64,000 bases of DNA from Geoglobus acetivorans (GTDB lineage Archaea > Halobacteriota > Archaeoglobi > Archaeoglobales > Archaeoglobaceae): positions 1,612,001 through 1,676,000 of the forward strand of contig NZ_CP009552.1 of assembly GCF_000789255.1 (NCBI RefSeq), in the 5' to 3' direction. Made by a program: the position numbers and the translations under genes. Below, one piece after another: positions 1 to 64,000 of the stretch. The notes under the pieces are model-generated. The model was not told where the DNA came from. It did no database searches and worked only from the letters and a program-made list of their open reading frames with translations. Numbering within the stretch: the stretch's first letter is position 1; the number at the start of each line of letters is the position of its first letter.

Positions 1-105
1 ATTCCTGTAGTTCATGAGGTTGGCTATGAACCTCTCGCCAAACTCACCGTGATAGAATATTGTGAGCTTCAAATCAGATCTGAACTTTTTCTGCTCGGGT
101 TCCAT
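1..105 (-). CDS. DUF166-like protein, N-terminal fragment
   Basis: This is the first 35 codons of a gene that runs off the left edge. The peptide contains LTIFYHGEFGERFIANLMNY, which resembles the N-terminus of archaeal DUF166 (a thymidylate-synthase-like family of unproven function). A TATA-like stretch (TTATATATTTTTAA on the minus strand, about 122-135) lies roughly 25 bases before the ATG, so the transcript is probably leaderless. It follows rqcH on the same strand. The family call rests on about 30 residues and is tentative. Confidence 0.5.
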   Translation of the reverse strand, partial: MEPEQKKFRSDLKLTIFYHGEFGERFIANLMNYRN

Positions 106-147
106 GAGATTATGTTTATTAAAAATATATAATTCTGTTTTCCCGAA

Positions 148-2079
148 TTACTTAGGCTCGGCAATTCTTGATCTTCCGGGTGGGAGGAATTTTGCTATCT
201 CGTCTGGAGATGCAATTGCCCTCACAACGTGCTTTTCATCGTCTTTTGCCATTTCAACGAGTTTTCTTGCAAGGAGAGTCTGCATCTCGTTAACGCTCAG
301 ATCTCCAATCTCAAGAACCACATAATAGTCGCAGTTTTGCATAACTCCGTCAACTGGGCCGCCAAAAAGCCTGAGATTGCTCAAATCCACTCCTACTGCC
401 ATTTTAAGTTCTACGGTCGTGTAATTCCGCTTACCCTCTATGAAAAAGCTACCTTTTGGTAAATACTCTCCGGGTCTTGCCGCCTTTTTAACCTGTTCCG
501 GGCGAACATAGTATACCTCTCCGGCGTGCTTGCCCTCCTTCCAGAGAGCAGAGTAAATCGCTGCAAATTCTGCTGCCTCTTCTATGCTCTTTTCTCCAGC
601 ATCTTGGCCTTTCTTCAGTATCGTTGCAGCTCCTCCGGGCATTTCAGTGTGGAAGAAGAGGTCTCTGCTTTCAAGATGCTTAGAGACAATTTCCTCGTTC
701 ATATCGGCACTTCTTCCGCCTATGACCAGAAAACCCTCAGAGGTTATGTACCATCTGTACTTTTCGTACCATTCTCTTTTTCTTGCAATTCTTATTGACG
801 AAAGGATTCTCTTCTCTTCAAGGTTTTCAGCCTTTTTCATTTCATCTTCGGTTTTTTTCAGAGCTTTGGTAACTCCTTCAAGTTTTTCCCTGAATTTCTT
901 CGCTCTGCTGTAATACTCATCCGCAATCTCGTGGATCGACTTCCTCAACCACAGTCTTATGGTGTGCCCTTCCAGCTCAACGTCAACCGCATTTTCTTCA
1001 GGTATGAGGGCAACGATCTCTTTCAGCTTTCCATTCTTTTTCTGCTCTTCAACTATTTTCATAACTTCTTTCCAGCCCCTGCTCTCCACCGCTTTCCTGA
1101 ATGAGGAATGTATGGCTTCCATTTTCTGATAATTCTCGTATATGAGGTCTCCAATTCTCCTGAACTTTTCCATCTCCCTTTCAAATCTTTCTTTTGCTTC
1201 TTTCTGCTCTCTATATCTCCTTTCGAGTTTTTCAAGAACTTCGTTTCTTTTTTCCTGCTGTTCAACACTTTCAACGGTCTTGGATGAAAAGAAGTCATCT
1301 ATGGCCTTCCAGTACTCCTCGAAGTATTTTTTATCGTATTTATCGTAAGCGAGAAGCTCCACGGGCTGGTAATCCAGATATTTTCCCTCGTCAAGAACTA
1401 TGTGCGGCTTTATTTTCCCGGGCATGTAAATCTCATGCATCGCCCTGATTATCCTTCTGATTTCGTCATCCTCAAGCTCGTCGCTCTTCTTGGTTTTATC
1501 AACCCCCGCTCTCCTCAGAATCTCTTCGGCGTACAGCCCCCCAGTCCCGAGCCTCCGAGCAATCGTCCTAACGACCTCCCTCCCATCTATTATTTTCCTG
1601 AAATCCTCGACCTCCCTCACCTCCCTTGGACTCGGCCTGGGCTCTGGAAACGAGTATGTCGAGCCAATCTTTATCTCATGCTTTAAGGGCATTATAACTC
1701 TGAAATTCTCGTCTGCGAGAATAACGTTCCCCTTGCTGAAAAGCTCTGCAATGATGTGCTTTCTTTCCTCTCTCTGAAATGTCAGAACGACGACCCTGTC
1801 AAAATCGTGCTGTTTTATGTCCACAACTCTCGCATTGTCGAGGTGCTTTCTTAGGAGCATGGCAAAGGATGAAGGAAAGCGGGGACTCTCCTTTGGGAAA
1901 AGGGTTGGATGCACTCTGATTCCTGCCTGAATCGTGAGGTCCACTCTCTGTTTTCCCCTCAGCTTTATTCTGATTTCGTCAGGGGGGTAATGGTATATCT
2001 TGTCCACTCTTGCCCCGATCAGCATTTCTCTGATCTCCTCAATCACGATTGAAATGTCAAGAGATGACATTGAGCGCAT
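148..2079 (-). CDS. rqcH: RqcH/NFACT family ribosome-rescue factor
   Basis: RqcH (Rqc2/NEMF) binds stalled large ribosomal subunits and recruits tRNA-Ala to add C-terminal alanine tails. The protein has an NFACT-N domain at about 1-190 with the Asp-Arg pair (D94-R95 in HDFDRVVV) that is important in the family, charged coiled coils at about 270-440, and an NFACT-R (DUF814) domain at about 450-570 with SEGFLVIGGRSADMNEEIV and DLFFHTEMPGGAA. I chose the ATG at 2079 (MRSMSSLD) because a TATA-like CGTTAAAATC sits about 27 bases upstream; TTG at 2097 and ATG at 2070 are alternatives. The length of about 643 residues is normal for archaea. Confidence 0.9.
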   Translation of the reverse strand: MRSMSSLDISIVIEEIREMLIGARVDKIYHYPPDEIRIKLRGKQRVDLTIQAGIRVHPTLFPKESPRFPSSFAMLLRKHLDNARVVDIKQHDFDRVVVLTFQREERKHIIAELFSKGNVILADENFRVIMPLKHEIKIGSTYSFPEPRPSPREVREVEDFRKIIDGREVVRTIARRLGTGGLYAEEILRRAGVDKTKKSDELEDDEIRRIIRAMHEIYMPGKIKPHIVLDEGKYLDYQPVELLAYDKYDKKYFEEYWKAIDDFFSSKTVESVEQQEKRNEVLEKLERRYREQKEAKERFEREMEKFRRIGDLIYENYQKMEAIHSSFRKAVESRGWKEVMKIVEEQKKNGKLKEIVALIPEENAVDVELEGHTIRLWLRKSIHEIADEYYSRAKKFREKLEGVTKALKKTEDEMKKAENLEEKRILSSIRIARKREWYEKYRWYITSEGFLVIGGRSADMNEEIVSKHLESRDLFFHTEMPGGAATILKKGQDAGEKSIEEAAEFAAIYSALWKEGKHAGEVYYVRPEQVKKAARPGEYLPKGSFFIEGKRNYTTVELKMAVGVDLSNLRLFGGPVDGVMQNCDYYVVLEIGDLSVNEMQTLLARKLVEMAKDDEKHVVRAIASPDEIAKFLPPGRSRIAEPK

Positions 2080-2281
2080 GGGTGATGTTTCTGGCAACAG
2101 GATTTTAACGTTTCCAACAGGTGTTGCATTGCAGAATGTGGGGTGTGTATGAAAAATGCTGGTGATGAAGATTCGACCTTAAGCCACACGGTATCCACTT
2201 CATGCTCAGAGGAAGAGTCAAAATCCGGTACTCTCCATTTGTAATGGGGTGATTACCACCCCTGGCCTTCGCTGCACCGTT

Positions 2282-2731
2282 TCATCCCGACCTGCTGACC
2301 TCAACAACCCGCATCGTCTTTCCCTTAGGACATTCAAACGCCTCCCCCACTCCAATAATCTCAAGACTCTCGTCTTTTCCGATATTTGACGGGTTGCAGA
2401 TGTTGAAGAAACTGCACTCCACATTGCTGCAGTTGCCGTTGATTCTGATTACTGCCCCTTCAACAGCCATCTTGGAATCGACTGCCAAAAGCAGGGGAAG
2501 CTCCACAACCTCCACGGCAATCACACCATCATCGTGGAGCTGGCAGGGCTGAACCTCTCCGTTTCTCACACCCACGATTTTGTACTTCGAACCTATTCTC
2601 AGCTTTAAGCAGACTTTTTTCAGTCTGCACTGCTCACACTCCTGTGATCCTCCAACAAATGTGAATTCTATACCGGTAATCGCCCAATCTTTACCGCATA
2701 GAGTTACTATTTTATTAACCTCATTTTCCAT
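2282..2731 (-). CDS. UPF0179 family protein
   Basis: This 149-residue protein matches the archaeal UPF0179 family, whose function is unknown. It has cysteine pairs at CEQCRLKKVC and NCSNVECSFFNIC plus a further cysteine in FECPKG, suggesting metal or Fe-S binding. A Shine-Dalgarno AGGTGA lies six bases before the ATG. It is divergent from the regulator at 2791 and upstream of rqcH on the same strand, 200 bases away. Confidence 0.85.
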   Translation of the reverse strand: MENEVNKIVTLCGKDWAITGIEFTFVGGSQECEQCRLKKVCLKLRIGSKYKIVGVRNGEVQPCQLHDDGVIAVEVVELPLLLAVDSKMAVEGAVIRINGNCSNVECSFFNICNPSNIGKDESLEIIGVGEAFECPKGKTMRVVEVSRSG

Positions 2732-2790
2732 GATTTTTCACCTTTCTTAATTTCTCTCGCAAACAATATTTAAGCTTTGACTAATTAGAG

Positions 2791-3714
2791 ATGATGTTCG
2801 AGGAAATGGTTGTTAAAATTCTAAAAGAGAGAAAATTCGACGGTGCGCTGCAAACCGAGCTTGTTGAAATCACCGGAGCGTCAAAATCCAGAATTTCTGA
2901 AATTCTGACAAAACTGGAAAAAGAGGGCAGAATAGCTCGAAAAAAAGAAACGGGTAAAAACTACCGGGTGTGGTTGAGGGAATACTCGGAAAGCAGAATA
3001 AAGGTGGGCATTTTGAGGGCTACAGAATACGTGAAGCTGATCAGCGCGGGGGATTGCGAATTCATCGTGTACAGTAACGCTCTTGAGCTAACCAGAGACC
3101 TTGCCCTCGGAAGGATAGAATTTGCTGCCTCCCCTATTGTAACCCAGGTGATGCTAGGAATCACAATGAAGAGCTTTAAGATTACGGGAATTGTTGCCGA
3201 AAATGGAAGCGGAGTTGTTTTTGGAGATAAGACCAATGGTGTTTTTGCAACGACTGAGATGTCTGCGATGGAGATGAATTTAAGGGCTATAAGGAACAGG
3301 CTGGGCGTGAGGGAGTTCAAATACTGCGATTCTGCAGAATGTCTGATCTCGAGTCTTGAGAGTGTAAACGGCTCTGCAATATGGGAACCGTATTTCACGA
3401 TTGCTGAGAGAGACAAGATTCCGTTCAGTGAGATGGCAGGAGATTTTCCATGCTGTTCTCTTGCCGTAAACCTGTCTTTTCTGAAGGAAAGCGAAGATGA
3501 TGTGGAGAGGTTCATCAGGAATTCCCGGAAAGCAGTTTCGGATTATGAAAAGGCCTCAAAAGTACTTGGATTTGATGAAGATGTTGTAAAAAAGACAGTT
3601 AAAAGCTACAAGTTCAATCCGGATTATTCGGTCGAGGAAATAGGCAGAATTATCGGAAAATCCGGATTTGAAATCTCGAAAAAGAGTCTTGAAAGTGTTT
3701 TCATTGAAATTTAG
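2791..3714 (+). CDS. winged-helix regulator with binding-protein-like effector domain
   Basis: The first 65 residues form a winged helix (ELVEITGASKSRISEILTKL is the recognition region). The rest, about 70-300, resembles a NitT/TauT-type periplasmic-binding fold (KVGILRATEY, FAASPIVTQVMLG, SAIWEPYFTIAE) but has no signal peptide, so it should be a cytoplasmic ligand-sensing domain. Its ligand is not evident. A TATA box (ATATTTAAG, about 2767-2775) lies near -25 of the first ATG, and the palindrome CTAATTAG lies between TATA and start, a possible autoregulatory site. Its 3' end overlaps convergent pyrE by 14 bases. Confidence 0.65.
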   Translation: MMFEEMVVKILKERKFDGALQTELVEITGASKSRISEILTKLEKEGRIARKKETGKNYRVWLREYSESRIKVGILRATEYVKLISAGDCEFIVYSNALELTRDLALGRIEFAASPIVTQVMLGITMKSFKITGIVAENGSGVVFGDKTNGVFATTEMSAMEMNLRAIRNRLGVREFKYCDSAECLISSLESVNGSAIWEPYFTIAERDKIPFSEMAGDFPCCSLAVNLSFLKESEDDVERFIRNSRKAVSDYEKASKVLGFDEDVVKKTVKSYKFNPDYSVEEIGRIIGKSGFEISKKSLESVFIEI

Positions 3715-4210
3715 ATTGGGACAGGATGTCCGAGAGCCTCAGCAGAGATACCGGAGTTAGGTCGCTTTCCTCCCTGTCAACAACAGCAATGACCCTCACA
3801 ACTTTACCACCAGCTTTTTCTACCCTCTCCACCACGCTTTTTGCCGATTTTCCTGTTGTTATGACGTCCTCAACAACGACGATCCTGTCCCCCCTATCAA
3901 TGTCCCCGATGAATTCCTCCTGGGTTCCGTACTCCTTTTTCTTTTTTCTGAAAATAACAAGGGGTTTTTTTGTTTTGAGAGACAACGCCACTGCCAGAGG
4001 CACTCCTCCAAGTTCGATACAGGCAATTCTGTCAAAATCCACAGATTTGAGTTTTTCGGCCATCATTCCGGCGACGGTCTCAAGAATCTCCGGGTTGGTA
4101 ACTGCCAGCTTTATGTCTATGTAAACGCTGCTCTTCTTTCCGGAAGAGAGAACGAATTCACCATATTTTATGGCTCCGGAATCCACGAGCATGTTCAGGA
4201 GGTCCGGCAT
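3701..4210 (-). CDS. pyrE: orotate phosphoribosyltransferase
   Basis: PyrE joins orotate and PRPP to form OMP in pyrimidine synthesis. The 169-residue protein has the N-terminal MLVDSGAIKYGEFVLSSGKK segment and the PRPP-binding motif RIVVVEDVITTGKSA at about 110-125. A TATA box (CTTAAAAAC on the minus strand, 4232-4240) is 22-30 bases before the ATG, indicating a leaderless mRNA. The last codons overlap the 3' end of the convergent regulator gene. Confidence 0.93.
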   Translation of the reverse strand: MPDLLNMLVDSGAIKYGEFVLSSGKKSSVYIDIKLAVTNPEILETVAGMMAEKLKSVDFDRIACIELGGVPLAVALSLKTKKPLVIFRKKKKEYGTQEEFIGDIDRGDRIVVVEDVITTGKSAKSVVERVEKAGGKVVRVIAVVDREESDLTPVSLLRLSDILSQSKFQ

Positions 4211-4326
4211 CAGGTATATGAACTGAGCTTTGTTTTTAAGCCCTTCGTAGAAGTTCAGTCTCCTGCCCGGAAATCAGCGCGTTCTTAGTTGCACAAGAAC
4301 AAAAATTAAAGAGGTTGTGCTGCTGA

Positions 4327-5763
4327 TCAATCCGGAACGTTGAGGCCTATTGTTCTTCTGTACCGCATTCCCGGAAACCTGATTTTTTCCAGTTCTCCGT
4401 AAGCTTTCCTTCTTGCCTCTTCAACGCTGTCTCCCATGGCAGTGAGTGTTAAAACCCTCCCTCCTGTAGTCTCGAATCCTCCATCTGCTTTTGCTATTCC
4501 GTTTGCATATATGTGTGCCTGGCTGACTTCTTCGATGCCGGCAATCGGCTGATTGGTGTAGTGGTCTCCAGGATAACCGGGTTTAAACCCTTCTCTGCCC
4601 ACCATGGCGCCTGAGACTGCACACACAGCAACTGCATGTTTTTCGCTGAATTTCACCTCAACCTCATTCAGTCCTCCTTCGATAACTGCCCAAGAGAGTT
4701 CGAGAATGTCGCTCTCAAGCCTTGGAAGCTTCGCTTCAGCCCCGGGATCACAATCTCTTACGTTTATTTCTAAAACTTTTGGAACAGACTCTCCATCCTT
4801 TTCCACGAGCATTATAACCGGGTAGAGGACGCCCCTGAACTCCTTGCCTTCAAGCTCTCTGAACTTCTTTATTATTGGCTCGACAACTGTATCCATAATT
4901 TTGGTTTCAATCTCTTCGTTTACAGCCGGGTGTGGTGAGACGGCCCCCATTCCTCCCGTGTTGGGGTTCAGCAGTTCTCCTCTCTCAGACAATGACCTTG
5001 CATCGTCTTCGGTGATGTACTTGCCGAAGTATCCCATGTAGAACTTCCTCATTCCCTGCAAGTCTTCGGGGTCGAACGCTCTCTTGTAATCCTTGGCATG
5101 ACCGAAAGGAATTGCATGCCTGCCATCACTCAAGGCCGTGAACGCAACCTCTATCCCGTAAAGTCTCTCTTCAATCTCGATTCTGTCTCCGGCTTTGCCA
5201 AATCTCTTCTTGACCATTATCTCGTCCACTGCGGTTAGGGCTTCACTTAGAGAATCACAGACAAAAACGCCCTTTCCTGCGGCAAGCCCGTCTGCTTTCA
5301 CGACGAGATTTTTCTCAGGATTGTTTGCGTAATAATCGCGAACAAAACTTTTTGCCTCATCTGGGTCATCAAAATTCCAGTATTCTGGTATGGAGACACC
5401 GATCTTTTTCATGAAGTCTTTCGCCCAGCACTTGCTTGCTTCAAGAACAGTGGCCTCCTTTCTCGGACCTACTGCAGGAATGCCCTCTTCCTCGAGCCTG
5501 TCAACAAGACCGAGGCTCAGCGGCTCTTCCGGACCGATGTATGCAATATCGATTTCATTTTTCTTTGCAAACCTTACAATATCCTCTATCGCTCTGATTG
5601 AAGGTATTCTTTTCCCATCAAGCTCTGCAATGGTGCATTTTTCGAATAACAGAGAACCTCCATTTCCGGGAGCCACAAAAACCCTGCTGACATTCTTGCT
5701 TCTCGAAAAAGCGTGAGCTATCGCGTTTCCCCTTCCTCCAGCATCAACCACAAGAACCTTCAT
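4327..5763 (-). CDS. purD: phosphoribosylamine-glycine ligase
   Basis: PurD is the ATP-grasp ligase making GAR, the second step of purine synthesis. It starts MKVLVVDAGGRGNAIAHAFS and contains KADGLAAGKGVFVC, NPNTGGMGAVSPHP and VLEINVRDCDPGAEAKLPRL, the last being a variant of the usual NVRFGDPE motif. I start at ATG 5763 rather than GTG 5766 because a TATA-like TTTATTTA stretch lies about 25 bases upstream. The length of 478 residues is slightly above the bacterial norm. It is divergent from the exchanger gene. Confidence 0.93.
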   Translation of the reverse strand: MKVLVVDAGGRGNAIAHAFSRSKNVSRVFVAPGNGGSLLFEKCTIAELDGKRIPSIRAIEDIVRFAKKNEIDIAYIGPEEPLSLGLVDRLEEEGIPAVGPRKEATVLEASKCWAKDFMKKIGVSIPEYWNFDDPDEAKSFVRDYYANNPEKNLVVKADGLAAGKGVFVCDSLSEALTAVDEIMVKKRFGKAGDRIEIEERLYGIEVAFTALSDGRHAIPFGHAKDYKRAFDPEDLQGMRKFYMGYFGKYITEDDARSLSERGELLNPNTGGMGAVSPHPAVNEEIETKIMDTVVEPIIKKFRELEGKEFRGVLYPVIMLVEKDGESVPKVLEINVRDCDPGAEAKLPRLESDILELSWAVIEGGLNEVEVKFSEKHAVAVCAVSGAMVGREGFKPGYPGDHYTNQPIAGIEEVSQAHIYANGIAKADGGFETTGGRVLTLTAMGDSVEEARRKAYGELEKIRFPGMRYRRTIGLNVPD

Positions 5764-5835
5764 CACTGGAAGTATGGAAACAGTAAATAAATTTTTCAGG
5801 ATATCTTTTTAAGCCCACTACAGAACCTGTTGGCA

Positions 5836-7032
5836 ATGCTTTACCGGAACTCTATGAAGCACAGAGTCCAGATTGCGCTGGCATTCGCATTAACGTTCCC
5901 GTGGCTCGTGTCATTCTTCTTGAAAATTCAATATCCTCCTCACATAGAGGCGTTTCTTTCAGGTCTTGCGGTTTTGGGTTCGGCTTTCCTGCTTTCGTGG
6001 GCTGCAGAAACTGCTGAAATGGATGTTCCGAGAAGTGTCAGCCTTGCTGCAGTGGCTCTCCTTGCGGTTTTGCCAGAGTATGCGGTTGACGGCTATTTTG
6101 CCTGGATGGCTGGAAAGGTTGGAGGCGATTACATTCATTACGCCACTGCCAACATGACCGGAGCCAACAGACTGCTCATAGGTGTTGGCTGGAGTGCTGT
6201 GATGCTGCTTGCAATGCTGAAAACAAAACGGAAGGAGATTGAGCTTGACAGGGGCCTCAATCTCGAGATCTTCTTCCTGTTTCTCGCATCAATCTATGCA
6301 TTCATACTGCCCCTGAAGGGCAGTATTTCTGTATTTGACAGTGTGGTCTTTGTTTCGCTGTATGCTGCTTATGCTTACTTAACTACAAAATCAGAAAGGG
6401 AAGAATTTGAACCGGAAGGCGTTCCGGAGTACCTCTGCAATTTACCCACACACAGAAGAAGGGCCAATGTCCTTTTTTATATGTTTTATTCCGGATTCAT
6501 GATTTTCATAAGTGTTGAGGCGTTCAGTGAGGGTTTGCTCGGCACCGCTGAGATGTTTGGTATTGATAGCTTCCTCATGGTCCAGTGGCTTGCACCGCTG
6601 GCGAGCGAGGCGCCCGAATTCATTGTGGCCCTGTATCTCGTGAGAAAACTCAGAACCTCTGCCGGATTCAACGCCCTGATTTCATCGAAAGTGAATCAGT
6701 GGACTCTGCTGATAGGAACCATAGCGGTGATATTCAGCATCTCCTCCATGCGCCTTGCAGCACTGCCTCTTGATGCCAGACAGTCTGAAGAGGTTCTGCT
6801 TACGGCTGCACAGTCCGTGTTTGCCCTTGCTGTAATAATGGATCGGAGGGTTAACGTTTATGAGGCTGTTGCTCTGCTTGCACTCTTTCTGATACAGTTT
6901 GCACTGCCCTCTGTGCATGCAAGAATAATTCTGAGCATCGCATACATGGCTCTGGCGGTCCCATTTCTGGTACTGCACAGAAAGAGTGTTGTTGAATCTG
7001 CCAGATATGTCAGAAGTTTAGCGAAGCGTTAG
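5836..7032 (+). CDS. sodium/calcium exchanger family membrane protein
   Basis: This is a membrane protein of about 398 residues with roughly ten hydrophobic segments. Two regions look like the alpha repeats of the CaCA superfamily: AVLPEYAVDGYFAW with ATANMTGANRLLIG near the N-terminus, and LAPLASEAPEFIVALYLV with ISSKVNQWTLLIG in the second half. It probably exchanges Na+ or H+ for Ca2+ or another cation. TATA (CTTTTTAAG, about 5808-5816) is near -25 of ATG 5836, favouring that start over TTG 5830. Its last 23 bases overlap convergent speB. Confidence 0.8.
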   Translation: MLYRNSMKHRVQIALAFALTFPWLVSFFLKIQYPPHIEAFLSGLAVLGSAFLLSWAAETAEMDVPRSVSLAAVALLAVLPEYAVDGYFAWMAGKVGGDYIHYATANMTGANRLLIGVGWSAVMLLAMLKTKRKEIELDRGLNLEIFFLFLASIYAFILPLKGSISVFDSVVFVSLYAAYAYLTTKSEREEFEPEGVPEYLCNLPTHRRRANVLFYMFYSGFMIFISVEAFSEGLLGTAEMFGIDSFLMVQWLAPLASEAPEFIVALYLVRKLRTSAGFNALISSKVNQWTLLIGTIAVIFSISSMRLAALPLDARQSEEVLLTAAQSVFALAVIMDRRVNVYEAVALLALFLIQFALPSVHARIILSIAYMALAVPFLVLHRKSVVESARYVRSLAKR

Positions 7033-7840
7033 CGGCTATGAACTCATTTACGAACTTGGCTGCCAGGGTCTGGGTTACCTTGTTCAGGTCCGGCACCACC
7101 TCAACGACGTCAAAGGCGATAACCCTGTCAGCAATTTCATCCAGCACCTTCACGAGGTCATACGGGTGCAGTCCGAATGGCTCCGGAGTGGAAACTCCTG
7201 GAGCAAAAGCAGGGTCAAAAGCGTCCAGGTCAACTGAGAGATATATCCTGTCCTTTGACTCTATGGAATCGAGGAGGTCGTCGAATCCGTATTCGAGCAA
7301 ATCCCATGAATAATACACCTCAATGCCTGAATTTTCAGCAAATTCTCTCTCTTCTTTGGTTCCACTCCTGACTCCTGCTATTATTACTTCATCTGCAACT
7401 TCCAGTATCCGTCTGGACGTGCATGCGTGGTTGTATGGATTGCTGTCAAAACCCTCTCTCAAGTCGAAGTGGGCATCGAAAACAAGGTATGTGAAATCCT
7501 CGAGATTTCTGGCGACCATGTAACTCACTGAGTGTTCTCCACCCAGTACGACGGGAATTCCAACAACATCCTCCATGAATTTTGAAACCCTCTCGGAGAC
7601 CTCTTCAAAACTCCCGTCACAGTTGATGTTTCCCCCATCTGCTATCCTTGCAAAGTCGAGATTGTAGTCAAAATAAAGAGAGTAGCTCTCAAGGTTCCAG
7701 CTTGCCTCCCTTATGGCTGTGGGAGCAAATCTCGATCCTGGCTTGAATGATTGCGTAGCATCATAGGGAATTCCAAAAATAATATAGTCTGCATCGCTAA
7801 CAGAAGAATTGGAAGTGGCAAAAAAACTGTCTATGTGCAT
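7010..7840 (-). CDS. speB: agmatinase / arginase-family ureohydrolase
   Basis: The Mn-binding ureohydrolase motifs are present: GGEHSVSY, FDAHFDLR and SVDLDAFDPAFAPG. Within the family the length (276) and sequence favour agmatinase, which turns agmatine into putrescine and urea. It lies 4 bases after the aIF5A stop codon on the same strand. Agmatine and polyamines feed hypusine formation on aIF5A, so the pairing makes functional sense. Confidence 0.88.
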   Translation of the reverse strand: MHIDSFFATSNSSVSDADYIIFGIPYDATQSFKPGSRFAPTAIREASWNLESYSLYFDYNLDFARIADGGNINCDGSFEEVSERVSKFMEDVVGIPVVLGGEHSVSYMVARNLEDFTYLVFDAHFDLREGFDSNPYNHACTSRRILEVADEVIIAGVRSGTKEEREFAENSGIEVYYSWDLLEYGFDDLLDSIESKDRIYLSVDLDAFDPAFAPGVSTPEPFGLHPYDLVKVLDEIADRVIAFDVVEVVPDLNKVTQTLAAKFVNEFIAANASLNF

Positions 7841-7844
7841 AGAA

Positions 7845-8228
7845 TTACTTCTCCGCTATCTTCCTCTTTCCGAGAGATTCTATGTACACGATTTCGTTAC
7901 CTGGCTGAACCTTATCTGCCACCTCATCTCCAAACTCAAGCTCGAAAGTCTCATACGTCTCGAGGTCCATCAGCTGAGCAATATTGCCTGAGACGCTTAT
8001 TACCTGAGCCCTTTTTCTCTCCACGATCGGGATGTATGTCTTCGCTGTAACCGGCTGAACGATGCTTCTCTTCTGCCTGTCAAAAATGCCGATGGCGTCA
8101 ATTCTCGCCTTCGCAGCTCCATGCTTTCCCGGTTTGCTGACCGAGATGCTGAGAATTTCACATGGTTCATCGTCGATTACGACATAACCTCCCTCTCTAA
8201 GCTGTCTGACTTCTGCCTGCTGTTTCAT
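7845..8228 (-). CDS. eif5a: translation factor aIF5A
   Basis: aIF5A helps peptide-bond formation at difficult sequences and carries hypusine or deoxyhypusine. The modified lysine is K35 in the loop [10 protein letters not shown] of the N-terminal SH3-like domain; an OB fold follows. I chose ATG 8228 because GGAGGT lies seven bases upstream; ATG 8234 would place the Shine-Dalgarno immediately against the start. The length of 127 residues is typical. It forms an operon with speB. Confidence 0.95.
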
Positions 8229-8431
8229 GAGCATTACCTCCAGAGTTTTTGAAGGTATTGAATCTGATGCAATTTAAATTTTTTCCATCAGCACACGTGT
8301 GTGAATCAGTCTGGCAGAACCCTGCAATTGTCTCTGTCTCTAACATGGGAAAAATCGAGAAAAAGCTTCGCAGTATAAAATCTTATAAAAACAGGAAAAT
8401 TTTAAATATTTTTGAATCGATTATTTTGTGG

Positions 8432-8845
8432 ATGACAGATGGAAAGCAAAAGACTGAACTGACAAGACTAAGCTCGGTGATCCTTGCTGTCGGAGTTCTG
8501 CTCATAGGCATTGCCGCAATAGGGTTCTACTTAGAGATTAAGAAGAGCATGGAAAGGGGTGGTGGGATTCAGGAACCTCTCTGGGCGAGGTGTGTTGAAA
8601 ACGCCATAATAATCACCGCAAGAGAGGATCTGAGCGACGTCGTGGTGAGCGCTAAGGGAGAGGAGCTGTGCAGGTTTGACAGAATTGTTAAGGGCAGCGA
8701 GGAGGTCTGTTACCTTGACGGAACCACTCTGAATGAAACGAGGGTTTTCGTGGTTAAGGCCGGAGACGTGAAGAAGGCCGTGGTGTGCTACCAGCCCGTT
8801 AAGCCCGTTCCTGCAGGAACCCCCGTGCCGGTGGGAGGTGGTTAG
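8432..8845 (+). CDS. small membrane-anchored protein, unknown
   Basis: The protein has 137 residues with one transmembrane helix (SSVILAVGVLLIGIAAIGFY, about 14-33). An extracytoplasmic domain of about 90 residues with three cysteines follows, and the tail is Pro/Gly-rich (PVPAGTPVPVGGG). A longer reading frame exists, but TATA-like TTTAAATATT at about 8401-8410 puts the start at ATG 8432. It abuts the next gene without a gap. I do not recognise the family. Confidence 0.6.
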   Translation: MTDGKQKTELTRLSSVILAVGVLLIGIAAIGFYLEIKKSMERGGGIQEPLWARCVENAIIITAREDLSDVVVSAKGEELCRFDRIVKGSEEVCYLDGTTLNETRVFVVKAGDVKKAVVCYQPVKPVPAGTPVPVGGG

Positions 8846-9109
8846 ATGGTATCCTTCGGAGCTAACGAGATGATAATAGTCCTGTTCGTGGTATTCATAA
8901 TTGTCCTGCTGCTGTCAGTGTTGAATCCAGCGAAGAGCCTTGAAGAGGGCAGAAGAAACAGGGTAAAGGACTTAATCGTCGTTGGGCTCATCCTGTGGTT
9001 TTCTCCATCTGCAAAAATCGCAGGCATGGTGATCTTCCTCTACGGCTTCGGAATACTGCTTTACGAGAAGTACCAGGAGGGGAAGAGGGAGGTCTTAAAT
9101 TCGACATAA
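8846..9109 (+). CDS. small two-helix membrane protein, unknown
   Basis: This 87-residue protein has two or three hydrophobic helices (MIIVLFVVFIIVLLLSVL and the IAGMVIFLYGFGILLY region) separated by a charged stretch, KSLEEGRRNRVKD. Its ATG follows the stop of the preceding gene directly, so the two are probably translationally coupled and may form a complex. No family was recognised. Confidence 0.6.
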   Translation: MVSFGANEMIIVLFVVFIIVLLLSVLNPAKSLEEGRRNRVKDLIVVGLILWFSPSAKIAGMVIFLYGFGILLYEKYQEGKREVLNST

Positions 9110-9200
9110 TCTTAAAAATATTTTGAGGATATTGGATTATATCTATTGAAAATCAAACAGAAAGTTTAAAATAGTAACAATAATCTAAAAAGTAGAGTAT

Positions 9201-9788
9201 ATGAAATACAAACGACGTACGAAAGAAGATCCTGAAAATTTGATTTATGATTTATCAAAATGGTTTTTTGATCACAATTGGAAAAGAAAGAATGTCATCG
9301 ATGACAAAGCGGATATGATTTGTCGAACTATACTTTTAATGATGGCTGCAGACTTGGCCACATTGCCGGTTGTTTTCAACTTCTTTAATACGTATTTCCC
9401 TATTTTCTTAATTGCGATAAGTGTAAGTTTGATTTTGTTGATTTTTGGAATGTACTTTTCAATTAAAGCACTAAGAGTAAGAACGCTTGCATACTTAATT
9501 CCTGATCCTGGGAAAATTATTAAAGAAGCACACGGTATTCAGGGAGATTATTCAGAACTACCTCGCGATTTTAGAGTAAGTATCAGATATAAAGAGTTGA
9601 GAAAACACTATATTAAAAAACTACTTGACTATAGTTATTCCAACCAAAGAATTATCGAAGAAAAAGCAAATTTCGTGAAAAAAGCCCAAGATTTTGTGAT
9701 CTATAATGTTGGGTATACTTTGTTTCTGGTTGTTCTCTTATTGGGATATTTATTGATTAGTGTTTTTATATACTCTTGTAACTTTTAA
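9201..9788 (+). CDS. three-TM protein resembling Pycsar/SLATT-type effectors
   Basis: This protein has 195 residues. A DDKADMICRTILL segment opens a pair of transmembrane helices (about 40-95) that ends in YFSIKALRVRT. A soluble basic region of about 70 residues follows, then a third helix near the C-terminus. Paired helices after a D-x-KA motif and ending near A-L-R-x-R recall the PycTM/SLATT effector domains of nucleotide-triggered defence, but no cyclase is next to it. The gene is visibly more AT-rich than its neighbours, suggesting transfer. TATA (TTTAAAATAG, about 9166-9175) precedes the ATG. Confidence 0.45.
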   Translation: MKYKRRTKEDPENLIYDLSKWFFDHNWKRKNVIDDKADMICRTILLMMAADLATLPVVFNFFNTYFPIFLIAISVSLILLIFGMYFSIKALRVRTLAYLIPDPGKIIKEAHGIQGDYSELPRDFRVSIRYKELRKHYIKKLLDYSYSNQRIIEEKANFVKKAQDFVIYNVGYTLFLVVLLLGYLLISVFIYSCNF

Positions 9789-9868
9789 TGAATGAATATT
9801 AATTTTTCAATTTTTATAAAAACTAACATTTCCAAATCCTTTAAATTCTTTCTCACAAAGGCATTACG

Positions 9869-10540
9869 GTGAGGATCAGCCTTGATCGAGAAACACTTCT
9901 CCTTCTTTCGTCGGAAACCAGGATGGAGATTCTGAAAAGTATTGCAGATCGGAGAAAAACGTTAAGCGAGCTTTCAAAGGAGATCGGTATTTCGAAATCA
10001 AGCGTGAAGGAGCATCTGGAGAAGCTTGAGAAGGCAGGGCTGATAAGAAGGGTGGACGAGGGCAGGAAGTGGATATACTACGAGATCACACCCGAAGGCC
10101 TGAGGGTCGTGATGCCGGAAAAGGCAAGAAGGCCGGCGATAGAGCTTTTCGCCTCGGTAGCTGCGTTCATTTCGGGAATTGTCATGCTGGTGCTTTCGTT
10201 CCTGAGTGGCATGAGAGCGCAGAAAGAGGCTCCAGCCTACGGGGTCACGGGAACCCCCACTCCGGAGGTTGTGGAGAAGGCTGTTCCGCAACCGGCAGCC
10301 ACTCCAGCCCCTGCAGCGACGCCTACACCCACACCAGTTCCAACAGCAACGCCCACTCCCACGCCTGTGCCCACTCCAGCAGCCACACCCAGTCCGACAC
10401 CAGCTTTAACCCCCATCAAAACTCCTGCACTGGAAGCTGCCAGGGCTCTGAGTGGTGCAGAAGTGATGTTTTACATAGCCACAGCGCTGATAACAGTCTC
10501 CTTCGTCCTTCTCCTGATTCACATAAAAAGAAGGAGTTAG
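9869..10540 (+). CDS. membrane-tethered ArsR-like HTH protein with Pro/Thr stalk
   Basis: Residues 1-80 form an ArsR-like winged helix (LSKEIGISKSSVKEHLEKLE, RKWIYYEITPEG). A transmembrane helix at about 91-114 leads to a linker of about 85 residues built of Thr-Pro repeats such as TPTPTPVPTATPTPTP, then a second helix (FYIATALITVSFVLLLIHI) and a basic end. With the HTH inside, the stalk would lie outside the membrane. The GTG start has TATA-like TTTAAATTC about 25 bases upstream. The target is unknown. The 3' end overlaps purP by 4 bases. Confidence 0.7.
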   Translation: MRISLDRETLLLLSSETRMEILKSIADRRKTLSELSKEIGISKSSVKEHLEKLEKAGLIRRVDEGRKWIYYEITPEGLRVVMPEKARRPAIELFASVAAFISGIVMLVLSFLSGMRAQKEAPAYGVTGTPTPEVVEKAVPQPAATPAPAATPTPTPVPTATPTPTPVPTPAATPSPTPALTPIKTPALEAARALSGAEVMFYIATALITVSFVLLLIHIKRRS

Positions 10541-11664
10541 GTTACGGTCTCGCTCAGCCTTCCTGTCTCAACTGCTTTTTTCAGCTCGATCATCGTTAAA
10601 TCGAGCGGATCCTCGATTTTGACTCCGTGCTTCAGGCTCAGGTTCCTCATTTCGGGAGAGGTTGGACCTATAGCCGGATCGCCCGGCACCCTCATTGAGA
10701 CATCGAAAATCACGAACTCCAGCCTCGTCTCATCTTCAGGCGAGTATGCGATGGCCCCCTGCAGCCCGAACATGCCGATTATGCCCGGAGGGTATTCCCT
10801 CATGCACGCCTCTATGAATCTCTCTCCAGCTTCGTAAACCATCTCCTGCTTGCTCTCTCTCATCGTAACTCCAAAATGCCCGATCTCCTCGTTTTTAACG
10901 GGCACGTCTATCTTGAGCTGATCCTTTGCTGGGAGATTCAGGAAGCCCTGAAGGTTCACCTGTCTTCTGTCTGAAAAGCCCACAAAATCGAAGTTACCGA
11001 AAACGTCCTTCAGAGCGTAGCTGTGAAAGTTTGCGTTAAAACGAGCTCCAAGAACGTACTCCTCGATTCTGGCTTTTTCAAGCCCCTCCTCGTCTATAAC
11101 TCCTTCCTTCAGAAGCTTTTCCGCCTGCCTGTAGTAGTCTTCGGGAGAGTTTGCGTAGAAAAACGCCCTCTCGAGAGGATTCTTCGCCTGCTGAACCTTG
11201 ACCACCACAAGTCTGTCTATCTCCTCGGGGCTTCTGAACTCCTTAGGATACCTGAGGCCGGCTTTCTCCAGCAGGTAGTACTGTCCTCTCTCGTAGTTTC
11301 TCTCCTCTGCCCTCAGCAGGTACCTGTTCCCGTAGATTGGCACCCTGAACTCCCTTTCTATGGCGTCATAGCCAACGTAGACCGCGAAGCTCCTGTTGGG
11401 GATGAAGACCGTGTTCATTTCAATGAGCGTCTCCTGAACCTCCCTGTTGACAAGGTCTCTGAAACTGTCGAGCAGAATTACCTCGTCAAACAGGTGGCGG
11501 TTGTACTCCGTGTAAAGCTTATCCCTCCCCTTCTGAACCACAACTGCAGTCTTCAGCCCGAAGGCCTTTGCGGCCATCCCCGTCTCCTTGGCGGAGTGGG
11601 AGCCAAAGATGCCTACGGTGATGTCCTCATAGCTCTCTGCAATCTTTCTCGCCTCGTCTATCAT
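10537..11664 (-). CDS. purP: FAICAR synthetase PurP (or PurP-like ligase)
   Basis: PurP is the archaeal ATP-grasp enzyme that formylates AICAR with formate in purine synthesis, replacing PurH formyltransferase. The 375-residue sequence has the family features VGIFGSHSAKETGMAAKAFG at the N-terminus, GARFNANFHSY, and a C-terminal FDVSMRVPGDPAIGPTSPEM. Archaea may carry paralogous PurP-like proteins of uncertain role, so this one could be the paralogue. It overlaps the upstream oxidoreductase gene by 4 bases. Confidence 0.85.
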   Translation of the reverse strand: MIDEARKIAESYEDITVGIFGSHSAKETGMAAKAFGLKTAVVVQKGRDKLYTEYNRHLFDEVILLDSFRDLVNREVQETLIEMNTVFIPNRSFAVYVGYDAIEREFRVPIYGNRYLLRAEERNYERGQYYLLEKAGLRYPKEFRSPEEIDRLVVVKVQQAKNPLERAFFYANSPEDYYRQAEKLLKEGVIDEEGLEKARIEEYVLGARFNANFHSYALKDVFGNFDFVGFSDRRQVNLQGFLNLPAKDQLKIDVPVKNEEIGHFGVTMRESKQEMVYEAGERFIEACMREYPPGIIGMFGLQGAIAYSPEDETRLEFVIFDVSMRVPGDPAIGPTSPEMRNLSLKHGVKIEDPLDLTMIELKKAVETGRLSETVT

Positions 11665-13064
11665 TTCCTCATCCTCCTGAGGATGCTCTCGGCAGCAATC
11701 AGCCCGGTTACTGCCGCACCGACTATTCCCCTGCTTATCCCGGCTCCATCTCCTATCGCATAGATGCCGGGGATGTTTGTCTCCATCTCAGGACTTATCT
11801 CAAGCTTGAGGGAATAGAACTTGATTTCCGGGGCGTAGAGCAGGGTTGAGTCGTCTGCCACGCCTGGAATAACCTTGTCGAGCTGCTCAAGGGCATCAAT
11901 GATGTCGTCCACGACTCTGCCGGGATAAGCCAGGCTTATGTCTCCCGGAACTGCTGTTTTGAGCGTGGGCTTGAGCAGCCTGTTGTTTTTGATTCTCAAT
12001 TCAGTGCTTCTCCTTCCAAGCCTCAGGTCCTTGAGTCTCTGAACGAGCGGGTTGCCTCCACCAAGCTTCGTTGTTATCTTCGCAAGGTCCCTCCCCCACT
12101 CGTTTGGCATGTCGAAAGGTTCTGTGAACACGTAGTGGCCGAGCAGAGCGAAATTGCTGTTGTTCGTCTTCTCCTTCGCCTTGCTGTGGCCGTTGACGAG
12201 ACTGAACTCTCCGTAGTCCTCCCTGATCACCCACCCCCTCGGGCAGGTGCAGAAGGTTCTCATGTAGTCGTCATGCTTCTTCGTCGTTATCCTGAGCTTG
12301 GGATCGTAGATTATCGATGTTATCTCGTCCATTATCGTTGCAGGCACCTCAACCCTGACGCCGACGTCTATTGCCTTGGCTTCCCTGCTTATTGCAAAAT
12401 CATAATCTCTGACCCACTTTTCGAGCCATTCTGCACCTCCTCTTCCAACGCCGATTATGAGGTACTCGTAAAAATACTCCTTCCCATCCTGTGTAACCAC
12501 TTTCTTCTCCTTTGGGTCAATGTTGACAACCGTCGTGTTGGTGTGTATCTCAATCCCGTTTCCGGAGAGGTAGTCCTCCATGCTTCCGATAACCTTTGGC
12601 AGCTCATCGCTGCCCACATGTCTCTGTCTGAGGGGTACAAATTCTATTCCTGCGGAATTTGCCCTTCTCATCAAACTGAGCAGCTCATCCACGTTATCGC
12701 CGTACAGTTCATCAGGCGCACCATGTTCGAGGAATATTCTGTCCACCTCGTCCATCTTTTCGATGAGGTAGTTTTCATCAACGAGTCCCAGAAAGTCTCC
12801 ACCAACTGTAAAGCTCTCCGGGAAATTGGGATGCACGTAATTCAGTTTACCGTCTGAAAGTCCTCCTGCACCACCCACTCCGGCAGTAACATTGCACGGG
12901 TTGCATTTGAGGCAGAAGCTTTCAGAGAGGTCACTTGGACATTTTCTTCTTTCAATGCTCCGTCCCATTTCGAAAACAGCGACCCTGGCTTTCCCAGCTA
13001 ACTTGTATGCTGAAAAAAGGCCGCCCGGACCGGCTCCGACAATTATGACATCATATCTGTTCAT
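11661..13064 (-). CDS. FAD-dependent dehydrogenase (COG2509 type)
   Basis: The N-terminal dinucleotide-binding motif is VIIVGAGPGGLFSAYKLA. A cysteine-rich segment at about 42-57 (CPSDLSESFCLKCNPC) runs into GVGGAGGLSDGKLN, a hallmark of this uncharacterised FAD oxidoreductase group. The C-terminal GIYAIGDGAGISRGIVGAA is the second FAD contact. The substrate is unknown. It is co-transcribed with purP, starting upstream and overlapping it by ATGA. Confidence 0.8.
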   Translation of the reverse strand: MNRYDVIIVGAGPGGLFSAYKLAGKARVAVFEMGRSIERRKCPSDLSESFCLKCNPCNVTAGVGGAGGLSDGKLNYVHPNFPESFTVGGDFLGLVDENYLIEKMDEVDRIFLEHGAPDELYGDNVDELLSLMRRANSAGIEFVPLRQRHVGSDELPKVIGSMEDYLSGNGIEIHTNTTVVNIDPKEKKVVTQDGKEYFYEYLIIGVGRGGAEWLEKWVRDYDFAISREAKAIDVGVRVEVPATIMDEITSIIYDPKLRITTKKHDDYMRTFCTCPRGWVIREDYGEFSLVNGHSKAKEKTNNSNFALLGHYVFTEPFDMPNEWGRDLAKITTKLGGGNPLVQRLKDLRLGRRSTELRIKNNRLLKPTLKTAVPGDISLAYPGRVVDDIIDALEQLDKVIPGVADDSTLLYAPEIKFYSLKLEISPEMETNIPGIYAIGDGAGISRGIVGAAVTGLIAAESILRRMRK

Positions 13065-13148
13065 ACATTTGAAGGCTCTATCGAGGGTTAGTATTTAAGA
13101 GTTTTCTTTTACTGCTTCTGATGACAATAACCTTAAGAAATATGCGGG

Positions 13149-13928
13149 ATGTCTGAAATGACCATGGAAGAGATGGCAAAACCTTCAGCTTCACACACCG
13201 GCCATAAAAAACGGACAAGATATGTTGAAATTGACTTTTTCAGGGGTATCGCTCTGATTATGATGCTGGTATCCAATTTTGTGACCGATTTACAGTATTT
13301 CGCAGGATATGATCAGTATCAGACTTTTTGGAGAGTGTTTGCCCTGCTGACCGCCTCAATGTTTGTGTTCATTTCGGGGGTTTCCGCATGGATGTCTCAC
13401 TTTCACGCCTCAGTGTCAAAATTTTTAAAGAGGTTCTTCAGGCTTTTCGGACTCGGGCTGGCAATAACAGTATTCACAAAAATTTTTCTTGAAGAGGGGA
13501 CGATTTACTTCGGAGTTCTTCACTTTCTTGCTGTTGCGGGCCTTCTCGCCATTCCTTTCCTGAAATTTGGGTCTTACAACCTTTTTCTTGCAATTCCGTT
13601 TTTTGCAGGCAAGTTTCTGGTTGAGGGGCTGCACTCGGAGAACCTTCTGCTTCTACCTCTGGGCATAACTCCCGTGCCGTTTTTCACCTTTGACTACTTC
13701 CCGGTATTCCCCTGGTTTGGTGTTTTCCTGCTGGGGGTGGGAACAGGAGCGATTTTTTATCCAGATGGCATCAGAAGATTTGACTTCATATTCCCTGAAA
13801 ATCCCGTTTCCGGGATGGTATCCGCTCTTGGAAGACATACTCTGAAGATATATCTCGTACATCAGCCCGTTTTCGCCTCTCTTCTGCTGCTGTATCTTGG
13901 AAACCTTCCAGGAGTGAAAATTCTCTAA
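13149..13928 (+). CDS. DUF1624 / HGSNAT-like membrane acyltransferase
   Basis: This 259-residue membrane protein has about seven hydrophobic helices. It begins, after a short cytoplasmic arm, with RYVEIDFFRGIALIMMLVSN, the signature of DUF1624 (heparan-alpha-glucosaminide N-acetyltransferase catalytic-like) proteins, and ends with LGRHTLKIYLVHQPVFASLL. It probably moves an acyl group across the membrane onto a sugar or lipid; the acceptor is unknown. A TATA-like CCTTAAGAAA lies about 15-25 bases upstream, so ATG 13158 is also possible. Confidence 0.75.
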   Translation: MSEMTMEEMAKPSASHTGHKKRTRYVEIDFFRGIALIMMLVSNFVTDLQYFAGYDQYQTFWRVFALLTASMFVFISGVSAWMSHFHASVSKFLKRFFRLFGLGLAITVFTKIFLEEGTIYFGVLHFLAVAGLLAIPFLKFGSYNLFLAIPFFAGKFLVEGLHSENLLLLPLGITPVPFFTFDYFPVFPWFGVFLLGVGTGAIFYPDGIRRFDFIFPENPVSGMVSALGRHTLKIYLVHQPVFASLLLLYLGNLPGVKIL

Positions 13929-13955
13929 AATTTTTTATTGCAGCTCTCTGAAGAT

Positions 13956-14336
13956 ATGGTCGTGAAGTTCAAAATTTCAAAAAAAGTCTGGGATTTTTTG
14001 AGGTCTGTGGTACAAAGCGATTTCGAACGGTGCGGGCTTCTTTTTGGCAGAGGAGACGTGGTTCTGCAGGCGATTGAAATAGAGAATATCAGAAAATCTC
14101 CTGTTGAGTTTGAGCTATCTCCTTTGGAGTCTCTGAAGGCATTTGAAGAAGCTGAAGAAAAAAACCTGGAAGTTGTAGGCGTCTGGCACACACACCTGCA
14201 GAACGCCACCCCCTCAGCAAAAGACATCCAGGGGATGAAGAACTTCCCCGGCCTCTGGATAATCTCATCCAGAAAAGAAATTCGGGGCTATGTGCTGGAA
14301 CGGGAAGTTTTAGAAGTTGAACTTGAGATAATTTAA
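13956..14336 (+). CDS. JAMM/MPN+ metalloprotease
   Basis: JAMM enzymes remove ubiquitin-like proteins; archaeal ones cleave SAMP conjugates. The metal site is visible as E24 in FERCGLLFG and H78-T-H80 with S87 and D90 in WHTHLQNATPSAKD. The spacing between the second His and the Ser is six residues, one fewer than the usual seven. The protein has 126 residues, only the core domain. I chose ATG 13956 over TTG 13938. Its end overlaps the convergent PRC-barrel gene by 4 bases. Confidence 0.8.
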   Translation: MVVKFKISKKVWDFLRSVVQSDFERCGLLFGRGDVVLQAIEIENIRKSPVEFELSPLESLKAFEEAEEKNLEVVGVWHTHLQNATPSAKDIQGMKNFPGLWIISSRKEIRGYVLEREVLEVELEII

Positions 14337-14599
14337 CCATCTTCCTCGTTCTTCTTCCTCTCCATCTTCCTGAAAAGATCTTTGATAATAACGATATCTC
14401 CAACAGCTTTAACGAACCTGTACGGAATTATGACCCCGTTTGCTCTTGTGTTTATCAGCATCCTGTTCACGTCAACAATCGCCAGTCCCTTGACCTGTCT
14501 CGCCTCGATATCTATTGAAATGTCTGCCACTCTGCCGACATACCTCCCCTCATCCGTGTAAACTCGCAGTCCAAGAACTGATGACACTTCACCGATCAT
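14333..14599 (-). CDS. PRC-barrel domain protein
   Basis: This 88-residue protein is a single PRC barrel (MIGEVSSVLGLRVYTDEGRY, VADISIDIEARQVKGLAIVD, GVIIPYRFVKAVGDIVIIK) with a charged C-terminal tail. Small PRC-barrel proteins in euryarchaea take part in cell division (CdpB type) or RNA metabolism; which applies here is unknown. ATG 14599 is preferred to GTG 14605 because GGTGG then lies at normal spacing. Confidence 0.85.
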   Translation of the reverse strand: MIGEVSSVLGLRVYTDEGRYVGRVADISIDIEARQVKGLAIVDVNRMLINTRANGVIIPYRFVKAVGDIVIIKDLFRKMERKKNEEDG

Positions 14600-14651
14600 T
14601 TTCACCCACCAATAATTCCCTTGAACTTTTAATATATTAAACTTTCAGTCA

Positions 14652-15893
14652 TCATTTCTCAAACTCAATTTCGTAGATTTTTCTCAAACCCTTTAGGTTT
14701 ATCACGTGTTCAACGTCTCCGCGATGAATTACCCTGAATGCATGCTCTATGATTTTTTTGTAAAACTCACAGAACGGACTCTTTTCCAGCATCGTCCCGG
14801 CTTCAGCATACACCTCTGCCGGACATGGTGCACCGCAGATGTTTCTGTAGGTGCATTCCCTGCATTCCTCGATATTTTCCACGGTCCTGTTTCTTATCTC
14901 CTGGAAATGATTTGTTGCATTTTCAAGATTTCCGAGATCTGTTCTGAACTGTTCCATTCCAATAAATTCTCCGCACGGGAAAATTCCGCCGGGAGTTATT
15001 GATATAAACCTTCTTCCTCCTCCACATGGAGATATGTCGCACTGGAGCACTCTTGAATACGGAGCAATGATCCCGAGCAGTATGTTTGCAAAATCTCCAA
15101 TAACGATTCTCCTGCCGTTCTTTGTATGCCATATCGCTCTTTCAACGGCATCAATAAAGTGTTCGGCAGCCTCAAGGGGATCCGGTCTCAATGACCTGCC
15201 CCCCTCGCTCGTCCCCCTGACGGGGTTCATCAGAACAAGTCTAACCTTTCCTGCCAGAAAATCCACCATTTCAGCTAAGTGGGTATAGTTATGACGGTTT
15301 ATCGTTGTAATGATGTTCAGGTTCGCGTAGCCGTTAAACATATCAAGCAGCTCAACAATTTTTCTGTGGTGTCCATTCCCCCGTAAAAAGTCGTCAGTTT
15401 CCCGTCTTGGAGAGTCGAATGATAGGCCCACATTCACATTCCTCTCAACGAGGAATTCAACATCATGACTTTCAAGCAGAAAGCCGTTTGTCTGGATGCC
15501 AAACCTGTAATCAAATTCGTCAATCGCTTTGAAGATCTTATCCTTAACAATCAGAGGTTCAGCACCGTGGAAGATTATGTTCCTGACTCCCAGCGTTTCC
15601 AGTCTTTCCAGAATATCCCTTAGAGTTTCATAGTCCATCTCTCTACCCCTGTTTCTTATTTCTGGAGGAATGTAGCAGTAGGAACAGTTTGCGTTGCACC
15701 TCTCTGTGGGGTTTATGTATGCAGTGTTGAAATCAACATCAAATCTGTATTTCTTCATCCTCTCTGTGAGCGCCTTCCTGTTTTCTTCATGGAACTTCAG
15801 TATCTCCTCGGGCAGGATTTCTTCGTAAATTGCCCAGAAGTTGGTTTCAGGATCTATGGCAACCTTAAATCCGCTGAACTCTATGGTTTCCAT
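14652..15893 (-). CDS. cbpB: radical SAM/SPASM peptide-modifying enzyme, CbpB-like
   Basis: This 413-residue enzyme has a radical SAM core with the cluster cysteines C66, C70 and C73 (RCNANCSYCYIPP). The barrel is followed by a C-terminal SPASM region rich in cysteine (CDISPCGGG, IFPCGEF, EECRECTYRNICGAPCP, SPFCEFY) that would hold auxiliary Fe-S clusters. SPASM enzymes of this build modify ribosomal peptides. The gene directly follows a 27-codon peptide gene, 17 bases apart, and has a strong GAGGTG before its ATG. The pair fits the archaeal CbpA/CbpB families (TIGR04165/TIGR04163 as recalled; accessions to be checked). The chemistry is unknown. Confidence 0.85.
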   Translation of the reverse strand: METIEFSGFKVAIDPETNFWAIYEEILPEEILKFHEENRKALTERMKKYRFDVDFNTAYINPTERCNANCSYCYIPPEIRNRGREMDYETLRDILERLETLGVRNIIFHGAEPLIVKDKIFKAIDEFDYRFGIQTNGFLLESHDVEFLVERNVNVGLSFDSPRRETDDFLRGNGHHRKIVELLDMFNGYANLNIITTINRHNYTHLAEMVDFLAGKVRLVLMNPVRGTSEGGRSLRPDPLEAAEHFIDAVERAIWHTKNGRRIVIGDFANILLGIIAPYSRVLQCDISPCGGGRRFISITPGGIFPCGEFIGMEQFRTDLGNLENATNHFQEIRNRTVENIEECRECTYRNICGAPCPAEVYAEAGTMLEKSPFCEFYKKIIEHAFRVIHRGDVEHVINLKGLRKIYEIEFEK

Positions 15894-15910
15894 AAGCCCA
15901 CCTCAAAAAA

Positions 15911-15994
15911 TTAGAACGGGGACTCCTCCCCGGGCATGACGTAATGCGTAAGGCCTCCGCCAACCTCGCACTCGAACATGTAGCTGTACGCCAT
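15911..15994 (-). CDS. cbpA: CbpA-like modified peptide precursor (27 aa)
   Basis: A 27-codon gene lies just before the radical SAM gene. The peptide begins MAYSYM and continues FECEVGGGLTHYVMPG, ending EESPF. The core ECEVGGGLTHYV matches what I recall as the conserved part of the CbpA precursor family: one Cys, a Gly run, and Thr-His-Tyr as likely modification targets. A TATA box (GCTTATATT on the minus strand, about 16017-16025) is centred about 26 bases before this ATG, giving a leaderless transcript and independent support for the start. Confidence 0.8.
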   Translation of the reverse strand: MAYSYMFECEVGGGLTHYVMPGEESPF

Positions 15995-16015
15995 GACTGG
16001 AAATCTGCATGAGGA

Positions 16016-16026
16016 AATATAAGCTT
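16016..16026 (-). promoter_or_regulatory. TATA box of cbpAB
   Basis: AAGCTTATATT on the minus strand lies 22-32 bases upstream of the cbpA ATG, the normal archaeal TATA-to-start distance for leaderless mRNA. A perfect palindrome lies directly upstream. Confidence 0.6.
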
Positions 16027-16030
16027 AATT

Positions 16031-16054
16031 TTTGTATTACGATAGTAATACAAA
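16031..16054. promoter_or_regulatory. perfect 10-bp inverted repeat upstream of cbpA TATA
   Basis: The arms TTTGTATTAC and GTAATACAAA flank a four-base GATA centre. The palindrome ends five bases before the cbpA TATA box and about 65 bases before the TATA region of the divergent M28-like gene. Its position suits a regulator binding site, most simply an activator site for cbpAB. No linked regulator was identified. Confidence 0.5.
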
Positions 16055-16161
16055 TTGTACTGGTTTCAGGATATGCGTAATTTTGTCCGTCCGGATTTCG
16101 GTTTCTGATTCAGTAATTTTTAAATATTATAGTTCCAATATGTCGGAACAGTGGTGGTACT

Positions 16162-17940
16162 GTGTCCAAAAGAAATTACGGCGTTTTGTTGAAAGGAGCT
16201 TCTATCGGCACTTTTCTGGCCATAGCTGTGGCTCTTGCTGCTGTAAGTGCTGCTGGAGCAGAGGAATCGTATGGGTATTACATTAACAACATCAATCCTG
16301 AGTGGATGATCTCTGCAGACGAGTTCTACCGATGGCATGAGATGAAAGACTCATGGGGACCAACCTTCGCAGGGAGCCCGGCATGGCAGAGCTACATGGA
16401 CTTTCTGGAAGACAAGCTGAAAGAATACGGTGTTGTGGACATCGTCAAGAACAACTGGACGTACACGAGATGGTACACAACAGAATGGCCTGACGACAGC
16501 GGGTGGAGTCTCTACGTGGATGGAGAGAAGATCAGAGTGGCCAGCTATTCTGCTTATTCCGGTTCAACGGATGAAGATGGGATTACTGCCCCCCTCGTGT
16601 ATTATGGCCCTGCAAATCCTCCTGAATCCATTGAAGGCAAGATCGTTGTTTTCTCCATTGCGCCTCACCCCAAGCCACCCTACAGCCCGAAGTATCTGGC
16701 ACTGTTCACCTTCAATGACTACGAGTACCTTTCTGATCCAGAGACTTTTCCGCCGATCCACACTCCCGTCTCGACAAACCTGACCGTTTCACTGGATGTG
16801 TGGTATCAGCTCAATCAGGTAAGGAGCTTTGCCAAGATAATGTCAGAGGGCAAGGCTGCCGGTGGGGTGGTGATATTCAACATGAGCTATGACAGAGCAG
16901 CCGGGCTCTACACGTTTCCCGTTCCGTCATCTGTGCCAGGTGTTCCAACCCTGTTACTGGATAGAGAGGCCGGGGAGACGGTAAAGCAGGCAGCTCTCGA
17001 AGGAAAGGAGGCAACCCTGAGACTGGTTGCCAGAGAAGAACCCGCTGAGGTTTACCAGCTCATAGGATTCCTTCCGGGCAAAAACTACGGGACTCCTGAT
17101 GACGAGATAATACTGCTGATTACGCACACCGACGGGCCATCAATCTCTCAGGAAAACGGTGCTCTCGGACTGCTGGGAGTTGTTGGTTACTTCTCCCATA
17201 TACCGCAGGACGAAAGACCGAGAACCCTGATGATTTACCTCGATTCGAGACATTACATGCCGGGCAAAGAAGAGAAGTGGGCAGAATATGACTGGCTGGA
17301 AAACCATCCAGAGATTAAGGAAAAGATCGTTGGCCTCATTGCAATGGAGCATCTGGGCCAGGTTGAGTACCGTGAAATCGGCAATAAGTTCGAGCCAACC
17401 GGGCTCGTTGAGCCATCGTTCCTCTGGACCCAGAACAACCAGAAGCTCATAGATATGGCCATCAAGGCTGTCAAGGAAAGCGGGTGGCCGAGGGTACAGG
17501 TTCAGTGTGTTGACAGGCCCGGAGTGCATGGGGAATCACAGGGAATATGGTACGGAATGGGCAAGATAGCGAGGAAGTGGAAGATTCCGGCGTTTGCCAC
17601 AATGGGCACCCAGGGGGCTTACTGGGCAACCTCAGCAGGAATTGAAAAGTTTGACAGGGATCTGTTCTACAGGCAGGTTGCAGCCATGACCCAGCTGACC
17701 GGAGAACTCATGCTGGGCAATCTGGAGGAACTGAAGCCTGTCGAGACTCCAGCCCCCGCACAATCGTCTCCAACACCCACTCCGACCCCTGAACACACCT
17801 CAACCCCGGAGCCGGTCTCAACACCTGCAGCTGAGGAAACACAAAAACAGGAGAAGGAGGTAAAAACACCGGGATTTGAGCTGATACTTGCCGCTGTTGG
17901 ACTTATGGTTGGGTTATATGTCCTGAGGAGAGGCAATTGA
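16162..17940 (+). CDS. secreted M28-like peptidase-fold protein with PGF-CTERM anchor
   Basis: The 592-residue protein starts with a signal peptide (hydrophobic GTFLAIAVALAAVSAAGA, about 16-33). It has an inserted PA-type region at about 130-300 and an M28-like core (ILLITHTDGPSISQENGALG) at about 320-520. A Pro/Thr linker and a C-terminal tripartite signal, TPGFELILAAVGLMVGLYVL then RRGN, match PGF-CTERM, the archaeosortase A target. The first metal motif HTD is present, but the usual final histidine appears replaced (GAYWATSAG), so activity is doubtful. The start is GTG with GGTGG upstream, and a TATA-like TTTTTAAATATTATA is at about 16118-16130. Confidence 0.75.
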   Translation: MSKRNYGVLLKGASIGTFLAIAVALAAVSAAGAEESYGYYINNINPEWMISADEFYRWHEMKDSWGPTFAGSPAWQSYMDFLEDKLKEYGVVDIVKNNWTYTRWYTTEWPDDSGWSLYVDGEKIRVASYSAYSGSTDEDGITAPLVYYGPANPPESIEGKIVVFSIAPHPKPPYSPKYLALFTFNDYEYLSDPETFPPIHTPVSTNLTVSLDVWYQLNQVRSFAKIMSEGKAAGGVVIFNMSYDRAAGLYTFPVPSSVPGVPTLLLDREAGETVKQAALEGKEATLRLVAREEPAEVYQLIGFLPGKNYGTPDDEIILLITHTDGPSISQENGALGLLGVVGYFSHIPQDERPRTLMIYLDSRHYMPGKEEKWAEYDWLENHPEIKEKIVGLIAMEHLGQVEYREIGNKFEPTGLVEPSFLWTQNNQKLIDMAIKAVKESGWPRVQVQCVDRPGVHGESQGIWYGMGKIARKWKIPAFATMGTQGAYWATSAGIEKFDRDLFYRQVAAMTQLTGELMLGNLEELKPVETPAPAQSSPTPTPTPEHTSTPEPVSTPAAEETQKQEKEVKTPGFELILAAVGLMVGLYVLRRGN

Positions 17941-17961
17941 TTTTTTATTTATTTTTTGAAT

Positions 17962-18576
17962 TCAGTACAGCCCAACAATCTCAATGGCCCCTTCAAGCAT
18001 TGAATCTATCCCTTTTCTGCCCTTCATTATTCTCTTATGCCCTGGCAGAATGTACTCTGCATCAAGCTCTCTGAGTTTTTCGAGTGACTGCACGAATTCG
18101 TGCCTGTCACCTCCATACAGGTCAAACCTGCCTGGAATTCCACCTTCGAAAATCAGATCACCGGTTATTGCCACGCCATATTTCTGAATGTAGAAAGTGA
18201 GGCTCCCAGGAGAGTGTCCGGGTGTTCGGATAATCTCAACCTCTGTATTGCCCACAACAAACCTCTTTCCGAGTTTAAGGTCTGATGAAAAGCCAAACTG
18301 GGAAATGGTCCTGTCCCTCTCGTCAAAACCCAGCAATGCACCTTTCCGCATGAACATCTGGTTGCTCTCGCAGTGGTCCTTGTGGAGGTGCGTGTTGAGC
18401 ACGTAATCTATGCTCCCGACCCCGTCGTTTTTCAGCAGGCCGAACAGGTTGGTGTAGCTCTTGTAGGTGCCGGGATCGATGATTGCTGTCTCACCATCTG
18501 AAATCACGTAGCTGTTGGATGAGTCGTAGAAGGCGCTTCCCCAGGTGTAGGCGTAAATATTCTCGAACAGCTTCAT
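17962..18576 (-). CDS. metallo-beta-lactamase fold hydrolase
   Basis: This 204-residue glyoxalase-II-like MBL protein has the metal motif HLHKDHCES at about 62-70, GHSPGSLTFY, ITGDLIFEGG, and a terminal GHKRIM histidine. The substrate is unknown. It is the last gene of a three-gene operon and overlaps the ExoIII gene by 4 bases. Confidence 0.87.
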   Translation of the reverse strand: MKLFENIYAYTWGSAFYDSSNSYVISDGETAIIDPGTYKSYTNLFGLLKNDGVGSIDYVLNTHLHKDHCESNQMFMRKGALLGFDERDRTISQFGFSSDLKLGKRFVVGNTEVEIIRTPGHSPGSLTFYIQKYGVAITGDLIFEGGIPGRFDLYGGDRHEFVQSLEKLRELDAEYILPGHKRIMKGRKGIDSMLEGAIEIVGLY

Positions 18577-19337
18577 AGGTCGAACTCCGCTATTAAGGGC
18601 AGGTGGTCGCTCGGCCTATCCATGAGCCTCGGTTTAATATCCACATAGCAGTCCCTGCACCTCCCTGCAAGCCTTGAAGTTGTGAGTATTGCATCAACCC
18701 TCCATCCCAGGCCCTTATCTATCGCGTTCCTGACCCTGTAGTCGTAGAAAGTGTAAACCCTCTCCTCCGGGTGAAACTTTCTGAGGAGGTCAACGAAGCC
18801 CATGGACAGTATCTCCCTGTATGCGTTCCTTGCATCGATGTGGAAGCAGACATGCTTCCCGAGCCTCTGAGGGCTGTGAACGTCTATATCCTCGGGCGCA
18901 ACGTTCATGTCTCCGCAGACCGCATGATAACCGCTGAAGTCCACGATCTCCCTCAAATAGTCCCTGAACCTCCTCAGAAAGTCGAGCTTGTACCTGTATT
19001 TTTCGGAATCTATGCTCTGCCCCTGGGGAACGTAAACGTTCGTGACCGCAAGGTTATCGAACTTCAGAGTGATCACCCTGTCCCTCTCTTCCCCGTTCAT
19101 CCCGATGAGAACCTCTTCAGGCTCGTGGAGCGTTGCTATCGCAACGCCATTCCTGCCCTTTATGCCGGAGAAGTAGACCTGATATCCGGCTCTGGAAAAC
19201 TCGCTTTCGGGAAAGTTTCTGTCATCGACCTTCGTCTCCTGCATGCAGAATATGTCCGGCCTGTTCTCTTTGAGCCAGGGAATAACGATGTGCAGCCTCG
19301 CCCTGATTGAATTGACGTTGAATGTAACGATTTTCAT
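18573..19337 (-). CDS. xth: exodeoxyribonuclease III / AP endonuclease
   Basis: ExoIII-family enzymes cut abasic sites in base-excision repair. The 254-residue protein starts MKIVTFNVNSIRARL and has MQETKVDD, NVYVPQG, CGDMNVAPEDIDV, WRVDAILTT and PSDHLPLIAEF, covering all catalytic motifs. ATG 19337 overlaps the upstream stop as ATGA and is preceded by a GGAGGG ribosome site; the in-frame upstream extension is not family-like. Confidence 0.93.
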   Translation of the reverse strand: MKIVTFNVNSIRARLHIVIPWLKENRPDIFCMQETKVDDRNFPESEFSRAGYQVYFSGIKGRNGVAIATLHEPEEVLIGMNGEERDRVITLKFDNLAVTNVYVPQGQSIDSEKYRYKLDFLRRFRDYLREIVDFSGYHAVCGDMNVAPEDIDVHSPQRLGKHVCFHIDARNAYREILSMGFVDLLRKFHPEERVYTFYDYRVRNAIDKGLGWRVDAILTTSRLAGRCRDCYVDIKPRLMDRPSDHLPLIAEFDL

Positions 19338-20020
19338 CTTCCAGCCCTCCTCAGGGCCGTTATCACGCCATGACATCTGCATGCAGTCGCAACGAGAACT
19401 GAATCTCTGTTTTCTGCCCACTCAATGAGCTCTCTGAGTTTTTCCCCCTTTATGGCACCCAGACCGGGCTGCAGATAATGGCTCTCGATGACAAATCCGT
19501 CGGGAATTGCGAACCTCACGAGGTCGTACATGGGTGCCGGTTTCTTTATTCCAGTAACCGGGCAGACGTCTGGAGCCCTGCACTCTGGAATACACTCCCT
19601 GTCCCTGTTGTAGCTCACCACCACACTCCCTCTGCCTGCAGATACCACGAGTTTCACCGGGAGTCCTGAAAGGACAGAATCTATGCCCTCATACCAGATT
19701 TCAAGATCGAGATGCTCCATCAGAAGTGCTCCTGCCATGTGTACCGGGGCGGTGGGAAAGACGTATTCCGGCTGGAGGTCGAAAAATACGTCAATGAGCT
19801 CTTTAATTCCGCCCTTCATAAACGAGCTTTTTCTTGTTCCCTTCCGGTACTCTGGCAGGTCAAACTTCGCCCTCACAGGACAGTTCTCGTCAACATCAAT
19901 AACCACAAACTCCCTGCCTTCGGACATGAGGTATCTCGCAGCCTCAAGCCCGTATTTTCCTCCTCCAAATACGATGTCCACGACTGTGTTTTTGCCGGGG
20001 TTTTTAATAACGTTTACCAT
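19334..20020 (-). CDS. conserved archaeal protein with Rossmann-like N-terminus
   Basis: The protein has about 228 residues. The N-terminus VVDIVFGGGKYGLEAARYL with FVVIDVDENCPVR looks like a dinucleotide-binding beta-alpha-beta unit. The middle has a cysteine cluster, CIPECRAPDVCP, and the C-terminus ATACRCHG adds two more, so metal binding is likely. I do not recognise a named family. It is first in an operon with xth and the MBL gene. ATG 20020 is preferred over TTG 20029. Confidence 0.65.
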   Translation of the reverse strand: MVNVIKNPGKNTVVDIVFGGGKYGLEAARYLMSEGREFVVIDVDENCPVRAKFDLPEYRKGTRKSSFMKGGIKELIDVFFDLQPEYVFPTAPVHMAGALLMEHLDLEIWYEGIDSVLSGLPVKLVVSAGRGSVVVSYNRDRECIPECRAPDVCPVTGIKKPAPMYDLVRFAIPDGFVIESHYLQPGLGAIKGEKLRELIEWAENRDSVLVATACRCHGVITALRRAGR

Positions 20021-20087
20021 ATTTACCAATATTTAAAAAAGCCATTAAGAATGAAAAACTATAAAATATTGCAAACGATACTCCGCA

Positions 20088-21632
20088 ATGATGAAGCCGG
20101 CCCTCCTCACGTTCATCCTCCTGATTTTTCTCATTCTGCCTGTAACCGCCGTAGATGTTAAAGTAGGCGTTTATAACAACCCTCCTCTGGTGTTCTATGA
20201 GAATGGGGAGGCAAAAGGTCTGTTCATAGACCTGCTTGAATATGTGGCAAAGAAAGAGGGCTGGGAAATAGAATACGTTCACTCCACCTTTCCTGTACTG
20301 CTTGACAAGCTTCAGAAGGGCGAGATTGACCTGATGCCCGATGTCGCCTACTCGCAGGAGAGGGCGGAAGTTCTGAGCTTTGGCAATGAAACTGTAATCT
20401 CCAACTGGGGCGTGGTCTGTGCCAGGTCTGGGCTTGACTCAATCCTTGACCTTGATGGGCTGACAATTGCGGGTGTCAAGGATGACGTGTATTTTGAGAA
20501 TCTGAAGGGTCTGATCAGATCCTTTGGGCTGGAATGTGATTTTGTTGATGTTGTTGGCGATTACGGGGATGTTCTTGAGGCTGTAAAGAACAAAAAGGCT
20601 GATGTTGGAGTAGTGTCGCGGCTGTTTGGGGAAATGTACTGCAAGAAGTACGGTCTGAAGATGACATCCATCGTTTTTTCACCTGTTGAGCTGAAATTTG
20701 CATCATCCAAGGGCAATGAACATCTGCTCAGGGCGATAGATTTTCACCTTGCCGAACTGAAAAACAACAGCGGTTCCGTGTACTATTCAAGTCTCGATAA
20801 ATGGGTTGGCGGTTATGGGGAGGAAGAGATACCGAAGTGGGTGTACATCGGGTTCTCAATACTGGCAGTTGTTTCAATTTTTGCCCTTTACAAGGAATAT
20901 TACATAAAAAAGGAGCTGAAGAAAAGGGAAAAGCAGCTCATCAGAGCCTACAGGCTTCTGAAAAGAATTAGCAGAATTAACGAGCTGATGCTCAGGGAAA
21001 AAGACCTGGATACACTTGTCCGAAAATCTGTTGATGTGCTTGGAGACTACCTTAACGTAATGGTGGCGGTTTTTTCAGACGACGGTATTGTGGCTTACGG
21101 AGGCGGGGCGAGAACCATAAAAAGCCGGGAAGACCTTACAAGGTATCTCTGCATTAAGAGCGCCCTGGAATCAATGCAAATGCGCCACTTTCCTCCTGAG
21201 AGGCATCCAAGAAAATGTCCGCATGTCGATGCGGGTGGCAGATTTCACAGTTACGTGTTTCCCATGATGTATGAAGGCAGGATCAGGGGTGTGCTGGCAA
21301 TACAGAGTAAATCGAGACTTACGGGCAGAGAGGTCAGACTGCTCGAGACACTCGCCGAGGATATCGCTTTTGCCATGCACAGCATAGAGGTGGAAAGGGA
21401 GAAAGACCTCGTTCTGAAACAGCTCGACGAGAACATACGACACATGATGACACTCGTTGACCGAATAAGAAACCCGCTCACAGCAATCAGAGGTTTTTCC
21501 GAGATGTTCTGTCAGAATGTCTTCGAGAAGGTCGATGTGGAGATTGAGAGGATTCTGGACATCGTGAGAAAGGTTGAAGAGAGCTGGGAGGAGTCAGAGA
21601 GTCTGAAAGAGAGGCTGAAAAAGACCAGGTAA
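20088..21632 (+). CDS. membrane sensor: binding-protein domain, GAF, degenerate kinase dimerisation end
   Basis: The order is signal helix (1-21), extracellular SBP_bac_3-type binding domain (about 23-240, GLFIDLLEYVAKKEGWEIEY and DLMPDVAYSQERAE), transmembrane helix (about 250-270), coiled coil, GAF-like domain (about 300-440), and a HisKA-like segment (VDRIRNPLTAIRGFSEM). The usual phosphorylated His of the HELRNPLT motif is Asp here. The protein ends before any HATPase domain. It therefore senses a small solute but cannot be an ordinary histidine kinase. TATA (CTATAAAATA, about 20059-20068) precedes the ATG. Confidence 0.75.
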   Translation: MMKPALLTFILLIFLILPVTAVDVKVGVYNNPPLVFYENGEAKGLFIDLLEYVAKKEGWEIEYVHSTFPVLLDKLQKGEIDLMPDVAYSQERAEVLSFGNETVISNWGVVCARSGLDSILDLDGLTIAGVKDDVYFENLKGLIRSFGLECDFVDVVGDYGDVLEAVKNKKADVGVVSRLFGEMYCKKYGLKMTSIVFSPVELKFASSKGNEHLLRAIDFHLAELKNNSGSVYYSSLDKWVGGYGEEEIPKWVYIGFSILAVVSIFALYKEYYIKKELKKREKQLIRAYRLLKRISRINELMLREKDLDTLVRKSVDVLGDYLNVMVAVFSDDGIVAYGGGARTIKSREDLTRYLCIKSALESMQMRHFPPERHPRKCPHVDAGGRFHSYVFPMMYEGRIRGVLAIQSKSRLTGREVRLLETLAEDIAFAMHSIEVEREKDLVLKQLDENIRHMMTLVDRIRNPLTAIRGFSEMFCQNVFEKVDVEIERILDIVRKVEESWEESESLKERLKKTR

Positions 21633-21689
21633 AACTATATATTGAGAAAACAAATTTTCTTTGTGCATGTAAAAGAAATCAGGTACTCA

Positions 21690-22289
21690 ATGTCTGCAAA
21701 GCACAAAATCATGCTCGTTTCAGGAATCTCCTTTTTCGCATTTTCCGGGTTTCTGCTTGCATACGCCACATATCGGGCGTTTGGTATGGCGGAACTTCTT
21801 GTATCGGTGCTGATTTTCATTGCATCTCTCCTTACAGTGATTTTTGTGGTTTTCAAAGTCGAAAAAGAAAGTGTCAGGGTCGAAGATGTTTCAATTCGGC
21901 CTATTGCTGAAACACAGGTTAAACCGGGTGACGTCATCAGGACAATCATCAGACTTGAGTTTTTCTGGATAATTGCCATGGTTTATCTGGTTCCGGGCTT
22001 GCTTTTTTCATGGATTACGGAGAGATACGTCAACAGCTTGATTTTTCCGGCAGTGTATGTGGCTTTTCTTGGAGGGAGTACTGGAAGACTCTCCCAAAAA
22101 ACTGTTCTGGCTGAGGAGGGTATTGTAATTGACGGAAAGCTGACGAGGTGGGACAGAATCCATGGATACAGAATTGCAGATCATTTGGTGGTTTTATATG
22201 GGAGATTCAGGGAACCAATAGCTGTAATTCCAGACATACCCAGTGTCGTGGGCTTTTTGGCAAAACTGAGAAACAATCAAAACGTTTAA
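21690..22289 (+). CDS. four-TM membrane protein, unknown
   Basis: This is a protein of about 199 residues with two helix pairs (IMLVSGISFFAFSGFLLAYA, LLVSVLIFIASLLTVIFVVF, then FFWIIAMVYLVPGLLFSWI). The C-terminal soluble part with TVLAEEGIVIDGKLTRWDRI looks like a PH-like fold found in DUF5673-type proteins. ATG 21690 has AGGT eight bases upstream, favouring it over TTG 21642. Function unknown. Confidence 0.6.
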   Translation: MSAKHKIMLVSGISFFAFSGFLLAYATYRAFGMAELLVSVLIFIASLLTVIFVVFKVEKESVRVEDVSIRPIAETQVKPGDVIRTIIRLEFFWIIAMVYLVPGLLFSWITERYVNSLIFPAVYVAFLGGSTGRLSQKTVLAEEGIVIDGKLTRWDRIHGYRIADHLVVLYGRFREPIAVIPDIPSVVGFLAKLRNNQNV

Positions 22290-22313
22290 ATTGTGCTAAT
22301 ATTTGGCAATATC

Positions 22314-23615
22314 ATGTACTGGAATTCATTTGTTGAAACGATGCCTAAGGGTGATCTTAAAGAACTCCAGGAACGGAAGCTCAGGTCTCTTGTGAGTTAC
22401 GTTTATGAATACTCTCCGTTTTACAGAAAAACGTTCAAAGAGGCAGGAATACATCCGGCAGATTTTAAAGGTCTTTCAGACCTGCACAGATTGCCCTTCA
22501 CGAAAAAGCAGGATTTGAGAGATAACTATCCCACCGGTATGTTTGCCGTTCCACTCTCGCATGTTGTGAGGTTCCACGCCTCAAGCGGAACCACCGGAAA
22601 ACCGACAGTCGTAGGCTACACTCAGAATGATCTGAATGTCTGGGTTGAGAGTCTCGCAAGGAGCCTCGTTGCCAGTGGGGTCAGAAGGGAGGACGTGATG
22701 CAGATAGCATACGGTTATGGCCTATTCACCGGAGGGCTGGGATTTCACTATGCAGGGGAGAGGATAGGTGCTGCTGTGATTCCAATCTCAGCAGGAAATA
22801 CTGCAAGGCAGATCGAGCTTATGAAGGATCTGAATACGACAGTGATAGCCTGCACACCATCCTACATGCTCTACCTTGCGGAGCAGGCCGAGAAAATGGG
22901 AGTGGATATATCGGGCGACACTAAGCTCAGAATGGGCATATTTGGTGCTGAGCCCTGGAGCGAGGAGACGAGGAAGAGGATAGAGAACAAAACCGGAATT
23001 GAGGCTTATGATGTTTACGGGACTTCTGAGCTCAGCGGGCCGCTGTTTACGGAATGTGTGGAGAAAAACGGGATACACATCTGGGGAGACCACTTTCTGA
23101 TAGAGGTTATAGACCCCGAGACCGGAGAACAGGTGGGCGAAGGCGAAAAGGGCGAGCTTGTGATAACCACACTGAGCAAGGAAGCCCTGCCTCTGATAAG
23201 GTGGAAGACAGGAGATATAACCGTCCTTGAGGAGGAAAAATGTGCGTGTGGAAGAACACATCCGAGAATAATGAGAATTCTTGGAAGAGCTGACGACATG
23301 ATAATTGTCCGGGGAGTCAATGTCTTTCCGAGCCAGATAGAGCATGTTCTCATGCAGGTTCCGGAGGTGGGCGAACATTACATGATAATTCTCGAGAGGG
23401 CTGAAAGTGGGCTTGACGAGATGACCATACAGGTTGAACTGAGCGAGAGAGCGAGAATTGACAGGACTTCTGACGTCCTTGAGCTTGAGAAGATGATCTC
23501 TGAAAGACTGAAAAGCGTTTTGAATGTGTGGGCCAAGGTTGAAGTTGTGAATCCCGGAACGCTTCAGAGGTTTGAGGGCAAGGCCAAGAGAGTGATTGAC
23601 AGAAGAAGAATCTGA
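22314..23615 (+). CDS. paaK: phenylacetate-CoA ligase family protein
   Basis: This is an AMP-forming ligase of about 433 residues with the ATP motif FHASSGTTGKPTVVGYT at about 90-106, YDVYGTSELSGPLF, and a C-terminal domain with RIMRILGRADDMIIVRGVNVFPS. It activates phenylacetate or a related aryl acid to its CoA ester; the real substrate cannot be told from sequence. A TATA-like GTTTAAATTG lies about 25 bases before ATG 22314, marking that start. It stands alone, not in a phenylacetate operon. Confidence 0.85.
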   Translation: MYWNSFVETMPKGDLKELQERKLRSLVSYVYEYSPFYRKTFKEAGIHPADFKGLSDLHRLPFTKKQDLRDNYPTGMFAVPLSHVVRFHASSGTTGKPTVVGYTQNDLNVWVESLARSLVASGVRREDVMQIAYGYGLFTGGLGFHYAGERIGAAVIPISAGNTARQIELMKDLNTTVIACTPSYMLYLAEQAEKMGVDISGDTKLRMGIFGAEPWSEETRKRIENKTGIEAYDVYGTSELSGPLFTECVEKNGIHIWGDHFLIEVIDPETGEQVGEGEKGELVITTLSKEALPLIRWKTGDITVLEEEKCACGRTHPRIMRILGRADDMIIVRGVNVFPSQIEHVLMQVPEVGEHYMIILERAESGLDEMTIQVELSERARIDRTSDVLELEKMISERLKSVLNVWAKVEVVNPGTLQRFEGKAKRVIDRRRI

Positions 23616-23739
23616 CATTTCTCAGAATATTTTTTTCACATTTTTGGAAAGTCCAGTGATCCGAGGAACTGTGGATGGCCAGATATAAGCTCAATTGTCC
23701 TGCAAAATCACCGAAGACTCTAAATACAGAAGGAAAGGG

Positions 23740-23862
23740 TGCCGACAGTTTCCGCGCTTCCCGCCCCCTCTCGGAAGGCAGTACAACGCGGAACGGGACA
23801 GGGCTTAACTTCCGGGTTCGGAATGAGTCCGGGTGTTTCCCCCGTCCCTATGACCGTCGGCA
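23740..23862 (-). rRNA. rrf: 5S ribosomal RNA
   Basis: On the minus strand the molecule begins TGCCGACGGTC and ends ACTGTCGGCA, the closing helix I. Between these are the conserved loop segments CATTCCGAACCCGGAAGTTAAGC and GTTGTACTGCC typical of archaeal 5S rRNA. The length of about 123 bases is normal. No 16S or 23S gene is near, so the gene is unlinked and has its own TATA box (about 23885-23894). Confidence 0.95.
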
Positions 23863-23884
23863 ATACATGGTAAGTCTGCGTTGG

Positions 23885-23894
23885 TTATTTAAGG
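23885..23894 (-). promoter_or_regulatory. TATA box of the 5S rRNA gene
   Basis: CCTTAAATAA on the minus strand lies 23-32 bases upstream of the 5S 5' end, the expected archaeal distance. Confidence 0.6.
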
Positions 23895-23940
23895 ATTTTG
23901 GTCAGAAACTGACACGAAAAATCCTTGGAAAAATTGGGCA

Positions 23941-25122
23941 TCACTCTCCGCGAACTTTAATGGCACTTCTGAGAACTTCTTTCCAGCGGGGCTTCGTGCA
24001 TGCCAGGGCATAAAACCTGAACACCTTTGCAGAGAGTTTCAGTGTTACGAGTGAGGTGGCGAGCAGCAACAGCATCCCTGCCACAACGTCAGCGATGGAT
24101 GCCGAGCCTGAGATGTAGAGTGAGGGCATGAGTGCCGGAGCTGTCAGAGGGAAGAGAGCGATTGCCCGGAAGACCGGCGCATCCGGATTTAATGAGATCA
24201 TCTGCCCGAGAAACAGCGCAGGAAAGATGCCGATAAACACTATGGCTGACGTGGCCTGCTGGGCTTCCTTCAGGGTGCTGGAGACCGATGCTATGGCGGA
24301 AAGGATTGATGCATAAAGGAGGTAGCCGAGGATGAAGTACACGACAGACACCAGTATTGCTGAGAGGCTGATGAGCCTCATAACTGCAAGGATCGTGGAG
24401 GCGAAGCTTGCGAGCCCAAGCCACACCGATGCCTGTATCAGCCCGGTAACGGCATTTCCGATGAACTTTCCGGCAAACACCTCTTCAGGCGAAGCTGAGG
24501 ACAGCAGTATCTCCATCACTCTGTTTTCCTTCTCCTCAACTATGCCCTGCATCAGGTACCCTGAGGAGGAGAAGATTGCCACGAACAGCAGGAGGGGGAG
24601 GAACATTGACGCCAGAAAGTCCAGCTCCCTCGAACCTTTGCCCATATCCTCAAAGCTTATTCCCACGGCAAACCTGTAGGCCATCTCTCCATAATTCGTC
24701 GCGATTGCCCGCTCGAGGGCTTCGTCGGCATCGACAAGTCCACGGGTTTTCCTGAGTATCGTAAAGGTTTCCTCAAAGTTCTCTGGAATCACATAGTAGG
24801 CGTCGATCTCTCCACCCTCAAACGCCCTTTCGGCCTCTTTCTGGCTATCAAACTTCACGAAGTCAACCCTCATTTTTTTCGATGCGTTCAGGAGGGGTTT
24901 TTCCTCTTTGTCAACAAAAATTTCGCTTTGATTTAAAATCCCGGCTTTATCCACAACACCAGCTTTGAAAACTTCTGGTAGCGTTAGGTTTTCTATGAAA
25001 AGCAGTGGAATGAAAAAGGACGCCAGAATCAGGAGTGGCAGCCCCACCACTCCGAGTATAAACCCCTTCCTCCTCACGTTCACCCTGATCTCCTGCTTCG
25101 CCACGACGAGGGCTTTCTTCAT
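23941..25122 (-). CDS. ABC-2 type exporter permease (NatB-like)
   Basis: This 393-residue permease has one N-terminal helix (GFILGVVGLPLLILASFFIP), an extracellular domain of about 140 residues, then five or six helices (LLLFVAIFSSSGYLMQGIVE, ILVSVVYFILGYLLYASIL and others). VEEKENRVMEILLSSASPEEVF is the typical ABC-2 cytoplasmic coupling segment. It overlaps the ATPase gene by 4 bases and forms a NatAB-like exporter whose substrate is unknown. Confidence 0.85.
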   Translation of the reverse strand: MKKALVVAKQEIRVNVRRKGFILGVVGLPLLILASFFIPLLFIENLTLPEVFKAGVVDKAGILNQSEIFVDKEEKPLLNASKKMRVDFVKFDSQKEAERAFEGGEIDAYYVIPENFEETFTILRKTRGLVDADEALERAIATNYGEMAYRFAVGISFEDMGKGSRELDFLASMFLPLLLFVAIFSSSGYLMQGIVEEKENRVMEILLSSASPEEVFAGKFIGNAVTGLIQASVWLGLASFASTILAVMRLISLSAILVSVVYFILGYLLYASILSAIASVSSTLKEAQQATSAIVFIGIFPALFLGQMISLNPDAPVFRAIALFPLTAPALMPSLYISGSASIADVVAGMLLLLATSLVTLKLSAKVFRFYALACTKPRWKEVLRSAIKVRGE

Positions 25123-25913
25123 ATTCCAACCTCCCTGAGGAAGATTTCTTCCAGCGACAGTCTTCGCCTCCTGTACGACACGATATCATACCCCAGATCG
25201 AGCAGCTCCCTCAGGCTCCTGTCCGTGACCTCCTTCACGATTCTTCCATTCCTGACGTACTCCACCTCGCAGATTTCCTCGCCAGAAAGCTCGTCAATCC
25301 TGCCGGAGAGTATTTCCATGCCCCTGTTGATCAGCAGGACCCTGTCGCACAGTCTTTCCGCAAGGTTCAGGATGTGGGTGGAGATTACCACACACTTGCC
25401 CCTTTCCCTCATCTCCCTCACGAGTTCCATGACGAGGTTGATGTTCACGGCATCGAGTCCAGAGAAGGGCTCGTCCAGTATGACCAGATCCGGATCGTGC
25501 TGTATGGCAGCTATCAGCTGAACCTTCTGCTGCATTCCCTTTGAGAGCTCCTCTATCCTCTTGCTGGCATGGTCCGCAAGCCCAAACCTCTCAAGCCAGT
25601 AGTCCGTGTCAGCGCTAACGCCTTTAAGATCCGAAAAATATCTCAAAACCTCTCTGACCTTCCACTTTCTGTAGAGTCCTCTCTCTTCCGGCAGATATCC
25701 GATCGAATCTCTGAACTCTTCGGGGCTTTTTCCTGAGAATGAGACCTCTCCGGAATCTGGCTTCAGAATCCCGGCCACAATTCTCAGGGTTGTTGTTTTT
25801 CCAGCTCCGTTCGGCCCAAGGATGCCGAAGATTTCCCCCTTGCCTGCTGTAAAGGATATGTTCTCCAAGCGAAAACTTCCGAGTGTTTTCTGCACTTTTC
25901 TAACTTCGAGCAT
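25119..25913 (-). CDS. ABC transporter ATP-binding protein (NatA-like)
   Basis: The 264-residue ATPase shows Walker A GPNGAGKTT (about 35-43), the signature LSKGMQQKVQLIAA, Walker B LVILDEPFSGLD and the H-loop ISTH. The C-terminal extension DRSLRELLDLGYDIVSYRRRRLSLEEIFLR is typical of exporter ATPases partnered with ABC-2 permeases. It is the first gene of the operon. Confidence 0.9.
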   Translation of the reverse strand: MLEVRKVQKTLGSFRLENISFTAGKGEIFGILGPNGAGKTTTLRIVAGILKPDSGEVSFSGKSPEEFRDSIGYLPEERGLYRKWKVREVLRYFSDLKGVSADTDYWLERFGLADHASKRIEELSKGMQQKVQLIAAIQHDPDLVILDEPFSGLDAVNINLVMELVREMRERGKCVVISTHILNLAERLCDRVLLINRGMEILSGRIDELSGEEICEVEYVRNGRIVKEVTDRSLRELLDLGYDIVSYRRRRLSLEEIFLREVGI

Positions 25914-26123
25914 TCAGTGAGGGAATTACCGTGAGATAATAAATTTTTCTGATCTGTTTTATTTTTCACATGTGTGCAATTGCTAAACAGAAATGGCTGG
26001 ATTTCATGCAGGTGTGTCAGGTCCGCAATGCTGTGAATTGCCCTGATTCACGGCCACCCTGGCGCAGCGTGAACTCCGTTTCCTCCATCACACCCTCGCT
26101 GGGGGAGATAGCCATACCGCAAA

Positions 26124-26132
26124 TTTATTAAA
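26124..26132 (+). promoter_or_regulatory. TATA box of tRNA-Thr
   Basis: TTTATTAAA lies 25-33 bases upstream of the tRNA 5' end. The 240 bases before the tRNA hold no recognisable gene. Confidence 0.5.
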
Positions 26133-26156
26133 ACTAAGCCCCTACCTTCATAGCAG

Positions 26157-26229
26157 GCCACGGTAGCTCAGCAGGTAGAGCGCGTGCTTGGTAAGCACGA
26201 GGTCGCGGGTTCAAATCCCGCCCGTGGCT
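26157..26229 (+). tRNA. tRNA-Thr (GGT)
   Basis: The acceptor stem GCCACGG pairs with CCGTGGC, the D-arm holds AGCTCAGCAGGTAGAGC, the anticodon arm CGTGC-TTGGTAA-GCACG presents GGT, and the T-arm GCGGGTTCAAATCCCGC is complete. The discriminator is T; CCA is not encoded and no intron is present. Confidence 0.97.
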
Positions 26230-26299
26230 CTTTTACTTTATGTTCAAATCCTGAACTTTTGGTTGAAAAGGTTAAATCTTCTGATGCTATCGTAATGCC

Positions 26300-26320
26300 A
26301 GATTGAGAGTCTCTCAATCT
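26300..26320. repeat. perfect 10-bp palindrome
   Basis: The arms AGATTGAGAG and CTCTCAATCT are separated by one T. It lies 71 bases after tRNA-Thr and 103 bases beyond the 3' end of the membrane-protein gene at 26423. No T-run follows on either strand, so a protein-binding site is as likely as a terminator. Nothing else is recognised in 26230-26422. Confidence 0.5.
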
Positions 26321-26422
26321 TGCTTCATGGAGAGTGAGATATCCACGATGTTCTCCCGCCCTCTTCAGAATGGTGCATGAGTGTTGCCATGGTGCGCACC
26401 CGTGTGACCTATGCTGTGGCTT

Positions 26423-26908
26423 TCAGCACTTCCAGGGGGCATATCCGCAGAAGCCTCGACTTACAACAGCATAGGTGACCAGGAAGTTTATCAGAATCCA
26501 GTAGACAATTACCTTCTTTTTGTCAGCCTGCAGATACGCATAGCAAGATGTGTAGCCCATAAGAACACTTCCCGGGATGCTTGCAAGTGAGAAAAGAAGG
26601 TTGCTTACTGTTTTACCCGAAACACCCAGAACGGTAATTTTAACCATGTCGCTCATCACTCTGTAATCGCCCGTGAGTTTCCAGAGCAGGATGCTTTCAA
26701 CTCTGTAGACGAATACTGCCAGTCCAAAACCAGCCAGATTCAAAAGCCATAAAATGAACAAGACCGCCAGCACTCTGTTTTTACTGGCAAACCTCGTTTT
26801 GCTGATGGAGGAATAAGCCACCAAGGCGATCCCATTAGTTACTAACGAGTAGAAAAGAGGGGAGTACTGGCTTCCAAACGCCCACGGAAGGAGAAAGTCA
26901 GCCAGCAT
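26423..26908 (-). CDS. four-TM membrane protein, unknown
   Basis: This 161-residue protein has four hydrophobic segments (SPLFYSLVTNGIALVAYSS, VLAVLFILWLLNLAGFGLAV, LLFSLASIPGSVLMGY, VIVYWILINFLVTYAVVS) and a cysteine-bearing end, GFCGYAPWKC. No family was recognised. It is isolated, with 150-190 bases of non-coding DNA on each side. Confidence 0.55.
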   Translation of the reverse strand: MLADFLLPWAFGSQYSPLFYSLVTNGIALVAYSSISKTRFASKNRVLAVLFILWLLNLAGFGLAVFVYRVESILLWKLTGDYRVMSDMVKITVLGVSGKTVSNLLFSLASIPGSVLMGYTSCYAYLQADKKKVIVYWILINFLVTYAVVSRGFCGYAPWKC

Positions 26909-27083
26909 GTTGGTAGACTTATGTGTTACAATGCTGTATCTAAATCATTTGCCATCCATTCATACCATCCCAGAAACAAAACAGTAATTTTTACTTCAAA
27001 ACAAAAGAGATCAGCACAGTATTATTTCCAATCGCCAGAGGCTGTGAAATCTTTAAGTCTCCATGTTCAGACCAAATTCCGTA

Positions 27084-27617
27084 ATGTCCAAAAACCCAAC
27101 AATTTACACTTTCGGCCACTCGAACAGGAGCTTTGACGAATTCCTCAGAATCCTGAAAAGATTCAAAATAGCCGTTCTCGCCGACGTCAGGAGGTTTCCA
27201 GGGTCAAAGTTTGACCACTTCAGAAAGGAGTACCTCGAAAAAGCACTACCAGACAACGGAATCGAATACGTCTGGTTCGAAAAGCTCGGAGGCTACAGAG
27301 GAAAAGTCCTCGAAAACTCGCCAAACAGAGCAATAGAAAGCGAGGGTTTCAGAAATTACGCAGACCACATGCTCACGGAAGAGTTCAGACTTGCTGCCGA
27401 GATGCTTGCGGAAATGGCAAGAGGGAAAAGGGTTGCCATCATGTGTGCCGAGAAGCTCTACTGGAAATGCCACAGGATGTTCCTTTCTGACTATTTCGTC
27501 GCCGTGCTGGGATTTGAGGTTATTCACGTCATCGATCTGACAACTACCAGAAAACACAGGTTAAACCGGCATGCGAGGATAACGGAGGAAGGGCTGATTT
27601 ACGATCTTGAAAAATGA
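27084..27617 (+). CDS. DUF488 family protein
   Basis: This 177-residue protein has the DUF488 hallmarks IYTFGHSNRSFDEFLRILK, VLADVRRFPGSKFDHF and IMCAEKLYWKCHRMFLSDYF; the last carries the conserved Cys and His residues. The function is not established. TATA-like CTTTAAG (about 27051-27057) about 27-33 bases upstream marks ATG 27084 rather than the in-frame ATG at 27063. Confidence 0.85.
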   Translation: MSKNPTIYTFGHSNRSFDEFLRILKRFKIAVLADVRRFPGSKFDHFRKEYLEKALPDNGIEYVWFEKLGGYRGKVLENSPNRAIESEGFRNYADHMLTEEFRLAAEMLAEMARGKRVAIMCAEKLYWKCHRMFLSDYFVAVLGFEVIHVIDLTTTRKHRLNRHARITEEGLIYDLEK

Positions 27618-27643
27618 AACATGAATTACAACTAACTTGTCAC

Positions 27644-28078
27644 TCAAAATTCGCCTTTCATGTTCACTTTTAAACCAAATTCTCTGACCAAGAACTCTTC
27701 AAGCGTTAAAACAAATGTTTTTGCCATCTCAAAAAAACTTTCGGCATCTTTGGGAGAATACGCGCGCAACGGATCCCAAACACCACGGGAGTAGTCTATC
27801 GGATACCTGCTTTTTAGCCAGTGTTTTTCAAGCTCCACAGCGATGCCGTAAATTTCCTCAAGCTCAGGGAACAGCACAACGAATTCGTCATAAAACAACC
27901 CCGAAACTCTGTGCTCCTTAACCTCTATTCCCTTAACCGAGAGTGCCGCCTTGATAGCCTTTTCAACAGCTTGCTGGCTGTGGTATACGCTATCTGCAGG
28001 AACGACTTCTATCAGCACCTCTGCTGACTTCAAATCTGCTTTTGCTCTTTCAAGCCATATTTTTGCCTTTTCCAACAT
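27644..28078 (-). CDS. HEPN domain protein (putative toxin of a HEPN/MNT pair)
   Basis: This 144-residue helical protein has the HEPN core WLERAKADLKSAEVLIE, SVYHSQQAVEKAIKAAL and a C-terminal AESFFEMAKTFVLTLEEF. HEPN proteins of such pairs are RNases silenced by their nucleotidyltransferase partner. The MNT gene lies upstream and overlaps by 29 bases, the usual arrangement. Confidence 0.82.
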   Translation of the reverse strand: MLEKAKIWLERAKADLKSAEVLIEVVPADSVYHSQQAVEKAIKAALSVKGIEVKEHRVSGLFYDEFVVLFPELEEIYGIAVELEKHWLKSRYPIDYSRGVWDPLRAYSPKDAESFFEMAKTFVLTLEEFLVREFGLKVNMKGEF

Positions 28079-28403
28079 TTTCCGCTACCTCTCTCAGGAA
28101 TGATAAATAAAAATGGCCGTAAAGCGGGATAGCCTCACTCAAAATCTTTTTGAAAAACGGATCGCTCCTGTGAACAAGTTCGAGCGCCCTTTTCATTGAC
28201 AGGGCATGAAACTCGACATTACCCTTTCGCATTGTGTTCAGCTTCTCAGCAACCACATCGCTATCCGTCACAACAAGCACATCAATATCCGAGAACCTTC
28301 CAGCGTCCCCTCTTGCCTGTGACCCAAAAATTGCAACAAGCTTTGGTTTTGCAACTGTAACAACCTCGTCAACCAAGGTTTTGAAATCCATCAGATAGTT
28401 CAT
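28050..28403 (-). CDS. MNT-type nucleotidyltransferase (putative antitoxin)
   Basis: This 117-residue minimal nucleotidyltransferase has AIFGSQARGDAGRFSDIDVLVV, the GS-x10-DxD motif that binds nucleotide and metal. In HEPN/MNT systems this enzyme neutralises the toxin, in studied cases by adenylylating it. It is first in the operon. MNYLMDF gives two start options; the first ATG is used. Confidence 0.82.
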   Translation of the reverse strand: MNYLMDFKTLVDEVVTVAKPKLVAIFGSQARGDAGRFSDIDVLVVTDSDVVAEKLNTMRKGNVEFHALSMKRALELVHRSDPFFKKILSEAIPLYGHFYLSFLREVAENVGKGKNMA

Positions 28404-28476
28404 CGCCTCCAGATTATAAAAACCAATCGCACGAGAGGGTGGAAAAAATTTTTAGAATCAAAACCCATCTTTAACC

Positions 28477-28716
28477 ATGTCTCTCGAAAGAGAGTTCGAG
28501 TCCAGATTTAAATGTCCAAAGTGCGGGAACACAAGGGCTGAGGCTAAAAAGCTCGCCATGACCGGAACGGGGTTAAGCAAGATTCTGGACATCCAGATGA
28601 ACAAGTATCTCTCAGTTTCGTGCCTCTACTGTGGATACACCGAGTTTTACAGGCTGGATGTTGTGGAGGGGAAGAAAGGAGTCATTGGGGATGTGCTGGA
28701 CGTGATCTTCGGGTGA
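28477..28716 (+). CDS. zinc-ribbon protein
   Basis: This 79-residue protein has two Cys pairs, CPKCGN and CLYCGYTEFY, 38 residues apart, forming a zinc ribbon of the COG3478 (predicted nucleic-acid-binding) type. Its stop codon is one base from the end of the convergent SHOCT gene. Confidence 0.8.
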   Translation: MSLEREFESRFKCPKCGNTRAEAKKLAMTGTGLSKILDIQMNKYLSVSCLYCGYTEFYRLDVVEGKKGVIGDVLDVIFG

Positions 28717-28717
28717 A

Positions 28718-28978
28718 CTATCTCAGAAGTTCTTCTTTGAGCTTCCTGTACTCCTCGGCATCAATCTCTCCCCTCGCAAACCTCTCGTCCAGTATTCTGA
28801 GCGCCCTGCTCTCTCCTCCTGAGTTTGAACTTCCCCTGTTCTGGCTGAGCGCATTTATTACCAGGTAGATTACCGCGACTATAACGACCAGCCAGATTAT
28901 CTGCCAGATGAACCCGAGGCCGTAGTAACCCATGCCGTCGAATCCATAGCCGCCCATCATTCCACCGTAACCCATCAT
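28718..28978 (-). CDS. SHOCT-domain membrane protein
   Basis: The 86-residue protein starts with a Met/Gly/Tyr-rich stretch (MMGYGGMMGGYGFDGMGYYG). A transmembrane helix (FIWQIIWLVVIVAVIYLVIN) and a C-terminal SHOCT motif (RILDERFARGEIDAEEYRKL) follow. GGAGGTGA lies seven bases before the ATG. It follows a secreted Met/Gly/Tyr-rich protein in what looks like one operon. Confidence 0.8.
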   Translation of the reverse strand: MMGYGGMMGGYGFDGMGYYGLGFIWQIIWLVVIVAVIYLVINALSQNRGSSNSGGESRALRILDERFARGEIDAEEYRKLKEELLR

Positions 28979-29012
28979 CTCGCATTCACCTCCGTTAAAA
29001 AATTGAGAAATA

Positions 29013-29534
29013 CTACCACCCCATCATGGGGCAGTGAGCGTAGCCGTATCCATAGCCGTAGCCGTACTGCTGAACTCCCTGCATCCACACCGGAATGTTT
29101 GAGTTCTCGTCCCCAAGGCTCTGACCATTGGCCTCAATGTACACAGGGATTATCGAGTTCCCGTACTCGAGGCCCTTAACCCTGACGTCATCTCCCTGCT
29201 TTATCCCAAGGTTTGCGGCGAACCACCAGGGCATCGTCACGTACTTTCCACTGTCCAGCACGACTCCCATCATGTACACCGCAGACACCTTTCCCTCAAC
29301 ATCGACCAGATCAACCTGTCCCTGGTTTCCGTAGGCGGGCAGTGGATAGCCATCATCCGCATCGTATCCTCCCATCATGGGGTAGCCAAAGCCGTACCCC
29401 ATCATGGGCCCCATCATGCCAAGCATTCCGTAGCCATAGCCGTAACCGAAACCACCCATGTGGGCCGAGGCTGTATACACCGCAAGGGCCATCAGGCCTA
29501 TAACCACACCGGCTATCAAACCGCTCTTCTTCAT
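29013..29534 (-). CDS. secreted Met/Gly/Tyr-rich protein
   Basis: This 173-residue protein has a signal peptide (GLIAGVVIGLMALAVYTASA). An N-terminal Gly/Tyr/Met-rich segment (GGFGYGYGYGMLGMMGPMMG) leads to a small beta-rich domain at about 72-145, and the tail is YGYGYGYGYAHCPMMGW. Clustered Met plus His-Cys suggest binding of a soft metal such as copper; this is inference. It shares its composition with the adjacent SHOCT protein. Confidence 0.65.
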   Translation of the reverse strand: MKKSGLIAGVVIGLMALAVYTASAHMGGFGYGYGYGMLGMMGPMMGYGFGYPMMGGYDADDGYPLPAYGNQGQVDLVDVEGKVSAVYMMGVVLDSGKYVTMPWWFAANLGIKQGDDVRVKGLEYGNSIIPVYIEANGQSLGDENSNIPVWMQGVQQYGYGYGYGYAHCPMMGW

Positions 29535-29658
29535 CTCACATCACCTCTGATCACCAGTATGTGCTCAGGGGCAATAGGTCTTGGGGGTTAAAACGAGGTG
29601 TGAAATGAAGAGGAGATGTTTCAGAACGGTTTATCCTGGCAGAAGATGGTTCAAATTA

Positions 29659-30594
29659 TCAAAGCAATCCCCTGGAGAAGTGTCTCCAGGAAAAATCCCT
29701 CACCTGTTCCGTTTTTTCACCTCTCCTTATCCAGACCCCCTTTCCCCTCACAACCTCACCAACTACCGTAAACTCGATTTCCAGACTGGAGATTTTATCC
29801 CTATCAATCGTGAAGATGAGTTCGTACTCCTCACCAGAGTTCATTGCTATGAGGTGTTCATCAAGCCCGTTAATCCTGCAGAATTCCCTGACCTCATCTG
29901 AAATCGGAAGCTCCCCTTCCCAGATCACAATTCCTGCACCGCTTGCCTCACTGATGGCCCTGAGTTCCTTCACCATCCCATCGCTTATGTCAATCGCACA
30001 CCTGGAAAGGTCCGTCAGCTTCACACCCTCCTCAACCCTCGCAACCGGTCTCAGGAATTTTTCATACAGCTTTTTTCTAAGCCCCTCATCGGCCTTCATT
30101 CCCTTCAGCTCAATTAACAGCGCTGATAGAGGTTTTCCAAGCTCTCCAGTAACGCACACAAGCTCTCCGGGTCTGGCATTTTTCCTGAGCATCAGCGACT
30201 CTGCCATACCCACTGCGATACCGTCCAAGATCAGCTCATTTGACTGGTTCGTGTCGGCAGAGATTAGGCTCATCCCGTACATCTCCAGTCCCCTCTGGAT
30301 TCCCCTGAACAGCTTTCTCGCAGACCGTTCATCGCTTTCCTTCAGCCCCACGGAGAACGCAAAGTAAAGCGGTCTTGCCCCCATCGCAGCAAGGTCGCTT
30401 GCATTCATTGTGACCACCCTGAAGCCAACGTCCTCCGGAGACATCGAGGCCACAACATCCGTTGACTCCACCAGCATGTCGTTTGTTATGACGAGCCATC
30501 CGTCCCCAGCCCTGAATGCCCCGGCATCATCGCCGAAGACCTCAGATTTTCTCTTTAACTCGCTGAGTCCTGCCCGTATTATGTCTTCTTCCAT
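29659..30594 (-). CDS. thiL: thiamine-monophosphate kinase
   Basis: ThiL phosphorylates thiamine phosphate to the diphosphate. The protein has the PurM-like features VFGDDAGAF, VITNDMLVESTDV, MNASDLAAMGARPLYFAFSV, ADTNQSNELILDGIAVG and CAIDISDGMVKELRAI. The length of 311 is typical. A perfect 8-bp hairpin (arms CCTGGAGA and TCTCCAGG, 29671-29690) lies within its last codons. Its start overlaps kptA by 16 bases. Confidence 0.9.
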   Translation of the reverse strand: MEEDIIRAGLSELKRKSEVFGDDAGAFRAGDGWLVITNDMLVESTDVVASMSPEDVGFRVVTMNASDLAAMGARPLYFAFSVGLKESDERSARKLFRGIQRGLEMYGMSLISADTNQSNELILDGIAVGMAESLMLRKNARPGELVCVTGELGKPLSALLIELKGMKADEGLRKKLYEKFLRPVARVEEGVKLTDLSRCAIDISDGMVKELRAISEASGAGIVIWEGELPISDEVREFCRINGLDEHLIAMNSGEEYELIFTIDRDKISSLEIEFTVVGEVVRGKGVWIRRGEKTEQVRDFSWRHFSRGLL

Positions 30595-31214
30595 CCAACC
30601 ACCCTCAAACAGTCTGGGGGAACGTGGTCGGCTGTGAAAACTCTGCCCTTTTTCCTTACGTCAATCCCTCTTTCAGCCATCCTTCTGGTGTCAATTTCCA
30701 TGAGAACGGGAGTGTTCGAGTGCCTCATTCCCACCTCAATGGCCTCTTCAGGTGTTGCGGTCATGTGCACCTCCCTCCTCCTCATAGGGAGCAGACCGGA
30801 TTTCATAATTGAAGCGAGATTTTCCGGTGAGGTTGCATGATACAGTTTTTCAGGGATGCATTTATCCTCAGTCCACCCCACATCAACATCCACGCTGTGA
30901 CCGTACCTCGCCCTTATTTTCCCGTCGCTGATTTCAAACCTCCTCTTTTTATCCAGCTCGACTATTGCCCTGAGTTCCACCTCTCCGATTCCGTACCTCT
31001 CTTTCAGAATGTCAAGCACGTCTTCAAGCCTGGCATAACCTCTTCTGTCCAGTTCAATCCCGAATCTGTCAGGATAGTGTCTCAGCAGACCGCTGAGGAA
31101 TTTGCTGATCCTTACCCTGTCCCTTCCCTTTATCAGAACTCTTCCCCTCCCGCAGCCACATCTGTCCTCAAAGAATCCGCAGCTCTCGCAGTACCCCGCA
31201 TCCACAGAATCCAA
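30579..31214 (-). CDS. kptA: RNA 2'-phosphotransferase
   Basis: KptA/Tpt1 removes a 2'-phosphate from RNA using NAD+. The sequence has SKFLSGLLRHYPDRFGIELD, LYHATSPENLASIMKSGLLP, RREVHMTATPEEAIEVG and a C-terminal FTADHVPPDCLRVVG. An N-terminal zinc-binding segment, CESCGFFEDRCGCG, is present, as in other archaeal forms. It lies upstream of thiL. Confidence 0.9.
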   Translation of the reverse strand: MDSVDAGYCESCGFFEDRCGCGRGRVLIKGRDRVRISKFLSGLLRHYPDRFGIELDRRGYARLEDVLDILKERYGIGEVELRAIVELDKKRRFEISDGKIRARYGHSVDVDVGWTEDKCIPEKLYHATSPENLASIMKSGLLPMRRREVHMTATPEEAIEVGMRHSNTPVLMEIDTRRMAERGIDVRKKGRVFTADHVPPDCLRVVGWKKT

Positions 31215-31241
31215 TCAACACTGAAGGATAAATACGTGACG

Positions 31242-31634
31242 TTACATCCTCTTTCTGTGATGGATGTAAAGGCTCTCAATGAAATCGGGAAGTTCCTCGA
31301 CCGAGTGGATGTATCTGCCCGTTATTGCTGAAACTCCATCCCATATTCCGGTATCTGCATTCCGGAACAGCTCTGAAAGTCTTGTTTTGAGTTTCTTTCC
31401 CTTATTATCCCAGTCTGTGAAAATCACAACTTTCCTTTCTCCGACAGCATCAAATATGGAGTGATTGGAAGTTGTTGAAGTTTCGATGATTTCTCCCCTC
31501 ACTCCAAGCTTTCGCAGAGCAATGGTGTCTTTTCTACCCTCTACAAGAATGACTGCCCCACTTTCCGATTCAATTCTCAGCTCTTCAATAAGCCTGAGCA
31601 GCTTTTCAAACTCCCTTAATCCGATCATATACAT
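31242..31634 (-). CDS. Toprim domain protein
   Basis: This 130-residue small Toprim protein has VILVEGRKDTIALRKLG (catalytic Glu) and VVIFTDWDNKGKKLKTRL (DxD). Such stand-alone archaeal Toprim proteins (UPF0292-like) are thought to act on nucleic acids; the role is unproven. It overlaps the DUF167 gene. The second ATG, at 31628, could also be the start. Confidence 0.8.
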   Translation of the reverse strand: MYMIGLREFEKLLRLIEELRIESESGAVILVEGRKDTIALRKLGVRGEIIETSTTSNHSIFDAVGERKVVIFTDWDNKGKKLKTRLSELFRNADTGIWDGVSAITGRYIHSVEELPDFIESLYIHHRKRM

Positions 31635-31905
31635 CTTTCTCTGTCAAACCGTAAACTACAGCCTGTTTATCTCTCGACCTGTGGCCTGAAACGATTTCAA
31701 CTCGTGCATTGAAAAATTCTGATAGCAGCTTTTCCACTTCTCTGTTGGCCTTTCCCCCCTCAGGTGGGGAGCGAACTTTTACGAGAAGAGCCTTCTTCCA
31801 TTCGTCATATCCGGAAACCTCTGCCCTCTTTGATCTGGGAGATACATGAACCCTTATTCTCACACCCTCCACACTCAGAATTACCTTAAGAGGTTTAAAA
31901 TTCAT
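31606..31905 (-). CDS. DUF167 (YggU) family protein
   Basis: This 99-residue protein has GVRIRVHVSPRSKRAEVSGY, LLVKVRSPPEGGKANREVEK and GHRSRDKQAVV, the DUF167 signature. The function is unknown. ATG 31905 is preferred because a TATA-like GGATTAATGG lies about 25-35 bases upstream. It forms an operon with the Toprim gene. Confidence 0.85.
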   Translation of the reverse strand: MNFKPLKVILSVEGVRIRVHVSPRSKRAEVSGYDEWKKALLVKVRSPPEGGKANREVEKLLSEFFNARVEIVSGHRSRDKQAVVYGLTEKDVYDRIKGV

Positions 31906-31985
31906 CCGGTTATGCAGACACAACAACATCCATTAATCCAGAATGGTAAAATCTAACACTGCTCGAGCGGCGATCGCATAAGGCC

Positions 31986-32133
31986 TGCCCCCGACCCCTT
32001 TGTTTCCACTGGAATGTCTCTGCACACTCAGCAAAAACAGATGTTTATGCCCCCTACCCCATTATTTCCACTGGAGACGTCACAGGTACAGGAAGGGTAC
32101 CACAACCTCCGACCCTATCATTTCCTGTGGATC
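31986..32133 (-). repeat. three degenerate copies of an interspersed palindromic G-rich repeat
   Basis: Copies at 31986-32015, 32048-32077 and 32104-32133 share, on the minus strand, a palindromic TTCCAGTGGAAA-like core followed by T-N-ATGGGGT and a G-rich end. The first two agree at 25 of 30 positions; the third is weaker. Start-to-start spacing is 62 and 56 bases, similar to CRISPR periodicity. The same repeat occurs near 45 kb. A second shared motif, GCAAAAACAGATG, appears at about 32031 and, with two more A, at about 32159. Confidence 0.6.
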
Positions 32134-32185
32134 TCCGACTGCCACCCCAACAGCTTTCGCAAAAAAACAGATGCACCATAGTAAT

Positions 32186-32488
32186 CTTTCAATCCCTTCA
32201 AGGTCTGATTTTAACCATAAGTTCAATTTCCTGCAAAGCTCTTTCAAGTGGATTCTTTCAATCCCTTCAAGGTCTGATTTTAACGAGTTTTCAGCGTTGA
32301 AAAGAGCAGAGTTTGAAAAGGCCACTTTCAATCCCTTCAAGGTCTGATTTTAACGAAATGCGATAACTGCGGAAAAATCATTGAAAATGACACTTTCAAT
32401 CCCTTCAAGGTCTGATTTTAACGAAGTGGCATATAGACTGTCAAATGAAGTTCTCACACTTTCAATCCCTTCAAGGTCTGATTTTAAC
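32186..32488 (-). CRISPR. CRISPR array, five repeats and four spacers
   Basis: Five identical 30-base repeats start at 32186, 32255, 32325, 32393 and 32459; as given they begin CTTTCAATCCCTTCAAGG and end TCTGATTTTAAC. Spacers are 39, 40, 38 and 36 bases. In archaeal arrays of this repeat type the crRNA handle ends GATTGAAAG, so transcription is probably on the minus strand from an AT-rich leader right of 32488. The repeat closely resembles the A. fulgidus one as recalled. No cas gene is in the window. Confidence 0.96.
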
Positions 32489-32905
32489 CTCCGGTAATAA
32501 TCTCTCAAATTCCTTTAAAAAGCTTTCTTCCCGCTTCTTTCGTTTAAATACTGCAGCAAACCTCCGGTGATGCGGGTTATTTATAACGTTGTGCGACTTT
32601 TATCCTGGGGTTTGTTTTTGGATTCTGGATTTTTTATGAGCTTTTTACTGAATTTTAGGAAATCTGTCAGGGAGGAGTGGGAGAATAAAAATAAACTGGC
32701 TTTATTTCTTAAAAGAAGGAAGTGAAAATTAAAAGTTTTTGCTATAAAAATAGCTGATAATATGATGTGCGACTGGATTTGCAGGCTCAGATTCTCTAAT
32801 GAAATGCAATCCACAGCCAGAATCGAAAACGGAAATGTTTGAACTGGGATAGAATAGCACCGAATTTAATCTCACGGGATTTAAAAATGCTGCAGAATCA
32901 TGAAA
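32489..32905 (-). promoter_or_regulatory. probable CRISPR leader region (non-coding, AT-rich)
   Basis: About 420 AT-rich bases without a credible gene lie between the array and glyS. Short internal repeats are AACCTCCGGT (32486-32495 and 32559-32568) and TGTGCGACT (32590-32598 and 32766-32774). The first begins in the last bases of the leader-proximal repeat. The leader role is inferred from repeat orientation. Confidence 0.55.
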
Positions 32906-32907
32906 AT

Positions 32908-32915
32908 CTTTAAAT
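32908..32915 (+). promoter_or_regulatory. TATA box of glyS
   Basis: CTTTAAAT is centred about 27 bases before the glyS ATG, implying a leaderless mRNA. Confidence 0.55.
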
Positions 32916-32937
32916 CTTACACCGGAAAGTAAAGCCC

Positions 32938-34635
32938 ATGAGCCAGATTATGGAAATGCTGATAAGAAGAGGGTTTCTCTGGCAGTCATTTGAGATTTAC
33001 GGTGGAATGGCTGGATTCATCGATTACGGTCCTCTTGGTAACGGGTTGAGAAGAAAGGTTGAAGACCTGTGGAGAAAATATTTCGTGATCAACGAGAGAA
33101 GTGTTGAGATAGACTCTCCCACAGTCGGAATTGAGGACGTCTTCATAGCTTCCGGGCATGCGGAGGGCTTTACGGATGTTGCAATCGAATGCTCTGAGTG
33201 TGGAAGAGTTTTCAGGGCTGATCACTACGTGAAGGAAAAACTGAACCTCGAAGTGGATCCCACCATAGAAGCTGTAAAATCCGTAGTCAATGAGTTTGAC
33301 CTGAGATGCGAGTGTGGTGGGAAATTCAAGGAGCCTGAACACATAAATCTGATGTTCGAGACGAAAATAGGTCCGGGAAAGGGGAAGAAAGGATATCTCC
33401 GCCCTGAAACTGCCCAGGGGATTTTCATAGCATTCAAGAGACTCTCAGATTACTTCAGGCACAAGCTTCCTTTCGGTGTCGCCCAGATAGGAAGAGCCTA
33501 CAGAAACGAAATCAGCCCCAGACAGGGAGTTATCAGGCTGAGAGAATTCAATCAGGCCGAACTTGAATTCTTCTGCCATCCGGGCGAAAAGAAGCATCCC
33601 GATTTTTACAAATATGCAGATGATACCGTAACTCTCGTCGATAAATTCGATAAAGAACACAGAATAAGCCTGAAAGAGGCTGTTGAAAAGGGTATTATTG
33701 CCCACGAGCTTCTGGCGTATTTTATTGGAAAAACAAGAAGATTTCTGCTTGAAGCTGGAATAGACGAGAAAAGGCTGAGATTCAGGCAGCACAAGGATGA
33801 TGAGAGGGCACACTATGCCGTTGACTGCTGGGATGCTGAGGTGGAACTCAGCTACGGCTGGATTGAGATTGTGGGGATTGCTGACAGAACTGACTACGAC
33901 CTTTCGAGACACAGCAAATACAGCAGGGAAGATCTGAGCGTGTTCGTACCATTTGATGAACCCGTAAAAATAAAAAGACGGAAAGTAATTCCAAACATTT
34001 CAAAACTCGGTCCCGTTTTCAGGAATAAGGCAAGGAGAATTGCCGAAGAGCTTGAAAAGCTGGAAAATGCCGATGGAGATGTTCTGGTCGTTATCGATGG
34101 AGAGGAAATAACAGTACCGGCTGAGTTCTATGAGGTCAGGGAAGTTGAGGAGGAGATTCATGGAGAGAAAGTAACACCGCATGTCATAGAGCCCTCGTTC
34201 GGTCTCGACAGAATTACCTACGCAATTCTCGAGCACTGCTACGACACTGATTACGTGGATGGAGAGGAAAGAAAGGTTCTCAGACTGAAGAGGTGGCTTG
34301 CCCCGGTGCAGGTTGCCGTTCTGCCTCTGCTATCAAGAGAGAATTTCGTTAAAGAAGCTGAAAAGATTGCAGATGTTCTCAAAGAAAACGGAGTATTCAC
34401 TGAGGTTGATACAACAGGCAGCATAGGGAGGAGATACAGAAGATACGATGAAATTGGAACGCCTTTCTGCGTAACCGTTGACCATCAGACCTTTGAAGAT
34501 GGTACCGTAACAATCAGGGACAGGGATTCTACAGCCCAGGTAAGAGTCGAAAAATCCCGGATCGTCAGCGTTTTGAAAGAGCTTTTGGCCACAGAAAAAG
34601 ACCTGAAGGAGTTTGGAGAGGTTTTCAAGAATTAA
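32938..34635 (+). CDS. glyS: glycyl-tRNA synthetase
   Basis: This 565-residue class II synthetase charges tRNA-Gly. It starts MSQIMEMLIRRGFLWQSFEI, has a zinc-ribbon-like CSECGRVF and CECGGKF, LRPETAQGIFIAFK, AQIGRAYRNEISPRQG and HVIEPSFGLDRITYA, and ends with the anticodon-binding domain (VAVLPLLSREN, DTTGSIGRRYRRYDEIGTPF). This is the archaeal/eukaryotic alpha2 type. Between it and the next gene about 270 bases hold only a T-rich run (about 34680-34687) and the symporter promoter. Confidence 0.95.
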   Translation: MSQIMEMLIRRGFLWQSFEIYGGMAGFIDYGPLGNGLRRKVEDLWRKYFVINERSVEIDSPTVGIEDVFIASGHAEGFTDVAIECSECGRVFRADHYVKEKLNLEVDPTIEAVKSVVNEFDLRCECGGKFKEPEHINLMFETKIGPGKGKKGYLRPETAQGIFIAFKRLSDYFRHKLPFGVAQIGRAYRNEISPRQGVIRLREFNQAELEFFCHPGEKKHPDFYKYADDTVTLVDKFDKEHRISLKEAVEKGIIAHELLAYFIGKTRRFLLEAGIDEKRLRFRQHKDDERAHYAVDCWDAEVELSYGWIEIVGIADRTDYDLSRHSKYSREDLSVFVPFDEPVKIKRRKVIPNISKLGPVFRNKARRIAEELEKLENADGDVLVVIDGEEITVPAEFYEVREVEEEIHGEKVTPHVIEPSFGLDRITYAILEHCYDTDYVDGEERKVLRLKRWLAPVQVAVLPLLSRENFVKEAEKIADVLKENGVFTEVDTTGSIGRRYRRYDEIGTPFCVTVDHQTFEDGTVTIRDRDSTAQVRVEKSRIVSVLKELLATEKDLKEFGEVFKN

Positions 34636-34850
34636 TCAATTCGAAAAAATTATAACCAAACTTTTATTAATTCAACATCCTTTTTTTCATTAATGTGTTA
34701 ATTCGGGTTTTCAGGCTTATTGCGGATTTGTTTTCATTGAAATCCTGTTAAACGGAAGTTACAGAATGACTCGACGTTTTTGATGCTCCGGCATGAAAAG
34801 TACATCTAACGTAAAGTTTATAATGATAATATGTGATAAATAGCGAAACC

Positions 34851-34860
34851 TTTAAATATA
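34851..34860 (+). promoter_or_regulatory. TATA box of the acetate-symporter operon
   Basis: TTTAAATATA lies about 50-60 bases before the DUF4212 ATG. Initiation about 25 bases downstream would give a short leader carrying the Shine-Dalgarno GGAAGGTGAG (34897-34906), unlike the leaderless genes around it. Confidence 0.55.
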
Positions 34861-34909
34861 ACACTATTTTTAATTACAAATCGCATACAATTGGCCGGAA
34901 GGTGAGTAT

Positions 34910-35182
34910 ATGGTGGAAGAAGGAAAAATAAGTGAGGAGCAGTTCAGAGAGTACTGGGGCAAAATGAAGTCATTGACCATCGTAATTCTGCTGCTGTGGA
35001 CCATTCCAGCGTTCTGGTTGCACCTTCCAGTAGCAACAACAAGCAAGATATACATACTGGGGGGGATTCCACTGCACTGGTTCAACGCCGCTTTCGTCTC
35101 TGTTGTTTTTGGAATTATCCTGATATTTGCGTATGCGATAGTGATGGATAAGTGGGATAGAGAGATTCTCGGAAAGGGGTGA
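34910..35182 (+). CDS. DUF4212 small subunit of sodium:solute symporter
   Basis: This 90-residue protein has two transmembrane helices (TIVILLLWTIPAFWLHLPVA and FNAAFVSVVFGIILIFAYAIVM) flanking the conserved GIPLHWFNA. It is the small partner encoded with VC_2705-type symporters. It lies 5 bases before the symporter gene. Confidence 0.9.
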   Translation: MVEEGKISEEQFREYWGKMKSLTIVILLLWTIPAFWLHLPVATTSKIYILGGIPLHWFNAAFVSVVFGIILIFAYAIVMDKWDREILGKG

Positions 35183-35187
35183 TATAG

Positions 35188-36948
35188 ATGGGTATTTTTG
35201 ATGAGCCAAAAATTGCCATTCCAGGTATATTCCTGATCTACTTTGTGGTTGTCGGAGCGCTGGCAGCAGCAGGAAATATAGGTGCAGCAAGTGCAGTTGC
35301 AGTGTTCGGGTCAGTGCTTATCTACGTTACAGTCGCCCTGATCATGAGATCGGCAACGACAGAGGCGTTCTATGTTGCAGGGAGAGATGTGGGAGCCATA
35401 CCGATAGGATCATCGATAGCATCGAACTGGATGAGTGGTGCATCTTTTGTCTCGATGGCGGGAGCCATTGCAATTCTTGGTTATGATGGTTTGCCGTATA
35501 TTATAGGATGGACCCTTGGTTATGTCATTGCCGCTGTGCTTATTGGACCATTTGTGAGAAGGTCAGGAACATACACCGTTCCAGAGTTCATTGAGACGAG
35601 AGCCGGTGGATGGCCTGTTGCGAGGCTCATAGCCGTTCTCATGCTGTTCATAGTCTCATTCACATACCTTGTCGCACAGCTTGTCGCAACCGGTGTTATC
35701 ATCGGAAGGTTCCTTGGTATCAGTGCTATAATTGGAGCAATGCTGGGTTCACTGTTCGTCATACTCTTCGCGGGAACAGGAGGATGGAGAAGTGTTGTCT
35801 GGGTTCAGGTTACCCAGTACTGGGTTCTGATAGTGGCATACTGGATCGGATTTCTGCTTGCAGCGGCAAAGGCTGGAATCTTCAAACCCTGGCCTCACAT
35901 AGGCTATGGTGCCCTTCTATCGCAGCTTGAGACAAGAGAGGTAGCATTTGGGCTTAAACCATTCACCGAGCCATTCAAGGTTGGGTTTGCTGGCGGAACC
36001 GGGCTTGTAAACTGGATATTAGGCGCTCTGGCACTGATGCTCGGAACTGTTGGACTTCCACACGTGCTGTCCCAGTTCTACTTGGTTAAGGACGTCAGGA
36101 CGGCGAGGTACGGAGTTGGCTGGGGTCTGACATTCATAGCACTTCTCTACCTTACCGCTCCAGTCTATGCCATCCTTGCGAGATACGCCTTCTCGAACGT
36201 CTGGGGAATGCCGATCGATCAGGCACAGACGGTCGGGTGGATTGAAAAGTGGATGCCAACTGGACTCATCCACATTGTCGATAAAAACGCCAACGGTCTG
36301 CTTGATCCCGCAGAACTGGCGTTCCACAAGGATATCGTCGTTATAGGAATGCCGGACATGTGGGGACTTGCCTGGTGGGTTGCTGTTGTCGTTGCTGTCG
36401 GTGGTCTTGCGGCCGCGCTGAGTACCGCCAACGGTCTCCTGATGGTCATGACGGTTGGTGCCACGAGAGACATCTACAAGAGATTCATCAACCCGAATGT
36501 CTCAGAAGAGAGAGAAGTGTGGATAGGCAGAGGAATGCTGCTGCTGCTGGCTCTGATCTCAGCCGGAGCAGGTGCAAGGGCTATACAGGATCCAACGTTC
36601 AGCAAATACGTTGCACTGCTGGTTGGATGGGCTTTCGTGTTTGCGGCCAGCTCTTTCACACCAGCGGTTATACTGGGTATCTTCTGGAAAGGACTTAACA
36701 GGACGGGAATGATAGCGGGAATGTTCATCGGTATGGCCGTTGCACTGCCATACGTGCTCGGCCTTGGTCTGCTCGGATGGCAGCCAGTGGTTATCGCAGG
36801 TGCCAAGATCGGTACAATCGCATGGGGTGTCGTTGGTTTCCTGGTCAATCTGGTGGTCTCGGTGGTTGTCAGCCTTGCCACTGGAGGTGAAAAGGCAAAT
36901 ACACCGGAAATCATCGAGTTCGTTGACAGAATGAAAATACCAGAGTAA
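35188..36948 (+). CDS. sodium:solute symporter (VC_2705 subfamily), probable acetate uptake
   Basis: This 586-residue SSS permease has about 13 helices and family motifs GRDVGAIPIGSSIASNWMSG, YTVPEFIETRAGGWPVARLI and GTVGLPHVLSQFYLVKDVRT. A loop at residues 365-376, DKNANGLLDPAE, fits an EF-hand calcium site. The GGTGAT Shine-Dalgarno is 5 bases from the ATG. The neighbouring acs and CBS/DUF294 genes point to acetate or another short acid as substrate. Confidence 0.88.
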   Translation: MGIFDEPKIAIPGIFLIYFVVVGALAAAGNIGAASAVAVFGSVLIYVTVALIMRSATTEAFYVAGRDVGAIPIGSSIASNWMSGASFVSMAGAIAILGYDGLPYIIGWTLGYVIAAVLIGPFVRRSGTYTVPEFIETRAGGWPVARLIAVLMLFIVSFTYLVAQLVATGVIIGRFLGISAIIGAMLGSLFVILFAGTGGWRSVVWVQVTQYWVLIVAYWIGFLLAAAKAGIFKPWPHIGYGALLSQLETREVAFGLKPFTEPFKVGFAGGTGLVNWILGALALMLGTVGLPHVLSQFYLVKDVRTARYGVGWGLTFIALLYLTAPVYAILARYAFSNVWGMPIDQAQTVGWIEKWMPTGLIHIVDKNANGLLDPAELAFHKDIVVIGMPDMWGLAWWVAVVVAVGGLAAALSTANGLLMVMTVGATRDIYKRFINPNVSEEREVWIGRGMLLLLALISAGAGARAIQDPTFSKYVALLVGWAFVFAASSFTPAVILGIFWKGLNRTGMIAGMFIGMAVALPYVLGLGLLGWQPVVIAGAKIGTIAWGVVGFLVNLVVSVVVSLATGGEKANTPEIIEFVDRMKIPE

Positions 36949-36991
36949 ACTCAAAAATATTTTTATTTTAATTTTTGTTCGGGTTTTTCAG

Positions 36992-38314
36992 ATGTCAAAA
37001 TTCCGAAAGCTTTCTGATTTTATCAGGAGAGATCCTGTTGTTATTGAAGCGGACAGAAGTATAAAGGATGCCGCAAAGCTGATGGATGACGAGAAAGTCT
37101 CCAGCGTTGTTGTCATGAAAAACGGGAAACCTCTGGCTTTTTTTACTGAAAGTGACCTGAGACATGCAATTGGTAAAGACGTAAACCTCACGGCAAAAGT
37201 GGTGGATCATGCAAAAACGAGGATTGTAACCGCACATCCCTCCTCGACAATTCTCGATGGACTGTCGAAAATGGTTACAAACGGTGTCAAGCATCTGGCG
37301 GTAATCGAGAGCGGGAGGATCATAGGGGTGCTGACCCTCAGGGATCTCGCCTACGAGCTCGGTCCGAAGTACATAAAATACACCGCAAAAATCCATGAGA
37401 GCAAGAGCATAGAGGACCTGGCTGCTGTCATGAACGATTTCAAGATGGAGCTTCTGGAAGAGACGAATTACTATCTCGAGTATCCGGAGATCGTGAATCC
37501 CGCAGAGTTCTTCTCGGAAATCTCTCATGTTGTTGACACCATCATAATCAAAGCCTCGGCCATAATGAACATGCCCGCTGAGGGCTATGTTTATGCAGTA
37601 ACGGGTAGTGGTGGAAGGGGAGAACAGTTTTTGCTCACAGATAGGGATACACTTGCAATTTTTTCAGATGAAAGTGTTGTTGATCTGCTCAAAAACTTCG
37701 AATCGTCGCTTGACAGAACTGGATTCCCCGGGTGTGACCACGGGTACACCTCAGATAAATTCAACCTGCACCATTCGGAAATAGAAAAAACATGTTCCGA
37801 AGTCTCAAGGAATGTGGAAAGCAACATCGTAAAGATTTCTCTGTTTTCGGATGCAAGATGTCTTTTCGGAGAGAGTAAAATGCTCATAGAGCTTAAGGAA
37901 TGTTTATCCGAGAAGCTGTACAGAAACAGACATGTAATTATATCCTCCCTCCGGTACAAACCCGCTCTGACAATCTTCGGTGATGTTAAGGATGAATTCA
38001 ATTACAAGGCAGGTGCAGTGGCTCCAATCGAATATCCCGTCAGAGCGCTTGCAATCACAAATGGAATTTTCGATGTTACAAACACATTTCAGAGAATCAG
38101 AGCACTTGCACAGGAAAAATTGATTCCATCGGACCTTGCGGATGACCTCGAACACGCCTATACAATTCTGATGAGGAGAAAGATATGGCTTCAGTCCCAG
38201 AATTTGAAGGTTTTGAAGACCTCACAGCTGAACCCAATGGAAAGACAGATGATAAAGGACGCTCTGAGGACGGTAAAGAAATTCCAGAATTACGCTGAGA
38301 GGAACTTTATCTGA
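36992..38314 (+). CDS. CBS-pair/DUF294 nucleotidyltransferase-like regulator
   Basis: Two CBS motifs occupy about 8-130 (VSSVVVMKNGKPLAFFTESD, VKHLAVIESGRIIGVLTLRD). A GlnD-like nucleotidyltransferase domain (DUF294) follows with an intact GSGGRGEQFLLTDRDTLAIF: glycine loop plus D-x-D. The C-terminal DUF294_C domain completes the 440 residues. It probably senses adenine nucleotides and modifies a partner, perhaps the symporter or Acs; this is inference from conserved clustering. Confidence 0.85.
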   Translation: MSKFRKLSDFIRRDPVVIEADRSIKDAAKLMDDEKVSSVVVMKNGKPLAFFTESDLRHAIGKDVNLTAKVVDHAKTRIVTAHPSSTILDGLSKMVTNGVKHLAVIESGRIIGVLTLRDLAYELGPKYIKYTAKIHESKSIEDLAAVMNDFKMELLEETNYYLEYPEIVNPAEFFSEISHVVDTIIIKASAIMNMPAEGYVYAVTGSGGRGEQFLLTDRDTLAIFSDESVVDLLKNFESSLDRTGFPGCDHGYTSDKFNLHHSEIEKTCSEVSRNVESNIVKISLFSDARCLFGESKMLIELKECLSEKLYRNRHVIISSLRYKPALTIFGDVKDEFNYKAGAVAPIEYPVRALAITNGIFDVTNTFQRIRALAQEKLIPSDLADDLEHAYTILMRRKIWLQSQNLKVLKTSQLNPMERQMIKDALRTVKKFQNYAERNFI

Positions 38315-38360
38315 CCGTTTTCGAGAATATGATTTCTGTTGCTGCACGAATTTTCGGGGA

Positions 38361-38960
38361 TTATATAAGCATCCTTCTACCTATTCTGACAAGATCGACG
38401 ACGTTCAGGCCGTAGTCAATGAGCTGTGAGAGCTGATGCAGAAAAACAAGAGCAGTGAGATACGCATCCCCGACAGCAGAGTGTCTGTGTTCGCTGTCAA
38501 TCCTGTAGATCTTGATCAAACTTTCAAAATCAAGCCTGAACGTGACGCCCGACCCTCTTTTTCTCAGGAGCCACGCTTCGATTTCCGCCACATCCACGTA
38601 TCTCTCCACCTTTACCTTCCTCTTCAGCTTTTTCTTGAATGCATTTCTGAGGAATTCGACATCTATCTGGACAGCGTATCCGACCAGGATGTTATCTCTC
38701 AGGAGCTTTTCGATTTCATCTGCAATATCCTCGAACCTCGGCGCCTCTCTGAGATCGTTCTCTGTTATTCCGTGATACTTAACTGAGTCCACCTTGAACT
38801 TCTCTGGCCTGACGAATGTGCAGTATACCTTGTCCATGTCTATTTTCAGATTTCTGATAGGAATTACTGCGATGGATAGAATCTCATCCTTCTTCGTATT
38901 CAGTCCAGTGGTTTCCAGGTCGATTATGCAGTAATTCTGCTCATACAAATCGCTTACCAT
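38361..38960 (-). CDS. DnaQ-like 3'-5' exonuclease
   Basis: This 199-residue exonuclease has Exo I CIIDLETTGLN, Exo II VGYAVQIDVEFLRNAF and Exo III HRHSAVGDAYLTAL. Stand-alone epsilon-like proteins recur beside CBS/DUF294 and acetate genes in bacteria, so the role need not be replication. ATG 38960 gives MVSDLYEQNYCI; a longer in-frame start exists but runs into the upstream gene. Confidence 0.85.
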   Translation of the reverse strand: MVSDLYEQNYCIIDLETTGLNTKKDEILSIAVIPIRNLKIDMDKVYCTFVRPEKFKVDSVKYHGITENDLREAPRFEDIADEIEKLLRDNILVGYAVQIDVEFLRNAFKKKLKRKVKVERYVDVAEIEAWLLRKRGSGVTFRLDFESLIKIYRIDSEHRHSAVGDAYLTALVFLHQLSQLIDYGLNVVDLVRIGRRMLI

Positions 38961-40560
38961 TCTCAACAACCCGCAGAACCTCGTCGATATATTTCCTGAG
39001 ATATATGATGGACTCCTTAACAATAAGGTTCTCAATTCTCTCTGTTTTATCGAACATCCTTTGCTTTAACCTGATGAATTTCATTGCCATATATGCCTCA
39101 GAAGCGCTTTCAGAGAGTTTACTGTCGGGGATTTTTGCTTCCCTCAACCTGTCTGCCGTGGATTTGGACAGAAAGTCTCCCCTGAGAATTGACATGTATC
39201 TTGCGAATTTCTCCACCATCTCACAGCAGTTCTCGTAATTTAACTTTCTCGGAGATACTTCCAGCAGAAAGTCTCTAATCTCTTCCCTTCTGCTGTTCAT
39301 TTTTTTCTCGATTTCCTCTCTGAATCTGATGTATGTCTTTCCCTCACCGTAAATGTATCTGGAGTCCACAAGTCTTGAGAGTCCCTCGACATCATCCCGA
39401 AATGCATGCAGATCCGAAACTGAGACAAAGTCCTCGAGTATTTCAGTTATTCCTGTATTCTGCCCGTCAAATGAAATCAGTTCATAACTGACCGGAAACT
39501 CGACTTCTCGCCTTCCAAAACTGCCTATTACTGCGAACGTCGGCCTCTCTCCAGAAAGCCTGCTGGTGAGTATTTTCTCCACTATACTGTCTGTCACAGG
39601 AACGATAATTGATGAAATTCTGTCATAACTGAAACCGAGATTTATGAATCTCCTGATAGTGGTTTCAACTTCGTTCAGTATTGCTTCAATATCTCCCGGT
39701 TTTTCCAGTTCTTTAATTCTTCTCGGGAGATTCAGCAGGGACATCTGTGGCTCAAAGTGCTTGAGAAGATTCTTCACGGTGATAACTCCAACAATTTTAC
39801 CGTTCTCAGCCACCGCCAGATGGTTTATTCCATACTCCACGAACTTTCTGTATGCATCGAAGAGCGATGAAGTAACATCGACTGCCTGAACGGGACTCGT
39901 CATGACTTCTCCTGCCTGTCTCGAAAGGTTGTCCATCTTCCCCGCAACAAGTCTGACCACATCTGAATGGGTTATTATCCCGACAGGGTTTTTCGAGCTG
40001 TTGAGTACAATCACACTCCCGACGTTGTGTCTGTCCATGAGCTGTATCACATCAATCAGTGTATCGCTCTCCATGCAGGTGACAGGTTGTTTGGAGATCA
40101 CTTCAGATATTTTTAACGAGAAAAGTTTTACAACTCCATTTTCCTCTGAGTGGACGAGCTCTCCGAATCTCTTTGAGATTAGGTTATTCACAAAGTCAGA
40201 AAAATCCTGACTGTTTGAAAGTACTTTTGAAATATCGCTGGCCTTAAATTCAAAACAGATCGTGTCTGAAATCGCTCTGCCTTCGAATTCAGTTTTTTCC
40301 CTTTTCAGAGCAGATGTCCAGCCGACAAATTCACCCTCGCCAATCGTCTCGACAAGCTCACTTTCATGAAACAGTCCAATTTCCCCACTTCTCACGAGGT
40401 AGATTTTGTCCAGAACCTTTCCCCGCTTGAAAACGGTCTTACCAGACTTGTAAAGGGAGACACTCATTTTTCCCACAAGGTAGGCTATGTCTTCCTGGTT
40501 CAGATAGTAAAAGGGTTTTATTTTCGAGAGGTATTCTGCTGGAGGAAGAATCTGGTTCAT
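38941..40560 (-). CDS. cNMP-binding/CBS/DUF294 protein with degenerate nucleotidyltransferase
   Basis: This 539-residue protein has an N-terminal cyclic-nucleotide-binding-like domain (about 15-130, KIYLVRSGEIGLFHESELVE), a CBS pair (about 145-275, VGSVIVLNSSKNPVGIITHS and INHLAVAENGKIVGVITVKN), and a DUF294 domain. The nucleotidyltransferase motif reads GSFGRREVEFPVSYELISF: the D-x-D is replaced by S-x-E, so catalysis is unlikely. It overlaps the exonuclease start by 20 bases and follows acs by 21 bases. Confidence 0.85.
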   Translation of the reverse strand: MNQILPPAEYLSKIKPFYYLNQEDIAYLVGKMSVSLYKSGKTVFKRGKVLDKIYLVRSGEIGLFHESELVETIGEGEFVGWTSALKREKTEFEGRAISDTICFEFKASDISKVLSNSQDFSDFVNNLISKRFGELVHSEENGVVKLFSLKISEVISKQPVTCMESDTLIDVIQLMDRHNVGSVIVLNSSKNPVGIITHSDVVRLVAGKMDNLSRQAGEVMTSPVQAVDVTSSLFDAYRKFVEYGINHLAVAENGKIVGVITVKNLLKHFEPQMSLLNLPRRIKELEKPGDIEAILNEVETTIRRFINLGFSYDRISSIIVPVTDSIVEKILTSRLSGERPTFAVIGSFGRREVEFPVSYELISFDGQNTGITEILEDFVSVSDLHAFRDDVEGLSRLVDSRYIYGEGKTYIRFREEIEKKMNSRREEIRDFLLEVSPRKLNYENCCEMVEKFARYMSILRGDFLSKSTADRLREAKIPDSKLSESASEAYMAMKFIRLKQRMFDKTERIENLIVKESIIYLRKYIDEVLRVVENGKRFV

Positions 40561-40581
40561 ATAAGAAAAAATAAAGATTAT

Positions 40582-42618
40582 TTAGCTTTCTAAAGCTTTC
40601 TTTACCATTTCGTAGGCCTTCTTCGCCTCCTCAACTGCCACATCGCTCTCGAGGGTTGTTATGTCTCCAAGTTCCTTGCCCTCGGCCACGGCTCTGAGCA
40701 GTCTTCTCATGATCTTTCCGCTTCTTGTTTTTGGAAGTGTATCGACAAATGTTATGAGCGCATCCGATGCAACAACAGGACCCATGGTGGACCTGAGGTG
40801 CTTCTTCAGCTCCACTACCATCTCATCGCTCGGTTCGTATCCCTTCTTCAGGACAACATATATGAGTGGAACCTCTCCTTTTATCTCATCGCTCTTTCCA
40901 ACACATGCAGCTTCTGCAACGGCTGAATGGCTCACCAACGCAGACTCAACCTCAGCAGTTCCAATTCTGTGACCTGCCACCTTCAGGATGTCATCAGCTC
41001 TGCCAAGCACCCAGACATATCCATCGGGATCAAGCATCGCAAAATCTCCGGTATAGTAATACCATCCCTTGCTCTTGTATTTGCCAAAGTAGACGTCAAT
41101 GTATCTTTCCGGATCCTTGAACAGCGTCATCAGCATTCCCGGCCATGGATTTGTTATGACATAGTAACCTCTCTTGCCCGGTTCGACCGGATTGCCATCG
41201 TCATCAAAAACGGCGACATTAATACCGGGAATCGGAAATCCATTGGTACCGGGTTTCAGCGGGGTAATCTTCCCGAGTCCGGGGAAGTGGCCGGTAATAA
41301 TTCCTCCTGTCTCCGTCATCCACCAGGTGCTTGTAACAACAGCATCGTTATGCCCGAAAACCTTGTAGTACCAGTTCCAGGCCTCCGGATTGATAGGTTC
41401 ACCGACACTGTTGACTATTCTCAGCGTGGAGAGGTCGTACTTTGTGAACGTCTCCTCCGGCTCTCTCATGAGCATCCTGATTGCTGTTGGGGCAGTGTAG
41501 AATATCGTAACTCCATATCTCTCGATCATGGCCGCCCATCTACCGATGTCGGGGTAGTTCGGAGCACCCTCATACATAATGCTTGTTGCCCCCGTCATGA
41601 GCGGGCCGTAAACGATGTAGCTGTGGCCGGTTATCCAGCCTATATCTGCGGTACACCAGTAGATATCGTCATCCTGTATGTCCCATATCATTTTCATTGT
41701 GGCGTAGAGGTGTACTGCATAGCCACCAACAGAGTGCTGGGCACCCTTTGGTCTGCCGGTTGTACCTGAGGTGTAGAGTATGAAGCTGAAATCCTCGGAT
41801 CCGAGAGGTACACACTCTACCTCCACATTACCGGAAACGTCTTCAAGCAGCTCATCATGCCAGACGTCCCTGTCCTCGTACCAGCTGATTTCGTTTCCTG
41901 CTCTCTTCACCACAATGACCTTCTCGACCTTGTGTCCCTCCTTCTCGCAGATCTTCACCGCCTCATCCACGATCGGCTTCAGAGGGACTACCTTGCCCCT
42001 TCTGTATACTCCATCGGATGTTACGACAATTCTTGCTCCGGCATCCATTATCCTTATTGCGAGAGCTTCAGCACTGAATCCACTGAAGACAATACTGTGC
42101 TTCGCACCAAGCCTCTGGACGGCGAGCATGTAGAACGGAAGTTCAGGGATCATTGGCATGTAGAATGTGAGAATCTCGTCTTTCTTTACCCCGAGCTTCT
42201 CTTTCAGCATGTATGCAATTCTGTTTGACTCTCTGTAGAGGTCATAGTATGTTATTTTTCTGACTTCGAGAGGTTCACCCTTCTCGTCAACCGGTTCACC
42301 TTCCCAGATAATCGCGACCTTGTTCTTTCTGCCCTGCTCAATCTGCCAGTCTGCACATAAATACGCCAGATTGGTCTCCCCTCCGATAAACCATCTGTAG
42401 AATGGTGGATTGCTGTCATCGAGGACCTTGTCCCACTTCTTGAACCAGAATATTTCATTTGCCCACTTCTCCCACCACTTCTCGAGAGATTCCCTGTCTT
42501 TCAGTATATCCTCCCTGAACTTTCGGAAGTCCTCGATCTCCCAGATTCTATCTTTCCAGCTTGGTGGAACAATGTAGTTCTCAAATTCTTTTTTTAAATT
42601 CTCAATCGGGTCTGTCAT
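40582..42618 (-). CDS. acs: acetyl-CoA synthetase (AMP-forming)
   Basis: This 678-residue enzyme activates acetate to acetyl-CoA. It has ILYTSGTTGRPKGAQHS, TSTWWMTETGGIITGHFPG, YYTGDFAMLDPDGYVWVLGR and the C-terminal lysine motif PKTRSGKIMRRLLRA, a site of acetylation control in bacteria. TATA-like TTTTAATATC lies about 25-34 bases before the ATG. It heads an operon with the cNMP/CBS protein and the exonuclease. The 214 bases upstream hold no recognised gene. Confidence 0.95.
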   Translation of the reverse strand: MTDPIENLKKEFENYIVPPSWKDRIWEIEDFRKFREDILKDRESLEKWWEKWANEIFWFKKWDKVLDDSNPPFYRWFIGGETNLAYLCADWQIEQGRKNKVAIIWEGEPVDEKGEPLEVRKITYYDLYRESNRIAYMLKEKLGVKKDEILTFYMPMIPELPFYMLAVQRLGAKHSIVFSGFSAEALAIRIMDAGARIVVTSDGVYRRGKVVPLKPIVDEAVKICEKEGHKVEKVIVVKRAGNEISWYEDRDVWHDELLEDVSGNVEVECVPLGSEDFSFILYTSGTTGRPKGAQHSVGGYAVHLYATMKMIWDIQDDDIYWCTADIGWITGHSYIVYGPLMTGATSIMYEGAPNYPDIGRWAAMIERYGVTIFYTAPTAIRMLMREPEETFTKYDLSTLRIVNSVGEPINPEAWNWYYKVFGHNDAVVTSTWWMTETGGIITGHFPGLGKITPLKPGTNGFPIPGINVAVFDDDGNPVEPGKRGYYVITNPWPGMLMTLFKDPERYIDVYFGKYKSKGWYYYTGDFAMLDPDGYVWVLGRADDILKVAGHRIGTAEVESALVSHSAVAEAACVGKSDEIKGEVPLIYVVLKKGYEPSDEMVVELKKHLRSTMGPVVASDALITFVDTLPKTRSGKIMRRLLRAVAEGKELGDITTLESDVAVEEAKKAYEMVKKALES

Positions 42619-42832
42619 ACAGGTTATGGGTGTAAAATTATGATATTAAAACGTTTCGAATTATTGATAATGAGAAAAACGTAAAACTCTTATATCAGAG
42701 CCATTACACCGGGTAATTCCTGATTAATTCTGCAGAACTCACGAATTGCTGGCAGAGGCCCCACGATGTCTGATACAATTGCATCCTTCCAGTGTGTCCA
42801 CAGCGGGTGGTTATTAGTTTAACTGGCCAGAA

Positions 42833-43234
42833 TCACCTTTTGAGAATGGAATAAACTTCAGATAGCTCTTTCATCAGGTGGATCAGCTCCTTCAACTCAT
42901 GGAAATTGTCGGTCTGCATGGCTCTGTCGAGCAACCTGCTGAATAGGCTGTCTATCTTTCCCGTGATTGTGTTCATGTTCTCATCGTGGTCAGCTCTGAC
43001 AGACTCTCGATGGGTATTTTTCTGATTGTGATCTCTTTTTTCTTCAGTTTTTATTTTCAGGATTTTTCTATTCCCGCTTTCAATAATTTCAAACTCTTTT
43101 TTACACGATGGACAGAAAACGGTCTCGTCTTTCTGGAAAAGGGGAAGCATGCAATCTGGACAGTGAAGGCTGAGCATTTTTGCTCCCTTCATTAAAAGTT
43201 CAGCAGCTTCCGAAATTTTTTTATCTTGAGTCAT
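42833..43234 (-). CDS. UPF0148 / autoantigen p27-like zinc-ribbon protein
   Basis: This 133-residue protein has MTQDKKISEAAELLMKGAKM followed by a zinc ribbon, CPDCMLPLFQKDETVFCPSC, as in the Sjogren/scleroderma autoantigen 1 (UPF0148) family. The C-terminal half is charged and helical. The function is unknown. ATG 43234 fits the family start. It is divergent from the UPF0147 gene. Confidence 0.82.
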   Translation of the reverse strand: MTQDKKISEAAELLMKGAKMLSLHCPDCMLPLFQKDETVFCPSCKKEFEIIESGNRKILKIKTEEKRDHNQKNTHRESVRADHDENMNTITGKIDSLFSRLLDRAMQTDNFHELKELIHLMKELSEVYSILKR

Positions 43235-43284
43235 TGGAGAGAGTAGAGACGCCAAGATATTTAATTTTGTTTGGGGGTGGTAGC

Positions 43285-43536
43285 TTGAGTGATGCTATGA
43301 ACGAAGTGCTTGAAACTCTGGACAGAATTATCCACGATGATAGTGTTCCGAGAAATGTTAGGAAAACTGCCGGTGAGATTAAAGAAGACCTGCTGGCCGG
43401 TGGGGATATCTCGCTTAAGGCCGCCAGTGCAATTTCGATCCTTGAGGACCTCTCCGCTGACCCGAATCTTCCGATGCATGTGAGGACGATGATCTGGAAC
43501 CTGGTCAGCAATCTTGAGAGGCTTACAGTTCAGTAA
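43285..43536 (+). CDS. UPF0147 family protein
   Basis: This 83-residue helical protein contains VLETLDRIIHDDSVPRNVRK and LSADPNLPMHVRTMIWNLVS, characteristic of archaeal UPF0147. TTG 43285 is chosen because GGTGG lies seven bases upstream; ATG 43297 is possible. The function is unknown. Confidence 0.85.
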   Translation: MSDAMNEVLETLDRIIHDDSVPRNVRKTAGEIKEDLLAGGDISLKAASAISILEDLSADPNLPMHVRTMIWNLVSNLERLTVQ

Positions 43537-43698
43537 TTCTACTTCAAATTTTCTCCAAAAATTGTTGCGCATATCGGTTTGCGGTTTCTCCGAAAATTCA
43601 TGTACCTTCTGTAGGGGATAGGCTGTACCCTGACCTGGGGGTCATTGTTACTGACACTTTATGGAAAATCTATTAATTTGGTTTGCGAAAATTGAGAT

Positions 43699-44235
43699 GT
43701 GGAAAGGCAGTTTGTGAGAGGGTTTATTGACGGAGCGCTGTCTGTGCTTGGTGTTGTCATAGGAGCATCGGGAGGCCAGCTTGATATCATCATTTCTGCA
43801 GGAATAGGTGGTGGAGTCGCCAACGGTATTTCGAACATATTCGGTGCTTTTACGGCTGAGCGCGTGGAAGAAGAACGGGAATTCCGCGAACTTGAAAAAT
43901 CCATGCTCGTTGAGCTGAGGGAGACTGAACTTTACAGAAAGGTTAGAAAGAGGGTGATGCTCAGAGGCATCGTGGATGGCATATCTACCATTCTGGGAAG
44001 TATTGTGCCAGTACTTCCGTTCATACTTGCGTACTTTCTGGATTTCTCAGTTCAGCTTGCCCTGATCGCATCCGTAACGCTGACAGCGTTATCGCTTGGC
44101 GTCCTTGGATTGTACTTTGGAAGTGTTTCAAAGGAGAATCTCGCAGTTTCTTCGGCAAAGATGGTTCTCATGGGTCTTGTAATCGCCATCGTCTCTATAG
44201 CAATCGAGAGAGGCATTCATACTGTAGTTAAATAG
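43699..44235 (+). CDS. VIT-like family (TIGR00267) membrane protein
   Basis: This 178-residue protein has four or five transmembrane helices with GFIDGALSVLGVVIGASGG, GGGVANGISNIFGAFTAERVE and the repeated MLRGIVDGISTILGSIVPVL. This resembles vacuolar-iron-transporter (VIT/CCC1) proteins, so iron or manganese transport is plausible. The start is GTG. The 160 bases before it hold no gene. Confidence 0.75.
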   Translation: MERQFVRGFIDGALSVLGVVIGASGGQLDIIISAGIGGGVANGISNIFGAFTAERVEEEREFRELEKSMLVELRETELYRKVRKRVMLRGIVDGISTILGSIVPVLPFILAYFLDFSVQLALIASVTLTALSLGVLGLYFGSVSKENLAVSSAKMVLMGLVIAIVSIAIERGIHTVVK

Positions 44236-44248
44236 TAACAGAAGCTTT

Positions 44249-44551
44249 TTACTTCTCTTCTTTTATTTCCGCCGGTCTGTAATGCAGGTAGAGCTTTTCT
44301 ATGAAAGCATCGAAGTCAATTTCCTCAAGTATGCTCCAGTTGAATGGTTCTGCGTCTCTTTCCTCTATGTAGAGAGAGTTTGCCGGACAGACGGCTATGC
44401 ATGAACCAAAACCGTCACACAGCTTTTCATCAATGAGCTGGACTTTTCCGTCCACCATCTTCAGTGCACCTGTGGGGCATGACTCAATGCATCTTCCACA
44501 AGATATGCAGGTGTCGTGGTTTACTGCAATTATCATCCTCTTTGATTTCAT
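44249..44551 (-). CDS. two-cluster ferredoxin, half of a split protein
   Basis: This 100-residue protein has two 4Fe-4S motifs: CISCGRCIESCPTGAL and, after a variant first half, CDGFGSCIAVCPANSL. The continuation IEERDAEPFNWSILEEIDFD matches the middle of a protein that in many anaerobes is about 220 residues long and continues into the sequence encoded by the adjacent upstream gene. Its ATG directly follows that gene's TAG. Confidence 0.85.
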   Translation of the reverse strand: MKSKRMIIAVNHDTCISCGRCIESCPTGALKMVDGKVQLIDEKLCDGFGSCIAVCPANSLYIEERDAEPFNWSILEEIDFDAFIEKLYLHYRPAEIKEEK

Positions 44552-44956
44552 CTAAAACCCCCTGTGGGCTTTTTTCTCTGCCTCAATCATGCTCTCATCG
44601 ATTTTGCCCCTGTATTCTTCAACGTTCCCGTTCACTCTGACAATGAACCTCCTGATTTCCTTGTCTCCCTTCTCTCTTTCCACCATCATGTGGAGTGCCT
44701 GACAGCACGGCACTTCCATCGTGAAAACCTGGACGCTGTTGAATTCTCCTTCCTTCATCAGCATCTGTATTTTTTCATAGACTCTTTTCGGGTCTTCCAG
44801 CATGGGGCACCCTATAAGCACAGCTTTTTTTCCGAATCTGTCCGAAATTTCCCTGTTTACAAGTACTGCACAGTCCGCAGCAATCGTAATTTCATCATCT
44901 TTCAGGAAATCCGCTTTTGGATGCACGAGCATTATTTTAACTGGCCACTGTGTCAT
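44552..44956 (-). CDS. C-terminal-type partner of a split ferredoxin protein
   Basis: This 134-residue protein starts MTQWPVKIMLVHPKADFLKD and has AADCAVLVN, KKAVLIGCPMLEDPKRVYEK and MEVPCCQALHMMV. In fused homologues I recall, this is the C-terminal half following the ferredoxin part. Here it is a separate gene placed first in the operon. The four cysteines suggest Fe-S or metal binding. The function is unknown. Confidence 0.75.
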   Translation of the reverse strand: MTQWPVKIMLVHPKADFLKDDEITIAADCAVLVNREISDRFGKKAVLIGCPMLEDPKRVYEKIQMLMKEGEFNSVQVFTMEVPCCQALHMMVEREKGDKEIRRFIVRVNGNVEEYRGKIDESMIEAEKKAHRGF

Positions 44957-45007
44957 GGTGGAATATATGCCTTCTTACAAGATATACCTTACCCCTAAGC
45001 TCTTCAC

Positions 45008-45320
45008 TTTCCAGTGGAAATCATGGGGTGGGAGTGTGCTTGCAGCAATGAGGGACATTGGTGTTCCACAGGAAATAAAGGGGGTGGGCATTATTAATAA
45101 TTTAAAAATCTGAAAAAAACCCATGTCCGGCCAGACAGGAGAAAGGGATAAGGACGTGTGCTCTCTCAGCTTATCTGAAATCTGCAGACTCGTCTTACGA
45201 ATGTTTTGATTTTGGCCATCTTGATGGCCTGATACACATGTTTTAGCCCCCTGTTTGCGAAACAGAAATGTTACAAAGCAAATTTTACCTTTCCACACGA
45301 AATCATGGGGTGGGGGAGTG
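45008..45320 (+). repeat. three copies of the interspersed palindromic G-rich repeat
   Basis: Copies at 45008-45036, 45063-45090 and 45290-45320 share a TTTCCAGTGGAAA-like palindrome (TTCCACAGGAA and TTTCCACACGAAA in the others), then T-M-ATGGGGTGGG. They are in opposite orientation to the copies beside the CRISPR array. The first two start 55 bases apart. The third covers the stop codon of the YkgJ gene. The 350-base region 44957-45302 otherwise holds no recognised gene. Confidence 0.65.
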
Positions 45321-45710
45321 TCTCTCGATCCACCTCAAAAGCCTGACGATGGCCTTTTCGATGTCTTCTCCCATGCCCAGTCCCCTGCAGTTCCTGTCAA
45401 CCAGTATGTAGTAACGTTTTCCATTGTACATGAATTCGGACCTTTTATCCCCTGAATTGCGTATGTAAAATGGATACTTTCTGCATGCCACAGGTCTGAA
45501 CCGGTAAATTTTGCATCTGTTCTTTCTGAAAATGCATTTACTGTTTCTCCTTTTCAGATATACCCCTATTTTTCCGTAGCTGAAAACACTGCCGAATTTT
45601 CTGAGAATTCTTTCGTCTTCATATCCGAGAGAAATATCGTATTCCCTGCAGCAGTACCCGCAGTGGATGCACCTCCAGCGTCTGAACTCGCTGTATGGTG
45701 CGAGGTCCAT
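45303..45710 (-). CDS. YkgJ-type cysteine-cluster protein
   Basis: This 135-residue protein has CIHCGYCCREYD near the N-terminus and CIFRKNRCKIYRFRPVACRKYPF in the middle, the CxxCxxCC metal-chelating family (zinc or Fe-S). The last residues, RHSPTP, and the stop are encoded by a copy of the interspersed repeat. The function is unknown. Confidence 0.82.
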   Translation of the reverse strand: MDLAPYSEFRRWRCIHCGYCCREYDISLGYEDERILRKFGSVFSYGKIGVYLKRRNSKCIFRKNRCKIYRFRPVACRKYPFYIRNSGDKRSEFMYNGKRYYILVDRNCRGLGMGEDIEKAIVRLLRWIERHSPTP

Positions 45711-45759
45711 GATATTTCAAATCCGTTACTGTTAAAAATACAGCTTGTTATGGCATATC

Positions 45760-47028
45760 ATGGGTAAGACCATCACCGAAAAAATATTCTCTGATGCTTC
45801 CGGAAAAGATGTGAAATCGGGAGAATATGTTTTTGCGAAAATAGACAGAGCAATGATTCACGATATAACCGGACCCCTTGCCGTAAAAGCTTTCAGGGAA
45901 ATTGCTGGTGAGAATGGAGAGGTCTGGGACAGCTCAAAAATAATCATGGCGTTTGACCATCAGGCTCCTGCCGATAGTGTTGTTGCAGCCGAAAATCAGA
46001 AAATGCTGAGGAAGTTTGCCGAAGAACAGAACATTCTTAATTACGACATTAAGGAGGGAATTGCTCACCAGATTATGGTAGAGAAGGGTCATGTCCTTCC
46101 AGGAATGCTTGTGGTTGGGGCCGATAGCCATACCTGCATGTATGGTGCTCTTGGAGCATTTTCAACCGGTATAGGCTCCACTGACATGGGTGCGGTATTC
46201 GCTCTCGGCAGGCTCTGGTTCAAGGTGCCTGAGACCATCAGGTTTGAGATAAATGGAACTCTGCCTCGCAGGGTTTACAGCAAGGACGTCGTGCTTAGAA
46301 TAATCGGCATGATTGGTGCGGATGGTGCAAATTACAGGGCCGCGGAATTTGCAGGCACGACCATTGAAAAAATGGAGATGTCCCAGCGTTTCACAATCAC
46401 AAACATGGCGATAGAGATGGGCGCAAAAACGGGAATAATCGAGCCTGACAGGGAGACTGAGAGGTATTTAAGGAGCATTGGAGTTGAAGGAAAGCTCGAA
46501 GACTGGGAGTGGCTGGAAAGCGATGAGGATGCAGAGTATTTCAGAAAAATTGAGATTGATGTGAGCAATCTCGAGCCTCAGGTTGCTCTGCCCCACTCGG
46601 TTGACAACGTGAAACCCGTAAGTGAGGTTGAGGGAATAAAGGCCGATCAGGTCTTCATTGGCTCATGCACCAATGGCAGGTATGAGGATCTGAAAATAGC
46701 TGCCGAGATTCTGGAAGGAGAGCAGGTTGCACGCGGAACGAGGCTCATAGTGATTCCAGCTTCGAGATCGATTTACATGAAGGCTTTGAATGACGGACTC
46801 ATTGATACGTTCGTTGATGCTGGAGCAGTTGTGGAGTTTCCGAGCTGCGGTCCGTGCATGGGCGGGAGCTTCGGTCTGATCGCCGGAGGGGAGACGAGCA
46901 TTTCCACGTCCAACAGGAACTTCATAGGAAGGCAGGGCAGTCCTGAGGGCAGGGTGTATCTTGTCTCTCCAGCCACAGCAGCAGCAACTGCAATTTACGG
47001 TCAGATAACAGACCCAAGAAAGGTTTGA
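45760..47028 (+). CDS. leuC: 3-isopropylmalate dehydratase large subunit (LeuC/HacA family)
   Basis: This aconitase-type protein of 422 residues starts [20 protein letters not shown]. It has [33 protein letters not shown] and [10 protein letters not shown], whose cysteines hold the 4Fe-4S cluster. It acts in leucine synthesis; homoaconitase-type activity cannot be excluded. TATA-like GTTAAAAATA lies about 20-30 bases before ATG 45760. The small subunit is not in the window. Confidence 0.88.
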
Positions 47029-47155
47029 AACAACCTATTCTTATTTTTACGATTTTGACCAATGGACGTGACGGGCTGGCTTTTTTGCCCTTCTGATGGC
47101 AAATTTAAAGGTCTTTCAGAAAAACTTATCTTGTGAACTGAAAAACTTAATCACA

Positions 47156-48079
47156 ATGAGTCGTGCAGAAAAACTTACAGACCAGATTCTTGAGAGAATT
47201 AAAGGTAAAGACGTTAAGGTGAAGAGGGAAGACATTCTCAGAAGGATGAAACTGCTCATTGAGGAATTCAAGGTTCCGGAAAGTGAGGCAGTAAGAACTA
47301 TAATGAACTATCTTGTCAGAGAATATGGGATTCCCAGGGAGGAGCTTTTCGATAGAGACAGTCCTCTTGTAAAAATTGCTGACATTTCCAAGGTTAACCA
47401 GTGGGTCAGCCTCAGGGCCAAGGTTGTTCAGCTCTGGGATTCCAATTCTCCAAACGTCTCGCAGGTCGGTCTGATTGGTGATGAAACGGGAATCGTGAAG
47501 TTTGTCGTGTGGGCCAAGGCCAGTCAGCCCGAGGTTGAGGAGGGAAAGAGCTACATTTTCAGGAATGTCGTTACTGACAGCTTTCAGGGAAGGATGCAGA
47601 TAAATGTAACGAGGACAAGCAGAATTGAGGAGATCGATGAGGACATCCAGCTGCCTCCAAGGGAGATCGAAGTGGTTGGGTCAATGGTGGCGATTCAGCA
47701 GAACAGCGGGCTCGTCAAGAGATGCAATGAGTGCGGAAGGGTGCTGAACAAGGGCGTTTGCCATCAGCACGGAAAGGTTGAGGGTTATGATGACCTGAGG
47801 ATCAAAGCCGTAATCGATGACGGTGAGAACGTCTATGAGATCATTTTAAATGAGGAAAATATAAAGGAGCTTACCGGAATTGGGCTTGATGAGGCTCTGA
47901 AAATAGCACACGAGACCCTCGACAGGAATGCAGTTCTTGCGGAGCTTAAAAATATGCTTCTGGGGAGGTACTTCAGGGTAAAGGGGCTTAGAGGGGGCAG
48001 GTATCTGCTTGTCAAGGAAATTTCGGTTCACAAACCAAAGGCTGATGATTTTAACGAAATTCTGGAGGCATTGGCATGA
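47156..48079 (+). CDS. rpa: replication protein A, single-strand DNA-binding subunit
   Basis: This 307-residue protein has an N-terminal helical region, OB folds (ISKVNQWVSLRAKVVQLWDS with IGDETGIVKFVVW at about 70-165, a second further on) and a zinc finger CNECGRVLNKGVCHQH at about 185-200. It binds single-stranded DNA in replication and repair. ATG 47156 (MSRAEKLTDQ) is preferred over the longer frame. It overlaps the next gene by ATGA. Confidence 0.9.
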   Translation: MSRAEKLTDQILERIKGKDVKVKREDILRRMKLLIEEFKVPESEAVRTIMNYLVREYGIPREELFDRDSPLVKIADISKVNQWVSLRAKVVQLWDSNSPNVSQVGLIGDETGIVKFVVWAKASQPEVEEGKSYIFRNVVTDSFQGRMQINVTRTSRIEEIDEDIQLPPREIEVVGSMVAIQQNSGLVKRCNECGRVLNKGVCHQHGKVEGYDDLRIKAVIDDGENVYEIILNEENIKELTGIGLDEALKIAHETLDRNAVLAELKNMLLGRYFRVKGLRGGRYLLVKEISVHKPKADDFNEILEALA

Positions 48080-48744
48080 TGAGGAGGAGAGAGGTCGCCA
48101 AAAGGGTGTTTGCTTACGAACTTTTGAGAAGCACACATCAAATAGAATCCGAGGGTTTGAGATACGTTCTCACGCCAACCGGCGAGAGGGTGAACAGGAT
48201 TTTCAGCGTGGCGGTTCTGCTTGACAAGGAAGAGATTGGTGCGGATACCAACAACTGGAGGCTGAGACTTGCGGATCCTACCGGGACGTTTTATGCGACC
48301 GTAGGAAAATTCCAGCCCGAAGCGCTTGAGGCAATCAATGAAATGAACGTTCCGGAGCTTGTGGCAATCGTGGGAAAGCCGAGAGTTTTTGAGGGAGTTT
48401 CGAGAAAGCTTATCTCAATCAGACCCGAAAACATAGTTGCCGTTGATCTCTCTGTCAGGGACTACTGGGTTCTTGAAACTGCCAGACGCACGCTGGAAAG
48501 GATTGAAGCGATGGAGAAAAGGGAAGGTGAAGACGTGGAACTTGCCTGGACAGTGTATGATCCTGACCTGAATGAGTACAGGGAGATGGTGAAAAAAGCG
48601 CTCCTGACGGTGAAGGAAGACGTTGAAATCATGGAGAAACTTGAGGAGTCCCCACATGAAGATGAACCCGAAGAGGAGTTCGATTTCGAAGAATTTGAAT
48701 TTGAGGAAGAGGAGTTTGATTTAACCGATCTTCTGGAGGATTGA
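48076..48744 (+). CDS. RPA-associated protein (COG3390 type)
   Basis: This 222-residue protein has a conserved N-terminus, RREVAKRVFAYELLRSTHQI, and an OB-like core with WRLRLADPTGTFYATVGKFQ. The C-terminus is very acidic (EEEFDFEEFEFEEEEFDLTD). The family is co-encoded with archaeal RPA and forms a complex with it. The acidic tail may compete with DNA or bind partners. Confidence 0.88.
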   Translation: MMRRREVAKRVFAYELLRSTHQIESEGLRYVLTPTGERVNRIFSVAVLLDKEEIGADTNNWRLRLADPTGTFYATVGKFQPEALEAINEMNVPELVAIVGKPRVFEGVSRKLISIRPENIVAVDLSVRDYWVLETARRTLERIEAMEKREGEDVELAWTVYDPDLNEYREMVKKALLTVKEDVEIMEKLEESPHEDEPEEEFDFEEFEFEEEEFDLTDLLED

Positions 48745-48746
48745 AG

Positions 48747-49856
48747 ATGGCGGCTGAAAGAGTTAGGGAAATCTCGACATCCCTCATAAGGAGGATGTTT
48801 GAGATTGTGGAGAGAGCGAGAAGGGAAGGAAAGGATGTCATAAATCTCAGCATTGGTGAACCGGACTTTTCAACACCTGCGGAGCTTGTTGACCTCGCTC
48901 ATGATTACATGAAAAAGGGATACACGCATTACACACCCAATCTGGGCATTGAAGAGCTCAGAGAAGTCATTGCTGGCAGATACGGGGTGGAGAAGGACGA
49001 GGTGATGGTTACTGTTGGTGCAAGTGAAGCACTGCTCAACGCATCTCTCGCCTTCATAGAACAGGGATCCGACGTCCTGATACACACTCCGTCATTCCTC
49101 TCTTACTTCACGTACGCCAGACTCGGCATGGGAAATATTGTGGAAATCAGCACTTTTCCGGACTTCAGGCTCAATCCTGATGATGTAGCAGAAAAAGTAT
49201 CTGGGAACACCTCTTTAATGTTTCTGAACTTTCCCACGAATCCAACGGGTGCTGTGCTTGGTCAGAAAGAACTTGATGCTGTCCATCAGGCGCTGGATGG
49301 AAGGGCAATCATCGTGAGTGATGAGGTTTATGACAGGATTTACTACGATAAAAAGCCGGGAACCCTTGCAGGCTACGAGAACACAGTTGTGGTCAATGCA
49401 TTCTCCAAAACGCTTGCAATGACCGGCTGGAGAATCGGATTTGTCATCGCTGACAGGCATCTGCTGGATGAAATGCTCAAAGTCCATCAGGTGAACGGCG
49501 TCTGTGCCCCGGCATTTGCCCAGAAGGCTGTTGCGGATTTCATGGCCGATGGTAAGGACAGGGAATTCGTGGAAGGCATGGTGAGGGAATTCAGAAAGAG
49601 AAGGGACTTTGTTGTTTCCAGGCTCAAAAGGCATTTTGATGTGGTTGAGCCACAGGGTGCCTTCTACGTATTTGCAAAGGCTTATGACGGATTCATTGAG
49701 GACGTTCTGCTCGAAAAAGGTGTGGCTTTAACTCCCGGTAACGCGTTTGGCTCCGGTCTTGATGACTACTTCAGGCTGAGCTATGCAACGTCCATGGAGA
49801 ATCTGGAAAAGGCGATGGACAGAATTGACGAATTCATGGAAGAGAAGAAAGATTGA
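48747..49856 (+). CDS. aspartate-type class I/II aminotransferase
   Basis: This PLP enzyme of 369 residues has INLSIGEPDFSTPAEL, FLNFPTNPTGAVL, ISDEVYDRIYY-like ivSDEVYDRIYY and the PLP lysine in NAFSKTLAMTGWRIGF. The substrate is probably aspartate or another amino acid. ATG 48747 has GGAGG at seven bases; TTG 48741 lies too close to that site. It continues the RPA operon. Confidence 0.88.
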   Translation: MAAERVREISTSLIRRMFEIVERARREGKDVINLSIGEPDFSTPAELVDLAHDYMKKGYTHYTPNLGIEELREVIAGRYGVEKDEVMVTVGASEALLNASLAFIEQGSDVLIHTPSFLSYFTYARLGMGNIVEISTFPDFRLNPDDVAEKVSGNTSLMFLNFPTNPTGAVLGQKELDAVHQALDGRAIIVSDEVYDRIYYDKKPGTLAGYENTVVVNAFSKTLAMTGWRIGFVIADRHLLDEMLKVHQVNGVCAPAFAQKAVADFMADGKDREFVEGMVREFRKRRDFVVSRLKRHFDVVEPQGAFYVFAKAYDGFIEDVLLEKGVALTPGNAFGSGLDDYFRLSYATSMENLEKAMDRIDEFMEEKKD

Positions 49857-49884
49857 TCTCTCTTATTTTATTTTGCCTGTTAAT

Positions 49885-50400
49885 TCAGTCAAGCCTGAGA
49901 GCCAGCTTTAAGACTGCCTCCTCCTTGCCCATCAGGTGATATTCCGGTCCAAACCGCCTTTCGACCACGAATCCATACTTCCGGAAAATGTGTATGCTGC
50001 ATGCGTTGTTCTCGTTTATGAACGCTATGAGCTTCTTTATGCCCTCTTTTCTGGCGAACTCAATTGCCTCTCTCACGAGACTCTGGCCTATTCCCTGATA
50101 CTGAAATTCGTCATGCACAACGAAGCCAATCTCTCCGGAGCCGGTCTCATGCATGATTATTCTGAGCTCTCCGACAATTCCGAAATCCCTTTCCTCGGCC
50201 ACTATTGAATATACCCTTTCAAAATCGACCTTCCGGAACATCTCTCTGACTTCATCTTCTGTAAATTTTTCAGCCCTCATGTATTTCAGCGTTGAATCTG
50301 ACAGAGTCGTGTACATCTTGATCAGGGAGTCCAGATCATTTTCATTCAGGGGTCTGATTCGGATTACCCTGCCCTTCGGTGTGAGCATCTTCTTCTGCAT
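49885..50400 (-). CDS. GNAT acetyltransferase
   Basis: This 171-residue GNAT protein has RIRPLNENDLDSLIKMYTTL at the N-terminus and motif A, EIGFVVHDEFQYQGIGQSLV, with the acetyl-CoA-binding Q-x-x-G-x-G. The acceptor is unknown. It is convergent with the aminotransferase, with a gap of 28 bases. Confidence 0.85.
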   Translation of the reverse strand: MQKKMLTPKGRVIRIRPLNENDLDSLIKMYTTLSDSTLKYMRAEKFTEDEVREMFRKVDFERVYSIVAEERDFGIVGELRIIMHETGSGEIGFVVHDEFQYQGIGQSLVREAIEFARKEGIKKLIAFINENNACSIHIFRKYGFVVERRFGPEYHLMGKEEAVLKLALRLD

Positions 50401-50517
50401 TTACAGTTCGTATGGCAGTGAGGATTTATAAACTTAAATAATAATGATAAAAAATTAGCAATAAAATTCGAGCTGAAAACCACTAAATTTTTAATGTTTC
50501 ATGAAAAGTCTGAAAAC

Positions 50518-50766
50518 ATGAAATTCACTGCAGATGTCATTATAAGCCTGAAAAAAGGGGTAATCGACCCCGAGGGAGAGGCAACGAAAAAAGCGCTCAA
50601 TCTTCTCGGCTTCAGGAACGTGAACAGGGTAGAATCCATGAAAATCTTCAGGATTGAGCTTTCTGCCAAAACAAAAGAAGATGCTGAGGACATGCTCAGG
50701 GATATGTGCGACAGGCTGCTCGCGAACCCCGTAATTCAGGACTACTCCATAAGGTGGGTAGAGTGA
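50518..50766 (+). CDS. purS: FGAM synthase subunit PurS
   Basis: This 82-residue protein starts [20 protein letters not shown] and has [20 protein letters not shown], standard PurS. It bridges PurL and PurQ in the three-part FGAM synthase. TATA-like CTAAATTTTTAATG lies about 25-35 bases before ATG 50518. Its stop overlaps the purL ATG (TGATG). Confidence 0.93.
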
Positions 50767-53048
50767 TGTACAGACTGATACATCCTGAACCGGAGGTTTA
50801 TGAAATTGATGTACTGAATGCGGACGATTCCCAGCTTGAGAAAATAAGCAATGATCTTGGACTGAATTTAAATCTGGACGAAATGCGTAAGGTTAAGGGC
50901 TATTTTGCCGAAAAAGGCAGAAATCCCACCGACATAGAGCTTCAGTCCATCGCCCAGGCATGGAGTGAGCATTGCTGTTATAAAAGCTCCAAGTACTACC
51001 TCAAAAAGTACCTGCTCGGTTACAGACCGGATTACGTTCTCTCCACAACAGATGATGCCGGAGTGGTTGAATTCGATGAGAATTATGCTTATGTGATTGG
51101 TTTCGAGAGCCACAATCACCCATCTGCAATTGAGCCGTACGGTGGGGCTGCAACCGGAATTGGCGGGATTCTGAGAGATGTTGTTTGCATGGGTGCCCAG
51201 CCTGTTGCGCTCATTGATCCGCTCTTTTTTGGTGAGCCCGATACAGCGCATGAGAACCTTCCAAAAGGGACGAAGCATCCTCTGTATCTTGTCTCCGGTG
51301 TTGTTGCCGGAATCAGAGATTACGGCAACAGGGTTGGAATCCCTACGGTTTCTGGAATGGTGTTCTTCGATAACAGCTACCTGACGAACTGCCTGGTTAA
51401 CGTTGGCTGTGTTGGAATTGCCAGAAAGGACAGAATAATCCCCAGCAGGGTTGGTGGTGTGGGAGAGGTCATAATCCTGGCAGGTGGGGCAACAGGGAGA
51501 GATGGAATTCACGGCGTAACCTTTGCGAGTGCTGAGCTGGACGAGACGAGCGAGGAGGTCTCCAGGAGCGCGGTTCAGCTCGGAAATCCCATAATGAAGG
51601 AACCTCTGATGCATGCATGCCTCGAAATCGTTGAAAAGGGGCTCGTGTCGGGAATGAAGGATCTTGGAGGGGGAGGGCTGAGCGGAGCGGTAGGAGAGAT
51701 GAGCCTTGCGGGGAACTGCGGAGCAAAGGTCTGGCTCGACAAGGTTCACCTGAAGGAAGAGGGAATGAAGCCCTGGGAAATATGGGTGAGCGAAAGTCAG
51801 GAAAGGATGCTCCTCTCCATAAAACCGCAGCATGTTGATGAGGTTCTCCACATCTTTGCAAAATGGGACGTTCCAGCCAGAATAATTGGAGTTACGACCG
51901 ATGACAGGAAGATGCGGGTATACTGGGGAGACAGGCTGATATACGACATGGACATCGAATTCGTCTCAAAAGGACCGGAATACTGCAGAACCTATGCTGC
52001 AAAAGAGCCAGAGAAAGAGTTTGGAGATGAGGTCAGGGATGCCGGGAACCATGAAGGTTTAATTCTGGAAATGCTTTCTCATCCCAACGTTGCAAGCAAG
52101 GAGTGGGTGATAAGGCAGTATGATCATGAGGTCAGGGCTGGGACGGCACTGAAACCCCTTCAGGGCGTTCTCGGACATGAGGGTCATGGTGATGCAGCCG
52201 TTATTAAGCCGACTGAGTCATTCAGGGGAATTGCGGTAACTGCCGATGTGAACCCGTGGATGACGGCTGTGGATCCATTCTGGGGTTCTGCAAGTTCCTT
52301 CGACGAGATGGTAAGGAATCTGGTTGCGGTGAACAGCAGACCACACAGCTTCGTTGACTGCCTCAATTTTGGGAATCCTGAGAAGCCTGATAGAATGGGA
52401 GAGTTCGTCGAGAGCGTCAGGGCACTGGGATGGATGTCAAAGGAGTTCGGAATGCCCGTTGTGAGTGGAAACGTGAGCTTTTACAATGAAACTCCTTACG
52501 GGGCAATAGCCCCGACTCCATCGCTGATCGGGGTTGGAATCGTGGAGGATGTGAGAAAGGCGGTGAGTGCGGACTTCAAGAACGAGGACAGTGCGATCAT
52601 CTTGGTTGGAGAGACTGAGAAGGAATTCGGGGGAAGCCTGTATTCGAAGATGACAGGAATGCAAAGCCCGAGAGTCCCGAGGACTGATCCCGGAAGGCTC
52701 AGAAAATATGTAAACGTGATGCTCGAGGCATTCTCGAAATTCAGAATCAGAGCGTGTCACGACGTCTCCATGGGTGGAGTGGCTGTTGCCCTCTCGGAAA
52801 TGGCATTTTCGGGGCAGATTGGTTTCAGGGTTGAGCTTGAGAATTACATAGAGCTTTTCAGCGAGAGCAACACCAGGTGGATTGTTGAGGGAGACGAGAG
52901 GCTGGTGGAATTTTTGCGGAGTAAGGGGATCAGTGCGAAAATCATCGGATACACGGGAGGGGATGCTCTTGATTACGGTATCGCCAGAGTTGATTTTGAC
53001 AGAGCCGAGAAGGCGTGGAGAGAGGGCTTTTCAAAATACATGGGGTGA
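50766..53048 (+). CDS. purL: FGAM synthase subunit PurL
   Basis: This 760-residue PurL makes FGAM from FGAR, ATP and ammonia. It has [58 protein letters not shown] and a second PurM-like half with [19 protein letters not shown]. The start ATG overlaps the purS stop. Confidence 0.96.
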
Positions 53049-53053
53049 TTGAG

Positions 53054-53887
53054 ATGGACAGGGAGGAGATAAGAGTTGCAGTGCTGAGAATCGAGGGGAC
53101 GAACTGTGAGGACGAGACGGTCAGCGCATTCAGGGCACTGGGGGTTGAAGCTGAGGCGATCCATCTCAAGCAGTTTTACAGCGACATGATAAGAGATGAC
53201 GAGGCGAGGAATATATGGGACTACTCTGCAGTGGTTTTTCCGGGCGGATTTTCAGCGGGAGATTATGTTCGAGCCGGGGCGATTTTCTCTGCAAGGATTA
53301 AAAGCAAGCTGAGACACGATCTTGAACTTTTCATAAAGGAGGGCTATGCTGTCCTCGGTATATGCAATGGATTTCAGATACTGGTAGAGCTTGGCGCACT
53401 CCCAGGTTTTGACGAGGACAGGCCGGTGGCAGATAAGCCCCAAATGGCCCTTGCGATAAACGATTCGAGCAGGTTTGAGTGCAGGCAGAGCTACCTGAAA
53501 CATGAAAATTCCGGAAATTGTATTTTCACGAAGCTTTACCGCAAAAACGAGGTCGTTGTGTTCCCTGTTGCTCATGCCGAGGGCAAGGTTACGTTCCCTG
53601 TCGGAAGGGAGGAAGAATATCTCCAGCGGCTTGAGGAGAATGATCAGATCGTCTTCAGATATGTGGATGGTGCAGGAAATTACGCCGGCTATCCCTGGAA
53701 TCCCAACGGGAGCTTTTCGAACATCGCCGGAATATGCAACGTTAAGGGCAACGTTTTCGGATTGATGCCCCATCCCGAGAGGGTGATTCATCCCTGGCAG
53801 CACTCTGACTGGGCAAGAAGGCAGAGGAACGAGGGGGATGGGCTAAGGGTTTTCAAGAGCGTCATTGAATACCTTGAGAGGCTCTAA
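53054..53887 (+). CDS. purQ: FGAM synthase glutaminase subunit PurQ
   Basis: This 277-residue class I glutaminase has the nucleophile in VLGICNGFQILVELG, the oxyanion region FPGGFSAGDYVRAGAIFS, and His/Glu in FGLMPHPERVIH. It supplies ammonia to PurL. ATG 53054 has GGTGA at six bases and lies 5 bases after purL. Confidence 0.95.
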   Translation: MDREEIRVAVLRIEGTNCEDETVSAFRALGVEAEAIHLKQFYSDMIRDDEARNIWDYSAVVFPGGFSAGDYVRAGAIFSARIKSKLRHDLELFIKEGYAVLGICNGFQILVELGALPGFDEDRPVADKPQMALAINDSSRFECRQSYLKHENSGNCIFTKLYRKNEVVVFPVAHAEGKVTFPVGREEEYLQRLEENDQIVFRYVDGAGNYAGYPWNPNGSFSNIAGICNVKGNVFGLMPHPERVIHPWQHSDWARRQRNEGDGLRVFKSVIEYLERL

Positions 53888-53960
53888 TTCATTTTTTCAA
53901 TTAATCCATTCGGGAGTTAGCCGTATATATCTGAAGAAATTATTTTCAGATGGTGGTGAG

Positions 53961-54788
53961 ATGATACTTGTCAGGAGAGTGGATGGCTATGACAAAGCTG
54001 AAAGGTTCGTCAGAGAGGCCTTTGAACTCTTTGAACCAGAGTTTGAGCATGAGGTTCTGCTCAAGCCGAACTTTCTGAAGTTCAGTGATCCATCTAAGGG
54101 ATGCATAACTCATCCCGATGTCGTTAAGGCTGTTGCAGGGTATTTGAGTGGCCGCGGACACGATGTGATTATAGCTGAGGGAGGATTTTACAGGGAGGAT
54201 GCGGATAGGTGCTTCGATTCTTTCGGTCTGAGGGATTGCTGGAAGTGTGTAAACGTAAACACGCAGAAGCTCGTAAAGCTTGATGTGGGTGGGAAGGCTC
54301 TCAAAACAGTTGAAGCTGGAGAGATTGCTTTAAAGGCCATGAGATCGCCGTTTGTGAGCCTCCCCAAAATGAAGGTTCACACTCTTGCAACCGTAACCCT
54401 TGGAATAAAAAACAATATGGGCTTTTTGAAGAAACCCGCCTCGTACATGCACGTAAAAATAAATCAGAAGCTGGTGGATTTGCTGAAAATTCTCAAACCG
54501 GCGTTTGTAATCGCTGATGGTGTCATAGGTGGTGCTAACAGCGAGATGAACACCGAGCCTGTAAATCACGGCGTTATGGTTGCAGGAGACAATGTCATTG
54601 AAGTTGATGCTGTATGTGCATACCTCATGGGCTTCGAGCCGGAGAAGATTGGCCATATAAGAAAAGCGGCAGAGGAATTTGGAGTTGACCTGAAAAATAT
54701 GGAAGTTCAGGGGGACGATATTGAGAGTCTCAGGGTGAACTATAAAAGGAACTTTCTGGGACGGATAGCGGGGCATTTGGCGTGGTGA
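53961..54788 (+). CDS. DUF362 family protein
   Basis: This 275-residue protein has VLLKPNFLKFSDPSKGCITH, DVIIAEGGFYREDADRCFDS, LPKMKVHTLATVTLGIKNNM and ADGVIGGANSEMNTEPVNHG, the DUF362 pattern. Homologues are often fused to ferredoxin domains; here none is present. The function is unknown. GGTGGTGAG precedes ATG 53961, and moeA follows 4 bases after the stop. Confidence 0.85.
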   Translation: MILVRRVDGYDKAERFVREAFELFEPEFEHEVLLKPNFLKFSDPSKGCITHPDVVKAVAGYLSGRGHDVIIAEGGFYREDADRCFDSFGLRDCWKCVNVNTQKLVKLDVGGKALKTVEAGEIALKAMRSPFVSLPKMKVHTLATVTLGIKNNMGFLKKPASYMHVKINQKLVDLLKILKPAFVIADGVIGGANSEMNTEPVNHGVMVAGDNVIEVDAVCAYLMGFEPEKIGHIRKAAEEFGVDLKNMEVQGDDIESLRVNYKRNFLGRIAGHLAW

Positions 54789-54792
54789 TCTG

Positions 54793-56400
54793 ATGAGGCG
54801 GCTGATTGAGGCGGAGGAGGCAAAGAGAATCCTTTCGCAGGTCAGAATAGGTTACGATGTCGAGGAGCTTTCAATACTGGATGCGGTTGGGAAAGTGGCT
54901 GCCGAGAACGTGTTTTCCCCCATAAACCTCCCGCCTTTCAGCAGATCCCTGAGGGATGGTTATGCAGTCATGAGCGAGGATGTTTTCAATGCAACTGAAC
55001 TGAACCCTGTAAAACTCGAAGTAGTGGGCAGGATCAATGCCGGTGAGGACAAAAGGTTAAGGATAGAGCATGGTAAGGCCGTGGAGGTTGCCACCGGGGC
55101 AGTTATGCCCGAAAATGCTGATTCGGTCGTGATGGTGGAGAACACGTTTCAGGAGGGAAACACGGTTTTCGTAAAAAAAGCCGTCTCTCCCAAGGAGAAC
55201 GTCATGCTTGAGGGGGCAGACATCCAGCAGGGAGAACTTCTGCTGCGGGAGGGGGAGGTCATTGATGGAATCAGGGCAGGATTGCTTGCAGGTGTTGGGA
55301 TTGGGACTGTGAGAGTAAAGAGCATGAGAATCGGAATAATATCGACGGGAGATGAGCTTGTAGAACCTGGAAAACCTCTTTCTCCGGGAAAAATTTACGA
55401 CGTGAACAGCTACACTCTCTACAGTGAGGTTAGGAATCTGGGAGCCGAGCCTGTTCTTTTCGGGATTGTGGGGGATTCAATGGATGAGCTTGAAAGTTCT
55501 TTAACAGCCGCCGCTGAAAAATGCCATGCGATAGTCACATCCGGCTCTACCTCAGCCGGAAAGGGTGATCTGCTTTACAGGATTGCGGAAAGCCGGGGTG
55601 AGATGGTCTTTCACGGTGTGAGGGTTAAGCCGGGCAAGCCTTTTTTCTATGCTGAATTCGAGGGCAGACCTTTATTTGGCCTGCCGGGATTCCCTACCTC
55701 GTGCCTGACAATCTTCAGGGAGTTCGTGTCGGATGTTATAGCCAGAAATCTTGGCTACCAGCTTAAGCCGAAAACGCTGCGGGGGTTTGTGGCCAGGAGG
55801 ATCTACTCCGAGGGTAGGAGAGAGCTCTTACCTGTTTTTGTCGCAGGAAACAGAATTTTCCCTGTGGAGAAAGGTTCGGGAGCGATAACATCTCTTAGCG
55901 AAGCGACGGCCTATCTTGAGATTGAGGAGGGTGAGGAAATCATTGAAAAAGGTTCGGAGAGGGAGGTAAAGATTTTTGGAGAAGTCTATGACTATGTTTT
56001 CGGCGGACTGGATGTGATGGATCTGATTGAGGTTGAGGGCAGGGTTAAAAGAGCTTACGTGAAGCCAGAGCTTGCCGCACTCGAATTTGCAAGGAAGAAT
56101 TTTGATGCCGTCTTTCTCAGAGGTGATAGTTTTTCGGTTGAGTATGGTTTTGCGGGCAGAGATGGTAAGGTGGGGGCGGTGTCGGGCTATGGAATGGAGG
56201 CCGATTTCATGGCGAGAAACCATGTGCAGCTCATCAATCTGCTGAAAGCGGGAGCTGTGGATGGGGCATACCTTCTGAAGCCCTTTGCGGATAAGCACGG
56301 CATTGAGATTGAAATCGTTGGAGAAGTGGGTCTGGGGTTCAGGGCAATAGAGGAGCTGGAAGAACCGATAAGGCGTCAGATCGACCTTCTCACGAAATAA
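54793..56400 (+). CDS. moeA: molybdopterin molybdenumtransferase MoeA with extra C-terminal domain
   Basis: MoeA inserts molybdenum or tungsten into molybdopterin. Residues 1-400 hold the family set: PPFSRSLRDGYAVMS, VATGAVMPENADSVVMVE, GIISTGDELVEPGKPLSPGK, TSGSTSAGKGDLLYR and LFGLPGFPTSCLTIF. About 130 further residues follow (from about VYDYVFGGLDVMDLIEVEGR), shorter than the periplasmic-binding-like domain often fused to archaeal MoeA. The 3' end overlaps the convergent gene by 25 bases. Confidence 0.92.
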   Translation: MRRLIEAEEAKRILSQVRIGYDVEELSILDAVGKVAAENVFSPINLPPFSRSLRDGYAVMSEDVFNATELNPVKLEVVGRINAGEDKRLRIEHGKAVEVATGAVMPENADSVVMVENTFQEGNTVFVKKAVSPKENVMLEGADIQQGELLLREGEVIDGIRAGLLAGVGIGTVRVKSMRIGIISTGDELVEPGKPLSPGKIYDVNSYTLYSEVRNLGAEPVLFGIVGDSMDELESSLTAAAEKCHAIVTSGSTSAGKGDLLYRIAESRGEMVFHGVRVKPGKPFFYAEFEGRPLFGLPGFPTSCLTIFREFVSDVIARNLGYQLKPKTLRGFVARRIYSEGRRELLPVFVAGNRIFPVEKGSGAITSLSEATAYLEIEEGEEIIEKGSEREVKIFGEVYDYVFGGLDVMDLIEVEGRVKRAYVKPELAALEFARKNFDAVFLRGDSFSVEYGFAGRDGKVGAVSGYGMEADFMARNHVQLINLLKAGAVDGAYLLKPFADKHGIEIEIVGEVGLGFRAIEELEEPIRRQIDLLTK

Positions 56401-57746
56401 AACGCAATCAGGAATGTGAAGCCAAGTAGCGAGAGCGATACTATGGGGCTGATCTCAGCCCTTCTTTCCCAGTCACCCTCAAAAACTTCTTTCATGAATT
56501 CACTCACATCCTGGCTTTCTATCACCACCGCAATTTCCCTGTTGAGCTTCAACCCGTATTTGTTGAAATTTGCGGAAGTTACGAGGACCTTCCCTTCGGT
56601 AATCAGATACTTGCCATGAAGCTCATCGAATTCCGGAGACCTCACGATTCTGGCTGAAACGTTCGGAATGCTGTTCAGAAACTCTACAACCTCTCTGTTT
56701 CTATCGTAATCGTTCAGCATCACCCTGACCTCGTGCTTTTCCGATGCATTGATGATGGCGTTCAGAAGTGGCGATTCGTCTGAAAACCATTCAAAATCGA
56801 TGTACGGGACGGCGATGTAAAGGAAGCCTTCAGAACTCTCTATGAAATCGAAGACCGGATTGGAATCGGGGAGGACGTGAAGCTCGACATAACCCTCAAA
56901 CTGCAGCTCTTTCCCTTTTCCCTCGCTGTAATCTCCTTCCACGTCAGATACCCTTCCGGGTTTTGTTTCGTATTTGAGGTCGTTTCTGAAAACTTTTTCA
57001 AGGAATCTTGAAAACTTTGAACTGTAAAGCTCAACGATAATTCCTCTGTTGTCCCACTTCCAGTTTTCTGTGGTTATTACTGTCCTGTTCCCCACAACAG
57101 CAAACTTGTAATGAAAGTTCCTGTAAGACCCCTCGAGGAAGTGGAAGCGGTATTTTTTCGCAAGTGCAATTTCCTCTGATGGCAGGCCCCCGACAGGACT
57201 CGCATCGACGATGAACTCAAAATCACCTCTGAAGCTGTCTCTGGTTACGGTGTACGATGCAACAATTCCCTCTCCCTCCAGAACGTATTTTGCCGGGGTT
57301 ATGATTATCCTGCCCTTGACAAAATCCGATTCAGGTTTAAAGCTGCTCCAGTCCTCGTATCTGAAGTCCCATCCATTCTCTGTTTTGAAATAGACCACTC
57401 CGGGGTCTCTGTATTCTTCACTCCAGTCGAAACTTATGGCCTTGCTGTCACAGAGCAGCACAACCTCCTCACCGCTGTTGGAGAGCCTGATACCATCAAA
57501 ATCAGGCTCAAATCCGTAATACTGCCTGAATGCGGTTTTGTTGTTTGCGATGTAGTGAACACCTTTGCTCAGGTTGAATGTGCTTTCGTGGTCTGTCAGC
57601 GTACAGTTTTGGCTGCACTCAACCTTGACGTATTCCCTGCCGTCATCTCCGTATGGATTGGGCAGCACTTCGAGAATTTCACAGGCTGAGGTTTTGAAAA
57701 TCATCAGAAAAAGGAGTATGGCTGCTGCAAACTCAGCCAATTTCAT
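56376..57746 (-). CDS. surface protein with lamin-tail and phospholipase D-like domains
   Basis: This 456-residue protein has a signal peptide (1-21) and a lamin-tail-like domain (about 22-110, [35 protein letters not shown]). Two PLD-type halves have motifs [19 protein letters not shown] and [19 protein letters not shown], and a C-terminal helix ([17 protein letters not shown]) ends in RRSI. H-x-K is present in both halves but the following Asp is Asn and Glu, so the catalytic type is uncertain. It faces the cell exterior. Confidence 0.75.
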
Positions 57747-58650
57747 TCCTCAGCTCTCCCATGGTTGCGTAACGTTCAGCAACAACATCGTGCTGATGGA
57801 TGCTCTCCTCGTTTATCTGCCGGAAATAAAGGATGGCATCATCCGGAGCATCCGAAAACTTTTCAACCGCTTTTTTCGCCATGAGTCTAACAGCGTCCTC
57901 AACAAATCGGGGGTTGAAGTGGGCTTCCTTTACCACTTCAAGCTCGTCACTCCTCTTGAGGATTTCGTAAATTTCGTGACTCATTCCGGATTTTGCCACC
58001 TCTATTATTTCCTCGATCCTGGGTCTGAAGTCCTCCCTTACTTCCACCTTGACAAAACCCCGTCCGCGCTGGTTGTGGGAAGCGAACGGGATTATTTTCA
58101 TGATTTCAGTTATCTGGTGTGCTGTGAAGCCTGCTTTCTCGAGCTGCTCTGCTGTGTAGGCTCTCACAAGCTCCTGAGCACACGGACAGACCGTGATGCC
58201 GTAAACTTCTGCCCCCACGAACAGCTTTTTACTTCCATTCCTCCGCTTAACTGCCTCGCTGTATATCCTCACCACCTCCTGAGTTTTCTGATTTGAGGCA
58301 GGAGTTCGCTTCCTCAGTATGTATTCTGCCTCCATCAGGACCTCCGCTTTTGTTGCATACTCATGTCTCTTGAGCAGCTCGTCCACGATCCTCTCATTGA
58401 GTTCTTCTATGTTCTCAACAGGATTTCGTGTGAGGTTCTCGATGACCTCATCGACAGCCTCAAAATTTCTGCTCAAATTGACCCCCTTCCTCGTAGACGG
58501 CAGGTCAACGAACACCTCAAAAGTGGCTATCAGGATTACGGGTCTTTTGCCTTCTCTCTTCACCTGCACGAGCTTTCTTATGCCCTTGGCTCCCACTCTG
58601 CTGAGGCCAAGTTCAATTTCGGGTTTTGAGAGCTGGACATCCGGGAGCAT
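57733..58650 (-). CDS. mptA: GTP cyclohydrolase MptA
   Basis: MptA (GTP cyclohydrolase IV, FolE2 family) makes the first methanopterin intermediate from GTP. The 305-residue protein has [58 protein letters not shown] and [19 protein letters not shown] with the expected metal residues. It starts upstream of the PLD gene and overlaps it by 14 bases. Confidence 0.93.
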
Positions 58651-58757
58651 TATAAGGGTTGCTAAACCCCGAAAGGTTAAAATCTTTGCTATTTATTCTA
58701 AAATAATAACTGACCTGTTACATCTGTGATGTGCATTTATCTATATTCTGCAGACTT

Positions 58758-58773
58758 CACCGGCAATCCGGTG
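58758..58773. promoter_or_regulatory. inverted repeat before the pilin promoter
   Basis: CACCGG and CCGGTG flank a four-base centre, 20 bases upstream of the pilin TATA (TTTAAATATTTG, about 58793-58803). It could be a regulator site or the end of an RNA hairpin. Confidence 0.35.
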
Positions 58774-58842
58774 ATGATAATGATGGGAAAAGTTTAAATA
58801 TTTGTTGGTTACACATTTACTCTTGCAGAAGAGGTGATGCGA

Positions 58843-59406
58843 ATGAAACTGTTTAGGGACGAGAAGGGTGTATCGCCTGTTATAGGCGTAATTTTAATGG
58901 TGGCAATAACGGTTATACTGGCGGCAGTGATTGCGAGCTTTGTGTTCGGACTGGGAAGCAAGGCACCAAAGAGTGCTCCGCAGGCGAGTTTGGTTGCTAG
59001 TGCAGATGCGGATGCTACTATAAATAATCAAGAAGTAGATTATGTTCTGATAGATCATCAAGGTGGAGAAAATATTCCGTGGAAAGATATTAAAATTATT
59101 CTGGAAAGCGGATCTAACAAAATCAGTTTATCTAATGATGGCGTGTCTGGTAGTGTTAGTGGCGTGACAATCACACAGTTAGTCACTACCGAAAATCAGG
59201 TTGCAAATAAAACTGCATTCTGGATAACAGATGAAATAGGTACTGCTAATGAGTTTTGGGAGCCTGGTGAAAAGCTTAAAATCGGTCTTGGAGATAATTC
59301 TTCTGCAGGATTCGACTTTTTCAAGTCTGGCGAGACAGTAACCATCAAAATACTCCACACGCCAAGCAACCAGCTTATCCTAAGCACACAGGTGCCAGCA
59401 CAGTAA
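58843..59406 (+). CDS. archaeal type IV pilin
   Basis: This 187-residue protein starts MKLFRDEKGVSPVIGVILMV, a class III signal peptide cut between K and G, then a hydrophobic helix (VAITVILAAVIASFVFGLG), as in DUF1628 pilins. The rest is a polar, Gly/Ser/Asn-rich beta domain. ATG 58843 has GAGGTGA at five bases. No pilus ATPase or platform gene is nearby, so assembly proteins are encoded elsewhere. Confidence 0.88.
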   Translation: MKLFRDEKGVSPVIGVILMVAITVILAAVIASFVFGLGSKAPKSAPQASLVASADADATINNQEVDYVLIDHQGGENIPWKDIKIILESGSNKISLSNDGVSGSVSGVTITQLVTTENQVANKTAFWITDEIGTANEFWEPGEKLKIGLGDNSSAGFDFFKSGETVTIKILHTPSNQLILSTQVPAQ

Positions 59407-60063
59407 AGCAAAAATAGTATCCCTGATCTTTTTATTTTTTGCAGTCTGTTTTGTAATTTTCATGGCTTTGTTGCAATTTTTCGAGATGAAAAGGAGGAAT
59501 TGGAAAGCAGAGTGGATAAGCATGCACTTTTAACAGATAAATGCTAAAGTTGGTGGCAAGAATGGTAATGTTTCTCCCTTTTACTGACGTTTTTTTAAGT
59601 ATTCTGGATTTTTTCTGGAAAGGGTAATCAAATCTAAAAACCTTGGTATGGTTGTTATGTAACCTTTTGCTGGATTTTCTGCTGTATTGGCGATGCGTTT
59701 TTCCGGAGTCGGTAGTTTCCCCAGCTTCACTGTTCAGATTCTATCCGGACTCTTCAACTCAATCTCTTTCTCAGTCAATCCTATCCACAAACAACAGACG
59801 ATCCAGTACTCTCACGCAAAGAGGTATTAATAATCCCCTGTGCAAAAGAAACAGAGCAGTATTCCTAAAATTTTCTGAGGGGTGACACAAACCTTTCCGG
59901 TGGTTTCAAGGCATATACTGCTTTCAGTACTGCGCAATGCGTACGGATACCATTGTTTTTCCACCGAGATTGAACGAGTTAGAGTCAAACACTCATATCT
60001 GCTCTGCAGTTCGATCCGGAACTCACGAAAACGTCTAAATCTAATTGAGACAAATTTCGCTAT
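59407..60063. other. 657-base region without a recognised gene
   Basis: The stretch is AT-rich at first (T-runs near 59580-59630) and has only short, unconvincing reading frames, none with a credible ribosome site or family. It separates the pilin gene from the toxin-antitoxin island and may be degraded coding sequence. Confidence 0.5.
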
Positions 60064-60273
60064 ATGGTTAAAACAGTCACAATTCAGCTACCTGACTGGA
60101 TTGATGAAGAGAGGCTCGGAAAAGCCATAGCTCAGGCGATCTCAAAAATCACGTCTGCAAAAGAGGTGTCTGTAGACGAGCTGGGAGAAATTCTGGGAGT
60201 GAAGCCTGAAGATCTTACAGAAGAGATTGATGTTGAAAATATCGTGGAATTGAGAAAAAATGGGAAAGATTGA
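60064..60273 (+). CDS. antitoxin-like protein of a broken VapBC pair
   Basis: This 69-residue protein starts MVKTVTIQLPDWIDEERLGK and has a C-terminal ELGEILGVKPEDLTEEIDVE. N-terminal beta strand plus helices is typical of archaeal VapB-like antitoxins. Its end abuts a PIN gene that is now broken, so it is an orphan. Confidence 0.65.
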   Translation: MVKTVTIQLPDWIDEERLGKAIAQAISKITSAKEVSVDELGEILGVKPEDLTEEIDVENIVELRKNGKD

Positions 60274-60274
60274 G

Positions 60275-60621
60275 ATGGTAGTGCTGGACACAAATGTTGT
60301 GATAGGACTTGTCAAAAACAAAAAAGAGATTGAAGACAACATAACGGCTGTTACTTTTGTGGAGTTTCCACGTATTGTGTAATATAAAAAATTCAGTGGA
60401 AAAATTCTGTTTCCGGATGTGGATGATTTTGTGCTGGTTCATAAAATTCAGAGCGACCTTTTAAAGGCTGGCAGGGCAAAAGCCTTTGCAGACTTGCTGA
60501 TAGCCCCAATCTGCATAAACAGAAAAGAAGCATTGATATCCACACCGATTTTTTAGACATATCTGAGGTGTCGGAATTAGAAGTTAAAATCGTTCAGTCC
60601 AATAGGAGATTGTCAAACTAA
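60275..60621 (+). pseudogene. PIN-domain toxin (VapC) remnant
   Basis: The start MVVLDTNVVIGLVKNKKEIE is a PIN N-terminus. An in-frame TAA follows FVEFPRIV at about 60380. The same frame resumes with YKKFSGKILFPDVDDFVLVH and FADLLIAPICIN, the second acidic motif. The expected C-terminus (DIHTDFLDISEV) is in another frame, so there is at least one nonsense change and one frameshift. Confidence 0.8.
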
Positions 60622-60760
60622 CACTCCCCGATTTTATAGCATACCAAAAACTCTCCAGCCAGCTTTGCACAGAGTCAAAAGAAACTGAATGTTCGGCAAA
60701 GAGCCCTCACAAGCAACTGCCCCAAAACTCTTTAAACTTTCAAATTTAAATTAAGTCTGG

Positions 60761-61087
60761 ATGGAAAAGGAGCTGAAGGTAATTAAAGAGGTTATTCTCG
60801 AAATTGCTGAAGAACATGGAATTGAGGTAGAGAAGGTTGTTTTATTCGGCTCAAGGGCGAGGGGAGACTTCAAAGAAGATTCAGACTGGGATATCTTGAT
60901 TGTGACAAACGAAAGGCTTGACAAAAATGCGAAGAGTAAATTCATACTCGAGGTTAGGAGAGAGATCGTGTGGAAGCTGGAGGTTCCCGTTGATGTTATT
61001 GTGGTTGACAGTAATAAGTACGGCGAGTACGAGCAGGTTTACGGTTCGGTGATCGGACAAGCAGCAAGCGAAGGGATTACGGTATGA
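60761..61087 (+). CDS. MNT-type nucleotidyltransferase
   Basis: This 108-residue protein has VVLFGSRARGDFKEDSDWDI, an intact GS-x10-DxD motif, and ends with the usual VPVDVIVVDSNKYGEYEQVY. It is the antitoxin half of a HEPN/MNT pair; its partner, overlapping by ATGA, is broken. A TATA-like CTTTAAAC region lies about 30 bases upstream. Confidence 0.8.
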   Translation: MEKELKVIKEVILEIAEEHGIEVEKVVLFGSRARGDFKEDSDWDILIVTNERLDKNAKSKFILEVRREIVWKLEVPVDVIVVDSNKYGEYEQVYGSVIGQAASEGITV

Positions 61088-61493
61088 GGAAGGAGGTTGT
61101 GGAGCAAACCAGAAGATGGCTGGAAAAAAAGCGGATAGAGATATAACCGCAGCGGAGAAACTATTTGAAGCTGACATTTACGATTACTCCCTGTTCCATT
61201 CTCAGCAGGCAATTGAATAGTTTCTGAAAGCTTTTTTGACTTACCGAAACAGACCCTTCAGAAAAACCCACGATGTAACGTTGTTGCTCAAGCTCTGCAT
61301 AGATATCGATGAAAGTTTCAAACAGCTTCTTGAAGCTGAAGTGGACAAGCTGTATCCCAAAGCCGTCGAAGTAAGATATCCGGAAGTGGAATACGATGTT
61401 TCATTCGAGGAGGCTAAAGAAGCAATAGAACTGGCAGAAAAAGTAAAGGATTTCGTCTTGAAAAAGCTTAATATTAATGACAGCCAAGGGTAG
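61084..61493 (+). pseudogene. HEPN toxin remnant
   Basis: It starts MRKEVVEQTRRWLEKK, then breaks at a run of seven A (61124-61130) into another frame reading ADRDITAAEKLFEADIYDYS and FHSQQAIE. A TAG at 61218-61220 interrupts before FLKAFLTYRNRPFRKTHDVT and the C-terminal AIELAEKVKDFVLKKLNIND. Both a frameshift and a nonsense codon are present. Confidence 0.85.
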
Positions 61494-61498
61494 GCCAG

Positions 61499-61624
61499 AT
61501 GAGAGAGGAGCTTGGGGCTATTAAAAATGCAATCCTTGAAGTGGCTAAGAAGCATGAAGTGGGGGTAGAGAAGAAGAGGTCGCTAATGAACACAAGGTAT
61601 ATTAATTTTCGACTGCAATGTTAA
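61499..61624 (+). pseudogene. truncated second MNT copy
   Basis: MREELGAIKNAILEVAKKHE resembles the N-terminus of the MNT protein at 60761 (MEKELKVIKEVILEIAEEHG). After about 26 residues the similarity stops before the nucleotidyltransferase motif, and an unrelated 15-residue end follows. Confidence 0.6.
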
Positions 61625-61636
61625 AATGGTGAGAGA

Positions 61637-61849
61637 ATGGAGAAAGTCAGCGAAAAGAACGTTGAACACATCTTGAGAGAACTGGAGAGACTAAAGGTTG
61701 AGATCCAGAGGCTTGAGGCCATGATTGTTCCACTTAAGAGAGATCCGGACATAACAGACGAGGAAGTTGCGGAGCTGCTTGAGCTTGCCAAGGACGACAA
61801 TCCGGAGAACTGGATTGACGCTAAGGAACTTCTCTCGAAGACTGAATGA
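61637..61849 (+). CDS. antitoxin of a RelBE-like pair
   Basis: This 70-residue, highly charged helical protein (NVEHILRELERLKVEIQRLE, DPDITDEEVAELLELAKDDN) is encoded just before and overlapping a RelE-type toxin by ATGA. The position and composition make it the antitoxin; the sequence family itself is only weakly marked. Confidence 0.7.
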   Translation: MEKVSEKNVEHILRELERLKVEIQRLEAMIVPLKRDPDITDEEVAELLELAKDDNPENWIDAKELLSKTE

Positions 61850-62118
61850 CGTATCATGTTAAGATTTATCGACAGGTTGAAAAGGTCCTCAGGAATTTGC
61901 CCAAAGCGCACTACCGTAAGTTTCTGGAATTTATTGGTATTCTGGAGTACGAACCTGTCCCAGTAAAGAATTTTGACATAACCAAGCTTGAGGGGACAGG
62001 CAATCTGGACATTTATCGTGTTCGTCTGGGTGATTACAGAGTGATTTACTCAGTGAATTGGAGAGACAAAGTCATAAAGATTCTAAAGCTCAAACCGAGA
62101 GGTAAAGTCTACAAATGA
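61846..62118 (+). CDS. RelE/ParE-type toxin
   Basis: This 90-residue protein reads HVKIYRQVEKVLRNLPKAHY, then DIYRVRLGDYRVIYSVNWRD and VIKILKLKPRGKVYK. The R-V-x-x-G-D-Y-R-V-I-Y core is the RelE signature. RelE toxins cut mRNA on the ribosome. Confidence 0.88.
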   Translation: MTYHVKIYRQVEKVLRNLPKAHYRKFLEFIGILEYEPVPVKNFDITKLEGTGNLDIYRVRLGDYRVIYSVNWRDKVIKILKLKPRGKVYK

Positions 62119-62272
62119 TTACGGAGCGATTCTACGGGATATTCGAAATTGTCTCCGCAGCATAACATAACGCTTCCAAATTTTGTAACACACCAGGTTC
62201 TTTTTGCCTGAGTGTTCGGGGTTGGCGAATCTTCCAAAACTCCTTAAACTTCCTAATCCAAGATAAATTCGG

Positions 62273-62419
62273 ACGGAAGAAGAGCTGAAAACAATCAGAG
62301 AAGTTTTTCTCGAAGTGGCAAGAGAAGCTTTTAAAATGGGATACACGAGACCTTCGAGTTTTCACGCTCATCAGTCAGTGGAGAGGCTTCTAAAGGCGTT
62401 TCTGCATTGCACGGGATGA
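62273..62419 (+). pseudogene. collapsed MNT-HEPN remnant
   Basis: A 48-codon open frame reads EEELKTIREVFLEVAREAF, like the MNT N-terminus, then jumps to YTRPSSFHAHQSVERLLKAF, like the middle of the HEPN protein. The position of the MNT ATG is ACG. The 35 bases upstream also resemble the promoter region of the MNT gene at 60761. An internal deletion joined two genes of an old pair. Confidence 0.65.
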
Positions 62420-62514
62420 GAACATGCATTCTGTTCTTTATTCATAGGCGTCATTGGAAATGTGTTTGAATAATAGAAGATAAGGTTAAATACAACTATC
62501 GGAAAATTCCAACT

Positions 62515-62742
62515 ATGAGAGTAAAGGTTACGCGAAACTACCAGGTAACCATACCTGCAGAAGTAAGGAGAAAAATAAACCTCAGGCTTGGTGAGGTTGT
62601 CGATGTGACCTACGATGAAAAGACTGGTGAGATAAGGATAAAAAAGATTTCAGAAGGGCGAAAAACCCTGAAAATCGGAAGAAAGCTCACTCCAGAAGAG
62701 ATTGAGAGGCTGATAAATAGAGGTATGGAAGATTCTCTATGA
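62515..62742 (+). CDS. vapB: AbrB/SpoVT-type antitoxin (VapB)
   Basis: This 75-residue protein has the swapped-hairpin AbrB fold, MRVKVTRNYQVTIPAEVRRK and INLRLGEVVDVTYDEKTGEI, plus a C-terminal toxin-binding tail (LTPEEIERLINRGMEDSL). It overlaps the toxin gene by 4 bases and probably autoregulates the operon. Confidence 0.88.
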   Translation: MRVKVTRNYQVTIPAEVRRKINLRLGEVVDVTYDEKTGEIRIKKISEGRKTLKIGRKLTPEEIERLINRGMEDSL

Positions 62743-63143
62743 AGGCAGTCATAGATACAAATGTCCTCATTTACGACACGTTTGAAGACAGCATTTACCA
62801 CTCTCAGGCAAAAGACCTGCTTGACGAGCTTGAACAGTGGTACATCCCAGCAATAGTCGTCCACGAGTATGTATGGGTGCTGAAATCGCTCGGAATCTCT
62901 CCAGACGACGTCCTCTACAAGGTGGAGGAGATACTGAACCACCACAAATTCAGATTGCTTGAAAGCACGGAATACGACATTCTCTCTGCATTGAATGTGG
63001 TGGTCAGGGAGAATCTGAGTCTGTCAAGATACAATGACAAGGTGATTCTCTCAGCAGCAATCAGAAACAGAATGGGCATTGCCACGTTTGACGAGAAGCT
63101 GAGAAAACAGGCCCTCTTTTTAGGTGTGGATGTTCTGCCTTGA
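62739..63143 (+). CDS. vapC: PIN-domain toxin (VapC)
   Basis: This 134-residue PIN RNase has the acidic residues in MKAVIDTNVLIYDTFEDSIY, Glu in VVHEYVWVLKS, and the C-terminal RYNDKVILSAAIRN and GIATFDEKLRKQA. It appears intact. The pair is complete, unlike the broken VapC at 60275. Confidence 0.9.
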   Translation: MKAVIDTNVLIYDTFEDSIYHSQAKDLLDELEQWYIPAIVVHEYVWVLKSLGISPDDVLYKVEEILNHHKFRLLESTEYDILSALNVVVRENLSLSRYNDKVILSAAIRNRMGIATFDEKLRKQALFLGVDVLP

Positions 63144-63610
63144 TGATTGACCAGGCCCGGGTCGTCTGATGGATAAAGCACGAAGCGATCAAGGTTATTT
63201 TCATGCCCTTTAATGCCAGCTTACCGTTTTTGGCAGCAATGGTCCTTTAGTAGTCCTTTTTCTCAGGGTTTGATGGACAGGCTGTTCAGAAGGGCTGAGA
63301 GTCCAAAAAAGCTCTTCCATCAGCTCTCTCTTGCTGATTCCTAAATGCTCTGCAACATCCTTGAGAATAGAGTACCGATCAGGTACTGTATGCTATGAGA
63401 ATACATAAATGTTTTGCAAGTGAGAGTTTCAGAGTGGTTTTTCTCTGTGTTTCTTCCAGAACTTCCCAGACAAGCTTTTCACAGCATCCCAAGGTGATAT
63501 TCCAACAGGAAGATTCACCTTCACAACTATTTTTAAACTCTTTAAAGTTCTCAGTCAAGGTGGATTTAATAAATATGGGTTTTTTACCCTTTCTAAGGCC
63601 TTTTGACAAA
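63144..63610. other. 467-base region, no confident gene
   Basis: On the minus strand a short frame near 63215-63380 reads YSILKDVAEHLGISKRELME, reminiscent of the helix-turn-helix part of UPF0175-type antitoxins, without a usable start. A neighbouring 76-codon frame upstream is in a different phase. This may be another decayed antitoxin. Confidence 0.4.
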
Positions 63611-64000
63611 TTACAGCTTCACCTCTACCCCCTCGAATACGATTTCCGGTGTAAGCGTAACCCCTACCTGTCTCTGGTCTTTACCAAAGTGGCTTATCCT
63701 GCTCAGAAGGTCATAGATGTTGCCGTAAATCATCGCTCCCTTCACGGCCCTGCCCTCGTAATAGGCGTTTCCAAGTTCAAGGCTGAAATCTCCGCTGACG
63801 AAGTTTGCTGTGTGGGCTCCGATAAATGAATGGACGTAAATCCCCTCTGCCTCTCCCCTGTCACCGTATTCCAGAATTATGTTCGACGGGGAGGTTGAGG
63901 GATAGGCGGAGTAATCGTCTCTGAAACCGTTTCCTGTCGGGTTTTCGGGACTGTTTTTCAGATCAGAGATGAATCCTTTCAGCACTCCATTCATCACAAG
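63611..64000 (-). CDS. TldD/PmbA family protein, C-terminal part
   Basis: The C-terminal 129 codons run in from the right edge. NPTGNGFRDDYSAYPSTSPS, GIYVHSFIGAHTANFVSGDF and KGAMIYGNIYDLLSRISHFG are typical of TldD/PmbA (TldE) peptidase-family proteins. The lack of the HExxH part here leaves TldD or TldE undecided; the HTANFVSGDF end favours the PmbA/TldE type. Confidence 0.85.
   Translation of the reverse strand, partial: LVMNGVLKGFISDLKNSPENPTGNGFRDDYSAYPSTSPSNIILEYGDRGEAEGIYVHSFIGAHTANFVSGDFSLELGNAYYEGRAVKGAMIYGNIYDLLSRISHFGKDQRQVGVTLTPEIVFEGVEVKL

Follow-up and report, generated by a model that had tools for sequence, protein, structure and literature searches.

The window analysed here, a stretch of 64,000 nucleotides, belongs to a complete, Archaeoglobaceae-like chromosome of 1.86 Mb. 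It contains a very short gene, cbpA, directly upstream of the gene for a radical SAM/SPASM enzyme, cbpB, together with the following elements:

14652..15893, minus strand: cbpB, a 413-residue radical SAM/SPASM enzyme (TIGR04163, 485 bits; PF04055)
15898..15904, minus strand: Shine-Dalgarno sequence GAGGTGG before cbpB (direct reading)
15911..15994, minus strand: cbpA, a 27-codon precursor peptide gene, MAYSYMFECEVGGGLTHYVMPGEESPF (conserved frame; TIGR04164 with an E-value of 3e-4, below the curated cut-off; co-occurrence with cbpB)
16015..16022, minus strand: TATA-like box TTATATTT (direct reading, not scored statistically)
16032..16053: perfect 9+9 bp palindrome TTGTATTAC-GATA-GTAATACAA, a predicted operator in common with cobT (genome-wide pattern search)

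The gap between the two genes is 17 bases long (15894-15910), and on re-reading, both frames and the gap agree with the preliminary description of the locus. The TATA box that it had assigned to the peptide gene is also present in direct reading: the centre of TTATATTT lies about 25 bp upstream of the cbpA start codon (ATG), in keeping with an archaeal promoter and a leaderless transcript, which probably starts at or next to the ATG. Judged by eye, relatives have AT-rich, TATA-like stretches at the same place. The palindrome is located 10 bp upstream of the box. As part of the explanation that we favour overall, cbpA and cbpB would probably form one small operon.

Family assignment and conservation of CbpA and CbpB

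CbpB belongs to TIGR04163 (rSAM_cobopep), which it matches with 485.3 bits at a curated cut-off of 375; the next models, for PapB, DynA and the sulfatase maturase, reach only 88-92 bits. CbpA matches TIGR04164 (cobo_pep) with an E-value of 3e-4 and 20.3 bits, below the curated cut-off of 35, and the four homologues we tested outside the A. fulgidus type also fall below it (13-35 bits), whereas the A. fulgidus peptide, whose core is the same, scores 59.8 bits. Because of its score, we assign MAYSYMFECEVGGGLTHYVMPGEESPF to TIGR04164 in the sense of homology, as judged from its conserved core and its position directly before cbpB, and not as a formal member. Since the same shortfall is seen in all four homologues, the curated threshold is set too high for this family, in line with the earlier remark that so short a gene would escape routine annotation. 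The matches uphold the preliminary reading of the locus as a CbpA-like precursor with a CbpB-type enzyme, and of the two models it had suggested for a search, TIGR04163 proved correct for the enzyme, while the peptide model is TIGR04164 and not TIGR04165.

The pair itself thus falls into named families and is known as such. Our literature searches found no paper on the function of CbpA or CbpB, only the family names, in agreement with the view that the product is undescribed. The short name 'cobopep' suggests that the NCBIfam curators were aware of a genomic context linked to cobalamin or cobalt.

Archaea and bacteria together gave 43 distinct loci, and in 41 of these a cbpA frame stands upstream of cbpB. 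The two loci lacking it are L085, whose enzyme is a distant homologue scoring under the family cut-off, and L081, in which the enzyme frame is truncated. Common to the peptides is a core, C-x(3-7)-GL-(T/S)-H-(Y/F), worded with a further glycine as C-x(3-7)-GGL-T/S-H-Y/F in the explanation that we favour, and most have an aromatic residue and a glutamate or lysine ahead of it. Cysteine and histidine are invariant in archaea and bacteria alike; tyrosine is replaced by phenylalanine and threonine by serine in some peptides. The 26-27 copies from Archaeoglobaceae show no replacement of C, G, L, T, H, Y, P and F, including the final P-F, but the codons of these residues vary freely (four for glycine, six for leucine, four for threonine). 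Synonymous change in the core is therefore free and replacement change almost absent, as is to be expected of a RiPP precursor gene under purifying selection.

We also searched 55 Archaeoglobaceae genomes with a degenerate DNA pattern for C...GLTHY(V/I). It matched all 27 genomes with cbpB and none of the 28 without it, always at cbpA and in one copy per genome, while the reversed pattern, used as a control, matched 1 of 55 genomes. In view of the 41 of 43 loci, the invariant residues with varied codons and this clean split, the cbpA frame is not a product of chance. The preliminary description had made the peptide depend on a conserved short frame upstream of the enzyme in relatives and on substitutions typical of a translated gene, and both are found.

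Two copies are irregular. In one Archaeoglobaceae genome (G038:C10:19068-19101, minus strand; L061/L009), cbpA has a one-base frameshift in the Cys-Gly stretch, which may be decay or an assembly error; it adjoins an intact cbpB, with an archaeal cobT 1.35 kb downstream of the latter. In another archaeal family (f12; G072, L076), the peptide stops right after GLTHFV, without the -SPF tail, by natural truncation or error.

The enzyme carries the radical SAM motif CxxxCxxC at residues 66-73 (C66/C70/C73) and eight further cysteines (285, 290, 307, 344, 347, 353, 357 and 375). These eleven are invariant in 41 homologues, with one exception at C347, and in our favoured explanation they would probably hold three [4Fe-4S] clusters. 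An AlphaFold model of CbpB (pLDDT 87.7) matches CteB, anSME, TigE and ChlB. In the model, the part before the radical SAM domain consists of three strands and one helix and would be a reduced recognition domain at most.

Among solved structures, the thioether maturase CteB (5WGG, 5WHY), which has a SPASM domain, is the best match to CbpB in both sequence and fold. CbpB differs from it in that only the short strand-helix part precedes its radical SAM domain. In addition, CteB has no cysteine aligned to C285, so one of its auxiliary clusters has one ligand fewer, and its precursor class is cysteine-rich, whereas CbpA has a single cysteine. The one invariant cysteine of CbpA and the extra C285 of CbpB set the pair apart from the ranthipeptide systems of CteB and PapB, and the PapB model scores 91.8 bits on CbpB against a cut-off of 340. 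With both auxiliary clusters predicted to be fully ligated and a single cysteine in the substrate, the open-site thioether mechanism of ranthipeptide maturases is weakly argued against for CbpB.

The anaerobic sulfatase maturase anSME (4K36-4K39) matches CbpB in fold and in the aligned eight-cysteine auxiliary pattern, including C-x2-C-x5-C-x3-C-x17-C. Yet CbpB scores 87.5 bits with TIGR03942 (cut-off 349), and its substrate would be a free-standing peptide without the sulfatase motif C/S-x-P/A-x-R, no sulfatase being involved. A parallel in mode of action is offered by PqqE/PqqA and MftC/MftA, in which a SPASM enzyme and a short conserved peptide serve cofactor biology; such enzymes start the synthesis of PQQ and mycofactocin from peptides. 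In contrast to these systems, CbpA has other core residues, neither a PqqD-like partner nor a dedicated peptidase was seen nearby, and the pair is linked to cobamide synthesis.

A palindrome in common with cobT and a candidate regulator

Allowing up to three mismatches in 16 core positions, a search of the whole genome found exactly two palindrome sites, both of them perfect: the one at cbpA and, about 1 Mb distant, a second (G000:C1:638489-638508) that lies 15 bp upstream of the cobT start. A simple count gives an expectation of about 0.0004 perfect sites for a genome of 1.86 Mb. The reversed control pattern gave four sites at three mismatches, and the weight therefore rests on the perfect matches. 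In six genomes of the genus, all ten sites with at most one mismatch precede cbpA or cobT. Genomes of other archaeal families have the site between cbpA and a divergent regulator gene; in two loci without cbpAB (L175, L177), it is flanked by the regulator gene and cobT. One perfect copy from a different family (L170, G357:C15:159607-159626) has no match to cbpAB, cobT or the regulator nearby and may be due to chance or to another regulon.

The product of cobT is the lower-ligand phosphoribosyltransferase of cobamide synthesis, and its substrate is the lower-ligand base. The cobT of the host matches TIGR00303 with 376.6 bits (cut-off 240) and is related to MjCobT (9e-47). MjCobT, an archaeal lower-ligand phosphoribosyltransferase of the same family as the palindrome-bearing cobT, activates 5-hydroxybenzimidazole and adenine (PMC9561151); the available passages of that paper mention neither a peptide partner nor a regulator for it. 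Our literature search found no paper on an archaeal 'Cbl-box', with which we neither equate nor contrast the palindrome.

Using a profile of the divergent gene, we found a regulator homologue of 283 residues in the host genome (G000:C1, near 125252-126061, minus strand; L150:1459-2310, minus strand). Full-length matches are present in 22 of 55 family genomes, and they go together with the palindrome. Before cobT, the site (at most three mismatches, 5-16 bp before the start) occurs in 20 of 21 genomes with the regulator and in 0 of 22 without it, where the best upstream matches have 6-9 mismatches. Before cbpA, the site (at most four mismatches, 59-63 bp before the cysteine codon) occurs in 13 of 13 genomes with the regulator and in 0 of 13 without it, so that half of the 26 cbpAB-bearing family genomes examined have neither regulator nor palindrome. 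These counts are phylogenetically non-independent, and many of the genomes are drafts. P values calculated from them ignore shared ancestry, and the contrast within a single genus is the safer evidence: there, both states occur and the association is kept (regulator present in G050 and G052, absent from G049, G051, G053 and G054).

A structural model of the regulator (pLDDT 85.8) has ribbon-helix-helix (RHH) helices followed by a domain whose best PDB folds are of the ThiL, selenophosphate synthetase and HypE type, and a weak AIRS match agrees with a ThiL-type fold. Within the explanation we favour, this protein probably binds the palindrome at 16032-16053. The kinase fold of its modelled sensor part (ThiL/PurM) suggests that it may respond to a nucleotide rather than a metal, and as the ThiL-type fold includes alpha-ribazole kinases, sensing of a lower-ligand nucleotide is an attractive idea. 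Cobalt-uptake genes (cbiM) adjoin the regulator gene in two outside genomes and leave room for a cobalt role. In A. fulgidus (L140), the gene after that of the regulator encodes a siroheme-synthase-type dehydrogenase (TIGR01470) and is another tetrapyrrole gene. As far as our literature searches reach, the cobT regulon, its operator and the RHH-ThiL-fold regulator are new; the family models of CbpA and CbpB include none of the three.

Gene neighbourhoods and proposed role in cobamide synthesis

In Archaeoglobaceae, cbpAB forms a two-gene island, whose recurring neighbours are common to the closest relatives only, and in most of these genomes it is not next to cobT. The neighbours in the window (a PRC-barrel protein at 14333-14605, a JAB-like protein at 13938-14336 and a 592-residue protein at 16162-17940) recur within the genus only, and we discarded them as partners because this indicates synteny. 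The last of these, encoded on the plus strand and divergent to cbpA, looks secreted and has no Pfam match at an E-value of 0.001. Rich in Thr and Pro along one stretch and with TPGFELILAAVGLMVGLYVLRRGN as a tail of PGF-CTERM-like character, it may undergo archaeosortase processing, and by eye only it resembles M28 peptidases.

Outside the family, the surroundings are different. In eight of ten genomes from two other archaeal families of the same phylum, cbpA, cbpB and cobT (PF02277, 461 bits) follow each other on the same strand with gaps of 1-60 bp, and a gene with an RHH N-terminus is divergent before cbpA. In three bacterial loci, cbpAB stands within a run of cobC, cobU, cobT, cobS, cobD, cobQ, cbiB, a Dph6-like gene and btuF, joined in two of the three by btuC and btuD; bacteria are under-sampled here. 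In each of these operons (L033-L035), the Dph6-like ATP pyrophosphatase gene (TIGR03679, below cut-off) comes after cbpB or cbiB. In operon or in regulatory site, cbpAB is thus connected to the cobamide system. The preliminary description, whose reading of the pair stood, had missed the palindrome inside its own interval, the second occurrence before cobT and the cobamide operons of other genomes.

Many genomes have cobT but lack cbpAB, and in L175 and L177 this is so although the same regulator and palindrome accompany cobT; cbpAB is therefore an optional add-on that is not needed for every CobT. Further candidates were set aside. The cobalt chelatase CobN, considered as a partner, is absent from the host genome, and its distribution among the family genomes is not tied to that of cbpB. 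TIGR04386 (ThiC_like_1), considered as a marker of a benzimidazole-making enzyme, has one match in almost every genome, always below the cut-off and most likely ThiC. A CobT of any kind (PF02277) is encoded by most genomes, whether they carry cbpB or lack it, and we found no CobT residue that cleanly separates genomes with cbpAB from those without.

From the protein-level conservation of CbpA, its exact pairing with CbpB, the shared palindrome, the co-occurrence of the regulator and the operon linkage in other lineages, all of which are computed, we infer with moderate confidence that CbpA is an intracellular, CbpB-modified peptide for cobamide synthesis, most likely for the lower-ligand step of CobT, and that it is controlled together with cobT by the RHH-ThiL regulator. 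The peptide, of about 27 residues, would be made ribosomally from a probably leaderless transcript, and CbpB would very probably modify its Cys/Gly/Thr/His/Tyr core. The mature form would stay inside the cell and serve cobamide synthesis, most likely at the step begun by CobT, where it could be an accessory factor, a carrier of the ligand or of a corrinoid, or the precursor of a special lower ligand. In the host and in Archaeoglobaceae like it, the RHH-ThiL/PurM-like regulator would switch cbpAB and the distant cobT together by binding to the palindrome and sensing a nucleotide of the pathway. We would rank the roles, roughly, with an accessory function at the CobT step ahead of a cobalt or corrinoid carrier, and this ahead of a special lower ligand. 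More tentatively, we propose that the modified peptide is a working part of the CobT step, co-controlled with cobT by an undescribed RHH-ThiL factor; in the strongest form of this proposal, the peptide itself would supply or carry the lower ligand.

Other explanations ascribe different tasks to the peptide. CbpB-matured CbpA could be a metallochaperone that holds, delivers or buffers cobalt or a corrinoid through its cysteine, histidine, threonine and tyrosine, consistent with the invariance of cysteine and histidine across archaea and bacteria, with the cbiM/cbiQ-type cobalt uptake genes and cobN close by in three loci (L083, L084, L034) and with the RHH N-terminus of the regulator, a fold also found in NikR. 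We consider this unlikely, since in the genus of the host the palindrome marks cobT and cbpA, hence a late step and not cobalt uptake or insertion, and the distribution of CobN and the sensor fold of the regulator both count against it. That a small molecule is excised from CbpA, as in PQQ and mycofactocin synthesis, for instance an unusual lower ligand activated by CobT, would fit the tight link to cobT in operon and regulon, the nature of the CobT substrate and the optional character of cbpAB. It is nevertheless rather improbable: cbpAB has no recurrent companion gene for a peptidase or a tailoring enzyme, the replacement of tyrosine by phenylalanine and of threonine by serine in some peptides means that the atoms of the core are not always the same, and CobT itself has no residue that distinguishes genomes with the pair.

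The layout of a radical SAM/SPASM gene with a short peptide is the usual one of sactipeptides, ranthipeptides and cyclophanes, and the nearest characterised models of CbpB are such maturases; the pair could therefore make an exported antimicrobial or signal, with an incidental cobamide neighbourhood. Across 44 loci, however, cbpAB has no recurring neighbour for transport, proteolysis by a peptidase or immunity, the core, in contrast to arms-race peptides, hardly varies from phylum to phylum, and cbpA is single-copy in each genome and tied with cbpB to cobT by palindrome and operons, all of which make this very improbable. Equally hard to credit is that cbpA acts on cbpB as a uORF or regulatory leader peptide instead of encoding a substrate. 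It is short, directly upstream and probably on a leaderless transcript, but its conservation extends in amino acids, and not in codons, up to the last residues; bacterial frames have basic N-terminal extensions and ribosome sites of their own, cbpB has its own Shine-Dalgarno sequence, and the enzyme family modifies peptides.

Our favoured explanation, a CbpB-modified peptide acting in cobamide synthesis, gives two families that had been named without a function a specific and testable place in late cobamide assembly, on account of the genome-unique operator in common with cobT and the operon linkage in archaea and bacteria. That the peptide gene is missed would be explained by the cut-off of the public model, which leaves out most of the homologues tested. 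If the explanation is true, a ribosomal peptide would join the B12 pathway, and a candidate archaeal regulator of cobT would be named together with its DNA site.
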